This document shows, in pieces, positions 1 to 44,885 of a DNA stretch of 44,885 nt. Below the pieces are notes generated by a model, which was not told the origin of the DNA, did not search any database, and saw only the letters and a program-made list of their open reading frames with translations. The stretch lies in contig JAPDJV010000015.1 in assembly GCA_029258925.1 (NCBI GenBank), positions 1 through 44,885 on the forward strand, in the 5' to 3' direction. The translations under genes were made by a program, and so were the position numbers. Source of the DNA: Thermoproteota archaeon. Lineage in GTDB: Archaea; Thermoproteota; Thermoprotei_A; EX4484-217-1; JAPDJV01. How positions within the stretch are numbered: position 1 is the stretch's first letter; the number at the start of each line of letters is the position of its first letter.

Positions 1-1
1 C

Positions 2-289
2 CGCCTACGGGAGCCTTTTTTAGCTCCCCTCGGGAACCCAGCGGTCACCAATAAACTCTTAGAGCTTAGAGTTTATAGGTCTTACGAACTTCTCCAAAGG
101 CATGAAAAGACATACTATGATACAGAAAGATATAATCTAACATTTCTGCCCCAGAAAAGGAGATGTGCCGAGAAGCGCTCTTGGAATACTCAGTCCATGA
201 ACATTTATCGACGGTATGTCAAACAGTTTAACCACCTCTTCAATATATGGCGTGACTTAGTGAGTAATATCTCTGCGATTTTAAAGTGA
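2..289 (+). CDS. Unidentified ORF, C-terminal part, cut by window edge
   Basis: A reading frame open from the first full codon at position 2 to TGA at 287-289 gives 95 residues with no start inside the window, so it would be the tail of a longer protein. The product is basic and aromatic-rich, with a segment reading YELLQRHEKTYYDTERYNL and an end in ISAILK. I do not recognise a family. About half of its arginine codons are CGN, whereas genes in this window use AGA/AGG almost exclusively; this argues for foreign origin, decay, or chance openness. The first 50 bases are also clearly more GC-rich than the surroundings and contain a short hairpin (GGGAGC/GCTCCC). Confidence 0.33.
   Translation, partial: RLREPFLAPLGNPAVTNKLLELRVYRSYELLQRHEKTYYDTERYNLTFLPQKRRCAEKRSWNTQSMNIYRRYVKQFNHLFNIWRDLVSNISAILK
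51..76. repeat. Perfect 9-bp inverted repeat (hairpin)
   Basis: ATAAACTCT at 51-59 and AGAGTTTAT at 68-76 are exact inverted copies separated by 8 bases. It lies inside the edge ORF frame. It could fold in RNA, but it is AT-rich and no function is evident. Confidence 0.4.
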
Positions 290-468
290 ATAATCTTCCG
301 GTTACCTCTAAACGCCGTAATGTTTAATTTACAGTACTTCATCTACCGCGTTTTATCAGGCACTTTGTAACTGTAATTAGCCAACTCCAGTTTAAGGCAG
401 TATGTATTATTGCTAATACTGTTGCTATTAGGGAAGTATAAATGTGGATGTCTCTCCACAAGCCTCTT

Positions 469-618
469 TTAAGACCTAAGAATACGTTTATGCCCTATAC
501 CCTTGGATTGGCTTGGAACTACAAGCCACAATACTACTCCTGAAATCAATGACGCTAAGCTAAATACTGCTAAAAGTATTACTGTGATATAGCATGTTGG
601 AGTTCTCCTTGAAACCAA
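469..618 (-). CDS. Small single-span membrane protein, 49 aa
   Basis: A minus-strand frame from TTG at 616-618 to TAA at 469-471 encodes 49 residues: a short basic N-terminus (VSRRTPTCY), one strongly hydrophobic helix (ITVILLAVFSLASLISGVVL) and a basic tail ending KRILRS. A GGTG ribosome site at 627-630 lies 8 bases before the TTG. The start is only 19 bases past the stop of the cyclase-family gene on the same strand, so the two look like one transcript. The arrangement (basic, one span, basic tail) fits a real membrane peptide rather than a random frame. No family is recognised and no function can be assigned. Confidence 0.5.
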   Translation of the reverse strand: MVSRRTPTCYITVILLAVFSLASLISGVVLWLVVPSQSKGIGHKRILRS

Positions 619-637
619 TGATTATACACCAAGTTCG

Positions 638-1291
638 TTACTCTTCAACTATTGCTATCGCTCTTACGGGAGAAGCTGAACCCTTCACTATCTTCAACGG
701 CAAACCTATGAACTTGAACCCCCTTACTCCTAGAAGCATTTTGAGGTTTGTAAGGTTCTCATAGACAACTATGTCATTGGGCAGTAGTGTTTTATGTGCT
801 GGAAATGGCGGTTGATCAATGCTCGGAGCATCTATTCCAACAGCACTCACACCTAGTTGAACAAGATATTTTGAAGCCTCCTCCCCTAAACCGGGATGAT
901 TGAACCACTCAGGTCTACCAGCTAGCTCATCGTATCCAGTGTAGAATAACACTATCCATCCTGGACCGACGCTAACACCTAGATTCTTTAAAGCGTTCTC
1001 CACGTCCTCTCTCTTAATTTCCTCCTTCTCCCCCTTCATAGAAGCATCTACCACTACTCCCCTACAAATGAATTTTTCAAGAGGCAACTCATCTATAGTT
1101 TTACCATCAGCTATGAAGTGGGCTGGTGAATCAACATGTGTGCCAGTGTGTTCAACTAGTAGGAGTAGGTTGGCGTAGAAACCGTGTTCCTTAACGTTAA
1201 CCCACGTGTGGACTATTGGTATTGGATATGCTGGGAAGACAGGTGAACCTGTTTTAAGAGGCATAGTTAAATCTATTATCTTACGAACCAT
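638..1291 (-). CDS. Cyclase family protein (kynurenine formamidase-like hydrolase)
   Basis: The 217-residue product belongs to the cyclase/kynurenine formamidase fold (PF04199). The signature HTGTHVDSPAHF near residue 45-57 carries the histidines and aspartate that bind the metal in this family; IDLTMPL at the N-terminus is also typical. Members hydrolyse N-formylkynurenine, isatin or similar amides, and the archaeal substrate is not predictable here. I chose ATG 1291 because GGTGGG precedes it closely; an ATG at 1318 in the same frame would add nine residues and has no ribosome site. No other tryptophan catabolism gene is visible. The downstream 49-residue membrane peptide is probably co-transcribed. 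Confidence 0.85.
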   Translation of the reverse strand: MVRKIIDLTMPLKTGSPVFPAYPIPIVHTWVNVKEHGFYANLLLLVEHTGTHVDSPAHFIADGKTIDELPLEKFICRGVVVDASMKGEKEEIKREDVENALKNLGVSVGPGWIVLFYTGYDELAGRPEWFNHPGLGEEASKYLVQLGVSAVGIDAPSIDQPPFPAHKTLLPNDIVVYENLTNLKMLLGVRGFKFIGLPLKIVKGSASPVRAIAIVEE

Positions 1292-1747
1292 TCTCCCACC
1301 AATAGTTATCTTAAACATTTAACATTATACTACTAAAATACTTTCTTAAATTTATTTATGGAGAGTTCATAGATTGTACAATAATTTAGGCATTGTAGTA
1401 CGGATTAATCTTCTCATTAAAACATTATTGCAAATAATTCTGGTTAATAGGCGTAATAAAATTAATGTAGCAAGTTTAACGATAGAAAGTGATATGCCGA
1501 TGATTACGGGGAATAAAAGTCTTATGGTATTACTCATAAATTCAACACGGTATTACGGTAGCTGAAGCTGAATTATTTTAATTTTGGAGGGTAATGATCT
1601 ATAAGATCCTCAAATAAAATATTCATTTTCTAAACATCATAGTCATAATTTGTAAAGCATAGTAATGGGATCATGAACCCCTATTAGGGGAAACTCGCTC
1701 AACTAGAGGATAAACCTTTGATTAATCGATTATGGAGGCGAGATTCA
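1292..1747. other. Intergenic region, 456 bases, divergent promoters
   Basis: AT-rich spacer between the minus-strand cyclase gene and the plus-strand PLP enzyme. An open frame at 1374-1565 has no ribosome site and a composition expected of AT-rich noise, so I do not call it. Two small hairpins are visible: GATCT-ATA-AGATC in 1598-1612 and CCCCT-ATT-AGGGG at 1678-1690, the latter about 60 bases before the PLP gene start. Either could lie in that gene's leader. No tRNA or other RNA gene was recognised. Confidence 0.5.
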
Positions 1748-2911
1748 ATGAGGTTTTCTACTAAAACTGTTCATGGCCATGATTACTATGATGAAAGATT
1801 CGGCGTCTTTATTCCACCAATATACATGACCACAATATTTGAGCAACCGGATAGAGCGACAGGTGAAACTAGGATCACTGATAGAGGCACCGAACTAAAG
1901 TATTCTAGAGAAGAGAATCCTACTGTAAGAGCTTTCGAGAAGCTTATGGCTAAATTAGAGGAGGCAGAAGACGCTCTTGCATTTTCGAGCGGAATGGCCA
2001 GCATATCATGCTTATATATTGGAATCCTTGAAGCCGATTCAAAAATCATCATACCTATGGAAGCTTATGGAACCAGCATTCAACTACTCCTTCATCTAGG
2101 GAAGTTCGGCGTGAAAACAGTAAAGGTATGGCCTAGCACAGAGAGCGTGGTTGAAGCCGTAGACAAGAGTACTAGGCTCATCCTGGTAGAAACACTGAGC
2201 AATCCCACACTTAAAGTACTGGATATAAGGGAGATCGCTAAAGTTGCAGAGGAATGTGGATCAATACTTGTTGTAGACAATACTTTTGCAACACCTGTAA
2301 TATATAATCCGTTAATCGATGGAGCCAAAATTGTTGTCCACAGTACAACCAAATACATTGGTGGACACAACGATGTACTTGGAGGCATAATAGCTTCAAG
2401 CAAGGAAACAATCTTGGAGCTCTGGGATTGGAGGAGAAAGCTAGGCTCAATAATGACCCCGATGCAAGCATACTTGAATTTGAGAGGAGTTAAAACACTT
2501 GAAGTGAGATTCGAGAAACAATCTAAGACAGCTCTCGAAATAGCGGAATTCCTCTTAGAACACCCAGCTGTTGAGGAAGTATTATATCCTGGACTAACCT
2601 GCAGTCCATACCATGAGGTTGCATCTAAGATTTTCAAGAAAAACCTCTACGGCTCAGTTATAGCATTCAAAGTCAGGGGAGGCAGGAGCAGGGTTATCCG
2701 AGTATTAAGGAATATAAGATTAATTAAGGCCTCTCCAAGTCTGGGAGGTACGGAGAGCCTATTGGCATATCCTGTTATAAGTGCTGCAAAAACTATTCCA
2801 GAAGAGGACAGACTTAAACTTGGTATAACAGATAATTTATTAAGGCTCTCAGTAGGCCTAGAAAATCCAGAAGACTTGAAAGAAGACTTAGATCAAGCGC
2901 TTGGAGGTTAA
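1748..2911 (+). CDS. Cys/Met metabolism PLP enzyme (cystathionine gamma-synthase-like)
   Basis: A 387-residue fold-type I PLP enzyme of the Cys/Met metabolism family (PF01053). The PLP lysine lies in HSTTKYIGGHND (lysine near residue 200), preceded by VVDNTFATP with the cofactor-binding aspartate; the C-terminal SLGGTESL is the usual substrate-carboxylate loop. Family members include cystathionine gamma-synthase, cystathionine lyases, methionine gamma-lyase and homocysteine-forming sulfhydrylases, and sequence alone does not separate them safely. The homoserine kinase gene begins 7 bases after its stop, favouring a synthase that uses an activated homoserine. ATG 1748 is chosen because GGAGGCGA precedes it by about 7 bases; an upstream TTG/ATT extension lacks such a site. 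Confidence 0.85.
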   Translation: MRFSTKTVHGHDYYDERFGVFIPPIYMTTIFEQPDRATGETRITDRGTELKYSREENPTVRAFEKLMAKLEEAEDALAFSSGMASISCLYIGILEADSKIIIPMEAYGTSIQLLLHLGKFGVKTVKVWPSTESVVEAVDKSTRLILVETLSNPTLKVLDIREIAKVAEECGSILVVDNTFATPVIYNPLIDGAKIVVHSTTKYIGGHNDVLGGIIASSKETILELWDWRRKLGSIMTPMQAYLNLRGVKTLEVRFEKQSKTALEIAEFLLEHPAVEEVLYPGLTCSPYHEVASKIFKKNLYGSVIAFKVRGGRSRVIRVLRNIRLIKASPSLGGTESLLAYPVISAAKTIPEEDRLKLGITDNLLRLSVGLENPEDLKEDLDQALGG

Positions 2912-2918
2912 AATATTC

Positions 2919-3851
2919 ATGAAAAACATTAAGGTTAGAGCATACTGTAGCTCAGCAAACCTAGGTCCAGGATTCGATATTGTAGCTGTAGCACTAGATG
3001 CTTTCTACGATGAGGTAGAAGTCTCGGTGAAGAATGGCCGTGGAGACATACGTGTAACACTAGTTGAAGGCCCGTATTCCAGCAGGGTTGATCCCGAAAA
3101 GAATACTGCTATCGAGGCATTAAAGTACATTATATCTAAATACGATTTGAAAGTTGATGTGGAGTTAAAGATATGGAAAGGCATACCCGTCGGCCTAGGT
3201 CTAGGAAGTAGTGGTGCAACTGCTGCGGCATCAGTTAAAGCACTATCCGAGCTACTGGGAGCCCCCTCCAGTATAGAGGAGCTCATTGAGGCTGCTGGAG
3301 AAGGTGAGAGAGTTTCAGCTGGAGAACCACACTACGATAATGTTTCTGCAAGTGTTCTAGGAGGACTAGTATTATTATATTCTACAAAACCGCTGAGAGT
3401 AGCATCATTTAAAATAGGGGGATGCTTCGTACTTGGAATACCGCTCGTTGAAACTCCTGAAAACAAGACTAAGCTCATGAGAAGTGTTTTACCGAGAGAA
3501 GTAGAACTCAAAAAAATGGTGTACAATACTAGTAGACTTACAGCACTACTTGTGGGCTTACTAACCGGAGATCTTGAAACAGCTGGGCGGGGAATGGAGG
3601 ATATAATAGTTGAAGCAGCAAGAGCCCCATTAATCCCATGCTATGCTAAGGTTAAAGAAGAGGCTTTTAATGCTGGTGCACTTGGAGTAGCATTAAGCGG
3701 TGCAGGACCCAGCATTATAGCTCTCTCCAAGTCGAAGGAGGAGGCATTAATTATTGCCAGTGCGATGAAGAAGGCGTACGAATCATGCGGATTAGAGGCA
3801 ATAACTAAGATTGCCTATCCAGCACCGGGAGCACACGTAGTTGAAGCTTAG
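2919..3851 (+). CDS. thrB: Homoserine kinase (GHMP kinase family)
   Basis: A 310-residue GHMP kinase. The N-terminus has the homoserine kinase pattern SSANLGPGFDIVAVALD, followed by the ATP-binding PVGLGLGSSGATAAA near residues 87-101 and the C-terminal glycine motif ALSGAGPSIIAL. The enzyme phosphorylates L-homoserine to O-phosphohomoserine, the precursor of threonine and, in plants, of cystathionine. GGAGGT at 2903-2908, overlapping the stop of the upstream PLP gene, sits 10 bases before ATG 2919 and decides this start over a TTG at 2901. Tight coupling to the cystathionine-synthase-like gene suggests that O-phosphohomoserine may be the activated substrate for methionine synthesis here. Confidence 0.9.
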   Translation: MKNIKVRAYCSSANLGPGFDIVAVALDAFYDEVEVSVKNGRGDIRVTLVEGPYSSRVDPEKNTAIEALKYIISKYDLKVDVELKIWKGIPVGLGLGSSGATAAASVKALSELLGAPSSIEELIEAAGEGERVSAGEPHYDNVSASVLGGLVLLYSTKPLRVASFKIGGCFVLGIPLVETPENKTKLMRSVLPREVELKKMVYNTSRLTALLVGLLTGDLETAGRGMEDIIVEAARAPLIPCYAKVKEEAFNAGALGVALSGAGPSIIALSKSKEEALIIASAMKKAYESCGLEAITKIAYPAPGAHVVEA

Positions 3852-3947
3852 AGAGCCGTGGATTTCGAAGCCTACCTCGACAACATTGTTGGGTAACAGT
3901 TTTAGTGATGAGGCTGTTCAAAATATTTCATAATTTACTGTAGAATA

Positions 3948-4274
3948 TTAGGAAACAGGAATATCTTGGTTTAAACCATTGAACAATATTTTGCCTGGTG
4001 AAAGCATTTTCCTTACAATTCCGTCTTCAAGCTCCTGTAATTCTAAAACAGCTATGTCAACAGGTAACCCCTTGGGTCTCATCTTGAGCAGCTTTATTGC
4101 CAACTCTATCGGATCACTGCATTCCTTCACAATAACCGCTATATCGTAATCACTGCTCTCCCTAAACCTGCCAGAACCCCTACTTCCATATAATACTATT
4201 GCTACCCTCCCATTGAAGAAGCCTATGATCTTGCGTACATATTCTTGAAAAAGACTTGGATACTGCTTTACCAT
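3948..4274 (-). CDS. MNT-type nucleotidyltransferase (HEPN/MNT antitoxin)
   Basis: A 108-residue minimal nucleotidyltransferase. It carries the polymerase-beta-fold signature GSRGSGRF followed by SDYDIAV (the D-x-D metal pair) and a later aspartate in VDIAVLEL, so the catalytic acids look intact. In HEPN/MNT modules such proteins AMPylate or otherwise silence the HEPN partner. It lies 31 bases downstream of the HEPN gene on the same strand. The start ATG 4274 has an AAGGAGA stretch immediately before it, with spacing shorter than usual. Assignment as an antitoxin is from family knowledge; activity here is untested. Confidence 0.8.
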   Translation of the reverse strand: MVKQYPSLFQEYVRKIIGFFNGRVAIVLYGSRGSGRFRESSDYDIAVIVKECSDPIELAIKLLKMRPKGLPVDIAVLELQELEDGIVRKMLSPGKILFNGLNQDIPVS

Positions 4275-4305
4275 TCTCCTTCTCTCAGCAATGCCACCAT
4301 TCTTC

Positions 4306-4680
4306 TTAATGTTTTAACACCTCTTCTAACCATTTAACTATAATTTTCGAATACTTTAAGCATAATAATCCTCTTCTTTCACCATATTCAATTACTCTTC
4401 TACGGGGATATCTTGAAGTCAAGTAATGTGGTGTGAGAAATTCCGCTGCATCATAAACTTCATCCGGTACATCGAAGCCCATACTCTCAACCTCGTTTAG
4501 GAGAATAGCTAAATCGTGAGTAAATGGGTAAGAACCCGTCTTATCCAATAGTAATGCTTTAAGGAAGAACTCTGTAGCCTGGTGGGCATGAAAACATGTT
4601 AGCCAATATATTTTCTTCTTGAAGCATTCCTCTGCCTCAGCTAGGAAAACCCTGCCTTTCTGAATCCACTCTTCAACCAC
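4306..4680 (-). CDS. HEPN domain protein
   Basis: A 124-residue all-helical HEPN protein (PF05168 type). The recognisable part is FHAHQATEFFLKALL followed by FTHDLAILL, the usual second and third helix pattern. I do not see a clear R-x4-6-H ribonuclease motif near the C-terminus, so toxin activity is uncertain. GTG 4680 is preferred because GGAGGT at 4688-4693 is 7 bases upstream; a TTG at 4695 in frame lies within that ribosome site and is unlikely. It is the first gene of a two-gene unit with the MNT nucleotidyltransferase, transcribed away from the methionine synthase gene. Confidence 0.75.
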   Translation of the reverse strand: MVEEWIQKGRVFLAEAEECFKKKIYWLTCFHAHQATEFFLKALLLDKTGSYPFTHDLAILLNEVESMGFDVPDEVYDAAEFLTPHYLTSRYPRRRVIEYGERRGLLCLKYSKIIVKWLEEVLKH

Positions 4681-4913
4681 TCCTACAACCTCCAATCACA
4701 TGATCCTTTTGCTTACATTATTTATATTACCTTTAATTTTGAAATTAATACTTTAAGGCTACTATAATAGAGGCTATTTATAATAACATGATTTTCAAAA
4801 TAATTATTACAGTGTATACATTTTCATCGAAAATTTACTCTAACCACAACAACTCATTAAAATACTAATCTTTCACCTCGTAAATATTATTAATAGTAAT
4901 TTCTTGATTATAG

Positions 4914-4947
4914 CTTATATTCCTCCTACTAAAACTATATGGTGAGG
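4914..4947 (+). promoter_or_regulatory. TATA box and ribosome site of the methionine synthase gene
   Basis: CTTATATT at 4914-4921 is a plausible TATA box. GGTGAGG at 4941-4947 lies 9 bases before GTG 4957 and overlaps an ATG at 4939, which argues against starting at that ATG. The leader would be very short, roughly 15 bases. Confidence 0.5.
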
Positions 4948-4956
4948 CTGATATTT

Positions 4957-6108
4957 GTGAGAATAAAAACAACCGTTGTGGGAAGTTGGCCCCGCCACCC
5001 CGAGGCATTAGACATTATTTTAAGAATACAGAGAGGCGAAAAGATTCCAGAAGAAGAATTTGAGTCTAAAATAGAGAAAGCAGTAGCCTGGGCTATTAGC
5101 GAGATGGCTAGCGCATCTGGACCCAAAGCCAAATCTGCTGGGATAGTAGGGGTAGATGTGATCAGCGATGGAGAGCAGAGTAGATTCGGATACGTAGACA
5201 TACTAAGGAAATTCCGCGGCTTTGGAACAAAGCTTGTTCCCATAGAAATAAGAGATGAACTAAGAGAAGAACTCTCATTAGTTATGCCGGAACTCCTTGA
5301 AAGAACTCCTGAGCCATTTAAGTTTCCCGAGATAATTGAGCCTCTAGAATATGTGGGGAAAAACTATACGTTAAGGGAAATATCTAGGGCTAAAAAATAT
5401 CTTCCGAAAGGCAAAGAACTATTCTACACTGTTCCCTCGCCAGCAACAATAATGATATTCTATCCATACTCTAAAGAAGCCTACAGAGACGACGTGGAGG
5501 CTGTGCATGGAATAGCTAAAGCACTGGGTAATGAATATAGGACTGTTCTCTCGGTGGAAGGAGTATATCTTCAAGTAGATGATCCAGCCTCCGCCATGGG
5601 ATACCACATTAAGTGGGGTGAAGAGTTCTTTGAGAAACTGGAAGAACACATTTCAGCATTAAATGAAGCACTAAAAGGCCTACCATCCAATAGGATAAGA
5701 CTACACGTATGCTATGGAAACTATGCCGGGCCACACGTGCACGATGTAGCCCTAGAAAAAGTGTTACCAAAAATCCTTGAAGCTAAAGTGGGAACACTAT
5801 TATTAGAAATGGCGAATCCAAGACATGAAGCAGACGTTGAAGTATTCAAAGAATACGAAACAGACAAGATAATCGCTATTGGTGTAATAGACGTTAAGAC
5901 GCCAATAGTGGAGCATCCAAAAGTTGTGAGAAAGAGACTAGTGAATGCCTCAAAGTACATACCAGTTGAAAGACTATGGGCTACGACCGATTGCGGTTTC
6001 GGAACATTTGCCCATACCCCCCCGGTTCCGTTGAAAATAGCTGAAATGAAACTGAACTCTCTGGTTGAAGGAGCATATTTAGCGTCCAAAGAATTGGGAT
6101 TAATGTAA
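4957..6108 (+). CDS. metE: Core methionine synthase (MetE C-terminal domain only)
   Basis: A 383-residue protein corresponding to the zinc-binding catalytic half of cobalamin-independent methionine synthase (PF01717). The N-terminus TTVVGSWPRHPEAL is typical; the metal ligands are apparent as H-x-C in RLHVCYGNY and the late cysteine in TTDCGFGTFA. The enzyme methylates homocysteine. It lacks the N-terminal half that binds methyltetrahydrofolate polyglutamate in full-length MetE (about 750 residues). Characterised core enzymes use methylcobalamin in vitro and probably corrinoid proteins in vivo. Sulfolobales carry a separate N-terminal-like gene; none is in this window. The start at GTG 4957 rests on GGTGAGG just upstream. 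Confidence 0.85.
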   Translation: MRIKTTVVGSWPRHPEALDIILRIQRGEKIPEEEFESKIEKAVAWAISEMASASGPKAKSAGIVGVDVISDGEQSRFGYVDILRKFRGFGTKLVPIEIRDELREELSLVMPELLERTPEPFKFPEIIEPLEYVGKNYTLREISRAKKYLPKGKELFYTVPSPATIMIFYPYSKEAYRDDVEAVHGIAKALGNEYRTVLSVEGVYLQVDDPASAMGYHIKWGEEFFEKLEEHISALNEALKGLPSNRIRLHVCYGNYAGPHVHDVALEKVLPKILEAKVGTLLLEMANPRHEADVEVFKEYETDKIIAIGVIDVKTPIVEHPKVVRKRLVNASKYIPVERLWATTDCGFGTFAHTPPVPLKIAEMKLNSLVEGAYLASKELGLM

Positions 6109-6154
6109 TTAAAGTTAGGGTACCCAATGATGAAGGCAACCACAAAATAAAATA

Positions 6155-6169
6155 TTTATTTTCTTTTTA
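6155..6169 (+). terminator. T-rich terminator between convergent genes
   Basis: A run dominated by T with a C and A interruption lies 47 bases after the methionine synthase stop and just before the convergent YbjQ-family gene end. Archaeal termination commonly occurs at such tracts; no stem-loop is needed. Confidence 0.45.
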
Positions 6170-6181
6170 GATAAGCCTTCT

Positions 6182-6523
6182 TTATTCCTCTAAACTATCC
6201 TCCTTAACAACATGGACAGCCGTCCCATAAACAGAAATCATTATGAATCCTTCGAGAACCTCGGCTGTCTCAAAGTCCACGCCGATAATAGCATTAGCTC
6301 CCATATCCTTAGCCCTTTTCTGAAGCAACTCTAACGCCTCCATACGAGCCTTCTCCACCTCCTTAAGATAAGATTCACCTCTACCACCAGCTATGGCCTC
6401 GAGTCCTGCTAGAAGTCTTCCACCAGCACCCCTCGTCCTAATACTTGAAGCAGAGACTATTCCAAGCACTCTAACTATTCTATAACCGGGAATGCTCGGT
6501 GTAGTTGTGATTATCATATTCAC
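6182..6523 (-). CDS. YbjQ/UPF0145 family protein
   Basis: A 113-residue member of the YbjQ family (PF01906), a small beta-alpha protein that assembles into pentameric rings in solved structures. Typical features are the N-terminal IITTTPSIPGYRI, the central ASSIRTRGAGGRLLAGL and the C-terminal GANAIIGVDFETAE. The family is often annotated as a putative heavy-metal-binding protein, but a function is not established. GTG 6523 has GGTGGTGA 7 bases upstream, making it the better start than an ATG two codons later. It stands alone, convergent with the methionine synthase gene. Confidence 0.85.
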   Translation of the reverse strand: MNMIITTTPSIPGYRIVRVLGIVSASSIRTRGAGGRLLAGLEAIAGGRGESYLKEVEKARMEALELLQKRAKDMGANAIIGVDFETAEVLEGFIMISVYGTAVHVVKEDSLEE

Positions 6524-6651
6524 TATCTGTCACCACCTATGCAATATATTCGATTACTATGATATTTTAGAACTTATCCTCCTAACATAAAATATGCAAT
6601 TAGCCGAGTGTTATAGGAACCTGCATTTGAGACTGTATACCAGGCCATCTC

Positions 6652-6837
6652 CTACTGAAATGTCCTTATTGATCTTATAGCCATCTTTTCAAGTATACAT
6701 ATTCCAACAGCTTCATGAAGTATTAAATAATCCTTTTTAACAACCTCATGGACTCCCATCTTATCATCTTCATAGGTAGGAGCAAATAGACGCCCGACTA
6801 CCTTATCTACATTAACTGGACAATCGTAAAAACTCAA
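6652..6837 (-). CDS. Small hypothetical protein or gene remnant, 61 aa
   Basis: A minus-strand frame from TTG 6837 to a stop at 6652 encodes 61 residues. The composition is protein-like (acidic stretch YEDDKMG, then a helical segment around LILHEAVGICILEKMAIRS) and AGA/AGG plus biased third positions resemble neighbours. There is no convincing ribosome site before the TTG and the fragment may be the surviving end of a decayed gene. No family is recognised. Confidence 0.35.
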   Translation of the reverse strand: MSFYDCPVNVDKVVGRLFAPTYEDDKMGVHEVVKKDYLILHEAVGICILEKMAIRSIRTFQ

Positions 6838-7006
6838 AGCTCTTAACGTAGACTCTACCCTTTAATTTCTAGTATAGCTATAATAACTAAACTTTACTTT
6901 ACATCAATATACATAACCACTGCTTATGTTAACATTTAACTTAGCAAGATACATTCTTTAACATCTCCTATATGCAACACTAATTCTCGAGGTAAAACTT
7001 AAAAGG

Positions 7007-7038
7007 AGTGTTACCCTCTTATTATATTAAGTAACACT
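7007..7038. promoter_or_regulatory. Inverted repeat around a TATA-like element, importer operon
   Basis: AGTGTTAC at 7007-7014 and GTAACACT at 7031-7038 form an exact 8-base inverted repeat with 16 bases between the arms. The intervening sequence includes a TATA-like TTATTATATTA (7019-7029). A regulator bound here would block initiation of the binding protein gene at 7074. A second AT-rich element (7041-7055) lies nearer the start and could instead be the TATA box. A perfect palindrome ATGTTAACAT is further upstream at 6926-6935. Confidence 0.55.
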
Positions 7039-7073
7039 TTTAATATAGTATATAATCCACTGGGGGACAGGTA

Positions 7074-8171
7074 GTGAAGAGGATAGTGTTAATAGCCGTA
7101 ATAGTTCTTATAATAATTGTAGCTACAATATCAGGTTTAATGCTCTACAAGAGAGAATATATGGGCACTTCTGAAGCTCCTAAAGAAATCACTGTAACTG
7201 ATGCTCTTGGGAGAAATGTAACCTTACAGTATCCTGTAGAGACTGTTATTGTAACAGATGATGAGGTTGCCGAGCTTATTCAACTTTTAGGAGTTGCTGA
7301 TAGGGTGGTTGGTATTGAGCCTAGTATTTGTGAAAGAGGATACTTCCCACAAATGGAAGAAAAGCCTATAACGGGAAGTCAGTTTCGAGGTTTAAACTAC
7401 GAGCTAGTAGCCCAATTAAAACCCGACGTGGTAATAATGATGGATGTAGGGCCTGTAACGAAGGTTATAGATAAATTAGACAAGATAGGAGTTAAATCTA
7501 TAGTTATAAGTATTAATCCTGAAAACATACCCTACACTATTGAGCTTCTAGGTAAGATCTTTGGAAAGGAAGAACGTGCAGAAAAGCTACTAGAATGGTG
7601 GAATGGAAAATGGGAATTTCTAAGAGAACGTATGTCAAATGTGGCATCAACAGTTAAGCTTAAGATATTTATAGGTATGGGGTTTACGCAAACAGATAGA
7701 CTACCAACACATACTTGGGGCAAACTGGCTAAATGGAGTTACATACTAAATGTTTCAAAGCTTGAGAACATAGCAGCTGAAAAGCTGGAAACTCATGGAG
7801 AGCTAGACTTAGAATATATTGCTGAGGAAAGTCCAGACATCATAATCATTGGTGACTGGTCAGATAACTGGATAGGGTATACAAAGAACAGTACTGAGCT
7901 AGCGGATAACATGATAGCTATAGTCATGGGGGATCCTGTCCTACAGGATGTAAGCGCTGTTAGAAGCGGAAGAGTGTTCATAGTACACTATATACTACTT
8001 GGAAGCTTTAGATCTGTTATAGGAGCCTACTACCTAGCTAAGGTAGCATATCCAGAGGTCTTCGAAGACATCAACCCTGACCAAATACATAAAGAGTACT
8101 TTGAGACGTGGTTAGGAGTGCCATATAGGGGGATATGGTTCTATCCTCGCCCATGGCTAGGTGAGGGGTGA
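7074..8171 (+). CDS. BtuF/FecB-type substrate-binding protein, membrane-anchored
   Basis: A 365-residue periplasmic binding protein of the iron-siderophore/cobalamin/heme class (PF01497). An uncleaved-looking hydrophobic helix spans residues 3-25 and anchors it outside the membrane. The domain begins ITVTDALGRNVTLQYPVETVI; QLKPDVVIMMD and DLEYIAEESPDIIIIGDW are the family's characteristic strands on the two lobes. It delivers ligand to the FecCD-type permease two genes downstream. GTG 7074 follows a GGGGGA...AGGT leader. Its TGA at 8169-8171 is 6 bases from the ATT proposed as the next gene's start, so translation is probably coupled. The ligand (corrinoid, heme, iron chelate or something new) cannot be read from sequence. 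Confidence 0.88.
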   Translation: MKRIVLIAVIVLIIIVATISGLMLYKREYMGTSEAPKEITVTDALGRNVTLQYPVETVIVTDDEVAELIQLLGVADRVVGIEPSICERGYFPQMEEKPITGSQFRGLNYELVAQLKPDVVIMMDVGPVTKVIDKLDKIGVKSIVISINPENIPYTIELLGKIFGKEERAEKLLEWWNGKWEFLRERMSNVASTVKLKIFIGMGFTQTDRLPTHTWGKLAKWSYILNVSKLENIAAEKLETHGELDLEYIAEESPDIIIIGDWSDNWIGYTKNSTELADNMIAIVMGDPVLQDVSAVRSGRVFIVHYILLGSFRSVIGAYYLAKVAYPEVFEDINPDQIHKEYFETWLGVPYRGIWFYPRPWLGEG

Positions 8172-8172
8172 T
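8164..8172 (+). promoter_or_regulatory. Ribosome site that supports an ATT start
   Basis: GAGGGGTGA/T spans the end of the binding protein gene and lies 5-6 bases before ATT 8178. No ATG, GTG or TTG occurs in the downstream frame between the stop at 8172 and ATG 8289, so this site is what makes ATT the likely initiation codon. Confidence 0.6.
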
Positions 8173-8177
8173 AAGCT

Positions 8178-9218
8178 ATTTTAAATCTCTACACTATCTT
8201 ATCAAAAGCACAGAAAGATGAAATAACAGAGGAGGAAGCATTAACTATTCTACGTAAGGTTAGAAGCTACAGCGAACTGCTCGACCTAATGAAGGTTGCG
8301 GCAAAAGTTAGAAGTGAAGAGGTAGGTGATATCTACAAGTTTGAAGCTTTTATAGGTCCTATAACAAAATGTACAACTAATCCTCCATGTAAATACTGTA
8401 GAAGGTCTAGTAGGGATAGGTCAATATTTGATAGCCCTTTATCACTTAGCGAGATAAAGACCGGTATCGAGCTAGTAGCTAAGACAGGCATAAAGAGGGT
8501 TGAGATCGGTGGTGGAACCTTATGGGAGGGAGCAGGTAGGAAGGTTGTGGAAGCTGTAAGAATAATAAAGAAGATAACTCCTCACATTAAGGTAAGAGTA
8601 AATGTGGGTCCTGCACTAACAATAAACGACCTTCTTAAGCTAAAAGAGCTTAATGTAGAAGAGGTCAGCAGTAACTTCGAAACTATGAATGAACAGGTAT
8701 TTAATAGCGTAAAGCCTGGCGATAGCTTAAATGCTAGAGTAGAGCTTGCAAAAAACATTGATTCCATAGGGTTAAAACTATCAACTACCATGATGGTGGG
8801 TATTGGAAGCACCTATGAGGACTATGTAAAACACATGTTCTGGTTTAAAAAGAACATTAAAAAACTATCTAGATTTGCAATAACAGCTCTTAGACCTATA
8901 CCAGGTACCCCCTTAGAAAGTAAACCTATGGCTTCACCAGTAGAGGTTGCTAAGATAGGTGCTGTTGCAAGGTTGATTTTTAGAGGCGTAGATGTATGTT
9001 TTGGAGGTATAATGAACGATATAAGGCTATTACCTCTTAGAGTCATGGCTGGTGAGAACAGAGAAGTCCATCTTAGTGTCTCAGTACATAGAGCCTGGGA
9101 CTACCCTATACTATCACCTAGTGAAACCACAGTTTTCAACATGGATAAACTAAGGTTTGTAAACAACCTACCTCTGGTAACTAGAATAATTAAAGACCTA
9201 GGTTTAGAACCTGAGTAA
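8178..9218 (+). CDS. HcgA/HmdB-like radical SAM protein, copy 1 (ATT start)
   Basis: Read from ATT 8178 the product is 346 residues. It is a radical SAM enzyme of the BioB/HydE/PylB/HmdB type. The cluster motif is CTTNPPCKYC, that is CX5CX2C with cysteines 65, 71 and 74, instead of the standard CX3CX2C; the same spacing is known from HcgA (HmdB) of the methanogen FeGP cofactor pathway. VEIGGGT is the SAM-binding glycine motif. Reading from the first ATG (8289) would remove 37 residues that align well with the N-terminus of the next gene's product (TILSKAQKD against TILKKTLKD; EALT; LLDLMKVAAKVR against LMDLLKVASKVR). ATT aligns exactly with that neighbour's ATG. It sits inside an importer operon; the reaction is unknown. 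Confidence 0.85.
   Translation: MLNLYTILSKAQKDEITEEEALTILRKVRSYSELLDLMKVAAKVRSEEVGDIYKFEAFIGPITKCTTNPPCKYCRRSSRDRSIFDSPLSLSEIKTGIELVAKTGIKRVEIGGGTLWEGAGRKVVEAVRIIKKITPHIKVRVNVGPALTINDLLKLKELNVEEVSSNFETMNEQVFNSVKPGDSLNARVELAKNIDSIGLKLSTTMMVGIGSTYEDYVKHMFWFKKNIKKLSRFAITALRPIPGTPLESKPMASPVEVAKIGAVARLIFRGVDVCFGGIMNDIRLLPLRVMAGENREVHLSVSVHRAWDYPILSPSETTVFNMDKLRFVNNLPLVTRIIKDLGLEPE
8491..8520 (+). repeat. 30-base exact repeat shared by the two radical SAM genes, copy 1
   Basis: Thirty bases encoding KRVEIGGGT and flanks are identical to 9562-9591 in the next gene, in the same frame. Overall the two genes are much more diverged, so this block reflects strong constraint at the SAM-binding motif or local gene conversion. 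Confidence 0.8.
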
Positions 9219-9245
9219 ACCTGCGTGTAGGGGTGTGTAGATTTC

Positions 9246-10289
9246 ATGACAGATTATACAACAATTTTAAAAAAGACTTTAAAGGATCCTATCGCTAAAG
9301 ATGAAGCTCTCACTTTATTCAAGAAAATTCAAACCCATGGTAAACTAATGGACTTACTTAAGGTAGCTAGTAAGGTTAGAGACGATGAGGTAGGGAGTAA
9401 AGTTAAGCTAATGGGGTTTATAGCAAGTATAACACCTTGTACTGTCGACCCTCCATGTAGATACTGTTTTAGATGGGCTAACGAGAGGTTGTTTAACATA
9501 GACGATGTGCTAAGCGATGATGAGCTAGAGATATCGATGAGAGTTGTAGAAGCAAAAGGGTTAAAGAGGGTTGAGATCGGTGGTGGAACCTACCTAGGTG
9601 AGGAAGGTCGCAAGATGACCATGCATAAGCTTAACATAGCATGTAAAACCTCTCGCAGGGTTGGAGTATGGATTACTAACGTCTCCTTTAACCCTGAAGA
9701 TGTTTACGTGTTAAAAGATATTGGTGTTGAAGGAGTAACTTGCAACCTTGAAACGCTAAATGAAGAGGTTTATAAAAGGTTAAGACCAGGGTTAAACCTA
9801 ACTATTCGTAAGAGGATAATTGAAGAGACTGAGAAAGCGGGACTAGGTATAGATAACACTTTAATGATAGGTCTTGGTGAGTATTGGAACCAGCAACACC
9901 CATATGAGGATTGGGTCGAGTTCCTCTATTACTTTAAGAGGTTTAAGAATTTAAGGATAATGGAGATACATCCGTTTAGACCTGTATGGAACTCTCCATG
10001 TCAAAACATGCCTCCAGGCTCGGAGTTTGAAACTATAAAAGCCATCGCTATAGCTAGGCTCATATATAGAAACATAGACATTAGCGGTGCACAAAGCGTT
10101 CAAGGACTTCTTGCTGGTGCAAACCTTATAATGCATGTTTACCCCATAACTAAAGGCTTTAGACCATGGAGCAGACATCAACTGTTCTACTCGAAGATAG
10201 TTAAGCTCGATGAAGACCTGGTTATGGTTGATAACCTACTTGAGGTTACGAGAAATGCCAGGGAAATGGGCTTTGAAATAGAGATTTAG
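9246..10289 (+). CDS. HcgA/HmdB-like radical SAM protein, copy 2
   Basis: A 347-residue paralogue of the preceding gene product, starting at ATG 9246 after a GGGGTG-containing leader. It has CTVDPPCRYC with cysteines 65, 71 and 74, again CX5CX2C, and VEIGGGT. Near the end of the barrel the copies differ: this one has MEIHPFRPVWNSPC, copy 1 has ITALRPIPGTP. That suggests related but distinct substrates or a division of labour. BioB-like enzymes of this group build or remodel cofactors (biotin, hydrogenase cofactors, pyrrolysine). No other hcg gene and no Hmd hydrogenase gene is in the window, so FeGP cofactor synthesis is not implied. Confidence 0.88.
   Translation: MTDYTTILKKTLKDPIAKDEALTLFKKIQTHGKLMDLLKVASKVRDDEVGSKVKLMGFIASITPCTVDPPCRYCFRWANERLFNIDDVLSDDELEISMRVVEAKGLKRVEIGGGTYLGEEGRKMTMHKLNIACKTSRRVGVWITNVSFNPEDVYVLKDIGVEGVTCNLETLNEEVYKRLRPGLNLTIRKRIIEETEKAGLGIDNTLMIGLGEYWNQQHPYEDWVEFLYYFKRFKNLRIMEIHPFRPVWNSPCQNMPPGSEFETIKAIAIARLIYRNIDISGAQSVQGLLAGANLIMHVYPITKGFRPWSRHQLFYSKIVKLDEDLVMVDNLLEVTRNAREMGFEIEI
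9562..9591 (+). repeat. 30-base exact repeat shared by the two radical SAM genes, copy 2
   Basis: Identical to 8491-8520; covers the SAM-binding glycine motif of the second paralogue. Confidence 0.8.
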
Positions 10290-10338
10290 AGTATATGTGC
10301 TAAGCGCTTGATAATGTTTGATTTTGGAGTATCCAACA

Positions 10339-11427
10339 ATGAATAGGTTGATTAAAGATCCATACAAAGGTTACGAAGGCCTCATAAAGAGGAGAACCTC
10401 TTTTTTAACCTTTCTCACGCTAGTACTTTTAGCGTTAATGATATCATCTATATCTGTAGGTTCAGCATCCATGTCTTTATCTGATGCTATTAAAGCGCTT
10501 CTCTCACCTATACTTCCAGAAATTTCTAGTTCAAACCCTCTAATGGAGAATATAGTTTGGAACTTGAGATTGCCGAGAGTTATAATGGCGGTTCTTACTG
10601 GTGCATGTTTTGGTATAGCTGGATGTATATTACAGGTTATACTGAGAAATCCATTAGCATCACCTTACACTATAGGCGTGGCATCATCAGCGGCTTTTGG
10701 TGCCGCATTGGCTATAATTTTAGGTGCTGGAGTTACAGGATGGTGGGGTCATATAATGGTTTACGAAAATCCATATCTAATAGTTCTCAATGCTTTCTCC
10801 TTCTCAATGATATGTTCTTTAACTATAATGTTGCTATCCTCGTATAAAGGTGCTAGTCCAAGTGCTACTATACTAGCTGGAATAGCTATGACGTACTTGT
10901 TTTCTGCATTAACATCTCTCCTACAATATTTTGGTACTACAGAGCAGATTGCAGCCGTCGTATTTTGGACTTTTGGTGATTTAGGTAAAGCAGAATGGTT
11001 TGATGTTGAACTAGCTACTCTTACACTTCTCACTTTAGCCCCTATAGCTATCGTCTTCTCTAGTAGCTATAATGCTGTTCTTGCTGGTGATGAGGTTGCC
11101 AGAAGTCTTGGTGTGAATGTAAAGGTCCTCAGGATATCATCCTTAGCTATAGCATCGCTTCTTACAGCAACGCCTGTGGCCTTCATTGGCACTATAGGCT
11201 TTATAGGTCTTTTAGCTCCACACATAGCTCGCATGATAATAGGTTCTGACCATCGTTTCTTAATTCCATCAGCATCACTAATAGGTTCCATTCTCCTACT
11301 TGCAGCTGATACTATTGCTAGAATTATACTTTCGCCTCTCATACTTCCTGTTGGAATAGTAACTGCCTTTATGGGCGTACCATTATTCCTGTACTTACTT
11401 CTTAGGAGGAGAGATGAATATTGGTAA
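10339..11427 (+). CDS. FecCD/BtuC-type ABC importer permease
   Basis: A 362-residue multi-span permease of the FecCD family (PF01032), the type II importer fold with about ten membrane helices per subunit acting as a homodimer. Diagnostic stretches are RLPRVIMAVLTGACFGIAG, RNPLASPYTIGV and the late GTIGFIGLLAPHIARM loop that contacts the ATPase. ATG 10339 is preceded by TTGGAG 9 bases away; a TTG at 10318 in frame has no better site. The gene overlaps the ATPase gene by 7 bases. Family members carry cobalamin, heme or iron-siderophores. Confidence 0.9.
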   Translation: MNRLIKDPYKGYEGLIKRRTSFLTFLTLVLLALMISSISVGSASMSLSDAIKALLSPILPEISSSNPLMENIVWNLRLPRVIMAVLTGACFGIAGCILQVILRNPLASPYTIGVASSAAFGAALAIILGAGVTGWWGHIMVYENPYLIVLNAFSFSMICSLTIMLLSSYKGASPSATILAGIAMTYLFSALTSLLQYFGTTEQIAAVVFWTFGDLGKAEWFDVELATLTLLTLAPIAIVFSSSYNAVLAGDEVARSLGVNVKVLRISSLAIASLLTATPVAFIGTIGFIGLLAPHIARMIIGSDHRFLIPSASLIGSILLLAADTIARIILSPLILPVGIVTAFMGVPLFLYLLLRRRDEYW

Positions 11428-12185
11428 CGCTGAAAATACTGGATGTGAGCTTTAGATACAATAGTGTATCAGCGTTAGAAAACGTGACATTTAACGTTGA
11501 TGAAGGTGAGGTTGTAAGTCTTCTAGGTCCTAACGGTTCAGGGAAAACAACGTTGCTTAGATGCATGTGCAGACTGTTAAAACCTCAGTATGGTGCAATA
11601 TTACTTGACGAGGAGGATTTAAGCATCCTTAAGAGAAGTGAGCTTGCTAAACTTATAGGTTATGTACCACAGCTAGAAGAAACTAAATTTCCAATGACAG
11701 TATTCGAAATGATCCTTCTAGGTAGGAAACCCTACATAAGGTTGGGTCCTGGTAGAAATGATATAATAGTTGTTGGAAAGGTTATGAAAGAGCTGGGAAT
11801 AGAAGATCTTGCATTTAGAAAGGTGAGTGAGCTTAGTGGTGGTGAGTGGAGAAAAGCCGTAATAGCACGTGCTCTAGCTCAAGAGCCTAAGATACTACTA
11901 CTTGATGAGCCAACTAACCATTTGGACTTAAAACATCAAGTTGAAGTTTTAAAGTTGATAAGAAGATTAGCATTGGAAAGAAATGTATGTATAGTTATGG
12001 CAATGCATGATATCAACCTTGCAGTAAGGTTTTCAGACAAAGTAGTGATGCTCAATCAAGGTAAGATAGTGTTTTGTGGTAAACCTTTAGCCTTAAAACC
12101 TAGCATCATTGAGAAGGTATATGATGTTAAAGTTGATGTTTTACATGATAGAAAGGGACTACCTATAATAACTGTTGTAGAGTAG
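11421..12185 (+). CDS. FecE/BtuD-type ABC importer ATPase
   Basis: A 254-residue ATPase partner of the FecCD-type permease. Walker A is GPNGSGKTT, the signature is LSGGEW, Walker B is ILLLDEPTNHLD and the switch histidine lies in AMHDINLA. It starts at TTG 11421 with AGGAGGAGAG about 9 bases upstream, inside the end of the permease gene, so the two are translationally coupled. It is the last gene of the operon begun at 7074. Sequence cannot tell whether the cargo is a corrinoid, heme or iron chelate. Confidence 0.9.
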   Translation: MVTLKILDVSFRYNSVSALENVTFNVDEGEVVSLLGPNGSGKTTLLRCMCRLLKPQYGAILLDEEDLSILKRSELAKLIGYVPQLEETKFPMTVFEMILLGRKPYIRLGPGRNDIIVVGKVMKELGIEDLAFRKVSELSGGEWRKAVIARALAQEPKILLLDEPTNHLDLKHQVEVLKLIRRLALERNVCIVMAMHDINLAVRFSDKVVMLNQGKIVFCGKPLALKPSIIEKVYDVKVDVLHDRKGLPIITVVE

Positions 12186-12554
12186 AACCTGTAGCATCTT
12201 AAAAACACCTCAGCCTAACATATGTTAAGATAAGTTGCGCGAGCCTTTTGTAAATGATATATATGTCTAACTGGGTTAGATCGGCATAGTGTAGAATCAT
12301 ATATGGGCATATATGATGAGTATCTAGAGCGATCATATACAATCTGGTAAAAGTGGTGTTGGTAGGGGACAGATAATGACTACGTCCTCTTTATGGTTCG
12401 CGACAACAAAAGCTGTTAGTTAAATAGTATTACCACAAGCTTCATAGTGGCAATTCAATGTTTAAGAAGTAAGTATGTAAATTAGACATTTAAACAATGC
12501 TTGATACTTTCAGCAAGTTAAACAAAGGCATTATGTACAGTAAGTTTCATAAAT
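12186..12554. other. Intergenic region, 369 bases, with two palindromes
   Basis: No gene found. TAACATATGTTA at 12216-12227 is a perfect 12-base palindrome just past the importer operon. ATCATATATG-GG-CATATATGAT at 12296-12317 is a 10-base inverted repeat with a 2-base spacer, too tight for a good hairpin and so more like a dimeric protein site. A 15-codon frame at 12376 has a ribosome-site-like GGGG but is too short to call. The region is long for this compact genome. Confidence 0.5.
12296..12317. promoter_or_regulatory. 22-base palindrome, possible operator
   Basis: Exact inverted repeat of 10 bases separated by GG, lying 238 bases before the UppP-like gene and 110 bases after the importer operon. 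The distance from any start leaves its target unclear. Confidence 0.4.
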
Positions 12555-13379
12555 ATGTTGGAAGCCTACTTAGACACTAGTGGTGGAGAATTGTATGAGT
12601 GGCTTATTATAGGTTTTCTCCAAGGCCTCTTAGAGTGGCTTCCCGTTAGTAGTAGCGGGCAGCTCTTCCTAGTTTTAACAACGCTTCTTAAAATAAGTGT
12701 TAGAGAAGCATACATTTACACTATTTACCTTCACGCTGGGACATGTATGGTTACTTTATTAAAGTATAGGAGAGATTATCACCGCATAGTTAGGGAAGTA
12801 TTTTGTTTGAGGTTCACTTATGGAATAGTGCGGGCCTTCTTTATTGCAACAACATTTTCGCTGATAACAGGCTTCGTAGTATACAATATTGCCCTAGTTT
12901 TTCTAGGCGAAATGTCTCTCGATATTGTTATGTTTTTCCTCGGAATCGCTTTAACTATAACAGGGTTCTTAACATACTTTTCTAAAATGAACATGGGTTC
13001 TAGGGGAATACTTGATATTAGTTTTTGGGAAGCTGCTTTACTGGGTTTTGTTCAGGGATTAAGTGTTATTCCAGGACTGTCTAGGAGTGGTTTAACGATA
13101 AGTGTTCTACTGTTGCTTGGCTTTAAACCTATAGATGCATTTAATTTGTCCTTTATAATATCTCTTCCAGCAATAGTAGCCGCAATAGTGTATTCCCTAG
13201 TTACCTCGGGAGTGGTATTTGATTTTAGGGGTGTGATAGCTCTTATATCATGCTTTATTTCAGGGTACTTAGGTATAGAGCTCATGCTCTCCATTGCAAG
13301 AAAATTCGACTTCTCTAAAGTACTAATATTAATGGGAGCAATAATAATATGCTTAACATTGCCGCTGTTCATCCCATGA
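12555..13379 (+). CDS. uppP: UppP/BacA-type polyprenyl-diphosphate phosphatase
   Basis: A membrane protein of the undecaprenyl-diphosphatase family (PF02673), 274 residues. Both active-site motifs are present: QGLLEWLPVSSSGQ near residues 23-36 with the catalytic glutamate, and PGLSRSGLTIS in the second half with the conserved serine and arginine. Around seven to eight hydrophobic helices fit the family. In archaea the likely substrate is a dolichyl or other C50-C60 polyprenyl diphosphate, recycling the carrier for glycosylation. ATG 12555 has no ribosome site and would be leaderless; TTG 12591, with GGTGGAG close before it, would give the family-typical shorter N-terminus and is a real alternative. 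Confidence 0.85.
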   Translation: MLEAYLDTSGGELYEWLIIGFLQGLLEWLPVSSSGQLFLVLTTLLKISVREAYIYTIYLHAGTCMVTLLKYRRDYHRIVREVFCLRFTYGIVRAFFIATTFSLITGFVVYNIALVFLGEMSLDIVMFFLGIALTITGFLTYFSKMNMGSRGILDISFWEAALLGFVQGLSVIPGLSRSGLTISVLLLLGFKPIDAFNLSFIISLPAIVAAIVYSLVTSGVVFDFRGVIALISCFISGYLGIELMLSIARKFDFSKVLILMGAIIICLTLPLFIP

Positions 13380-13496
13380 ATTCTTACTAAAACTAAGTAA
13401 CTACACGTTTAAGGAAATCTTTTAGAAAATGTTTAAGAAAGTATGTTTAAATACTCCTCGAATAATTTAAGCTACGACAATCATGGAGGGACTATT

Positions 13497-14600
13497 ATGA
13501 ATGAGTTCTTGCTGGAGAGATGGCAGAGTTTGAGAGAGCATAAATGTAAGATTAACTTGTCTGAGAGCGGGGTTTCACCGCTATCTCTCAGAGATCTAGG
13601 CGTAGAGATTCCCTTAGATCTCAAACTAGGCTACATTATGACTAAGGGCTCCGAAGAACTTAGATCACTTATTGCAGAGTACTATGGCTTCAACGATCCG
13701 GAGAGCATAGTTGTTACTAATGGAACTGCAGAAGCAAACATGATAGTTGCTCTATCTATTTTAAAGAAGGGAGATAAAGCAGTAATTCAAATGCCGAATT
13801 ACATGCAAACTTATGGTTTACTCGAACATTTCGGTGTGAAAGTAGTTGAATGGTGGCTTAAACCAGAAGACAACTATAGGCCTAGGATTAGTGAATTAGA
13901 GGAGTTGCTGGATGAAAACGTTAGGGCAGTCTTCATAACGAATCCCAATAATCCAACAGGCAAAGTACTGGGTGAAAAAGAGTTAAAGAGTATTAGTGAG
14001 ATCATCTCGGACTACGATTCCTACATAGTTTTCGATGAAGTGTACCGTGGACTGGAATTAAACGTGGAGTATACTCCAAGCATAGTCGAATGCGGTCCTC
14101 CCGAAAAAACAATAGTTACCTCTGGCCTCTCGAAGGCATTCGGCCTCCCGGGACTAAGAGTGGGCTGGATTGTTTCAAGTAGGAAGTTTGCTGAAAAGTC
14201 TTGGGCTACCAAAGACTACACTACAATATGTATTTCCGCTCTAAGCGACTACATTGCAAGACATGTTATGCAACCTCATATTAGGGAAAAACTGATTTCA
14301 AGGAATAGGGAGTTTGTGAAAAGAAATCTGGAAATAGTGGAAAGAATATTCTCCGATTATAGAGAAGTGGCGTGGATCCATAGGCCTGACGCGGGAGCAT
14401 TTACTTTAATGAGCTATGTTATCTCAGAAGAATCTATTGATCTAGCGGAGGAAATCTACAGAGAGCTGTCAATACTTGTTGTTCCAGGGGAATGCTTCAA
14501 TTTGAAGAGGACATTTAGGATAGGCATAGGGTGTGAGAGTAACGTTCTAGTGGAGGGCTTGAAAAAAGTCTTAGATTATATTGCCGAGAAAAGTATTTAA
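13497..14600 (+). CDS. Class I/II PLP aminotransferase
   Basis: A 367-residue fold-type I aminotransferase (PF00155). NPNNPTGKVLG contains the PLP-contacting asparagine, FDEVYRG the cofactor aspartate/tyrosine pair, and SGLSKAFGLPGLRVGW the Schiff-base lysine and phosphate-binding arginine. The substrate arginine is likely in FRIGIGC near the end. Aspartate, aromatic or related amino acids are possible substrates; sequence does not decide. ATG 13497 is taken because GGAGGGA precedes it; TATA-like TTTAAATAC near 13446 gives a leader of about 20 bases. Its TAA shares bases with the stop of the convergent hydrolase gene. Confidence 0.85.
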   Translation: MNEFLLERWQSLREHKCKINLSESGVSPLSLRDLGVEIPLDLKLGYIMTKGSEELRSLIAEYYGFNDPESIVVTNGTAEANMIVALSILKKGDKAVIQMPNYMQTYGLLEHFGVKVVEWWLKPEDNYRPRISELEELLDENVRAVFITNPNNPTGKVLGEKELKSISEIISDYDSYIVFDEVYRGLELNVEYTPSIVECGPPEKTIVTSGLSKAFGLPGLRVGWIVSSRKFAEKSWATKDYTTICISALSDYIARHVMQPHIREKLISRNREFVKRNLEIVERIFSDYREVAWIHRPDAGAFTLMSYVISEESIDLAEEIYRELSILVVPGECFNLKRTFRIGIGCESNVLVEGLKKVLDYIAEKSI

Positions 14601-15151
14601 TCTCCTCCTTCAATTGCCTTCAATATATCAGAGCTCTTAACGATCTCCACTCCATAGATGTTCTTCATGTACTTTAATCCGTCTAAGTGGTCCTCTAACG
14701 TGAATGCCCCGGTACAGTCCTCTACCACAATAACCTTATATCCTCTGAAGAAGGCATCAGCTGCAGTATGTTTAACGCACACATTTGTTGTGAGACCTGT
14801 TAAAACAAGTGTGTCCACTCCTAACTCCCTCAATAACAGGTCTAGGTCTGTCTGGAAGAACCCACTATACCTCCTCTTCTCCACGACAAAGTCGCCTTCC
14901 TCAGGCTTCAATTCCTCGACAACACTTGCACCCCTACTACCCTTAATAGCGTGTGGACCCCATAACTCAAGTTCTTTGTCAATTCCTTGAATATGTGAAT
15001 CATTAGTATATATTATTGGAATTCCCTTTTTCCTAGCTGAAACCAGTAGTTTCCTTATATTGGGAATGATTTTAGCTCCCATATCGCACTTGAGTTTTCC
15101 TCTCACAAAATCTTCAAGCATGTCTATAACTAGAATAGCCATCTTCCCCAT
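14597..15151 (-). CDS. Isochorismatase family hydrolase, nicotinamidase-like
   Basis: A 184-residue cysteine hydrolase (PF00857). The catalytic triad is visible as aspartate in ILVIDMLEDF, lysine in VVEKRRYSGF and cysteine in TTNVCVKHTA. Size and motifs match archaeal nicotinamidases, which convert nicotinamide to nicotinate for NAD salvage, although isochorismatase and N-carbamoyl hydrolase relatives look similar. The start at ATG 15151 appears near-leaderless, with a TATA-like TTTATAT about 35 bases upstream; ATG 15142 is an alternative. The stop codon overlaps the convergent aminotransferase stop (TTAA at 14597-14600). Confidence 0.8.
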   Translation of the reverse strand: MGKMAILVIDMLEDFVRGKLKCDMGAKIIPNIRKLLVSARKKGIPIIYTNDSHIQGIDKELELWGPHAIKGSRGASVVEELKPEEGDFVVEKRRYSGFFQTDLDLLLRELGVDTLVLTGLTTNVCVKHTAADAFFRGYKVIVVEDCTGAFTLEDHLDGLKYMKNIYGVEIVKSSDILKAIEGGD

Positions 15152-15232
15152 AGATCTTCGCCAGAATAATTGTTTGCCTCGGTGATATAAACTTTTATTG
15201 TTCTAAAAGCTTTTTCAAACTGTGATACCAAG

Positions 15233-16006
15233 CTATTCTATTGTAGCTTTATTGAAGATGTAAGATGCTATGCTTACCATCACTATGGCCAACAAGATGA
15301 GCGCAGCTAAGTCAACAGACGGCGTAATCTGGGATACTCCTGTTAAAGACCATCTCGCAAGATCCACTCCATACGTTAACGGATTCACGTAGGCCAATAG
15401 CTTCATCCACTCTGGAAGATTGTCTAATGGGTAGAATGCTCCGCTTGAGAACAATAATGGGAGGTTTACGAAGCTCATCAATATTTGAAATCCTTCTATA
15501 CTCCTCATTTTAGAAGCTATTGCTATACCGATACTCGTGAAGGAGAATGCAACGAGGGCTCCGGCAAGAATAGTTAAGGGGATCCCGGATAACTTAAGGG
15601 ATGGTGCTAGGTAAAAGGTTGCAATCAATATTATGGTTCCTTGAAGCAATGCCACCAGCATGTCTCCTAGTGCTCTACCTAAGATACTAGCTGTTCTGGA
15701 GACTGGTGCAACAAGTATCTCCTTCAGGAAACCGAACTCCTTATCCCATATAACTGTTATCCCCCCTATGAAGCTTGCAGTAAAAATTGTCATCATAACC
15801 ACTCCAGGCGAAAGATATGACATATAGTCTAATCCATGGAAGACCATTTTAGCCATGGGGCTACTGAATGCTGAACTCCAGCCTAATCCAAAGAACACTA
15901 ACCACATCACCGGATTCACAATGCTCCCAATGAGCCTGGACTTTGCTCTTAGAAACCTCTTAATCTGTCGGTAAGCCATGATATAAATAGTTCTGGCCTC
16001 AATCAT
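15233..16006 (-). CDS. ABC-2 type exporter permease
   Basis: A 257-residue ABC-2 permease (DrrB/NodJ-like, PF01061/PF12698 group) with six predicted membrane helices. The N-terminal amphipathic segment MAYRQIKRFLRAKSRL and the central GGITVIWDKEFGFLKEIL with VAPVSR are typical of this class. ATG 16006 overlaps the upstream ATPase stop as ATGA and has GGAG shortly before it. Together with the ATPase it should form a homodimer-pair exporter for drugs, lipids or other hydrophobic compounds; cargo unknown. The gene is last in the PadR-controlled unit. Confidence 0.88.
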   Translation of the reverse strand: MIEARTIYIMAYRQIKRFLRAKSRLIGSIVNPVMWLVFFGLGWSSAFSSPMAKMVFHGLDYMSYLSPGVVMMTIFTASFIGGITVIWDKEFGFLKEILVAPVSRTASILGRALGDMLVALLQGTIILIATFYLAPSLKLSGIPLTILAGALVAFSFTSIGIAIASKMRSIEGFQILMSFVNLPLLFSSGAFYPLDNLPEWMKLLAYVNPLTYGVDLARWSLTGVSQITPSVDLAALILLAIVMVSIASYIFNKATIE

Positions 16007-17025
16007 AGAGTTCTCCTCCTAAATCTCATTCTAATTCTAGTCCTAACAGTATCCTTCCAGTCTCCCTCTTCCCTTCTTAGTTCTCTCCCAGTTAAATGCA
16101 GGAATACGTCGTTTAACGTGGGCTTAGAATACTTCACTTCTAATATGATTGTTTTAAGGCTGTTGGCAACATCAAATACTTTAGGGATGAATCTGTAGGC
16201 ATCTTCAACTATGAAACTCAGAGTATTACCTGATACTATATTAAATTCTAAAGCCAACCCGTCCTCAATTATTTTCTCTGCGAGGACTTTAGCGGGTACA
16301 GCATCTTCTTTCACTTTAACGTAGACTACGTCTCTTCCAATAACATTCTTTAATTCCTCCGGAGAGCCTATTGCAAGGATTCTCCCATGGTCTATTATAG
16401 CTATTCTATCACAAAGCTTCTCTGCTTCATCCATGTAATGAGTTGTTAAGAATATTGTCATCCCACTTTTCTTCTTCAAATCTAAAATATAATCCCATAT
16501 TTTCGCTCTAGTTTGAGGATCGAGTCCGAGTGTTGGCTCATCTAGGAATAGAATTTCCGGCTCGTGCAGTAGACCTCGAGCTATTTCAAGTCTTCTAATC
16601 ATTCCACCACTATAATTCTTGACTTGAATGTTACCATATTCTTCTAATTCAACGAATCTTAGTAGTCTAGTTATTTTATTCTTCAATTCTCTCCTTGGAA
16701 CACCATATGCGACTCCATGGATCCACATGTTCTCCCATCCAGTTAAATATCTGTCTACGGTACTGTCTTGAAATACCACGCCAATACTCTTCCTAACCAT
16801 ACTTGGTTCTCTTAAAATACTGTATCCATTTATCCACGCTTCTCCAGCAGTTGGCTTCATGAGTGTTATTAACATGTTTATAGTCGTCGTCTTCCCTGCA
16901 CCATTTGGCCCTAAGAAGCCGAAGATTTCTCCTTTGAATACTTTGAAAGACACTTTATTCACAGCAACTATTTTCTCAAATTTCTTGGTTAAATTTTCTA
17001 CTACAATTACTTCTCTCCGAGCCAT
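16003..17025 (-). CDS. ABC-2 type exporter ATPase (DrrA-like)
   Basis: A 340-residue ATPase with Walker A GPNGAGKTT, signature YSGGMIRRLE, Walker B EILFLDEPTLGLDP and the H-loop in TTHYMDEAE. The C-terminal extension of about 100 residues, ending with a basic tail, matches the DrrA/DUF4162 group that associates with ABC-2 permeases. ATG 17025 has GGTGGA a few bases upstream; GTG 17040, overlapping the PadR stop as GTGA, is the alternative start. The order regulator-ATPase-permease is a common PadR-controlled export cassette. Confidence 0.9.
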   Translation of the reverse strand: MARREVIVVENLTKKFEKIVAVNKVSFKVFKGEIFGFLGPNGAGKTTTINMLITLMKPTAGEAWINGYSILREPSMVRKSIGVVFQDSTVDRYLTGWENMWIHGVAYGVPRRELKNKITRLLRFVELEEYGNIQVKNYSGGMIRRLEIARGLLHEPEILFLDEPTLGLDPQTRAKIWDYILDLKKKSGMTIFLTTHYMDEAEKLCDRIAIIDHGRILAIGSPEELKNVIGRDVVYVKVKEDAVPAKVLAEKIIEDGLALEFNIVSGNTLSFIVEDAYRFIPKVFDVANSLKTIILEVKYSKPTLNDVFLHLTGRELRREEGDWKDTVRTRIRMRFRRRTL

Positions 17026-17036
17026 GGAATCCACCT

Positions 17037-17522
17037 TCACCTCTCTTCGATTTCCTCTAGAAGCCTCTTCCCGAAATCTTCAATGAGGACCCTTATTCTA
17101 GCTACTTTCTCAGCGTCCAGAGTGGGCATTACTTTAAACAACTTCATTAATGCACTAAATAATTCTTTTCCACCAAGATCCACTATGAACTTTTTGAACT
17201 TGATGGAATTCTCAATAATTTTCTTAACTTTCCCAATATTCTTCTCTAAAACCCTTTTACCCTCCTCTGTTATAGTGTAGACTCTCTTACCGTCCATGAT
17301 AGTGGATTTCAGATATCCCATATCCTCTAGTAATTGAAGAGTTGGATATACTATACCTGGGCTGGGTGAATATTGTCCATGTAGTATTCTCTCTATTTCC
17401 TGCATAACCCCGTATCCATGTAACTGTTTGTCTCTCAGCGAGTATAATACCAGGTATTTGAAAAAACCTCTAGCTCTTCTTCTAGGGATTAAAGGTATGT
17501 TGATCTCGCTGCCGATGTACAT
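17037..17522 (-). CDS. PadR family transcriptional regulator
   Basis: A 161-residue PadR-type winged-helix protein (PF03551). HGYGVMQEIERI and SPSPGIVYPTLQLLEDMGYL are the recognition-helix region, followed by the wing RVYTITEEGKRVLEKN and a helical C-terminal dimerisation part. It is first in an operon with the ABC-2 exporter genes and most likely represses them until an effector, perhaps the exported compound, binds. ATG 17522 has TGAGGA directly upstream. A perfect 16-base palindrome overlies its TATA region, which fits autoregulation. Confidence 0.88.
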   Translation of the reverse strand: MYIGSEINIPLIPRRRARGFFKYLVLYSLRDKQLHGYGVMQEIERILHGQYSPSPGIVYPTLQLLEDMGYLKSTIMDGKRVYTITEEGKRVLEKNIGKVKKIIENSIKFKKFIVDLGGKELFSALMKLFKVMPTLDAEKVARIRVLIEDFGKRLLEEIEER

Positions 17523-17540
17523 TCCTCATTACCGCTATTA

Positions 17541-17576
17541 CTGTAGATATATCTGCAGATATAAATTTAACTGTAG
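17541..17576. promoter_or_regulatory. PadR operator: 16-base palindrome over the TATA box
   Basis: TATATCTGCAGATATA at 17548-17563 is a perfect palindrome. It abuts the minus-strand TATA-like stretch (AAATTTATAT) of the padR gene and is bracketed by two direct copies of CTGTAG at 17541-17546 and 17571-17576. Its position about 26-41 bases before ATG 17522 would block TBP access. The plus-strand HAD gene starts at 17629, so divergent control is possible. Confidence 0.6.
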
Positions 17577-17628
17577 GAACACAATTTAACAGCTTAATTC
17601 CTTAAATATTTAGAGGAAGTAGTGTAAA

Positions 17629-18156
17629 ATGAACAGGGTATGCGTATTTGATATCGACGGCGTTCTAGCAGATCCTACTAGGAGGATAAGAGAGGCAGCT
17701 AGAAGAGCAAGAGTAGCCGTACACGATATTATAGCGAGATATCCCAGATCACCAAGATTCTGGAAATTCTTTTTAAGTGAAGAAATGCTTGAATTAGATG
17801 AACCTAGGAGAGTGGGTATAGAACTTCTTCGTAGAAGGATTATGGAAGGATACGGGATTCTAATAGTTACTGGAAGACCTGAGAAACTTCGAAGAGCCAC
17901 ATTAAAACAATTGTTATCCTTCGGAATATCCAAATCCGATATCGACAAGATTTTGATGAGAAAGAGAGGAGACTTTAGAAGAGAACATATAGTAAAAAGA
18001 GATCTCCTGAAAATATTCATAGATGAAAACCCGGGGTACTTGATATCTGAAATACATGATGACAATCCAGATAGCCTTGAGGCTATGGGGAGAATAGCTA
18101 GAAACGCCCTTCTAATATTACACTTCAACAATACCTACACTATCTACAGGAGATGA
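17629..18156 (+). CDS. HAD superfamily phosphatase
   Basis: A 175-residue HAD hydrolase. Motif I is VFDIDGVLAD with the nucleophile and acid aspartates, motif II the threonine of ILIVTGRPEKL, motif III a basic residue in the following helix and motif IV IDENPG. Layout resembles the small phosphatase domains of polynucleotide kinase-phosphatases and 5'-nucleotidase-like HADs rather than capped sugar phosphatases. Substrate unknown. ATG 17629 follows an AGAGGA stretch with long spacing. It is divergent from the padR gene and has no evident operon partner. Confidence 0.75.
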   Translation: MNRVCVFDIDGVLADPTRRIREAARRARVAVHDIIARYPRSPRFWKFFLSEEMLELDEPRRVGIELLRRRIMEGYGILIVTGRPEKLRRATLKQLLSFGISKSDIDKILMRKRGDFRREHIVKRDLLKIFIDENPGYLISEIHDDNPDSLEAMGRIARNALLILHFNNTYTIYRR

Positions 18157-18204
18157 AACTTGGAGTTAATAGGCTCTTTAAGGGGATTTCAATAAATTAG
18201 TAAC

Positions 18205-18236
18205 CCTTAAATTTAGAGTTCATTGATCTACCAGTG
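18205..18236 (+). promoter_or_regulatory. TATA box of a leaderless membrane protein gene
   Basis: CCTTAAATTTA at 18205-18215 is centred 24 bases before GTG 18234, the spacing expected if transcription begins at the start codon. No ribosome site precedes the GTG. Confidence 0.5.
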
Positions 18237-18839
18237 GCGGTTAAGTTGTTCTCTGTTGAAGGATGGACTAGAGATAGAGAGATTATATTCTTATCATCTC
18301 TAACAGCTTATTCTATTGAAATAATTGCTCTAATAGCTGATTTATTTAATATTATTGTAAGTTTTATGCTCGTTTTTGCATCATCAATAATGTTGACGAT
18401 TCTATGGTATAAGCTTTCAAAATGGTTCAGTAGAATATTCAGTGTAATGTTTAAAATAAGTTTCACGCTAGTTTTCCTCATGATATTCTACGTGATATAC
18501 GCTATCACACCTATCCAAGATGCAACAATAGTTGCTGCAAGGTATGCTCTGCAATTCGTTACAGAAGTTCTAACAGAAATACTTATACTGCTTGAAATAT
18601 TTGCATTCAAAACACTGTATGACGACACTAAAATAGTGGAGTTTAAAGCAGTATTCATATTGAAGATAGTCTTGTTCGCTACATTCTTGGCAGGAATGTT
18701 TACATCATACATGCAATACCTCTACTATGTAACCAGCGTTATAATAGCAGTATTCTCTATAATAGGTTTCAGAAAACTTTCATTAATTGAGAAAATCACT
18801 CCTAAAACCCTATCTATGCTCTCTTTGAATGCACTGTAA
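18234..18839 (+). CDS. Multi-span membrane protein, paralogue A
   Basis: A 201-residue protein with about five hydrophobic helices and no recognised family. A positively charged loop, ILWYKLSKWFSRIF, follows the second helix, and EIFAFKTLYDD lies between later helices. Both places match the next gene's product (ILWYRLHYWLNDVF and ELVGFKVLYES), so the two are ancient tandem duplicates. GTG 18234 appears leaderless. Function unknown; the following genes encode its paralogue and a polysaccharide deacetylase, so a role in the cell envelope is possible. Confidence 0.7.
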   Translation: MAVKLFSVEGWTRDREIIFLSSLTAYSIEIIALIADLFNIIVSFMLVFASSIMLTILWYKLSKWFSRIFSVMFKISFTLVFLMIFYVIYAITPIQDATIVAARYALQFVTEVLTEILILLEIFAFKTLYDDTKIVEFKAVFILKIVLFATFLAGMFTSYMQYLYYVTSVIIAVFSIIGFRKLSLIEKITPKTLSMLSLNAL

Positions 18840-18954
18840 AAGAAGTCTTTAAAACTCTAAGTATTATGGTGAGTTATGGAAGTTAAAATTTATTTGTATC
18901 CCTAAAATTGTTTTAAGGTATAGTAAAATCTTGCAGGTTGTTGAGGATGGTATA

Positions 18955-19515
18955 ATGCATTCTATTGCCGATCTTCAGCCTTCTGTGAAAAGGGGTTTCT
19001 ACAATGTCGCCTTACTGGGTTATAGTATGTCAATAATCTCAATATTTCTAGAATTTATTGACGGGTTGGGAAAGGTTTTAGCGGAGTTTATATCATACGC
19101 TTTCATATTGATACTGTGGTATAGACTGCATTACTGGCTCAACGATGTCTTCACATGGATTTTCAGAGTTAATGTGACGATTATTCTTGGAATACTATCT
19201 CTCATAATACTCAACAGGCTTGCAATTATTTTAGAGGGAACACATCTACTTTCAGTACTCGGCATTCCAGTAGCTCTAGCAATAATCGTATTAACATTAG
19301 CCGAAGTAATACTCGAACTTGTAGGCTTTAAAGTCTTATATGAGTCAACCAATATATCATATTTTAATGCTGTCCTATACTTGCTGGCAGCTTCAATAGT
19401 ACTAGATGCTCTAGGAGCAACTTTTTGGTTTATTAGATTATTCTCCAATATAATGAAGATAACAGCATACGTGAACATTATAGTAGGCTTTAATAAAATC
19501 TTAAGAGTTAGCTAG
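18955..19515 (+). CDS. Multi-span membrane protein, paralogue B
   Basis: A 186-residue membrane protein with about five helices, similar in length, helix spacing and two loop motifs to the preceding gene product. No family recognised. ATG 18955 has GAGGATGG a few bases upstream; a TTG at 18931 in frame would add eight residues and has no ribosome site. The deacetylase gene begins 11 bases after its stop, suggesting joint transcription. The pair may form a heteromeric membrane complex, which is inference only. Confidence 0.7.
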   Translation: MHSIADLQPSVKRGFYNVALLGYSMSIISIFLEFIDGLGKVLAEFISYAFILILWYRLHYWLNDVFTWIFRVNVTIILGILSLIILNRLAIILEGTHLLSVLGIPVALAIIVLTLAEVILELVGFKVLYESTNISYFNAVLYLLAASIVLDALGATFWFIRLFSNIMKITAYVNIIVGFNKILRVS

Positions 19516-19526
19516 ATGTGATCCTG

Positions 19527-20303
19527 ATGAGAATCTGTCCACGAGAATTCAAGTATACTGTCTTCCTATCCTTCGATCTCGATGCTGAAAGTGCAGAGGT
19601 TTATATGAAGAGAGATCCAGTTTCCATGAGTTTCGGCAGATACTCTGTGAAGATCGGGGTTAAGAAGATTTTAGAGGTTTTAGGAGACCATGGTTTAAAA
19701 GTGACATTCTTTACTCCTGGATGGGTTGTTGAGAAATATTCAGATGTAGTCGGATCCATACTGGGTGATGGACACGAGGTTGCACTTCACGGCTACCTAC
19801 ATGAGAAACTAGACCAGCTAGAGCTAGAAGAAGAATTACTGGTTTTTAAGAAGAGTATAAGTGCTTTTGAAAGAATCCTAGATTTCAAACCTAAAGGCTT
19901 TAGAGCCCCCTATTGGAGGTTTAGTGGAAACACTTTGAACATATTGTTTGAAGAAGGTTTTCTATACGACAGTAGCTTGATGGATGACGAAAAACCGTAT
20001 ATTCTAGAGCATAATGGTAGAAAAATCGTAGAACTGCCTGTTGACTGGAGGTTGGATGATTGGCCCCATCTTGAAATCCATAGGCTTCCGCCTAAAATGT
20101 TGTTGGAGATGTGGATGGAGGAATTGGATTATGCTGCAAGAAATAATGGGTTCCTATCGTTAACAATGCACCCCTCATGTATTTCGAGGGGAGCAAGAAT
20201 ACGAGTATTAACACGAATACTAGGGGTTCTCGAAGAAACTGAGGCATGGACTCCTAAAGGTTGCGACCTCGCATCGAGAATAATCGAATTACTAGGTAAA
20301 TGA
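19527..20303 (+). CDS. Polysaccharide deacetylase family protein
   Basis: A 258-residue NodB-homology enzyme (PF01522). The metal aspartate lies in LSFDLDAESAEV, the H-x3-H pair in ALHGYLHEKL, the arginine motif in FRAPYWRFSG, and a late histidine in LTMHPSC. This arrangement resembles PuuE/allantoinase-like and PgdA-like enzymes that remove acetyl or formyl groups from sugars or amides. No signal peptide, so it acts in the cytoplasm, for example on a lipid-linked or nucleotide sugar. ATG 19527 is preferred to GTG 19518, from which GTGAT may serve as ribosome site. Close spacing to the membrane paralogue B implies shared transcription. Confidence 0.82.
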   Translation: MRICPREFKYTVFLSFDLDAESAEVYMKRDPVSMSFGRYSVKIGVKKILEVLGDHGLKVTFFTPGWVVEKYSDVVGSILGDGHEVALHGYLHEKLDQLELEEELLVFKKSISAFERILDFKPKGFRAPYWRFSGNTLNILFEEGFLYDSSLMDDEKPYILEHNGRKIVELPVDWRLDDWPHLEIHRLPPKMLLEMWMEELDYAARNNGFLSLTMHPSCISRGARIRVLTRILGVLEETEAWTPKGCDLASRIIELLGK

Positions 20304-20431
20304 GCGTGAATTAGAGTGATATCAGCTGTCCTAGCCTTCTTCACCAATCAGAAACGCAACCGGGGCCTTCATCACCGTTTCTATTATGTTTCTAGAGTAA
20401 ATAAAATATTTTCGCCATAGGTGAAAGAATA

Positions 20432-21334
20432 TTGACTAATGGCGGGATCGTCGAAATCGATATTCCAACAGGGTTCGACATGGATCTAAGTCTTAAACCA
20501 TCATTTATTCTCCCCTTATTCACAAAAGTTGGAAGATCAAAGTACGTGAAGCTCTACGGTGATTCTAGGGGGTGCATTATAGAGATTAAAGAAGGAACGC
20601 TAGTGTGTAGAGGAGGAAATATTAGTAGGATACTCGAGTGGACAGGTTTATGGTTCGACCCATACAAATACTTGAGAAAACTTGGTAGAAGCGAAAGAGC
20701 TATTGTTGAGAGACTTCTGGAAATCTATCATGGTTTAAGGATTCCAGTAAGCACTAGTGATGAACCCTACATATTTATTGCTGTATTTCTTTCGCGCAAC
20801 ACCGATTATTATAGGAATACCATGAAATGGCTAAGCAAAATATTCCCATATTACAATAATTATGGAAAGCTTCCGCCATTAGTGGAGGTGGGCGGAAGCT
20901 ACCAGCTCAAACAACTAGAAAAAGCGTTCCTAGAATACAAAAAGTACGCTTTATCGACCGACCACGATCTCGAAGTGCTCAGGAGAGTTATGTTGAAAAT
21001 TCCAAATGTTGGACCGAAGACAGCCGATGCCTACATAATGTATGCGAAGGCAAACACCTTTATGCCTCCAGTCGACATCCACTTTATCAGATTTTCTAGG
21101 AGACTATTAATTGGCAATGAAGAATTTACTGTACCATTGAAAGCATATTGCTTAAAATATTCTTGTGAAAATTGCCCTCTTAATAGATCGTGTTTATCTA
21201 TTATTATTTCAAAAAAGTTCGGGTTTATGAGTGGATGGATCCAAACGGTTTCATATCTTCACGATAGAGATTATTGCGTTAAAAAAGCTTGTAATAATTG
21301 TAGTCTCAAAGATGTTTGCTACGGACTTATTTAA
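20432..21334 (+). CDS. HhH-GPD DNA glycosylase with two cysteine clusters
   Basis: A 300-residue helix-hairpin-helix DNA glycosylase. The hairpin is LKIPNVGPKTADAYIMYA near residue 190-207 and the catalytic aspartate is in PPVDIHFIRF. The N-terminal 80 residues resemble the extra beta domain of OGG/AlkA-type enzymes. The C-terminus contains two cysteine sets with the same spacing, C-x4-C-x2-C-x5-C: CLKYSCENCPLNRSC and CVKKACNNCSLKDVC. One set would suffice for the [4Fe-4S] cluster of endonuclease III (C-x6-C-x2-C-x5-C). The substrate lesion cannot be predicted. TTG 20432 has GGTGA 8 bases upstream. Confidence 0.78.
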   Translation: MTNGGIVEIDIPTGFDMDLSLKPSFILPLFTKVGRSKYVKLYGDSRGCIIEIKEGTLVCRGGNISRILEWTGLWFDPYKYLRKLGRSERAIVERLLEIYHGLRIPVSTSDEPYIFIAVFLSRNTDYYRNTMKWLSKIFPYYNNYGKLPPLVEVGGSYQLKQLEKAFLEYKKYALSTDHDLEVLRRVMLKIPNVGPKTADAYIMYAKANTFMPPVDIHFIRFSRRLLIGNEEFTVPLKAYCLKYSCENCPLNRSCLSIIISKKFGFMSGWIQTVSYLHDRDYCVKKACNNCSLKDVCYGLI

Positions 21335-21341
21335 GTTCATT

Positions 21342-23132
21342 CTACCTACCCTTCTTGAGTAATAGTAGCGCTATTATGCTTCCAATAATTGCAGTAAGCA
21401 CTACGCCAATGACCACTATATTACTTAACCATGTTACACCCTCCTGTGGTGTAGTTTCCCCTGTAGCGATACTAGCAGAGGGCGTTGTGGTTGGCGTAAC
21501 TGACTCGCTGGGTGTTGCAGTAATGCTGGGCGTTGTAGTGATGGTTGTAGTAGGAGTTTCTTGGGCTTCTGGAATCAGTATGCCCATGCTTGGATCGTGC
21601 ATCAGAGTGTTGTTTCCGAAGAACGGGTAGCATAGGAATAATCTGACATGGTTCAGTGTTTCCGCATAGCTTGCTGTAACGTTAATCACAGTGCTAGTAC
21701 CGGTTTCAGGATCAACTATTATAGCTGTTGGTATGAACTTGAAGAATCCTGCTAGCAATGTTTCATTACCAGTAGACATAAACACTACTGTTTGGTTAAG
21801 CTTTATTCTACCTCGAATCCTCCTAATGCCAACCACTTTTACGTGTTTCTCCATAGTCTCATTAAATCCAAGTCTCGTCGTATCCTCCCAGTCAGGGCTT
21901 TTGAGAGTTACTTGAATGTGGCTGTCTGCTGAGCTAAACGCGTTAGGCAAGTCTCCGCTTAAAGCATCGACACTTATATATGGAGGAGTAATGTTGAGCT
22001 TGGCTAGTCTCACATCAAGAGCTATTCTCTCCTCGATGATACCGGTCTCCGTTAATATTCCTAGTAGCCAATCCCATCCCTTTATCACTATGTCAACTTT
22101 CATCTCGGCTGGGGTTACATTATATGTCAGAACGCTATCGTTTACCTGAATGGCTTCTTCAACGGCATTCACATAGATTCTGAATTTAAGTTCGATTCTG
22201 CCAACTACGTGTCTAAATGCTTCAGGTGCGCCAGTAACGTTCATTTTAAACGTTAAACCCACTACGTTACCCTCATTATCGGTAATATTCTCTATGCTAC
22301 TTAGTTCCCATGTTAATGCTGGGAATGGCACAACTGGTAAATGTTTCGAAAAGTTAACCATACTCAACGCTCTTCTAGCTGTGCTAACCTTTCTCCACAA
22401 TTCTTGGACGATGGTTATCATGTGTGAGGCTCTATCTCTGAAATGCTCTCTAACAGCATGGTTTCTCTCAATAATTTGCTTGAGACCTCTTGCAAGCTGT
22501 TTTACTTCATGAGTAAACTTTTCTCCCGGCAAATTTCTTAGAGCCTTTATTACGTTCTGGACGCATTGAATAATGTTTTCGAGCGAGTAGGCTATGCTCT
22601 CATTATCACATTGTTGGAGACCTTCTTCTAAGTCTTCTACTACGTTCTCCAAAGCCTCTATGGCGTTGCTCTTGGTAATGTTTTCTTCAATTATTGAATC
22701 AAGCAACTCTTTTAATCTCTCTAATGCATTACATGTTGCATTATATGTTTCACATACTCTAGCAGTATTATTGGCCTCCTCTTCTAATTCAAGGATACGT
22801 TCCTCAACCCACTTTACCCCGTGCTCGCCTATTCTGTGCTGGCCGCTTACGAAGTAAGAGCGGTTAATAACTAAATACTCTATGAGACCATGGAAGTCTA
22901 CTATATACACTGGTCCACTAGTATTTTCAACGTACCATGCAAATCTCGGCATTAACTTCACTGATGGAAAGACTACGGTAATAACGTCATTACTGATCAC
23001 TCTAAGCCCCTCTTTCTCTACAATCGAAACCTTTCTCCCATAGCTTGGAGATTCAAAGCTGAGAGGTGCTGCGGAAGCCACTAGCATGAATAATAGTAAT
23101 ATGGCTGTTATGATTCTGGACACCGTGGACAT
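21342..23132 (-). CDS. Secreted, C-terminally membrane-anchored surface protein
   Basis: A 596-residue surface protein of unknown family. It has a signal peptide (hydrophobic IITAILLLFMLVASAAPL), a long helical, glutamate-rich region around residues 105-265 likely to form coiled coil, a beta-rich C-terminal half, a Thr/Ser/Pro-rich stalk of about 45 residues (near 515-560) and a terminal helix ending LLLLKKGR. More than a dozen N-x-S/T sequons suggest N-glycosylation. Several paired cysteines occur in the helical part. ATG 23132 follows GGTGAG; TATA-like sequence lies just upstream. It is divergent from the binding-protein importer operon, so it could serve in substrate capture or as S-layer component; this is conjecture. 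Confidence 0.75.
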   Translation of the reverse strand: MSTVSRIITAILLLFMLVASAAPLSFESPSYGRKVSIVEKEGLRVISNDVITVVFPSVKLMPRFAWYVENTSGPVYIVDFHGLIEYLVINRSYFVSGQHRIGEHGVKWVEERILELEEEANNTARVCETYNATCNALERLKELLDSIIEENITKSNAIEALENVVEDLEEGLQQCDNESIAYSLENIIQCVQNVIKALRNLPGEKFTHEVKQLARGLKQIIERNHAVREHFRDRASHMITIVQELWRKVSTARRALSMVNFSKHLPVVPFPALTWELSSIENITDNEGNVVGLTFKMNVTGAPEAFRHVVGRIELKFRIYVNAVEEAIQVNDSVLTYNVTPAEMKVDIVIKGWDWLLGILTETGIIEERIALDVRLAKLNITPPYISVDALSGDLPNAFSSADSHIQVTLKSPDWEDTTRLGFNETMEKHVKVVGIRRIRGRIKLNQTVVFMSTGNETLLAGFFKFIPTAIIVDPETGTSTVINVTASYAETLNHVRLFLCYPFFGNNTLMHDPSMGILIPEAQETPTTTITTTPSITATPSESVTPTTTPSASIATGETTPQEGVTWLSNIVVIGVVLTAIIGSIIALLLLKKGR

Positions 23133-23450
23133 CTCTCTCACCCCTATATATTATATTAGAAGCCTATTATAAAGTTCATCAATGTATCACAACATTTAGA
23201 AGCTTTGGAGAACGCTGTCCAGACTTTGCCTCACATTAATCTTACTCTCGCCCCAAATTGCATGAAGTCAAGCTAGCTTCGAGTATAAAGACTCTACAAC
23301 TCGATTTCATGCCGAAGGATGGTGCAAGGATACTTCTACGTGTGGAATATGAGTATTGTAATTGAGTTACCTACTCTAACAGATTGCCATATGGTGTTAT
23401 AAGAATAATCCTTTTATAATAATAATTGTTGATACTAGCACGGGCTTAAA
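23133..23450. other. Intergenic region, 318 bases, divergent promoters
   Basis: Holds the minus-strand promoter of the surface protein gene (AT-rich run at 23145-23160) and, on the plus strand, CTTTTATAAT at 23411-23420, about 34 bases before GTG 23451, giving a very short leader for the importer operon. A 35-codon frame at 23258-23365 looks vaguely protein-like but has no ribosome site. No RNA gene recognised. Confidence 0.5.
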
Positions 23451-24539
23451 GTGGCCTTCCTCGAAGTCGGAGGAGTTAGCAAGAGTTTTGGACCTATAAG
23501 GGCTCTTGATAACGTTACCTTCGAGGTTTCAAAGGGAGAATATCTCTGTATTCTGGGGCCCACGGGAGCGGGGAAAACAACACTCCTAAGAATCATAAGC
23601 GGCCTTCTCGAGCCTGATGAAGGTGAAGTCTACATTGAGGGAGTTAACGTAACTCAAATCCCTCCTGAAGAGAGGAATGTAGCTTACATGCCTCAGGGAT
23701 ATGCCCTCTTTCCGCACATGACTGTCTGGGAGAACGTTGTCTATGGTGCTAGCATAAAGGGGTTGAGTGAAGAGAGAGCTAGAGATGCTCTTAGGAGAGT
23801 TGGGTTATTGCATAGAGTGGACTCGTATCCAAACGAGTTAAGCGGAGGCCAACAGCAGAGGGTTGCACTTGCAAGAGTTCTTGCAGCAGGAGGCAAACTA
23901 TTATTGCTTGATGAGCCTTTAAGTGCCCTAGATCTTCTCTTAAACATCGAGCTCAGATACGAGCTTAGAAAGCTTGCCAAAAAACTTGGACTAACAGTAA
24001 TTCATGTCACACATAGCGCTGAGGAAGCTATGAGCATAAGTGATAAGATAATTGTTTTGAGGAGGGGTAGAATTCAACAGATCGGGAAGCCGGAGGAAAT
24101 TTATCATGCTCCCTCAAATCTATTCGTAGCGAATTTCATCGGTGAAATAAATATTATTGAGGGCATAGTTAGAGATATTCACAATGGATACTTCACTGTT
24201 GAAAGTAAAACTGTGGGAATTTTAAAAGTCCGCGGGAAGCCTCCTGGAGGAGTAGTTGTACTGGGTTATAGACCTGAATCGATAATCATTTACGTTGAAA
24301 AACCTTTCTACGAAGAAAACTTGTATAAAGCAATAGTTGAGGAAGTCGAGTTTCACGGCGTTAAGACTAGAATACACTTAACTACAATCAGAGGCTTGAA
24401 GTTAATAGCAGATTTGTGGTTTAAACCCGTCGTAAAGATTAGGAGCGGGAGCATAGTGTACGTGAAATTACCTGAAGACAGTGCAATAGTGTTCAGGTAT
24501 CCTAGAGAAGGCATTATAAAGGCGATTAGCTTGGAGTGA
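23451..24539 (+). CDS. ABC importer ATPase with TOBE-like domain (consensus signature)
   Basis: A 362-residue CysA/PotA/UgpC-like ATPase. Walker A GPTGAGKTT, Q-loop YMPQGYALFPH, signature LSGGQQQR, Walker B LLLLDEPLSALD, H-loop VTHSAEEA; the last 110 residues are a TOBE-type regulatory domain. It is the first gene of an importer operon containing a second, different ATPase, a binding protein and a fused permease. GTG 23451 lies shortly after a TATA box and has no ribosome site. The class imports anions, thiamine, iron, polyamines or sugars; the cargo is undetermined. Confidence 0.88.
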   Translation: MAFLEVGGVSKSFGPIRALDNVTFEVSKGEYLCILGPTGAGKTTLLRIISGLLEPDEGEVYIEGVNVTQIPPEERNVAYMPQGYALFPHMTVWENVVYGASIKGLSEERARDALRRVGLLHRVDSYPNELSGGQQQRVALARVLAAGGKLLLLDEPLSALDLLLNIELRYELRKLAKKLGLTVIHVTHSAEEAMSISDKIIVLRRGRIQQIGKPEEIYHAPSNLFVANFIGEINIIEGIVRDIHNGYFTVESKTVGILKVRGKPPGGVVVLGYRPESIIIYVEKPFYEENLYKAIVEEVEFHGVKTRIHLTTIRGLKLIADLWFKPVVKIRSGSIVYVKLPEDSAIVFRYPREGIIKAISLE

Positions 24540-24544
24540 TGGAG

Positions 24545-25630
24545 ATGCCTGAGATTAGAGTTATTAACGTGAGTAAGAGATATGGGGATATAATTGCTCT
24601 GGACAATGTAAATATTGTGGTTGAAGACAGGGAGTACGTATGCATAATAGGGCCTAGTGGAAGCGGTAAGACAACACTGCTCAAAATAATAGCGGGAATA
24701 CTGGAGCCAGACGAAGGCGACGTACTAGTTGATGGAGAAAGTGTTCTAGGAGTTCCAATAGAGGAAAGAGGCATTGGCCTAGTAATGCAGGATGTAGTAT
24801 TATTCCCACATATGAACGTGTGGGAGAACATAGTATATAGTCCCCTAGTCAAGGGCTTGGCGCCTCGAATTATTAACGATATTGGGAGAGAAGTAACAGA
24901 TTATCTTACTCTAAGCATAGACAAGAAAATGTATCCAGATGAAATCAGCAGGGGAGGTCAGCAGAAAGTTGCTCTAGCAAGAGCTCTAGCATCAGATCCG
25001 AAACTCCTACTACTGGATGAACCCTTGGGGTCGATCGATGCTGAAACGGCTAAGAGACTTAGATTCGAGTTAAGGAAACTTGTAAAAGATCTTGGATTGA
25101 CTGCAATACACATCACCCATAACCAAGAGGAGGCTCTAAGTATTGCCGACAAAGTCGTTGTTATGAGAAAGGGTAGAGTAGAACAAGTTGGAAAACCTTT
25201 AGAACTATACTTAAAACCTAGAACACCATTTATATGCAGGTTTATAGGTGGCGAGGCAAACTTCTTCGAGGGACATGTTAAGAAACGCGTGGACGGGCAC
25301 CTCGTAGTCGAGCTCAAAGGCAAACACATAATTAGGGTTCCTAAAACCGATGGAGTTGACGGTAGAGTTGTTGTAGTTGTGAGACCTGAGGACATTTCTA
25401 TAATAGAGAACCCAGTAGAGGAGGGGATTGAAGGAGTGGTTGAGGAAGTAAGTTTTCTAGGAGCATACTATAGAATTCAAGTCTCAACGAGTGAGGGGAC
25501 AATAATAGTCAAAAAATCTGGGAGAGAAAGGATTCCTTCAAGAGGAGACAGGGTTACTATTCTATTCAGAAACGTTTACACATACAGATATCCGGAGAAA
25601 GGACTCGTAGAGGCAATAGCATACGAGTGA
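24545..25630 (+). CDS. ABC importer ATPase with TOBE-like domain (variant signature)
   Basis: A 361-residue paralogue of the preceding ATPase. Walker A GPSGSGKTT, Q-loop VMQDVVLFPH, Walker B LLLLDEPLGSID and H-loop ITHNQEEA are normal, but the signature reads ISRGGQQK where the sister has LSGGQQQR, with arginine at the first signature glycine. A heterodimer of one consensus and one variant ATPase would have unequal sites. ATG 24545 is taken because GGAGTGAT overlaps the previous stop at suitable spacing; GTG 24536 and ATG 24539 are alternatives, all overlapping or abutting the previous gene. Confidence 0.87.
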   Translation: MPEIRVINVSKRYGDIIALDNVNIVVEDREYVCIIGPSGSGKTTLLKIIAGILEPDEGDVLVDGESVLGVPIEERGIGLVMQDVVLFPHMNVWENIVYSPLVKGLAPRIINDIGREVTDYLTLSIDKKMYPDEISRGGQQKVALARALASDPKLLLLDEPLGSIDAETAKRLRFELRKLVKDLGLTAIHITHNQEEALSIADKVVVMRKGRVEQVGKPLELYLKPRTPFICRFIGGEANFFEGHVKKRVDGHLVVELKGKHIIRVPKTDGVDGRVVVVVRPEDISIIENPVEEGIEGVVEEVSFLGAYYRIQVSTSEGTIIVKKSGRERIPSRGDRVTILFRNVYTYRYPEKGLVEAIAYE

Positions 25631-25642
25631 GGAGTATGGAGA

Positions 25643-26773
25643 ATGCGTAAAATAAGGGCTCCAAGAGGATACCTGTTATTCATAATAGGCCTCGTTCTTG
25701 GAATACTCTTCACATCAATAATATCCTCCATATATTATAAGACAAGTGGAGGGAGAACTATAACAGGTCTACCCGAAGAAGTTGAAATAACCTTTCTATA
25801 TACAAGCGAAAAGCAGAGTTGGATCGAGGAGGTCACACCTAAATTCGAGGAATGGTTTGAACTAAATTATGGTATTAGAGTCAAAGTAAAGCTCATAGTG
25901 GCTGGAACCCATGAAACCATTAACATGATACTTCGTGGTACAAAGCCTACTATCTGGAGTCCCGCATCAAGTATTTGGATCCCATACCTGATAGATAAGT
26001 GGATGGAGGAGCATCCAGGCGAGAACATTGTTGAAGGATGGGTTCCCCTAGTATACTCTCCAATAGTTATAGCTGGGTGGAGCAGTCTCGTTGAGGAATA
26101 TAATATAACTTGTTTCATGGATCTCTACAGGCTTGCATCCAGCAGCGTCGACTTTAAGTGGGGGCATCCCGATCCCAGGCTAAGTAATGGTGGTCTCATG
26201 GTTGTTCTATTGGAGTTCAGCGAGGCTATCGGGAAAACGCCTGACAGAATTGAGGTGAGCGATCTAAGTAACGAAACAGTATTGAATATCGTCAAAACTA
26301 TTGAAAGTAAGGCGGTGGCATATGGGAAGAGCACAGGCTTCTTCGGCTCATGGGCTAGCGACAGCGGTCCCCAGGCAATAACATTCTTCGGGGTATATGA
26401 GAGCGTTGCTATGGATAACTCGCTTAAAGCCGAAGCCAAGTGGGGAGATAAAATAGTTTCAGTATACCCCTCTTTTGGAACCCTTTTAAGCGACCACCCA
26501 TTTGTGATACTGAATGCCTCATGGGTTGACCAATGGCAAAAATTCGTAGCATCTAAATACTTATTCTACCTTCTTCAACCCGAAGTTCAGTATAAGGCAG
26601 AGAAACATGGGTTCAGACCGGCGAATCCCAGTGTTCCAATAGACGAGGAAATATTTAATCCGAGAAAGGGGATATCTAAGGAGATACCTGTAAGGATATT
26701 GAAGGCTCCTAGTGGAGAAGTTCTAGAAGCCATTTTAGCTGTATGGGAGAAAGTTAAGAATCCCGGTGTTTAA
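25643..26773 (+). CDS. ABC importer substrate-binding protein, membrane-anchored
   Basis: A 376-residue extracellular solute-binding protein of the type II periplasmic binding fold used by molybdate, sulfate, iron, thiamine and polyamine importers (SBP_bac_11-like). An N-terminal helix, residues 9-29, anchors it. IEEVTPKFEEWFELNYGI, TIWSPASSIWIPYL and GFFGSWASDSGP are the most recognisable portions; a late segment SKYLFYLLQPEVQYKAEKHG is typical of the fold's hinge-side helix. The strongest resemblance I recognise is to proteins paired with CysTW-like permeases, but the ligand is unclear. ATG 25643 follows GAGGAG with 8-base spacing. Confidence 0.82.
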   Translation: MRKIRAPRGYLLFIIGLVLGILFTSIISSIYYKTSGGRTITGLPEEVEITFLYTSEKQSWIEEVTPKFEEWFELNYGIRVKVKLIVAGTHETINMILRGTKPTIWSPASSIWIPYLIDKWMEEHPGENIVEGWVPLVYSPIVIAGWSSLVEEYNITCFMDLYRLASSSVDFKWGHPDPRLSNGGLMVVLLEFSEAIGKTPDRIEVSDLSNETVLNIVKTIESKAVAYGKSTGFFGSWASDSGPQAITFFGVYESVAMDNSLKAEAKWGDKIVSVYPSFGTLLSDHPFVILNASWVDQWQKFVASKYLFYLLQPEVQYKAEKHGFRPANPSVPIDEEIFNPRKGISKEIPVRILKAPSGEVLEAILAVWEKVKNPGV

Positions 26774-26775
26774 AG

Positions 26776-28440
26776 TTGCGGAAAGCGCTACAAGAGCTCT
26801 TAATTAAAGCATTAGGAGCCTTAATGTTACTATTATTCGTATTCATGCCCTCCCTCTACTTGTTTACATATATTTTCAGTAGATGGAATGAAATATACGT
26901 AACAGTGTTTGCCCACCCAATCATAGGCAACCAGTATTGGACTGAGATAGTTAGAGCGCTAAATCTATCATTCCGGCTCTCCCTAACAACAGTAGCAATA
27001 GACTTAGTGATCGGAATCCCATTAGCATACCTCCTAGGGAAGAAGGATTTTCCCGGCAAGTCTTTAATCGAAGACCTGACAATACTCCCCCTTGTAATAC
27101 CCACATCAGGCTTCGGCTTTGCAACAATGATTGCGTGGACAGCTAGCTATGGGCTAGCAGCGCTTCTCGGGTTAAGAGTTGGGGTAGACACAGTTGTTCC
27201 ACTAGTAAATATTCCATTAATAATGTTAATAGTTCACGTCGCTCTGACATTTCCATACATAGTTAATACCGTTGTAGGTGCACTCAAAGATCTGAGCGCA
27301 TCATTTGAAATAGTTTCATCCTCTCTGGGAGCACATCCTGTAACAACTTTCAGAAAAGTAACTTTCCCCTTAATACTCCCCAGCATTCTATCTGGTTCAG
27401 TACTAGCTTTTGCAAGATCTCTGGGCGAGACTGGTGCAACAATGATAGTGTCTGGTGTGAGCACTACTGCTTCAATAGCTATTGTTAGATGGGAGTTTGA
27501 AAACAAGCTTGCTCCAGCAGCATTTCTTGGTGCTATCTTAGTGGGGGTGTCTATGATTCTCATAGTTCCAATAGAATATGCTTTGGGCGGAACGATTAAG
27601 GGTAGGAGGATCATACCGCTAAGCGTGGAGTCCTTCATCGTTAAACTGGAGAAGTCCATACCTAGAAAAATGTCGTGGCTGAGGGACATCGTATCAATAT
27701 TCTTCCTTTCAATAATAATATTAATGCCCATAGCAGTACTTCTCTACAATACAGTAATCTATTGGAGCTGTGATCCATATACCGGTAGGGTTGAGGGGGG
27801 TATACTTTACCAGCTTTTCGGTCCTTCAGACTACTATAGCAGTATAGTAAGTTCTATAATAACAAGTCTCTTAGTAGCATCAATAGCCACACTAATATCT
27901 GCTTTGGTAGGAGTTCTTGCAGTCCTTTTAATGGCCCATTCAAGGTTCGGTAGGTTCATAAAAGTTTTGCTTAAAGTACCTCTAGTTGTGCCCACTAGTG
28001 CTTTAGGACTATCAATGGTTCTCCTATGGGGTCCTCACGGAATAGGCGTTGTGGATCCAGGCTTCTGGCTAATAGTCTTAACTCACGTCGTTTTCTCTGT
28101 GCCCGTTATAACGGAGACTGGGATGGCCTCGTACATAGAGGGTAACTTGCCTCTATATGAGAGTACTGCTAGAACTCTTGGTGCAGGGTACTATGACGTA
28201 GCTGAGACCATAACATTGCCGTTGGTTAAGAGAGGGGTTTTAGCAGGTTCTCTCTTGGCTTTCACGCATTCCCTAGGAGAAACTGGGGCAACATTCATAG
28301 TTATGGGGGAGCATAGAACTATTTCAACTCTAGTTGTCAACATGGTTGAAGCTCTTGCTATTCCAGCAGCTCTATTTGCGACTCTAATCCTAATAGTTAC
28401 GTCGTTCGTTCTCGTAGTTGTTTTTAAGGAAATTTATTGA
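26776..28440 (+). CDS. ABC importer permease, two fused CysT/ModB-like halves
   Basis: A 554-residue permease formed by two homologous halves. Each half has the binding-protein-dependent transport loop that docks with the ATPase: in half one SLGAHPVTTFRKVTFPLILPS, shortened here to AHPVTTFRKVTFPLI, and in half two TLGAGYYDVAETITLPLV. ARSLGETGATMIV and THSLGETGATFIV repeat at matching places. About twelve helices in total. Usual family members are about 250-280 residues and act as homo- or heterodimers, so this fusion fixes one copy of each half per transporter, consistent with two distinct ATPases in the operon. TTG 26776 starts 2 bases after the binding protein stop, with GGTG upstream. Confidence 0.88.
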   Translation: MRKALQELLIKALGALMLLLFVFMPSLYLFTYIFSRWNEIYVTVFAHPIIGNQYWTEIVRALNLSFRLSLTTVAIDLVIGIPLAYLLGKKDFPGKSLIEDLTILPLVIPTSGFGFATMIAWTASYGLAALLGLRVGVDTVVPLVNIPLIMLIVHVALTFPYIVNTVVGALKDLSASFEIVSSSLGAHPVTTFRKVTFPLILPSILSGSVLAFARSLGETGATMIVSGVSTTASIAIVRWEFENKLAPAAFLGAILVGVSMILIVPIEYALGGTIKGRRIIPLSVESFIVKLEKSIPRKMSWLRDIVSIFFLSIIILMPIAVLLYNTVIYWSCDPYTGRVEGGILYQLFGPSDYYSSIVSSIITSLLVASIATLISALVGVLAVLLMAHSRFGRFIKVLLKVPLVVPTSALGLSMVLLWGPHGIGVVDPGFWLIVLTHVVFSVPVITETGMASYIEGNLPLYESTARTLGAGYYDVAETITLPLVKRGVLAGSLLAFTHSLGETGATFIVMGEHRTISTLVVNMVEALAIPAALFATLILIVTSFVLVVVFKEIY

Positions 28441-28464
28441 ACAGAAACCATAGTTCTAGATAGG

Positions 28465-28800
28465 CTATTTCTTGATGCCGTCTCCCTCTATCCAAGACGC
28501 CATTTTCTTAAGAAATTCTGCTGCCTCCTTCAATACTCTCTCCCCCATTTCGGTTGAAACATAAAATTTTTCTCCGCTTAAGCCCTCGTAAGATTTTATG
28601 AGACCCTCTTTTTCAAGACTTCTAAGCAACGTATATATCCACGCTCTTCTAATTCCTATCAGACCCAATCTGGTTGAAAGCTCTCTTCCATACATTGGTC
28701 TCATAGATAGTAGTTTTAGTACGTGGATCCAGAGATTTTCCTTAACAAGTTTTCTGACAAGCCTTTTGTAGACCTTTGTTTCCCTAGGGTCGGTTTTCAA
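28465..28800 (-). CDS. PadR-like winged-helix regulator
   Basis: A 111-residue winged-helix protein. Helices LWIHVLKLLSMRPMYGRELS and RAWIYTLLRSLEKEGLI with the wing EKFYVSTEMGERVLKE match the PadR/ArsR type; the protein is smaller than the PadR at 17037. TTG 28800 is chosen because GGTG lies about 9 bases upstream and because the minus-strand TATA-like sequence at about 28851-28859 would place the transcript start near 28828. The longer frame from GTG 28845 would begin upstream of that. It is convergent with the importer operon and divergent from lhr. Confidence 0.7.
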   Translation of the reverse strand: MKTDPRETKVYKRLVRKLVKENLWIHVLKLLSMRPMYGRELSTRLGLIGIRRAWIYTLLRSLEKEGLIKSYEGLSGEKFYVSTEMGERVLKEAAEFLKKMASWIEGDGIKK

Positions 28801-28853
28801 GGCATAAACACCACGACCCTTGAAGATTGCAGTTACACATAACACATTATAAT

Positions 28854-28873
28854 TTATATTATCTATAATATAA
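28854..28873. promoter_or_regulatory. 20-base palindrome at the promoter of the PadR-like gene
   Basis: TTATATTAT-CT-ATAATATAA is an exact 9-base inverted repeat with a 2-base spacer. It overlaps the likely TATA box of the minus-strand regulator gene, the same arrangement as the palindrome at 17548-17563 before the other PadR gene. Confidence 0.5.
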
Positions 28874-28969
28874 TGTTAACTTCTCATAAAATTCAAAGTA
28901 ATGTTATCTCCAAATAACTTTATAATTTAAACTTAATAATAGTTCTAATATGTGTGGCTGGGGAGGCCA

Positions 28970-31633
28970 ATGAGTATTACTATTGCCAGGAATCCGAGGT
29001 CGCATAGTAGAGTCTATAGAATGCTTAAACCCTATGTTGCGGAATGGTTTAAGAGAAAATATGGTCGCTTCACTCCTCCCCAGCTCGCAGCAATACCATT
29101 GATATTAATGGATAAGAACGTGTTAATATCCTCTCCAACGGGTACAGGTAAAACCCTAGCAGTATTCTTGGCAATATTGAACAAGCTCTACGAAATGGGT
29201 GAAAGAGGAGAGCTTGAAGATAAAATATACGTTATATATGTTAGTCCTCTTAGAGCGCTGAACAATGATATGAGGAGAAACCTGCTCGAACCAATTAATG
29301 GAATAGTGAGCGTCGCGGAAGAAATGGGCTACGAAATACCTGAAATAAATATTGCTGTAAGAACAAGCGATACCCCGCCATCAATAAAGCAGAGAATGGT
29401 TAAACACCCTCCACACATACTCATAACTACTCCTGAAAGCCTTGCAATAGCCTTATCTGCACCCAAATTCAAATTAAAGCTCTCAGCATGTAAGTGGATC
29501 ATAGTTGACGAAATACATGAACTATGCAATAGCAAGAGAGGGGTTCATCTGAGTCTATCCATAGAGAGACTTGAACACCTAGTTGGAAAACCGCTGATAA
29601 GAATAGGTCTAAGCGCAACAATTTCCCCCCTAGAAGAAGTAGCCAAATACCTAGTAGGTTTTCAGGACGACGGATCTCCAAGGGAGTGCATTATTGTTGA
29701 CACAAGGTTTGCAAAACCATTCGACATCAGAGTCAAATGCCCTATCGTGGACATGGTGCACTCTACAGCCGAGGAAATAAATGAAGCAATATACTCATCA
29801 CTTGTAAAACTCATTAAAAAACATAGAACAACACTAGTCTTCACAAACACTAGGAGTGCAACGGAGAGAGTAGTATACAAGCTGAGGAAAATATTTGAGA
29901 AAGAGAATATTGTTGATGCAGACAAAATTGAAGCACACCACAGTAGCTTAAGCAGGGGAATAAGACTTGACGTAGAAGAAAAACTCAAGAAGGGAGAGCT
30001 AAAATGCGTTACATGTTCCACGAGTTTAGAGCTAGGGATCGATATAGGCTACATAGACCTCGTTGTACTGCTTAGTAGTCCTAAGAGTGTAAGCAGACTT
30101 CTTCAGAGAGTTGGTAGAAGTGGTCATAGGCTTAGAAGAGTAAGTAAGGGCAGGATGATTGTTGTTGATAGAGATGACCTAGTGGAGTGTACTGTTCTAG
30201 CTAAAGCCGCGAGGGAGAGGATAATAGATAATGTGAGAATTCCTAGAAACTCTCTCGACGTGCTTGCTCAACACCTCGTCGGAATGGCTCTAGAACAAAA
30301 GTGGGAGATAAATGAAGCTTACAAATTAGTTAAAAGAAGCTATTGTTATCATGATTTAAGTTTTGAAGACTTCATGTCGGTACTGAGATATTTGGCCGGA
30401 AAATACGGTGAACTTGAGCCACATAAAGTTTACGCGAAAATATGGCTTGACGAGAATGAAGGCGTCTTCGGTAGGCGTAGAGGCAGCAAAGTTAGAATGA
30501 TATACTATATGAACTCGGGAACCATACCTGATGAAGCCAAAATAAGAGTCTACACTACCGATGGAAAGTACATAGGTGTACTGGAAGAGCAGTTTCTACA
30601 AATACTAGTGGCTGGAGATATATTCGTTTTAGGAGGTAGAACATACGAGTTTAAGAGGGCAATCGGTTCAATAGCTATAGCAAAGCCGTGTGAAGGTCAG
30701 AGGCCAACGGTTCCATCATGGTTTAGTGAAATGCTTCCATTGTCGTTTGACTCGGCTCTCCTAGTTGGAGAATTCAGAAGAATTGTTGCCGAAAAAATAT
30801 TGTCAGAAGAAAAAGATGCTGTTATAAAATGGCTTGTCAGAGAGTACCTTCTTGAAAAACATGCCGCCGAAAACATATACGAGTACATTAGGGAGCAACT
30901 CATTTTCACGAACAATATCATTCCATCGGACAAGCTCATAGTGGTAGAAGTGTATGATGAGGGGAGAAGAGTTAACATAATATTCCACTCGCTCTTCGGT
31001 AGAAGAGTAAATGATGCCCTTTCAAGAGCCTACGCTTACATTCTAACTAAAATGATTAAGATGAATGTTAGGGTAACGGTGACAGATAATGGGTTCATGC
31101 TAACAATTCCTAGACCAAGCTTGAAACTGGACTTGTGGGAGCTCTTATCATCTGTGAACTCCAATAACATAGGTGAAATACTGAGAAGTGCTCTACGGAG
31201 AACTGAGCTTCTTAAGAGGAGGTTTAGACATTGTGCTGCAAGAAGCTTCATGATATTGAGGAGGTATATGGGTAGGGAGAAAAGTGTGCATAGATTACAG
31301 TTGAATGCTCAAAACCTTTTGAAAATAGTTGAAAATCTGAAAGACTTCCCGATCCTCAAGGAAACCTACAGAGAGATACTTGAAGACTATATGGACATAA
31401 AGAATGCTCGAAAAGTTCTGAAGTGGATGGAAGAAGGGAAGTTGAATGTAACGATACTGCCTCCAAGCACTGTTCCAAGTCCATTCTCGCATGGCATCAT
31501 ATTACAAGGCTATAGTGACATAGTTTTGATGGAGGACAAGAGGGTTCTCCTAATGAGACTGCATGAAATGGTAAAGGAATACTTAAAATCAATCGCTCTT
31601 CGGAAAGAGAGTGGAGAAGTACAGTTAGCTTAA
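28970..31633 (+). CDS. lhr: Lhr-type superfamily 2 helicase
   Basis: An 887-residue Lhr-core helicase, an ATP-dependent 3'-5' DNA translocase conserved in archaea and many bacteria, involved in repair. Motifs in order: Q-motif region FTPPQLAAIPLI, I SSPTGTGKTL, Ia VSPLRALNNDM, II VDEIHEL, III GLSATIS, IV TLVFTNTRSATERV, V CSTSLELGIDIG, VI LLQRVGRSGHR. The C-terminal half is the Lhr winged-helix and DUF4145-like region. Length fits the family (about 850-950). ATG 28970 has GGGGAGG 3 bases upstream; GTG 28952, about 25 bases after the TATA box TTTATAATTT (28919-28928), would be leaderless and is equally possible. Confidence 0.92.
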   Translation: MSITIARNPRSHSRVYRMLKPYVAEWFKRKYGRFTPPQLAAIPLILMDKNVLISSPTGTGKTLAVFLAILNKLYEMGERGELEDKIYVIYVSPLRALNNDMRRNLLEPINGIVSVAEEMGYEIPEINIAVRTSDTPPSIKQRMVKHPPHILITTPESLAIALSAPKFKLKLSACKWIIVDEIHELCNSKRGVHLSLSIERLEHLVGKPLIRIGLSATISPLEEVAKYLVGFQDDGSPRECIIVDTRFAKPFDIRVKCPIVDMVHSTAEEINEAIYSSLVKLIKKHRTTLVFTNTRSATERVVYKLRKIFEKENIVDADKIEAHHSSLSRGIRLDVEEKLKKGELKCVTCSTSLELGIDIGYIDLVVLLSSPKSVSRLLQRVGRSGHRLRRVSKGRMIVVDRDDLVECTVLAKAARERIIDNVRIPRNSLDVLAQHLVGMALEQKWEINEAYKLVKRSYCYHDLSFEDFMSVLRYLAGKYGELEPHKVYAKIWLDENEGVFGRRRGSKVRMIYYMNSGTIPDEAKIRVYTTDGKYIGVLEEQFLQILVAGDIFVLGGRTYEFKRAIGSIAIAKPCEGQRPTVPSWFSEMLPLSFDSALLVGEFRRIVAEKILSEEKDAVIKWLVREYLLEKHAAENIYEYIREQLIFTNNIIPSDKLIVVEVYDEGRRVNIIFHSLFGRRVNDALSRAYAYILTKMIKMNVRVTVTDNGFMLTIPRPSLKLDLWELLSSVNSNNIGEILRSALRRTELLKRRFRHCAARSFMILRRYMGREKSVHRLQLNAQNLLKIVENLKDFPILKETYREILEDYMDIKNARKVLKWMEEGKLNVTILPPSTVPSPFSHGIILQGYSDIVLMEDKRVLLMRLHEMVKEYLKSIALRKESGEVQLA

Positions 31634-31718
31634 TTAAGCAAAGTGGACTCGACTTAAAGTGTTACAGACAACTTTTATAATTCATAACCCCAATATATGA
31701 TAAGTGTAGAGGTTGTCG

Positions 31719-32795
31719 ATGATGAAAATTAGAGCCGTAACAGCATTCTTTAACAACAAGTTTCTAGCTGAAGAACACTGCAATGATCTACTTGAAAAAA
31801 TGGAGAAGGCAATGAAGGTAAAAGCTCCCCGGCCTGTCTGGACTTGGAGGATAAGTTTTCCTCCATTACCTAAAGAATGTGACCCAATTAAAATAGCTGA
31901 GATAGGATCACGGATTGCTGAAGACCTCGACGTTCTAGTAGCCCCCCTGCACTTGGATTCAAGCGACGCTAGGCTTCCGAAACTGGCTGAGGCCATGGGT
32001 TATCCAGAAGTGTTCTCATCTATAAGAGTTAAAAGTATTGAGGGTGTTGTGAGAGCGGCTAACGTAATATATGATGTATTCTCTCTTCACGGAGAGGAGG
32101 CTTTAACAAGACTTGCAGTGATTTTCGGGGAATGGCCTCTAACGCCGTACTTCCCTGCCTCAGTAAACACTAGGGGGAAAATAGGCGTTGGTGGAGCTCT
32201 ACTATATCCTAACGAAATAGATGATGTATTGTGGAAGAACAGCTTGAACAATCTATCAAACATAGTTAAGGAAATAGAGGAATATTTAGTTAAAGTATCT
32301 GATGCCATCAACGCCGATTACTATGGCATAGACCTATCTATCTCCCCATGGATGGAGGAATCGGTTGCAAAAATTATTGAGAAAATGTGTGGCGAGAAAC
32401 TACCCAACCCAGGATCAATGTATGCCATATTCACGTTAAACAATATCATTAACATGCTAGCAAGAAAATCGAATATTAAGATAACAGGCTTTAATGAAGT
32501 AATGCTCCCCTTAGGAGAAGACGATGTTTTAAAGGAAAGAGGGCTTGAGGGGAAAATTAAACTCAACCATCTAATATCCTACTCCAGCATATGTGTAGCA
32601 GGCTTAGACATGGCAGCAGTTAGCATTAACGAGGTAGATTTGAGAAAACTCGTAAACATCCTGCAGGATGTTTACGCTATAAGCATGCTTAGAGGAAAGA
32701 ATATTGGAGTAAGAATAATACTCTCATCCGCTAATGTAGGAGACAAAGTATTCTTTGAGAGATTTGGCTGGATACCGGTTATAGCATGTGCATGA
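31719..32795 (+). CDS. DUF711 (UPF0210) family protein
   Basis: A 358-residue member of DUF711. Family hallmarks are YYGIDLSISPW with a following acidic helix, GFNEVMLPLGEDDVL and CVAGLDMAAV. Structures of bacterial members resemble the PFL-like fold but lack a known activity. Archaeal copies are usually about 450 residues, so this one, at 358, seems short and starts with a divergent N-terminal portion. GAGGT at 31709-31713 precedes ATG 31719 and ATG 31722; either could initiate. It follows lhr by 85 bases and probably has its own promoter. Confidence 0.8.
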   Translation: MMKIRAVTAFFNNKFLAEEHCNDLLEKMEKAMKVKAPRPVWTWRISFPPLPKECDPIKIAEIGSRIAEDLDVLVAPLHLDSSDARLPKLAEAMGYPEVFSSIRVKSIEGVVRAANVIYDVFSLHGEEALTRLAVIFGEWPLTPYFPASVNTRGKIGVGGALLYPNEIDDVLWKNSLNNLSNIVKEIEEYLVKVSDAINADYYGIDLSISPWMEESVAKIIEKMCGEKLPNPGSMYAIFTLNNIINMLARKSNIKITGFNEVMLPLGEDDVLKERGLEGKIKLNHLISYSSICVAGLDMAAVSINEVDLRKLVNILQDVYAISMLRGKNIGVRIILSSANVGDKVFFERFGWIPVIACA

Positions 32796-32823
32796 AACTT
32801 AGATCCAACGTCATCCATTTTTA

Positions 32824-32842
32824 AAGAGGCTTTTTTCCTCTT
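32824..32842 (+). terminator. Hairpin with T-run after the DUF711 gene
   Basis: AAGAGG and CCTCTT, 6-base inverted arms, enclose CTTTTTT, 29 bases past the DUF711 stop. The T-tract alone would be enough for archaeal RNA polymerase to terminate. Confidence 0.5.
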
Positions 32843-32909
32843 GTTAGATTTGAGCGAATGCGGTTTAGCTTGAGCATAATGTCAAATGGAGCATGTTTGG
32901 TTTCTCGGT

Positions 32910-33353
32910 TTATTTTCCTAGGAGCGCTTTTAATACTTTGTATATTCTGTATCCTTCTATGAACATTAGTATAGTGCTTAATCCGCCAACTAGTACTACT
33001 ATTGGATCTATGCTTGGATAGTAGAGTATGATATACGATGTTGTGAAGCCCGCCATGAAGCCTCCTGCAATCAGTATTCTTGGCACTAGTTTTCCTGCAA
33101 TACTTTGGAATAGAGAGAATAAATGGTGTTCCCTAGTGCTAACTTGATATAATCCGTCTCCTCTTTGGACCACTAGTCCTGCATCAACAAGCTTGTTTAA
33201 ATGATATTTTACGGTGCTCGGACTCTTGAATCCTATTTTCCTCTGGATCTCTCTTACACCCATTGGCCCATTCTTTAATAATAAAGCGTATACTCTCAGA
33301 GAAGAGGGGGATATCTTTACTTCAAGCCTCCTACTTAAATCGTTCTTAGTCAA
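32910..33353 (-). CDS. Membrane-anchored winged-helix regulator
   Basis: A 147-residue protein with an N-terminal winged helix (ArsR/MarR-like): LRVYALLLKNGPMGVREIQ, then recognition helix SPSTVKYHLNKLVDAGLVV and wing RGDGLYQV. Residues 87-105 and 115-135 form two membrane helices (ILIAGGFMAGFTTSYIILY; IVVLVGGLSTILMFIEGY), so the DNA-binding part is tethered to the inner face of the membrane. TTG 33353 follows a GGGATAG leader. It lies 61 bases downstream of a membrane-anchored surface protein gene on the same strand, a plausible sensor-regulator pair. Confidence 0.78.
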   Translation of the reverse strand: MTKNDLSRRLEVKISPSSLRVYALLLKNGPMGVREIQRKIGFKSPSTVKYHLNKLVDAGLVVQRGDGLYQVSTREHHLFSLFQSIAGKLVPRILIAGGFMAGFTTSYIILYYPSIDPIVVLVGGLSTILMFIEGYRIYKVLKALLGK

Positions 33354-33414
33354 TGCTTCTATCCCTTAACTCAAAATTATGCTGAAAAACCTTTATAACT
33401 TCACTGGGTTAAAC

Positions 33415-34272
33415 TTAGACTCTCAGACTCCTACTTACAACGAGGTATGTTATCATGGCTACTAGTACTCCGCCCACTATCATCAATAGTATTCTACCAT
33501 AATCATTCCGTAAATAAGATGAAATATTGTAGACTTCTATTTCACTAGTTCTCTTATAACACATTTCCACACTTTCATTCACCTCAATAGATTCATGTGT
33601 CTCCAGGACTTTTACCTCGTTTAATGTACTGAATTCTTTCTCCTCCGCATCATATAGGGCTAAATAGGTTTTGTTGCTTGGCTTAGTCAGCATTAGTATG
33701 AGCTTGTTGTCTTCGAATGGTAATACGCTTACAAGCATAACATTTTTCGAAACATTACTAGTCAATAAGGGCACTACTGACGAGGGTTTTTGAGTAGAGG
33801 TGTATATTCTAAGCTGGAAAATTACATCATATAGTTCTGGAAGATTTAGTGTGCAGCGTTCGAGTGCTTGTAAATCCTGCACATGGCCTCCTTGCTCTAA
33901 AGTTAATTCAAAAGTCTTTGCTACTTCAATAGATATTGGCTGCAGGCTTTCACTTAACAATGCCTTCACACTATAGTAAACAGCTTTTTTATTATAATAA
34001 CATGTTATATGCCCTGAGATGATGTATGTAGAGTTCTCCTTCAACACAAACAAGACGACATTTATCTTACTACAATTTGGAGGCATATAGTTCTTCAAGT
34101 ATTTGGTGAAGAATGTTGAGGGGAACTCTCGGCTTAGACTAGTTGGTACTATGCTTTTTAACTCTATAGGAACGCTCCTAGCAGGCTCAGCTAAGACTAT
34201 AATGTAATGCAGTAGGAGTGCTTGCAACAATATTATGATGGCTAATGCAGTGATTGTCCTGGAATTCAGCAT
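33415..34272 (-). CDS. Membrane-anchored surface protein of unknown function
   Basis: A 285-residue protein with an N-terminal signal or anchor helix (residues 7-28) and a C-terminal helix ILLMIVGGVLVAMITYLVV followed by a short basic tail. The extracellular part is about 220 residues, beta-rich, with N-glycosylation sequons and four to five cysteines. No family recognised. ATG 34272 has only a weak GGGGTT before it, and a TATA-like AT stretch near 34300 suggests an almost leaderless transcript. Position beside the membrane-tethered HTH gene suggests that the two work together, but no sequence motif proves it. Confidence 0.65.
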   Translation of the reverse strand: MLNSRTITALAIIILLQALLLHYIIVLAEPARSVPIELKSIVPTSLSREFPSTFFTKYLKNYMPPNCSKINVVLFVLKENSTYIISGHITCYYNKKAVYYSVKALLSESLQPISIEVAKTFELTLEQGGHVQDLQALERCTLNLPELYDVIFQLRIYTSTQKPSSVVPLLTSNVSKNVMLVSVLPFEDNKLILMLTKPSNKTYLALYDAEEKEFSTLNEVKVLETHESIEVNESVEMCYKRTSEIEVYNISSYLRNDYGRILLMIVGGVLVAMITYLVVSRSLRV

Positions 34273-34428
34273 TTCAACCCCAGTAATTGTTTCATTCCCT
34301 ATACTTATTAAACTAAGTGTTCGAACAATGTGTGTGGTGAGAATGGATTAAAATTTTACACTTAATGATTATTTAAGAAAGAATTGATTAGAACTCTTCA
34401 ACTTAATTGAGCAAAGGAGATTTATACA

Positions 34429-35448
34429 ATGATAATTCTTTGTTTACTAGGCGATAGTATTGTTCAAGTAATGGTGGGGGCCATGTCTTTAACCTTAAGC
34501 TTGTCTAGTTTAGCTGAGAAGGAGGGAGAGTATGATGTCGTGATTATAGGCGGCGGTCCAGCTGGATTAACTGCTGGAATATACTTGGGGAGGCTTGGTT
34601 TGAAGCCTGTAATTGTCGAGAGGGAGGCTTTAGGGGGGAGGATGGTTAATGCTCCTGTTATTGAGGATTATCCTGGAGTAAACTCTATTAGTGGAAGAGA
34701 GCTTGCGGAAATAATGGTTGAGCAAGCGGAGAAATTTAATGTTAGAACAATTTTCCCAGACGAAGCAGTCTCCTTTGACCTCTATGACACCATTAAAACT
34801 GTGAAGACTAGGCGTGGAAGAGTTCTTCGCTCTCCAGCAATAATCATCGCTACAGGCCTATCCCGGAAACCTCTTGGCATAATAGGGGAGCAAGAATATT
34901 TTGGTAGGGGCGTTAGTTATTGTGCAATATGTGATGCACCATTCTTTAAAGGGAAACCGCTGGCTTTAATAGGCTACGACGACCATGCCCTAGAAGAAGC
35001 AGTTTACTTGACAAGTATAGCGTCCGAAGTCCACATTATACCAGATAATCCAATTATAACTGCAAGTAGAAGAGTGCTCGATACACTAAAGGCTTCCGGG
35101 AACGTGAGAATTTATGAGGGGTATAATGTTAAGGAAGTAGTTGGAGACGGCGTGAAAGTTACGGGCGTGAAAGTTGTTTCTCCAAGTGGTGAAGTGTCGA
35201 CTATAAACGTTAGCGGGGTCTTCATAGCTAAGGGAGAGGCACCAACAACTGATCTCCTCGCTAGGGCAGGAATCAATGTGGATGAGAAGGGATTCATTAT
35301 AGTAAACAATAGAATGGAAACCAACGTTAAAGGAGTATATGCAGCAGGAGACGTAACGGGCATCGCTTTTCAAATAGTTGTAGCCGCTGGCCAGGGAGCA
35401 ATAGCGGCATTAGAGGCATTCAAATACGTTAAGAGGGTCGCTAAGTAG
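34429..35448 (+). CDS. trxB: Thioredoxin reductase-like flavoprotein, degenerate NAD(P)H site
   Basis: A 339-residue low-molecular-weight thioredoxin reductase. The FAD motif is VVIIGGGPAGLTAG, the redox disulfide is C-A-I-C-D near residues 165-168, and the C-terminal FAD motif is GVYAAGDVTG. In the NAD(P)H domain the usual GGGDSA is GYDDHA (near residue 182) and the HRRxxFRA phosphate-binding loop is absent (IIPDNPIITASRR instead). It may therefore take electrons from something other than NAD(P)H. ATG 34429 has AAGGAG 8 bases upstream and a TATA-like TTATTTAAGA about 50 bases upstream; ATG 34483, preceded by GGTGGGGG, gives the usual family N-terminus and is an alternative. Confidence 0.85.
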   Translation: MIILCLLGDSIVQVMVGAMSLTLSLSSLAEKEGEYDVVIIGGGPAGLTAGIYLGRLGLKPVIVEREALGGRMVNAPVIEDYPGVNSISGRELAEIMVEQAEKFNVRTIFPDEAVSFDLYDTIKTVKTRRGRVLRSPAIIIATGLSRKPLGIIGEQEYFGRGVSYCAICDAPFFKGKPLALIGYDDHALEEAVYLTSIASEVHIIPDNPIITASRRVLDTLKASGNVRIYEGYNVKEVVGDGVKVTGVKVVSPSGEVSTINVSGVFIAKGEAPTTDLLARAGINVDEKGFIIVNNRMETNVKGVYAAGDVTGIAFQIVVAAGQGAIAALEAFKYVKRVAK

Positions 35449-35632
35449 AACAATTTATAGATTGACCAAAGCATCAAATCAAAGAATTAGATGGTGGATT
35501 AACGTTAATAGCCTGAATTCGAACATTCAATTCAACTTGAACATTTTATTGTTTAGATAGAATATAAGCAACTTACTTATGAATCGGAAACATAATATTA
35601 GTGTTATAACTAGTATAGTGTCGGGGAGTGTT

Positions 35633-36571
35633 GTGGTTTTATACGATAATTATGGACGGCCTCTTCTCCATCTAAGACTGAGTGTAACACAGAGATGTAA
35701 CTATAGATGCATGTATTGCCATCATGAGGGAGAGATTTGGAAACCCTCTAGAGAGCTTTCACCGATGGAGATGAGGAGTATTGTTAAAGCATGTATGGAT
35801 CTAGGGATAAAGAAGATCAAGTTAACTGGCGGTGAGCCTCTTATTAGAGAAGACATTGTTGAAATCGTTGAAACGCTGAGCTCGCTTGAGCCTGAGGATC
35901 TCGCAATAACGACTAATGGCTACTACTTGGAGGAACTTGCTTTGCCCTTAAAGAAGGCAGGTCTTATGAGGATAAATGTGAGTCTTCCCTCCTTAGACAA
36001 GAAGGTTTACGAGACGGTCACAGGAGTAGACGGCTTAGATAAGGTCTTAAGGGGCTTGAAGAAGGCTTTAGATATTGGATTAAAGCCTGTGAAAGTCAAC
36101 ATGGTCATACTAAAAGACATTAATGAAGGAGAGGTTTGGGACATGATTAAACTTGCTTCTCAAATGAAATTCATACTTCAGCTAATCGAACTGGAACCCG
36201 TAGACATGCCCTCCTATCTATATAGAGATCTTCATGCAGACCTCGATAGCATAGAGAGGGAGATTTCCAGCAGGGGGGTTCTCGTAAATAGGAGGAGATA
36301 CATGCACAATAGGCCACAGTACAGAATTGGAGGAGCAGTAGTTGAAATAGTTAAACCTGTACACAACCCGGACTTCTGCCTTCACTGTACTAGGATAAGA
36401 GTTAGTTCGGACGGAAAACTATATACTTGTCTAATGGACTCTTCAAACCATTTCGACTTGAATAAAGCTTTAGAATCAAATGATCCTGTAGAAAATATTA
36501 AGGAAATCATCATTAAAGCGAATAGGGCTCGAAAACCATATTTCATGAGCAGGTGTGATATCCATGGTTAA
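35633..36571 (+). CDS. moaA: GTP 3',8-cyclase, molybdenum cofactor synthesis
   Basis: A 312-residue radical SAM enzyme for the first step of molybdopterin (tungstopterin) synthesis from GTP. The N-terminal cluster motif is CNYRCMYC after LRLSVTQR, the SAM motif is LTGGEPLIR, and the C-terminal cluster is C-x2-C-x13-C in FCLHCTRIRVSSDGKLYTC. The C-terminus ends DIHG instead of the usual GG. GTG 35633 is chosen because GGGGAG lies 4-5 bases upstream and it yields the family-typical start (VLYDNYGRPLLHL); ATG 35579 would precede the expected transcript start after the TATA-like GAATATAAG. The gene overlaps moaC by 8 bases. Confidence 0.92.
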   Translation: MVLYDNYGRPLLHLRLSVTQRCNYRCMYCHHEGEIWKPSRELSPMEMRSIVKACMDLGIKKIKLTGGEPLIREDIVEIVETLSSLEPEDLAITTNGYYLEELALPLKKAGLMRINVSLPSLDKKVYETVTGVDGLDKVLRGLKKALDIGLKPVKVNMVILKDINEGEVWDMIKLASQMKFILQLIELEPVDMPSYLYRDLHADLDSIEREISSRGVLVNRRRYMHNRPQYRIGGAVVEIVKPVHNPDFCLHCTRIRVSSDGKLYTCLMDSSNHFDLNKALESNDPVENIKEIIIKANRARKPYFMSRCDIHG

Positions 36572-37019
36572 GATGGTCGATATTTCAAGTAAAGGGATAT
36601 CTGTTAGAAGGGCTATTGCAGTTGGAGAGATCTTCCTCCGAAAAGAGACTATAGAGCTCATTAAGAAAGGACTGGTTGAGAAGGGCGATCCATTAACTAT
36701 AGCGAGTATTGCAGGAACTATTGCAGCAAAGAAAACTCCCGACATAATACCACTATGTCATCCAATCCCAATAACTAACGTTAATCTAGAATTCGAGGTT
36801 TTAGAGGATAAAGTTAGAGTGAAGGCTGAGGTCAAATCTATTGGGAGGACGGGTGTCGAAATGGAGGCTCTAACAGCTGTTACAGTAGCTTTGCTAAATA
36901 TCTGGGACGTTGTGAAAAAATACGAGAAGGACGATAAGGGACTCTATCCAACGACTAGGATAACTGGCGTTAAAGTACTTTACAAGGAGAAAATACCAGT
37001 TGAACAATTGCAGGTTTGA
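36564..37019 (+). CDS. moaC: Cyclic pyranopterin monophosphate synthase
   Basis: A 151-residue MoaC, which converts the MoaA product to cyclic pyranopterin monophosphate. Signatures are PDIIPLCHPIPI and GVEMEALTAVTVALL, including the active-site histidine and aspartate/glutamate positions (KYEKDDKGLYP). ATG 36564 lies inside the end of moaA with GGTGAT just before it, giving an 8-base overlap and translational coupling. Together they provide the pterin precursor for molybdenum or tungsten enzymes such as aldehyde ferredoxin oxidoreductases common in hyperthermophiles. Confidence 0.93.
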   Translation: MVKMVDISSKGISVRRAIAVGEIFLRKETIELIKKGLVEKGDPLTIASIAGTIAAKKTPDIIPLCHPIPITNVNLEFEVLEDKVRVKAEVKSIGRTGVEMEALTAVTVALLNIWDVVKKYEKDDKGLYPTTRITGVKVLYKEKIPVEQLQV

Positions 37020-37130
37020 GAACATGTTGTTTAGAGGCATCCTTTGATTAAAACAGCAAATTTATTATTTCACTCATAACATAAGCGTTTAAGAAAATAT
37101 CGTAGAGAAGACTTCGGGAAGGTGTTAATA

Positions 37131-37268
37131 ATGTCTAGAGTAAGATTTCAATGTAGAGATTGCGCTAAGATGGGTAAAGGGGGATTTTTCTCAGTCAAAA
37201 AGCCGTTGCCCGAGAAAGTGACATGTCCCTATTGTGGAGGAAGCAATATAAGAATGCTTGGAGAGTAG
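37131..37268 (+). CDS. Small zinc-ribbon protein, 45 aa
   Basis: A 45-residue protein from ATG 37131 to TAG 37268 with two CxxC knuckles: CRDC at residues 8-11 and CPYC at 32-35, spaced as in a single zinc ribbon. The middle is basic (KMGKGGFF, KKPLPEKV) and the tail ends RMLGE. GGTGTTAA lies 5-10 bases upstream. It is below the usual gene-calling length. The zinc ribbon pattern recalls RpoP or small ribosome-associated ribbons but I cannot place it in a named family. The class II aldolase gene starts 2 bases after its stop. Confidence 0.8.
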   Translation: MSRVRFQCRDCAKMGKGGFFSVKKPLPEKVTCPYCGGSNIRMLGE

Positions 37269-37270
37269 GA

Positions 37271-37891
37271 ATGGAGAACTCGATTATAGGATTAAATCCA
37301 AGGCAACTAATAACGTTGGCATCGAAAATCCTATATGACAAGGGCTTAAACAACATGTTTGATGGGAACATCAGTTTAAGAATTGGCGATAAAGTACTCA
37401 TAACACCTAGCGGGGTTCCAAAGCCATTTATGACACCCGACATGATAGTAGAACTGGATATTAATGGGAAAACTGTTAGCGGCAAACTTAAACCATCGAT
37501 AGAGACAAGACTCCACTTAGGTATTTACGGAAGAGACATAGAAGCTAGAGCAATAGTCCACTCCCACAATCCATTAACAACAGTTGTCGCAGAGGTTCTG
37601 AGAGAAAGATTTCCAGAAGAAGTCGTCGAAAAATCCATTGAAGCACCCCTCTACATTACATCAGGCATAAGTATTGTCGGAAAATACCCTCCTGGAAGCA
37701 GAGAACTCTCTGAGGAGGTTTTAAAGAAGTATAGTGGTGTCAACCAGGTGATAGTTCTACTGGGACACGGTGTTGTAGCAGTTTCCACAGACCTTTTCAA
37801 AGCTCTATACTTAGTGGAATTATTGGAGAAGGCATCCTTGCAGATCCTAGCTGAGAGAGTGTTAAAGCTTACTTCTCAAATTGTAGTCTAA
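37271..37891 (+). CDS. Class II aldolase/adducin family protein
   Basis: A 206-residue class II aldolase of the fuculose-phosphate aldolase type (PF00596). The zinc ligands appear in IVHSHNPLT (H-x-H) and LLGHGVVAV (late histidine); the phosphate-binding NISLRIGDKVLITPSG is near the N-terminus. Relatives include L-fuculose-1-phosphate aldolase, ribulose-5-phosphate epimerase and methylthioribulose-1-phosphate dehydratase. ATG 37271 is preferred to ATG 37223, which lies within the zinc-ribbon gene; GGAGAG at 37260-37265 is its ribosome site. The end overlaps the convergent large glycosidase-like gene by 23 bases. Confidence 0.82.
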   Translation: MENSIIGLNPRQLITLASKILYDKGLNNMFDGNISLRIGDKVLITPSGVPKPFMTPDMIVELDINGKTVSGKLKPSIETRLHLGIYGRDIEARAIVHSHNPLTTVVAEVLRERFPEEVVEKSIEAPLYITSGISIVGKYPPGSRELSEEVLKKYSGVNQVIVLLGHGVVAVSTDLFKALYLVELLEKASLQILAERVLKLTSQIVV

Positions 37892-40673
37892 ATATTTTCC
37901 TAGTTCCAACAATATCAAATATCACAGGTCCCAGTAGCCCAGCTTTCTCCTTCATTCCAAGTAGAACTAAAGTTATATTGTTTTCACCTTTTCGAAGAAT
38001 ATTGCTGGGCACATTTAGTTTTACTCCCTTAGAAAAAGTACCCAATGGATGTCCGTTAACATATACTGTAAACAATCCCCTTACCGAGGTTAAATCAATT
38101 GTACTCTCTATTAGAGTTTCATCTGGAATGTCTAGGTTGAAGAATGTAGTGTACCATCCAACATAGTCTTCTTGAATAAAGGGGACCCTAATATTCTTCC
38201 AGTAATCTAGTAAGGTCTTCCCCACCTTATACCATTCTTCTCTCTCCCCTCTTAACAGCCTCCTATACTTAACCTGCTTAATGCCCTCTCCTATAACTAC
38301 TTCGACTCTACCTGGACTTTTTACCCCTGCTCTATTAATGATTCCAATGTATAATTCATTTAGTTCATTTACACGTGTTATCTCTGTTACATTTATTCCA
38401 ACGGGATTATACTGGTTCCTTGAGTCCATAACAAGCCTATTGTTAAACCATATTTTTGCGTCTCCAGGCCTCTCTACGAAAAGCCATACTTCTCTCTTTC
38501 TAATGCTAGGTATATCCACGTATGCTCTATACCAGCTCATCAATGTTTTTCTCTTCCTATAAGATCTGGGGATTGCAGGCTTACTCAATCTGATTGTAAC
38601 CCATTCTCCCGTTGGAGGCGAGTCTTGGAGTCTATGGGTGAAAGCCGCTGCCCATGTTTGAGGATATATTATTCGTTTTGATAGAACTAGGGGAGTTGTT
38701 ATTCCTATCTTAGAGAAGGGGGGTTTAGTCCTGTTTCCAGGCGAATACGTTAGTGCAGTTACATACAGTTCATCGCCATCCACAAGTCTTCCTAATTTTA
38801 CGTGGCGTATCTCAGCGTTGAAGAACTCCTTACCTATACATGAATCAACTATTACCCCATTAATCGACATTAATCCGATGCCTGATAAGCCGTATACTAG
38901 TTGATCGTATCTCTTTCGTAAAGGTATTCTGGCTCTATACCATTTGAACCCGCTCTTATATTCTTCCTCGGCTACAATAACATTGTTCCAGAGAGAGTCA
39001 TTGTAGTATGGATCGAATTCGTTGGAGTCGCCTCTATAATACCACTCCTCTAGTCTTATCGAGTATTTTCCATAATGCTTAAAGTTGACTTGGTACCCCA
39101 AGAAATTGTTTTCAACATCAATAGTAGAAGTACACGAACTCACGGTTTTCGAAAATATTTTGGTCTTCTTAACGCCTTCTTGTAGGGGGGTCTTTAACCA
39201 CACTTTTTCTCGTCCGCTCTCAACGACAATATCGTCGTTGGAACAATATATTAGATCGGCGTTTGAGATCATGGGTGCTCCCCGAACGTCCCAAAAATTC
39301 TTAACCTCTTTTTCGCTGAAACATATTACTTGAATTCTCTTACCATGACCACAAGTGGAATAAATAGATCTTCCATCCCCCTTAAACTCTAGGAGGAACT
39401 CTTGTCTACCTACTCTAAGACACATTCTCTCTTTACTGGACGCGCTGAGAGAGAAACATACGATCATTATTTTGTCATTTAAATTGTAAATATGTGTTAT
39501 GGGGGCTGTCGAGTACTTGACTACAATATCTTCCTCAATCCTCATGTTAACTGGTATCGCCATTGCCCTATATGGTGGTATAACTATTTCCCCCTTAACA
39601 GGAATACGTAGTCCACCTACTTTGTGCTTGAACATTCTCGTCTCTGAAGTAGGGTTTACTATGAAAATTAAGTTGGCACCCTCTGAAACCCACTTGAACG
39701 TTAAAATGCCTCCTTTAAGCTTTAAAAAGGGTATTTTCAATAATAGTCGCTTAGGCCTCTTCACCCTTATTTTACTGTGGTATTTGAGAAAAGTGTTCAC
39801 AGATAATAAGAGGGTTCTTATTTTATAGTATTTCGAGTTCCGCCTCATGAAAAGACTAACCAGCCCTCTCTCTCCTCTCACATAGCGTTCTCTGGAATCA
39901 ATAGAAAATGTGTCCCTCACGCATTCGTTGAATGGTTGAATTATTACGGGAATGCCTAGACCCATGAGTGTTGCCAAGTAGGGTTGGATATTCTTTTCTT
40001 CTAGACTGTTCAAGTCAAATCTTAATGCAATTAAAGGCTTAGATGACGTTTTAATAGCCTTCAATAAGGATGACAGGAAACTCCAGTAATCATCAAAGTC
40101 TTCTATTTTAACTGCCACAGGAATTTCGGCTTCTATTAAAGAAGGATCCTTAATACTTACAGACATTGCAGTCTGTGGGATTTTCCCACGTAAGAGTACT
40201 TTTTCTGCAAGCATTTTAACGTAGAGATCGTTCTCGGTCATGGAATCAGAGTTGATATTGTACAATTTAATCTTAGAATGGTCTCCTATAGCAGCTGAAA
40301 CAAGCGAGAATATTAGTCCATGTAGATTAGCCTCTATTCCAACAAACTTTTCGATGGGGATGCCTACTATGCTTCCTTTCAGCAATAATTCCAGAGGATA
40401 TCCTCCAAGAGGCTGATCATCGCTATTGAAAGAACCGCTCTTACAGACTACTAAGAATCCTCTTTTACCTGCCTCTAGGAGTGCTTCTTCGGTCACTCTG
40501 TCGAGCTTCATGTTCTTGAAGTCTATTTTGTTCCATAGAATTCTAAATGCTACAGCATTGAATCCTGCTTGTCTCACTAATTCCAGCAATCTTCGGACAT
40601 CATCTAATTTTAGGCCGTAAATATCCACACATGCTGCCACTATGTAGGGATTCCACACTATCTCATTTTCCAA
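37869..40673 (-). CDS. Large GH35-like beta-galactosidase-related protein
   Basis: A 934-residue cytoplasmic protein with no signal peptide. The N-terminal 290 residues look like a (beta/alpha)8 barrel with the GH35/GH42-like opening RRLLELVRQAGFNAVAFRILW. The C-terminal half carries two or three beta jelly-roll segments of the galactose-binding-like kind, e.g. WYRARIPLRKRYDQLVYGL and WYRAYVDIPSIRKREVWLFV, then GLFTVYVNGHPLGTFSKG, the pattern of GH35 accessory domains. I cannot find the acid/base motif (IENEYG-like) or a clear nucleophile glutamate. TTG 40673 follows GGAGGAT with about 9-base spacing. It may be a diverged hydrolase or a sugar-binding protein. Confidence 0.65.
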   Translation of the reverse strand: MENEIVWNPYIVAACVDIYGLKLDDVRRLLELVRQAGFNAVAFRILWNKIDFKNMKLDRVTEEALLEAGKRGFLVVCKSGSFNSDDQPLGGYPLELLLKGSIVGIPIEKFVGIEANLHGLIFSLVSAAIGDHSKIKLYNINSDSMTENDLYVKMLAEKVLLRGKIPQTAMSVSIKDPSLIEAEIPVAVKIEDFDDYWSFLSSLLKAIKTSSKPLIALRFDLNSLEEKNIQPYLATLMGLGIPVIIQPFNECVRDTFSIDSRERYVRGERGLVSLFMRRNSKYYKIRTLLLSVNTFLKYHSKIRVKRPKRLLLKIPFLKLKGGILTFKWVSEGANLIFIVNPTSETRMFKHKVGGLRIPVKGEIVIPPYRAMAIPVNMRIEEDIVVKYSTAPITHIYNLNDKIMIVCFSLSASSKERMCLRVGRQEFLLEFKGDGRSIYSTCGHGKRIQVICFSEKEVKNFWDVRGAPMISNADLIYCSNDDIVVESGREKVWLKTPLQEGVKKTKIFSKTVSSCTSTIDVENNFLGYQVNFKHYGKYSIRLEEWYYRGDSNEFDPYYNDSLWNNVIVAEEEYKSGFKWYRARIPLRKRYDQLVYGLSGIGLMSINGVIVDSCIGKEFFNAEIRHVKLGRLVDGDELYVTALTYSPGNRTKPPFSKIGITTPLVLSKRIIYPQTWAAAFTHRLQDSPPTGEWVTIRLSKPAIPRSYRKRKTLMSWYRAYVDIPSIRKREVWLFVERPGDAKIWFNNRLVMDSRNQYNPVGINVTEITRVNELNELYIGIINRAGVKSPGRVEVVIGEGIKQVKYRRLLRGEREEWYKVGKTLLDYWKNIRVPFIQEDYVGWYTTFFNLDIPDETLIESTIDLTSVRGLFTVYVNGHPLGTFSKGVKLNVPSNILRKGENNITLVLLGMKEKAGLLGPVIFDIVGTRKIFRLQFEK

Positions 40674-40733
40674 CTGATAAATCCTCCAACTACCTAGTTG
40701 GATACGTTTCCGGACCCCTCTTTTCTACAATGC

Positions 40734-41225
40734 TCAGAGCTTGTAACCTATTTTCCTCAAGAAAGCTCTTCTCTCCTTAACCTTCTCCTCGTCTTCAACA
40801 CCGAGAGGAGTATAGCCGTCAACAACTCCTATGAGAGATCTCCCCTGACTTGTTTCAGCCACAATTACCTGTACGGGATTAGCTGTAGCAACATATATTC
40901 CAATAACTTCTTGAACGCTTTTTATAGAATTTAAAACGTTAATAGGCCAAGCATCTCTTATGTACACTACGAAAACGTGTCCTGCACCAATGCTTACAGC
41001 AGCCCTTACCGCTAAATCTATTAGTTCTCTATCGTTTCCTTCAAATCTAACAAGCCTCTCCCCACTTGCCTCGCAGAAAGCTAACCCGAATTTTATTCCC
41101 GGAACACTAGTGACTAAAGCTTCATAAAGATCTTCAGCTGTTTTTATGAAATGAGTTTGACCTATTATAACATTCGTCTTCTCTGGAACAGGGATATCCA
41201 CAACCTCGAATCTCAGTTCCACCAT
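40734..41225 (-). CDS. Adenosine-specific kinase
   Basis: A 163-residue member of the adenosine-specific kinase family (PF04008), known from crenarchaea by structure. Typical segments are [44 protein letters not shown] and [11 protein letters not shown] near the C-terminus. ATG 41225 is chosen because GAGGTG upstream fits as ribosome site; GTG 41237 lies in that site. It likely phosphorylates adenosine, though the assignment in the literature rests on few proteins. The gene is followed 60 bases downstream by the GH35-like gene on the same strand. Confidence 0.85.
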
Positions 41226-41336
41226 GAATTGATACACCTCGATTTCATTGATTCTATATTATTAGCTTAACGTATATATTTGTGTTTAATAATTAGTATT
41301 TTAACACGTTGATCATTTCAATGTAAAATATCGAGG

Positions 41337-42692
41337 ATGATGAAGTTGGATGTTATGGTATTTGAGTCGACAAGCTGGCAACTTCTAATTCAAGTTGTAA
41401 TAAGTTTCCTCTGTGGTGCACTAATAGGATTAGAGAGGGAGAAGGCGAGACTTAGTCCACTTAAGAGAGATAAGGAGTTTGAGCCTTCTCCTGGTATCAG
41501 AAGCTTTGGCTTCATTAGCCTACTGGGAAATCTATCTGTTTTAATACCAATAAAACTTATGGAGACCACTTCCTCAGCTATATCTATTATAGTCTCTGCT
41601 ACGATAGCTTTAATGGTCATATTGGTCTTCTCAATGTACACTTACTATAGGCTCGTGGTGATGAAGGAGACGGGTGTGACCACATTCATAGCGCTAGCCC
41701 TCTCCTACGCTATAGGTGTTGGAGTAGCATTAGGATTGATTTTTGAAAGCATTGCAATAAGTATCTTCACAACGTTCATGCTTGCATTAAAACTTAGAAT
41801 GGAGAGAGTAATAAGGGTTGTAACATACGAGGAGCTCTTATCTGCTCTAGAAATAGGCATAGTAGTATTTCTTTTAGGACCCTTTATTACCCAAAACATG
41901 ACCGATCCATTTTTACATATCGTAAACCTGAGAATTCTCTACATATTCTTCGTAGTAATACTCGTATTATCATTTGTAGGCTATATTATGGTTAAAGCAC
42001 TTGGCTCGGAGGCAATAAAATTCTTTGCATTTTTTGGAGGACTAGTTCATAGCGAAGCAACTGTAGTGAGTATTGTGAAAATTGCAAGAAGTAGCAAGAG
42101 GTTTAAGTATATTGTTTCGGCGGGAGTACTATATGCTACCCTTGCAATGATCTTGAGAAACATGATCTTAATATGCATTATGATGAGTTCTATAAATGTT
42201 TTCTCTTCACCTTATAGCATCTGGCCTCTAATCATTCTAGGGTTTGGGGCGTCAACGATTATAGGCTACATGTTAGCGATGGAAGCTGAAAAACATGTGG
42301 GAGAGGAGGGGATCTCCATAGGTCTAACAAAACCCGTTAGTTATAGTACGGCAATAAGGGCTTTAGTAGCGTTTATAGGAATACTCCTTGCAACAACGTA
42401 TTTGAATGACGTAGCTGGCAGTACTGGAATTATTGTATCAAGTTTAATAGGGGGTTTTATGAGTGCTGAGGCTATAATATTCACTGCTTCAACTCTCGTA
42501 AGTGCTGGGAGAATTCATATGGATATCGCTATTGCTGCAGGGATGCTTGCATCAGTATCAGCAGTATTCAATAAAGTACTATTTATTAGAGTTGTTGGGG
42601 GTAGTAGTTTACTTACGAAAAAGCTTGTCTTCTCCCTAGTTCTAATATCGCTTCCTCTACTAGCTTCAATAGCAATCCTATTATACTCATAA
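41337..42692 (+). CDS. MgtC/SapB-DUF4010 membrane protein
   Basis: A 451-residue membrane protein with about twelve helices. The N-terminal MgtC/SapB part has ALIGLERE and, later, IRSFGFISLLGNL; the second half, with FFGGLVHSEATVVSIVKIA and GGFMSAEAIIFTAS, is the DUF4010 domain. Members are widespread in archaea and of unknown function; MgtC itself modulates growth at low magnesium in pathogens, which need not carry over. ATG 41337 overlaps a GAGGATG stretch, so the exact start is uncertain (TTG 41346 is another choice). It is divergent from the adenosine-specific kinase gene. Confidence 0.85.
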   Translation: MMKLDVMVFESTSWQLLIQVVISFLCGALIGLEREKARLSPLKRDKEFEPSPGIRSFGFISLLGNLSVLIPIKLMETTSSAISIIVSATIALMVILVFSMYTYYRLVVMKETGVTTFIALALSYAIGVGVALGLIFESIAISIFTTFMLALKLRMERVIRVVTYEELLSALEIGIVVFLLGPFITQNMTDPFLHIVNLRILYIFFVVILVLSFVGYIMVKALGSEAIKFFAFFGGLVHSEATVVSIVKIARSSKRFKYIVSAGVLYATLAMILRNMILICIMMSSINVFSSPYSIWPLIILGFGASTIIGYMLAMEAEKHVGEEGISIGLTKPVSYSTAIRALVAFIGILLATTYLNDVAGSTGIIVSSLIGGFMSAEAIIFTASTLVSAGRIHMDIAIAAGMLASVSAVFNKVLFIRVVGGSSLLTKKLVFSLVLISLPLLASIAILLYS

Positions 42693-42745
42693 GTTTAAAT
42701 GAAAATACTACATTTGAAAAGTTATAGTAGGCTGTTGGTGGGAAA

Positions 42746-43861
42746 TTGGTTGAGGAGAACGTGTCTAAACTTATCCGTTTAATGAGGGAGGCAGGAATAT
42801 CCACGATAGTTTCCTTCAACAAATACAACGTCTACTACATGACTGGGTTCAAGCCTATAGAGGGTGTTGCGGCTATTTTGAGCTCAAATAACCAGCAATA
42901 TCTCATAGTTCCTAGACTCGAATATAGTAGGGCCTTAGAGGAATCGAAGGCGACAGTTATAGGGTACTCAAAATATAAAGTAGATGTGGAGCCAGGCGAG
43001 AGAATAGTTTTCAAGGATCTTCTTGAAACGATTTTCAAAGTATTGAGGGAGGAGGGTTTCGCTAGTGAAGATGTTGGTGTAGAGTATAGTAGAGTTAGTT
43101 ATAAAACTTTGAAGAAAATTATCGAATTCTTAGGAGAGGACAAGGTTAAGGATTGTTCTGAAATATTTGTGAGAGCTAGGAGTATTAAGAGTCCTAGCGA
43201 AATAGGCTTCATTGAAAAAGCTACGAGAATAACCGAGGAAGGCCTTAAGGCAGCATTAGACGCTGTTTCTCCGGGAATTAGAGAGATAGATGTGGCAGCA
43301 CGCATAGAGTATGAGATGAAAATTAAGGGATGCAGAACGCTGGCATTTGAAAGTATTGTTGCAAGCGGAGTAAATGCTGCATTACCCCATGCAACAGTAT
43401 CTGAAAAAAGGATTTCAAGAGGTGAAGTAGTGATAGTGGATATTGGAGCAAGGTACATGGAGTATTGTAGTGATCTAACGAGGACGTTCATAGCTGGAAA
43501 GCCCAGCAGTAAATTGAGGGACATATACCATGCAGTCTTAGAAGCCCAGAATGCTGCTATAAATGCTGTTAAGCCCGGTGTTAAGGCTAAGGAAGTCGAT
43601 GAAATCGCCAGAAATGTTCTAAGAGAATACGGGTATGGCCACCTGTTTATCCATAGCATTGGACATGGAGTGGGCCTTGAAGTACACGAATATCCAGGTT
43701 TAAACAGCGAAAACGAGAAACCCCTTGAAAAAGGTATGGTTGTAACGATAGAGCCTGGAGTATATGTTAAAGGATATGGTGGAGTCAGAATAGAAGATAT
43801 AGTAGTAGTCGAAGAGACAGGTCCAAGGGTAATTTCAAGATTCGAGAAATCCATTTTATAA
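42746..43861 (+). CDS. pepQ: Xaa-Pro dipeptidase/aminopeptidase (M24B)
   Basis: A 371-residue M24 metallopeptidase, creatinase-like. The metal ligands are visible as aspartates in IVDIGARYMEYCSDLTRTF, histidine in HSIGHGVGLEVHE, and glutamates in VVTIEPGVYV and VRIEDIVVV. The N-terminal 120 residues form the creatinase N-domain (YYMTGFKPIEG). It cleaves Xaa-Pro peptides, aiding amino acid recovery in a peptide-fermenting organism. TTG 42746 is used, with GGTGGG shortly upstream. It follows the MgtC-like gene by 53 bases and may have its own promoter. Confidence 0.9.
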   Translation: MVEENVSKLIRLMREAGISTIVSFNKYNVYYMTGFKPIEGVAAILSSNNQQYLIVPRLEYSRALEESKATVIGYSKYKVDVEPGERIVFKDLLETIFKVLREEGFASEDVGVEYSRVSYKTLKKIIEFLGEDKVKDCSEIFVRARSIKSPSEIGFIEKATRITEEGLKAALDAVSPGIREIDVAARIEYEMKIKGCRTLAFESIVASGVNAALPHATVSEKRISRGEVVIVDIGARYMEYCSDLTRTFIAGKPSSKLRDIYHAVLEAQNAAINAVKPGVKAKEVDEIARNVLREYGYGHLFIHSIGHGVGLEVHEYPGLNSENEKPLEKGMVVTIEPGVYVKGYGGVRIEDIVVVEETGPRVISRFEKSIL

Positions 43862-43913
43862 ATTACAGAGAAAGTATTCAAGGAGACTCTAAATTAAATG
43901 AGTATTTTGGGCA

Positions 43914-43944
43914 ATACTTAAATTCTAAGTCATCAATGTAAGTG
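43914..43944 (+). promoter_or_regulatory. TATA box of a leaderless phosphatase gene
   Basis: ATACTTAAATT at 43914-43924 is centred about 23 bases before GTG 43942, which lacks a ribosome site; transcription from the start codon is likely. Confidence 0.5.
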
Positions 43945-44811
43945 GAGTGGCTGATATTGGAGGTGTTCAACATAGTAGATGATTATTTGGGAGTAAAGAG
44001 AGTGGCTTTGAGAGTAGCAGAGTGGCTTAGGAAAAGTGTTCATGAGTCTGGAATAGATGAGATAGTTAAATTGAACTGGAACGATGTGACTAGGAGAATA
44101 GACTGGCTTGCCGAGGAAATGGTGATCAAATTGTTGGAGGAGGAGGGTTATGGTGGCATAGTTGTAACCGAGGAGAGGGGGGTGGTTCACTTAGGTGATG
44201 GAGAAGAAAACTTCATTTTCATAGTTGATCCACTGGATGGAAGCAACAATTACTTGGCTGGAATCCCCTATGCTTCAGTAAGTATAGGTGTTGCCGAAAT
44301 GAAGAATCATCCCAGCTTAAATGATGTAGTATACGGCATCATTGCATCAGTTTTCACAGAGGAAGTATACGAAGCCAAGAAAGGTGCCGGGGCATATTTA
44401 AACGGTAGCAGGCTTCCATTGAGGAGAGACTTCTATCTAGGAGACTTCATATTGGCATACTTGAACGCGGAAGCATACGATATTTTCAGGAAGGTTGAGG
44501 AAGTGATAGGACCCTTTAAGCTAAGAAGTCTAGGATCGGCTAGCTTAGATATATGCCTAGTTGCATCCGGAAGAGCCACAGCGTTCATCGATATCAGAGC
44601 TAGGTTAAGGATAACCGATATAGCAGCAGCCCAATTAGTTTTAAAGGAGGCGGGGGGAATGATTTACGATAAGTTTGGAAGCGAGCTTGATTTAAACGTT
44701 TTAAAGGATAGAAATGTTAGGTCAATTGTCGCGTTTCCAGGGGAGAATGCCTACGAGAAGTACAAGTTCATATTTGATATTATAAGAGAGGAAATTGGAT
44801 CAGAGAATTAG
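43942..44811 (+). CDS. suhB: Inositol monophosphatase/fructose-bisphosphatase family
   Basis: A 289-residue Li-sensitive-phosphatase-fold enzyme (PF00459). Motifs: VVTEERG, the metal site IVDPLDGSNNY, and RITDIAAAQLVLKEAGG. Archaeal members dephosphorylate inositol-1-phosphate and often fructose-1,6-bisphosphate; this one could serve gluconeogenesis or inositol-phosphate osmolyte synthesis. GTG 43942 fits a leaderless transcript; TTG 43957, with GGAG upstream, is an alternative. The last 12 bases overlap the end of an opposite-strand gene. Confidence 0.88.
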   Translation: MEWLILEVFNIVDDYLGVKRVALRVAEWLRKSVHESGIDEIVKLNWNDVTRRIDWLAEEMVIKLLEEEGYGGIVVTEERGVVHLGDGEENFIFIVDPLDGSNNYLAGIPYASVSIGVAEMKNHPSLNDVVYGIIASVFTEEVYEAKKGAGAYLNGSRLPLRRDFYLGDFILAYLNAEAYDIFRKVEEVIGPFKLRSLGSASLDICLVASGRATAFIDIRARLRITDIAAAQLVLKEAGGMIYDKFGSELDLNVLKDRNVRSIVAFPGENAYEKYKFIFDIIREEIGSEN

Positions 44812-44885
44812 GGGTACATCCTCCTTTGCCTCTCTAATCGAAAAGACGCATCTCCTATCCCCCCTAATTCTGCAGTTTTCTTCTA
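44800..44885 (-). CDS. C-terminal end of a probable V4R domain protein
   Basis: A minus-strand frame enters from the right edge and stops with TGA at 44800-44802, giving 27 residues: ENCRIRGDRRCVFSIREAK and a short hydrophobic end. The pattern C-x4-GD-x2-C-x-F matches the last strand of V4R (4-vinyl reductase, PF02830) domains, where paired cysteines occur. V4R proteins bind small hydrophobic molecules and are often fused to HTH domains in archaea. The gene end overlaps the convergent phosphatase gene by 12 bases. Too little is present to say more. Confidence 0.5.
   Translation of the reverse strand, partial: EENCRIRGDRRCVFSIREAKEDVPLIL

Follow-up and report, generated by a model that had tools for sequence, protein, structure and literature searches.

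A predicted nickel-responsive operon combining a FecBCD-type importer with HcgA-like radical SAM enzymes in uncultured archaea

The window, as we call the whole stretch of 44,885 nucleotides of Thermoproteota DNA that was analysed, contains an operon which we interpret, with moderate confidence, as an importer of an organic nickel complex serving under nickel starvation; an HcgA-like radical SAM enzyme would synthesise the ligand of this complex or process it. By computation we established the gene content of the operon, the family kinship of its enzymes, the conserved adjacency of enzyme and importer genes, the conservation of an operator in front of them and the presence of nikR and [NiFe]-hydrogenase homologs in the host. 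All loci belong to draft or metagenome-assembled genomes, and the searches covered a sample of this phylum.

Gene content of the operon

The original prediction of a tight five-gene operon on the plus strand (7074-12185) was confirmed, as the open reading frames and the junctions of 6, 27 and 49 bases and a 7-base overlap agree. The following features were assigned:

6998-7004, plus strand: putative TATA-like promoter element CTTAAAA, seen in the sequence
7008-7037, plus strand: perfect inverted repeat GTGTTAC-N16-GTAACAC, predicted NikR operator, by published NikR half-sites (PMC545781)
7074-8171, plus strand: solute-binding protein, FecB/YiuA/CeuE-like (Peripla_BP_2), by Pfam match and fold neighbours
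8178-9218, plus strand: HcgA/HmdB-like radical SAM enzyme type 1 (rSAM1), with an ATT start or starting at 8289
8370, 8388 and 8397, plus strand: CX5CX2C codons of rSAM1, motif CTTNPPCKYC
9246-10289, plus strand: HcgA/HmdB-like radical SAM enzyme type 2 (rSAM2), by Pfam match, family score and structural model
9438, 9456 and 9465, plus strand: CX5CX2C codons of rSAM2, motif CTVDPPCRYC
10318-11427, plus strand: FecCD-type permease with a TTG start; ATG at 10339 is possible
11421-12185, plus strand: importer ABC ATPase (Pfam ABC_tran)

Matches to Peripla_BP_2 (89.3 bits), Radical_SAM (53.5 and 45.1 bits), FecCD (288.4 bits) and ABC_tran (121.6 bits) all lay above the Pfam cut-offs. Thus, binding protein, permease and ATPase of a FecBCD-type importer are encoded together. 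Among the hits listed, none of the three proteins reached the cut-off of an NCBIfam substrate equivalog (B12, F420-0, siderophore, heme). An F420-0 importer was rejected: despite the resemblance of permease and ATPase to that family, neither reached its cut-offs. No exporter or further ligand-synthesis gene was found in the importer/enzyme operons examined.

The 6-base junction in front of rSAM1 requires the ATT start at 8178, the frame being closed by a TAA at 8172 and the first ATG residing at 8289. The segment upstream of 8289 is probably translated, because in the alignment it holds residues (E20, K27 and L37) that are invariant across all nine family members. Between 8172 and 8289 this conserved N-terminal segment offers no ATG, GTG or TTG start, which means that the enzyme uses a rare start codon unless the assembly is in error here. 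The 49-base junction preceding the permease gene applies to the ATG at 10339, while the TTG at 10318 leaves 28 bases. Divergently to the operon and upstream of it, a YbjQ_1 protein ("putative heavy-metal-binding", 116 bits) is encoded at 6182-6523 on the minus strand.

Relationship of the enzymes to HcgA

Both enzymes, which share 37% identity, contain the predicted CX5CX2C motif as listed above, and so do all seven intact relatives aligned. Their best NCBIfam match was HmdB/HcgA (TIGR03957) with 160.4 bits for rSAM1 and 133.5 bits for rSAM2 (relatives, 129-164 bits), none of which attains the equivalog cut-off of 320.9 bits. PylB, BioB and HydE gave at most 77 bits for any of the enzymes; for the window pair, values of 31-75 bits were obtained versus cut-offs of 225-348 bits. 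The HcgA/HmdB-like nature ascribed to both proteins was therefore borne out, this being the best family by a wide margin. HcgA (HmdB), which acts in FeGP cofactor synthesis, shares with them the rare motif, a similar length and a BioB-like fold. However, where HcgA goes with hcg genes, the present enzymes are associated with importers and a NikR-like operator. The absence of Hmd, already noted for the window, extends to the host: a search of its genome for an HMD-domain gene (PF03201) gave no match, while the M. jannaschii positive control was detected. Membership in HcgA was rejected on the grounds of the low scores and a host without Hmd, and by their sequences the enzymes are HcgA-like paralogs, not HcgA. 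With scores that do not exceed about one half of the HmdB cut-off, they may use a different substrate from HcgA.

The rSAM2 model (pLDDT 77) was nearest to HydE, BioB and PylB (TM-score about 0.7-0.8). This fold is common to the window enzymes, but membership in these three families was rejected, since their motif is CX3CX2C instead of CX5CX2C and the family scores fell far below the cut-offs. The window enzymes did not match HutW in NCBIfam, and the plasmid collection disclosed only distant HydE proteins as relatives.

Conservation of enzyme and importer genes

Four other archaeal genomes were found to have orthologous importer operons, and all of these contain a single enzyme, three times of type 2 and once of type 1. 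Only two close relatives were present in the genome collection, both from Thermoproteota MAGs (loci L015 and L016); they comprise the binding protein, one type-2 enzyme, the permease and the ATPase. A type-2 enzyme also accompanies the orthologous importer of G545 (L066), and a type-1 enzyme that of G390 (L024), whose binding protein is 63-67% identical to those of the window, L015 and L016. The importer set behind the type-1 gene of G255 (L025) is not orthologous; it consists of a binding protein (26-30%), a permease and an ATPase. In G327 and G507 the neighbour of the type-1 enzyme is a small membrane protein looking like an ECF S component; this identity is judged by appearance, because no Pfam or NCBIfam model matched. 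The two S-component-like pairs reside at L026 6965-8668 (minus strand) and L067 5896-7564 (plus strand).

Within the phylum sample, 8 of 398 genomes gave an enzyme match. Two of these eight matches deviate: the one in G258 is broken by six stops, and the one at L028 is PylB-like and lies in an apparent pyrrolysine gene cluster. At L028 2296-10112, in a Thermoproteota draft genome, PylB-, PylC-, PylD- and PylS-like genes are located beside corrinoid methyltransferase-like genes.

A tree splits type 1 from type 2 enzymes (support 99/97). Among the genomes seen, only that of the window contains both types, whereas seven of the eight intact operons possess a single enzyme and orthologous importers are accompanied by type 1 in some cases and by type 2 in others. 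Hence the conserved unit is one enzyme plus importer, and a joint function of the two enzymes as a pair was rejected as not borne out. Since importer orthologs accompany either type, ancestral possession of both enzymes with differential loss and replacement are both possible. The adjacency with FecBCD genes held when checked across genomes; it is conserved across orders and classes and not unique to one genome.

The earlier claim that no system of this layout has been described proved too strong, because the heme-uptake operons with anaerobilin synthase (HmuW, ChuW, HutW) also embed a radical SAM enzyme in a metal-acquisition importer operon (PMC10404700). HmuW, however, is a class C (HemN-like) methyltransferase releasing iron from heme, whereas the window enzymes are BioB-like, carry CX5CX2C and stand behind a NikR-like operator; a class C enzyme as in HmuW/ChuW/HutW-type operons was not found in the window operon. 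Literature searches did not find the present arrangement described.

A NikR-like operator at the promoter

The inverted repeat at 7008-7037, which the original prediction had missed, begins 3 bases past CTTAAAA and ends 36 bases before the start codon. Its half-sites are identical to the NikR consensus of delta-proteobacteria, GTGTTAC-[N13/14]-GTAACAC, for which everted arrangements are included (PMC545781); the spacing is N16 versus N13/14. The same half-sites lie upstream of NikR-regulated NikMNQO nickel importers (PMC545781), but NikMNQO is a CbiMNQO-like transporter type without a radical SAM enzyme.

The host genome (1.75 Mb) contains only three such repeats (N14-17) and none with the reversed pattern. 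In the relatives, a variant GTGCAC-N15/16-GTGCAC was encountered once in the whole genome of L015, once in that of L024 and three times in that of L016, with one copy directly upstream of the enzyme/importer operon in each, and was absent from three other whole genomes. At L026 a nikR gene and the S-component/enzyme operon diverge from an intervening GTAACAC-N14-GTGTTAC; L067 has GTGTTAC-N14-GTAATAC with one mismatch, and L025 the direct repeat GTGTTAC-N16-GTGTTAC. Altogether, the NikR-like operator or the GTGCAC variant is present at six of eight related operon promoters; two lack an exact site, and L066 lacks any recognisable one. Spacing (14-16) and half-site orientation differ among the loci. 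Across the nine loci fetched for the enzyme (161 kb), six exact sites were counted, all at operon promoters, while 0.007 were expected from first-order Markov shuffles. The whole-genome counts are the fairer test, because GTGTTAC was compared with the literature after it had been seen and GTGCAC was recognised from the loci themselves.

Judged by eye, 0 to 7 bases lie between the TATA-like element and the start of the site at the enzyme/importer promoters, a position that would be expected of a repressor. Nickel control of the operon, as predicted from these sites, is well supported, while NikR as the protein binding at 7008-7037 and nickel as the metal are what we infer from these motifs.

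NikR of the host and further predicted sites

Targeted searches for nickel genes disclosed one NikR in the host, encoded at L035 4625-5035, with intact nickel ligands (H, HxH, C). It gave 109.6 bits, passing the PRK04460 cut-off of 105 and missing the stricter one of TIGR02793. Almost all of these archaea have a NikR (37 of 43 genomes, with paralogs in several), so its presence proves little and was discarded as uninformative. The DNA-contact strands of NikR only partly match the operator change from GTGTTAC to GTGCAC. Matches to the [NiFe]-hydrogenase family were detected in nine of ten genomes searched, including the host.

The other two host repeats (GTGTTAC-N15-GTAACAC) are situated directly upstream of DUF362 genes (L033 2631-4025, minus strand, contig C5; L034 5156-6472, plus strand, contig C14). 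Unlike in the importer operon, they lie upstream of the TATA-like element, a position that would be compatible with activation. DUF362 belongs to the same Pfam clan as the nickel-pincer racemase LarA (PMC11770544).

G001 has its two remaining sites in front of a HemN/HutW-like radical SAM gene (L041) and a ZnuA-FmdE-ABC operon (L042), and genes of the former kind have similar half-sites in G255 and G258. HemN/HutW-like genes were located at L041 4583-5902, L068 4798-6141 and L027 4728-6074 (all minus strand); in G258 the gene adjoins the degraded CX5CX2C enzyme. As an obligatory partner the HemN-like enzyme was rejected, being missing from most enzyme-bearing genomes. L042 (4939-8047, plus strand) encodes in one operon a ZnuA-like binding protein, an FmdE-domain protein, an ABC ATPase and an ABC-3 permease, with GTGCAC-N16-GTGCAC at its start. 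FmdE recurs at L026, where such a protein comes after the enzyme. A second NikR-like gene of G001 (L072 1746-4112) is divergent to an apparent heavy-metal-type P-type ATPase gene.

Proposed function

According to the nickel-starvation reading, Ni-NikR would bind just downstream of the TATA box and repress transcription as long as nickel suffices, and repression would be lifted when nickel falls. The binding protein would then capture an organic nickel complex outside the cell, FecCD permease and ATPase would bring it in, and the HcgA/HmdB-like enzyme would act on the organic ligand in the cytoplasm. The ligand and the reaction of the enzyme are inferred parts of this scheme. The original prediction of uptake coupled to a small-molecule enzyme stands as the best reading, but its free choice of corrinoid, heme or pyridinol does not, as the operator points to nickel.

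The closest fold neighbours of the binding-protein model were YiuA, FecB-like proteins and H. pylori CeuE (Ni-His). YiuA and CeuE are metal-chelate binders, and we count them as modelled evidence for nickel-complex uptake; the ligand itself is not readable from the model because of its low confidence (pLDDT 66). The Ni-His structure of CeuE shares about 22% identity with the window protein in the structural alignment. CeuE/NiuB belongs to the Helicobacter nickel transporter NiuBDE, likewise an ABC-type uptake system in an organism with NikR, but one that includes no enzyme. A small ligand, which need not be a tetrapyrrole, is favoured by the pairing of the enzyme with an S-component-like protein in two genomes.

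Synthesis of the ligand and its processing are not distinguished by the data. We lean to the former, in which the enzyme would make a small pyridinol-type chelator in one step that is released and re-imported with nickel; the second enzyme of the host would serve for another variant of the ligand, by making or handling it. As HcgA produces a carboxymethyl-pyridinol out of a small metabolite (PMC10100467), one HcgA-like enzyme could suffice for such a chelator, and this fits operons without other biosynthetic genes and the pairing with two importer types. Given the rest of the scheme, we hold ligand synthesis as a tentative possibility, and breakdown of the imported ligand to free the nickel, its near rival, as an only slightly weaker one. 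The full version, a NikR-controlled nickelophore system whose one-step pyridinol-type carrier returns with its nickel through the importer of the same operon, we regard as unlikely.

Alternative explanations

FecBCD/BtuFCD-type importers are known carriers of tetrapyrrole-type molecules. A nickel or iron tetrapyrrole (F430-like, heme, corrinoid) might thus be imported and dismantled or remodelled by the radical SAM enzyme, as heme is by HmuW/ChuW/HutW, the precedent being the radical SAM enzymes of heme-uptake operons (PMC10404700). In addition, the operator-bearing HemN-like enzyme of G001 (L041; similar site in G258) has HutW/ChuW among its top two families. The HemN-like proteins, however, scored 150-177 bits against HutW/ChuW, below the cut-off of 400, and matched HemW about equally well, and the gene is missing from the host (no homolog at E<=1e-20) and the L015, L024 and L026 genomes. 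Moreover, the CX5CX2C enzymes are not class C but resemble HydE, BioB and PylB, which act on small substrates, and two genomes pair the enzyme with the small S-component-like protein. Tetrapyrrole salvage is therefore improbable, although it is the rival that survives best.

The layout could also be as described while the NikR-like repressor senses zinc, cobalt or iron. NikR homologs of some methanogens may sense zinc, and NikR-like proteins adjoining zinc transporters have been suggested as zinc sensors (PMC3087415); the ZnuA-FmdE-ABC operon of G001 has the GTGCAC operator, too. Against this, all four canonical nickel ligands are retained in the sole NikR_C protein of the host, whose score exceeds the cut-off of one NikR equivalog, which leaves another metal with a small chance.

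Slightly weaker still is a nickel-sparing response, in which nickel limitation would induce the HcgA-like enzyme to make the cofactor of a nickel-free enzyme and the importer would supply a precursor or metal. Hmd is upregulated in nickel-limited M. marburgensis (PMC3087415), a NikR site has been predicted before an Fe-only hydrogenase (PMC545781), and HcgA does build a cofactor precursor, but the host is devoid of an HMD-domain gene and no candidate nickel-free client enzyme was found. That ordinary cofactor-biosynthesis proteins lie beside the importer by chance, as the sporadic occurrence of the family in the phylum sample might suggest, is already disfavoured and very improbable, because the adjacency recurs in lineages far apart, with two gene orders and two types of importer, and the genes overlap or nearly abut.

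Implications

Judged from these sequences, the nickel-starvation reading of the operon set suggests that several uncultured heat-loving archaea acquire nickel by a route not yet described. A survey from 2009 distinguished three families of archaeal nickel/cobalt importers and one predicted cobalt type (PMC2667541); if the reading is true, this list would be extended by a chelate-based nickel route, consisting of a FecBCD importer linked to NikR and an HcgA-like enzyme. The predicted archaeal NikR regulon would link DUF362, FmdE and HemN-like proteins. HcgA-type chemistry would be placed outside Hmd, giving a clade of radical SAM enzymes a testable function, and if the enzyme does make the carrier, the operon would represent a nickelophore system of archaea that turns hydrogenase-cofactor chemistry to metal uptake.

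Follow-up and report, generated by a model that had tools for sequence, protein, structure and literature searches.

Initiation at AUU is known in prokaryotes but rare, and the gene described here very probably adds a case. In bacteria, infC encodes an initiation factor (IF3) and is autoregulated through its AUU codon. The archaeal gene that we analyzed, radical SAM copy 1, would share with infC of E. coli and other bacteria an AUU start in front of a full-length conserved protein, but it encodes a metabolic enzyme, its ATT is absent from most orthologues, and it shows no sign of autoregulation. Switches from AUG to AUU starts are rare in prokaryotes, with 1 among 61,358 ancestral AUG starts (Belinky et al. 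2017, PMC5622118). That work documents that AUU starts arise by substitution; the published rate was derived from start-codon switches within 36 triplets of closely related genomes, and the rate that we infer below for an archaeal class is much higher. In another report (PMC13394414), the Asgard archaeal tubulin AtubA is assigned an ATT start from its alignment, its fold, and a ribosome-binding site at a plausible distance. On that account, AtubA resembles copy 1 as an archaeal gene whose annotated start lies too far downstream and whose ATT start is deduced, and differs from it in being another gene of another archaeal group. In Sulfolobus solfataricus, aIF1 is reported to help in discriminating against non-canonical starts (PMC6237735). 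A literature search of limited coverage returned no survey of near-cognate starts in the archaea studied here.

The window, i.e., the whole stretch of 44,885 nucleotides that was analyzed, comes from a Thermoproteota archaeon whose genome (G000) is a draft of 56 contigs, 98.4% complete. The features discussed below are given in the table. The stop of the BtuF-like gene (TGA, 8169-8171) directly abuts the TAA at 8172, and both stops are in the frame of copy 1. After this TAA, the frame continues for 114 nt without a canonical start, in agreement with the sequence-only reading, which had found no ATG, GTG, or TTG in it before ATG 8289. The ATT at 8178 is the third codon after the TGA of the BtuF-like gene and precedes ATG 8289 by 37 codons ((8289-8178)/3). 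Judging from the sequence, copy 1 is very probably translated from this ATT, to which we give a probability of about 0.83.

Features of the locus around the start of radical SAM copy 1 (positions in the window)
Feature	Position	Strand	Remarks
BtuF-like periplasmic binding protein gene	7074..8171	+	Peripla_BP_2; TGA stop falls within the Shine-Dalgarno site of copy 1
Possible weak hairpin over the Shine-Dalgarno site and ATT	8160..8195	+	41-nt fold (8158-8198) of -8.9 kcal/mol; z -1.87; 10/200 shuffles as good
Shine-Dalgarno core GGTGAT, extended GAGGGGTGAT	8167..8172, extended 8163-8172	+	Complement of the 16S 3' end; dG -11.8; aligned spacing 5
Out-of-frame GTG that overlaps the BtuF stop (GTGA)	8168..8170	+	Start in the rival model with a one-base indel in 8171-8196
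TAA, in-frame stop	8172..8174	+	5' limit of the copy 1 frame
ATT, putative start of radical SAM copy 1	8178..8180	+	No canonical start before 8289; column shared with the ATG of copy 2, G278, and G001 and the ATT of G293
Radical SAM copy 1, HmdB/HydE/BioB-like, CX5CX2C motif, 346 aa	8178..9218	+	PF04055; TIGR03957; AF2 model; Foldseek
First in-frame canonical ATG, rejected as start	8289..8291	+	Without Shine-Dalgarno site; within helix 31-48
Radical SAM copy 2, ATG start	9246..10289	+	Paralogue used as alignment reference
BtuC/FecCD-like permease	10318..11427	+	
BtuD-like ATPase	11421..12185	+	

The 37 contested codons are coding. They are free of stops and frameshifts, and the residues L8, E20, L22, and L37, all upstream of ATG 8289, are invariant in an alignment of 11 homologues. 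Together with the match of the HmdB profile, which starts at 8226, this supports the earlier observation that these codons align with the N-terminus of the tandem paralogue. The solved structure of HydE can be aligned to copy 1 from residue 7 and that of PylB from residue 16. The AF2 model of copy 1 (mean pLDDT of 93) has helices at residues 4-11, 18-27, and 31-48, with pLDDT values of 90-97 across the first four ten-residue blocks, and the methionine encoded by ATG 8289 is residue 38 in this numbering. The first 3-6 residues fall in the variable part of the homologue alignment.

To locate the start within this region, the distance to the first cluster cysteine is informative: homologues with a canonical start there have 62, 63, or 64 codons before it. 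Their start codons are ATG (copy 2, G278, G001, L030, and L031), GTG (L029), or TTG (G080, G359, and G510). Copy 1 and its orthologue in G293, which is 54% identical to it, have no canonical start at 62-64 codons, and both have an ATT at exactly 64. The ATT of copy 1 is thus in the column of the copy 2 ATG and places the cysteines at 65, 71, and 74 in both paralogues, as had been proposed. The case of G293 is weaker, given a Shine-Dalgarno dG of -6.5 and an alternative ATG at its codon 12. A comparison of the aligned position in homologues, suggested at the outset as a check, hence gave TTG, GTG, or ATG in most of them and ATT in this one other. The ATT is not conserved, since the nearest orthologue (G080, 63%) uses TTG or ATG.

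The 16S rRNA of G000 ends in ...GGATCACCTCC, which contains ATCACC(TCC), so that the GGTGAT upstream of ATT 8178 pairs with it perfectly over 6 nt; the duplex energy of the site with AUCACCUCC is -11.8 kcal/mol. Five spacer bases separate this motif from the ATT, where the sequence-only reading had noted a ribosome-binding sequence 5-6 bases upstream. The aligned spacing is within the modal 4-5 of the 171 genes with Shine-Dalgarno sites in G000, and a run of at least 6 at 3-9 nt upstream is found for only 17 of the window's 2209 ATT triplets. In G278, the BtuF stop also lies inside GGGGGGTGAT, six bases 5' of an ATG, i.e., the architecture is that of copy 1 with a normal codon.

Other genes of G000 have starts of this type. 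From their sequences, NadM and RadA appear to start at ATT. In NadM (contig C7, L058:12832-13368), the ATT follows GGGGTGAGCATCT (GGGGTGAGCATCT ATT AGG), and the gene can only start there because no canonical codon occurs before the GRFQPPHKGH motif; the match to most relatives begins at residue 1 to 3. RadA (contig C1, L046, minus strand, 14254-15771) has an apparent intein and no canonical start, and ATT ATT ACG follows GGGGGAT, with the second ATT within one residue of the ATG in G001 and G003. Further candidates are a ZnuB-like permease, which has ATT, and a PUA-like protein (L065:1654-2145), in which an ACG follows GGGAGGTGA (a run of 8) and no canonical start occurs for 37 codons. These names (NadM from its GRFQPPHKGH motif, RadA, ZnuB-like, PUA-like) reflect our reading of the sequences rather than family searches. 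A second 400-kb sample of G000 gave no new clear ATT start. In the window itself (3954-4311, minus strand), a small nucleotidyltransferase-like gene has an ATT at 4310, seven bases after GAGGTG; it was not retained as evidence because a usable ATG lies 39 nt into the frame.

To assess how general the phenomenon is, we trained a coding-potential model on sequence sampled from four genomes: 845 kb of G000 (about 48% of it), an amount of the same order of G001, and 400 kb each of the closed genomes of two class-mates, G022 and G028. We read the class of G000 as Thermoprotei and G022 as Sulfolobaceae-like. Across the four genomes, 147 coding segments had no canonical start near the 5' end. In these, the in-frame codons positioned by a Shine-Dalgarno site were near-cognate in 23 of 45 cases, against 496 of 3055 (16%) in the background (p = 1e-7, as are the p values below from exploratory, hand-chosen thresholds and uncorrected for that choice). 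These sites are not real starts in every case, and some were dismissed by eye. The 23 codons comprise ATA (7), ATT (6), CTG (5), ACG (3), ATC (1), and AGG (1). Off-frame controls gave 3/50 and 4/45 (6-9%), and 60 scrambled motifs gave on average 22% of near-cognate codons, none of those with at least 20 sites reaching 51%. The enrichment persists without copy 1 (p = 2e-7) and in the closed genomes alone (p = 2e-4). Where GGTGA gives an in-frame TGA, as in copy 1, the third codon downstream of it is where most canonical starts lie, and ORFs without such a start often have ATT, ATA, CTG, or ACG in this place. A sample of G293, which belongs to another class, showed no enrichment (5/31). Inspection by eye removed the start-less ORFs at L064:10078, L060:8686, L060/L061:30804, and L048:16214, which are in the wrong frame or have a plausible TTG or ATG start, and the ATT at L060/L061:22387, which is followed by a GTG, is not evidence either.

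These results suggest that the group as a whole uses near-cognate starts, if rarely, that gene annotation overlooks them, and that ATT 8178 is one case of this tolerance of ATA, ATT, CTG, and ACG rather than a gene-specific switch. It seems reasonably probable that the class routinely starts about 1% of its genes, including the essential radA and nadM, at AUA, AUU, CUG, or ACG codons placed by a strong Shine-Dalgarno site, and that annotation truncates or misses these genes. The pattern also suggests a relaxed start-codon stringency across the whole archaeal class, which affects gene calling.

Several alternatives to a start at ATT 8178 have to be weighed against these data. ATG 8289, the first canonical codon and the one that an annotation program would choose, would make copy 1 a truncated protein of 309 aa and the conservation upstream of it a relic. 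However, residues upstream are invariant in the 11 homologues, the upstream segment has no stop or frameshift and is confidently modelled as packed helices, residue 38 lies inside the helix 31-48, and no Shine-Dalgarno site precedes ATG 8289 (dG -0.1); a start there is therefore very unlikely. Even less probable is a base error at 8178 where the real genome has ATG. One substitution would suffice in this single draft genome, and copy 2 does have ATG in that column, but the same pattern occurs in NadM and RadA of G000 and in genes of closed genomes, and an error rate high enough to affect several starts among about 800 genes would also riddle the coding regions with stops, contrary to what is observed. 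The main rival, which we nevertheless regard as improbable, starts copy 1 at GTG 8168 and supposes one extra base, in the assembly or in the organism, between 8171 and 8196 (e.g., TTTT for TTT, 8179-8182), with a protein beginning MISYLNLYTIL... Such GTGA or TTGA overlaps are common; a TTGA lies almost at this position in G080, which also shares SY with the predicted N-terminus. Frameshifts are also present on contig C9 of G000, and a ThrRS gene (L057, minus strand) resembles a start-proximal frameshift. Yet this GTG belongs to the Shine-Dalgarno motif itself, the aligned spacing of its own site would be 2, a value that 6 of the 171 genes have, and it would give 67 codons before the first cysteine when the others have 62-64. 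The coding-potential scan shows clustered frameshifts only on C9. In start-less genes, out-of-frame canonical triplets at sites positioned by a Shine-Dalgarno motif are rare (3/95, against the 23/45 for in-frame near-cognate codons), i.e., start-proximal frameshifts are rarer than near-cognate starts, and the frameshift model leaves the other near-cognate starts unexplained.

The remaining alternative is compatible with the ATT start itself and concerns its meaning. The sequence-only reading had proposed that, as in infC, the ATT lowers or regulates the output of copy 1 compared with that of copy 2. In favour of this, bacteria initiate weakly at AUU, the one further orthologue without a canonical start (G293) also has ATT, and a weak hairpin may cover the Shine-Dalgarno site of copy 1. 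Against this, the other orthologues have TTG, GTG, or ATG, the product is a radical SAM enzyme and not an initiation factor, near-cognate starts are found in unrelated genes, and the hairpin loses significance in a longer fold of 70 nt. A gene-specific regulatory start is thus quite doubtful. The recognition of a rare start codon at 8178 was well made, and its wider interest is the class-wide pattern, not the regulation of this gene. A few other possibilities were discarded: a BtuF-radical SAM fusion by readthrough of TGA TAA would have to cross two adjacent stops, and the N-terminus fits stand-alone homologues; ATC 8196 and ATA 8223 both lack a usable Shine-Dalgarno site; and CTG 8271 is too far downstream.

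Under a start at ATT 8178, the strong GGTGAT site five bases upstream would position the 30S subunit at this codon, and ribosomes terminating at the overlapping BtuF stop could also help initiation. AUU would be accepted by the initiator Met-tRNA as a near-cognate codon, which would presumably make methionine the first residue of the protein. If the ATT is the start, annotation from ATG 8289 omits the first 37 residues, invariant positions included, and cloning from this ATG would probably yield an inactive enzyme.

Copy 1 matches Pfam PF04055, and its best family is TIGR03957 (HmdB). It resembles the radical SAM enzymes HmdB, HydE, BioB, and PylB in its fold (its AF2 model has a Foldseek TM of 0.81 with HydE) and in the CX5CX2C cluster motif, which is typical of HmdB and which both copies have (C65, C71, and C74). 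It differs from HmdB in its score, in the absence of Hmd, and in its link to a BtuFCD-type transporter. The TIGR03957 scores are 160.4 bits for copy 1, half the curated cut-off of 320.9, and 133.5 for copy 2, also below it; the Hmd hydrogenase (PF03201) was not found in G000, which is 98.4% complete, with a positive control in M. jannaschii. On these two grounds, copy 1 is not a member of HmdB. The order BtuF-radical SAM-BtuC-BtuD is conserved with either a copy-1-type (G080) or a copy-2-type enzyme (G001 and G278), and the order is radical SAM-BtuF-BtuC-BtuD in L029-L031 and G293. No transporter of the BtuF/BtuC/BtuD type was found near the radical SAM gene of G359 and G510. Among the loci examined, both types occur together only in G000. 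The two genes are adjacent paralogues, as first described, but they are not a recent duplication because they are only 36% identical, and other genomes have one lineage or the other by itself between BtuF and BtuC. Our guess is that these enzymes act in connection with the transporter, in a role related to a cofactor or a chelate.

The searches also returned some unusual gene structures. In an Archaeoglobaceae MAG (L032:5518-6618), a copy-1-type radical SAM gene, cut at its N-terminus, is the in-frame continuation of a transposase-like ORF (OrfB/IS605-type by eye). In G296 (contig C98, L045), a gene of the same type is apparently split over two frames (matches at 8076-8822 and 8822-9088). Contig C9 of G000 (L062/L063) carries a cluster of frameshifted genes at about 7.7, 11.5, and 14.8 kb (Fe-S protein, ETF alpha-like, and nitrilase/NAD-synthase-like), which are local assembly errors or decaying genes. 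Near 7078 on the minus strand of L057, the ThrRS-like ORF has an ATG positioned by a Shine-Dalgarno site one base out of frame, probably by a frameshift or an assembly indel. Finally, the 16S rRNA match of G000 (L037, C8:58486-60433) extends over 1948 nt for a model of 1478 positions, which suggests that this gene holds an insertion or an intron.
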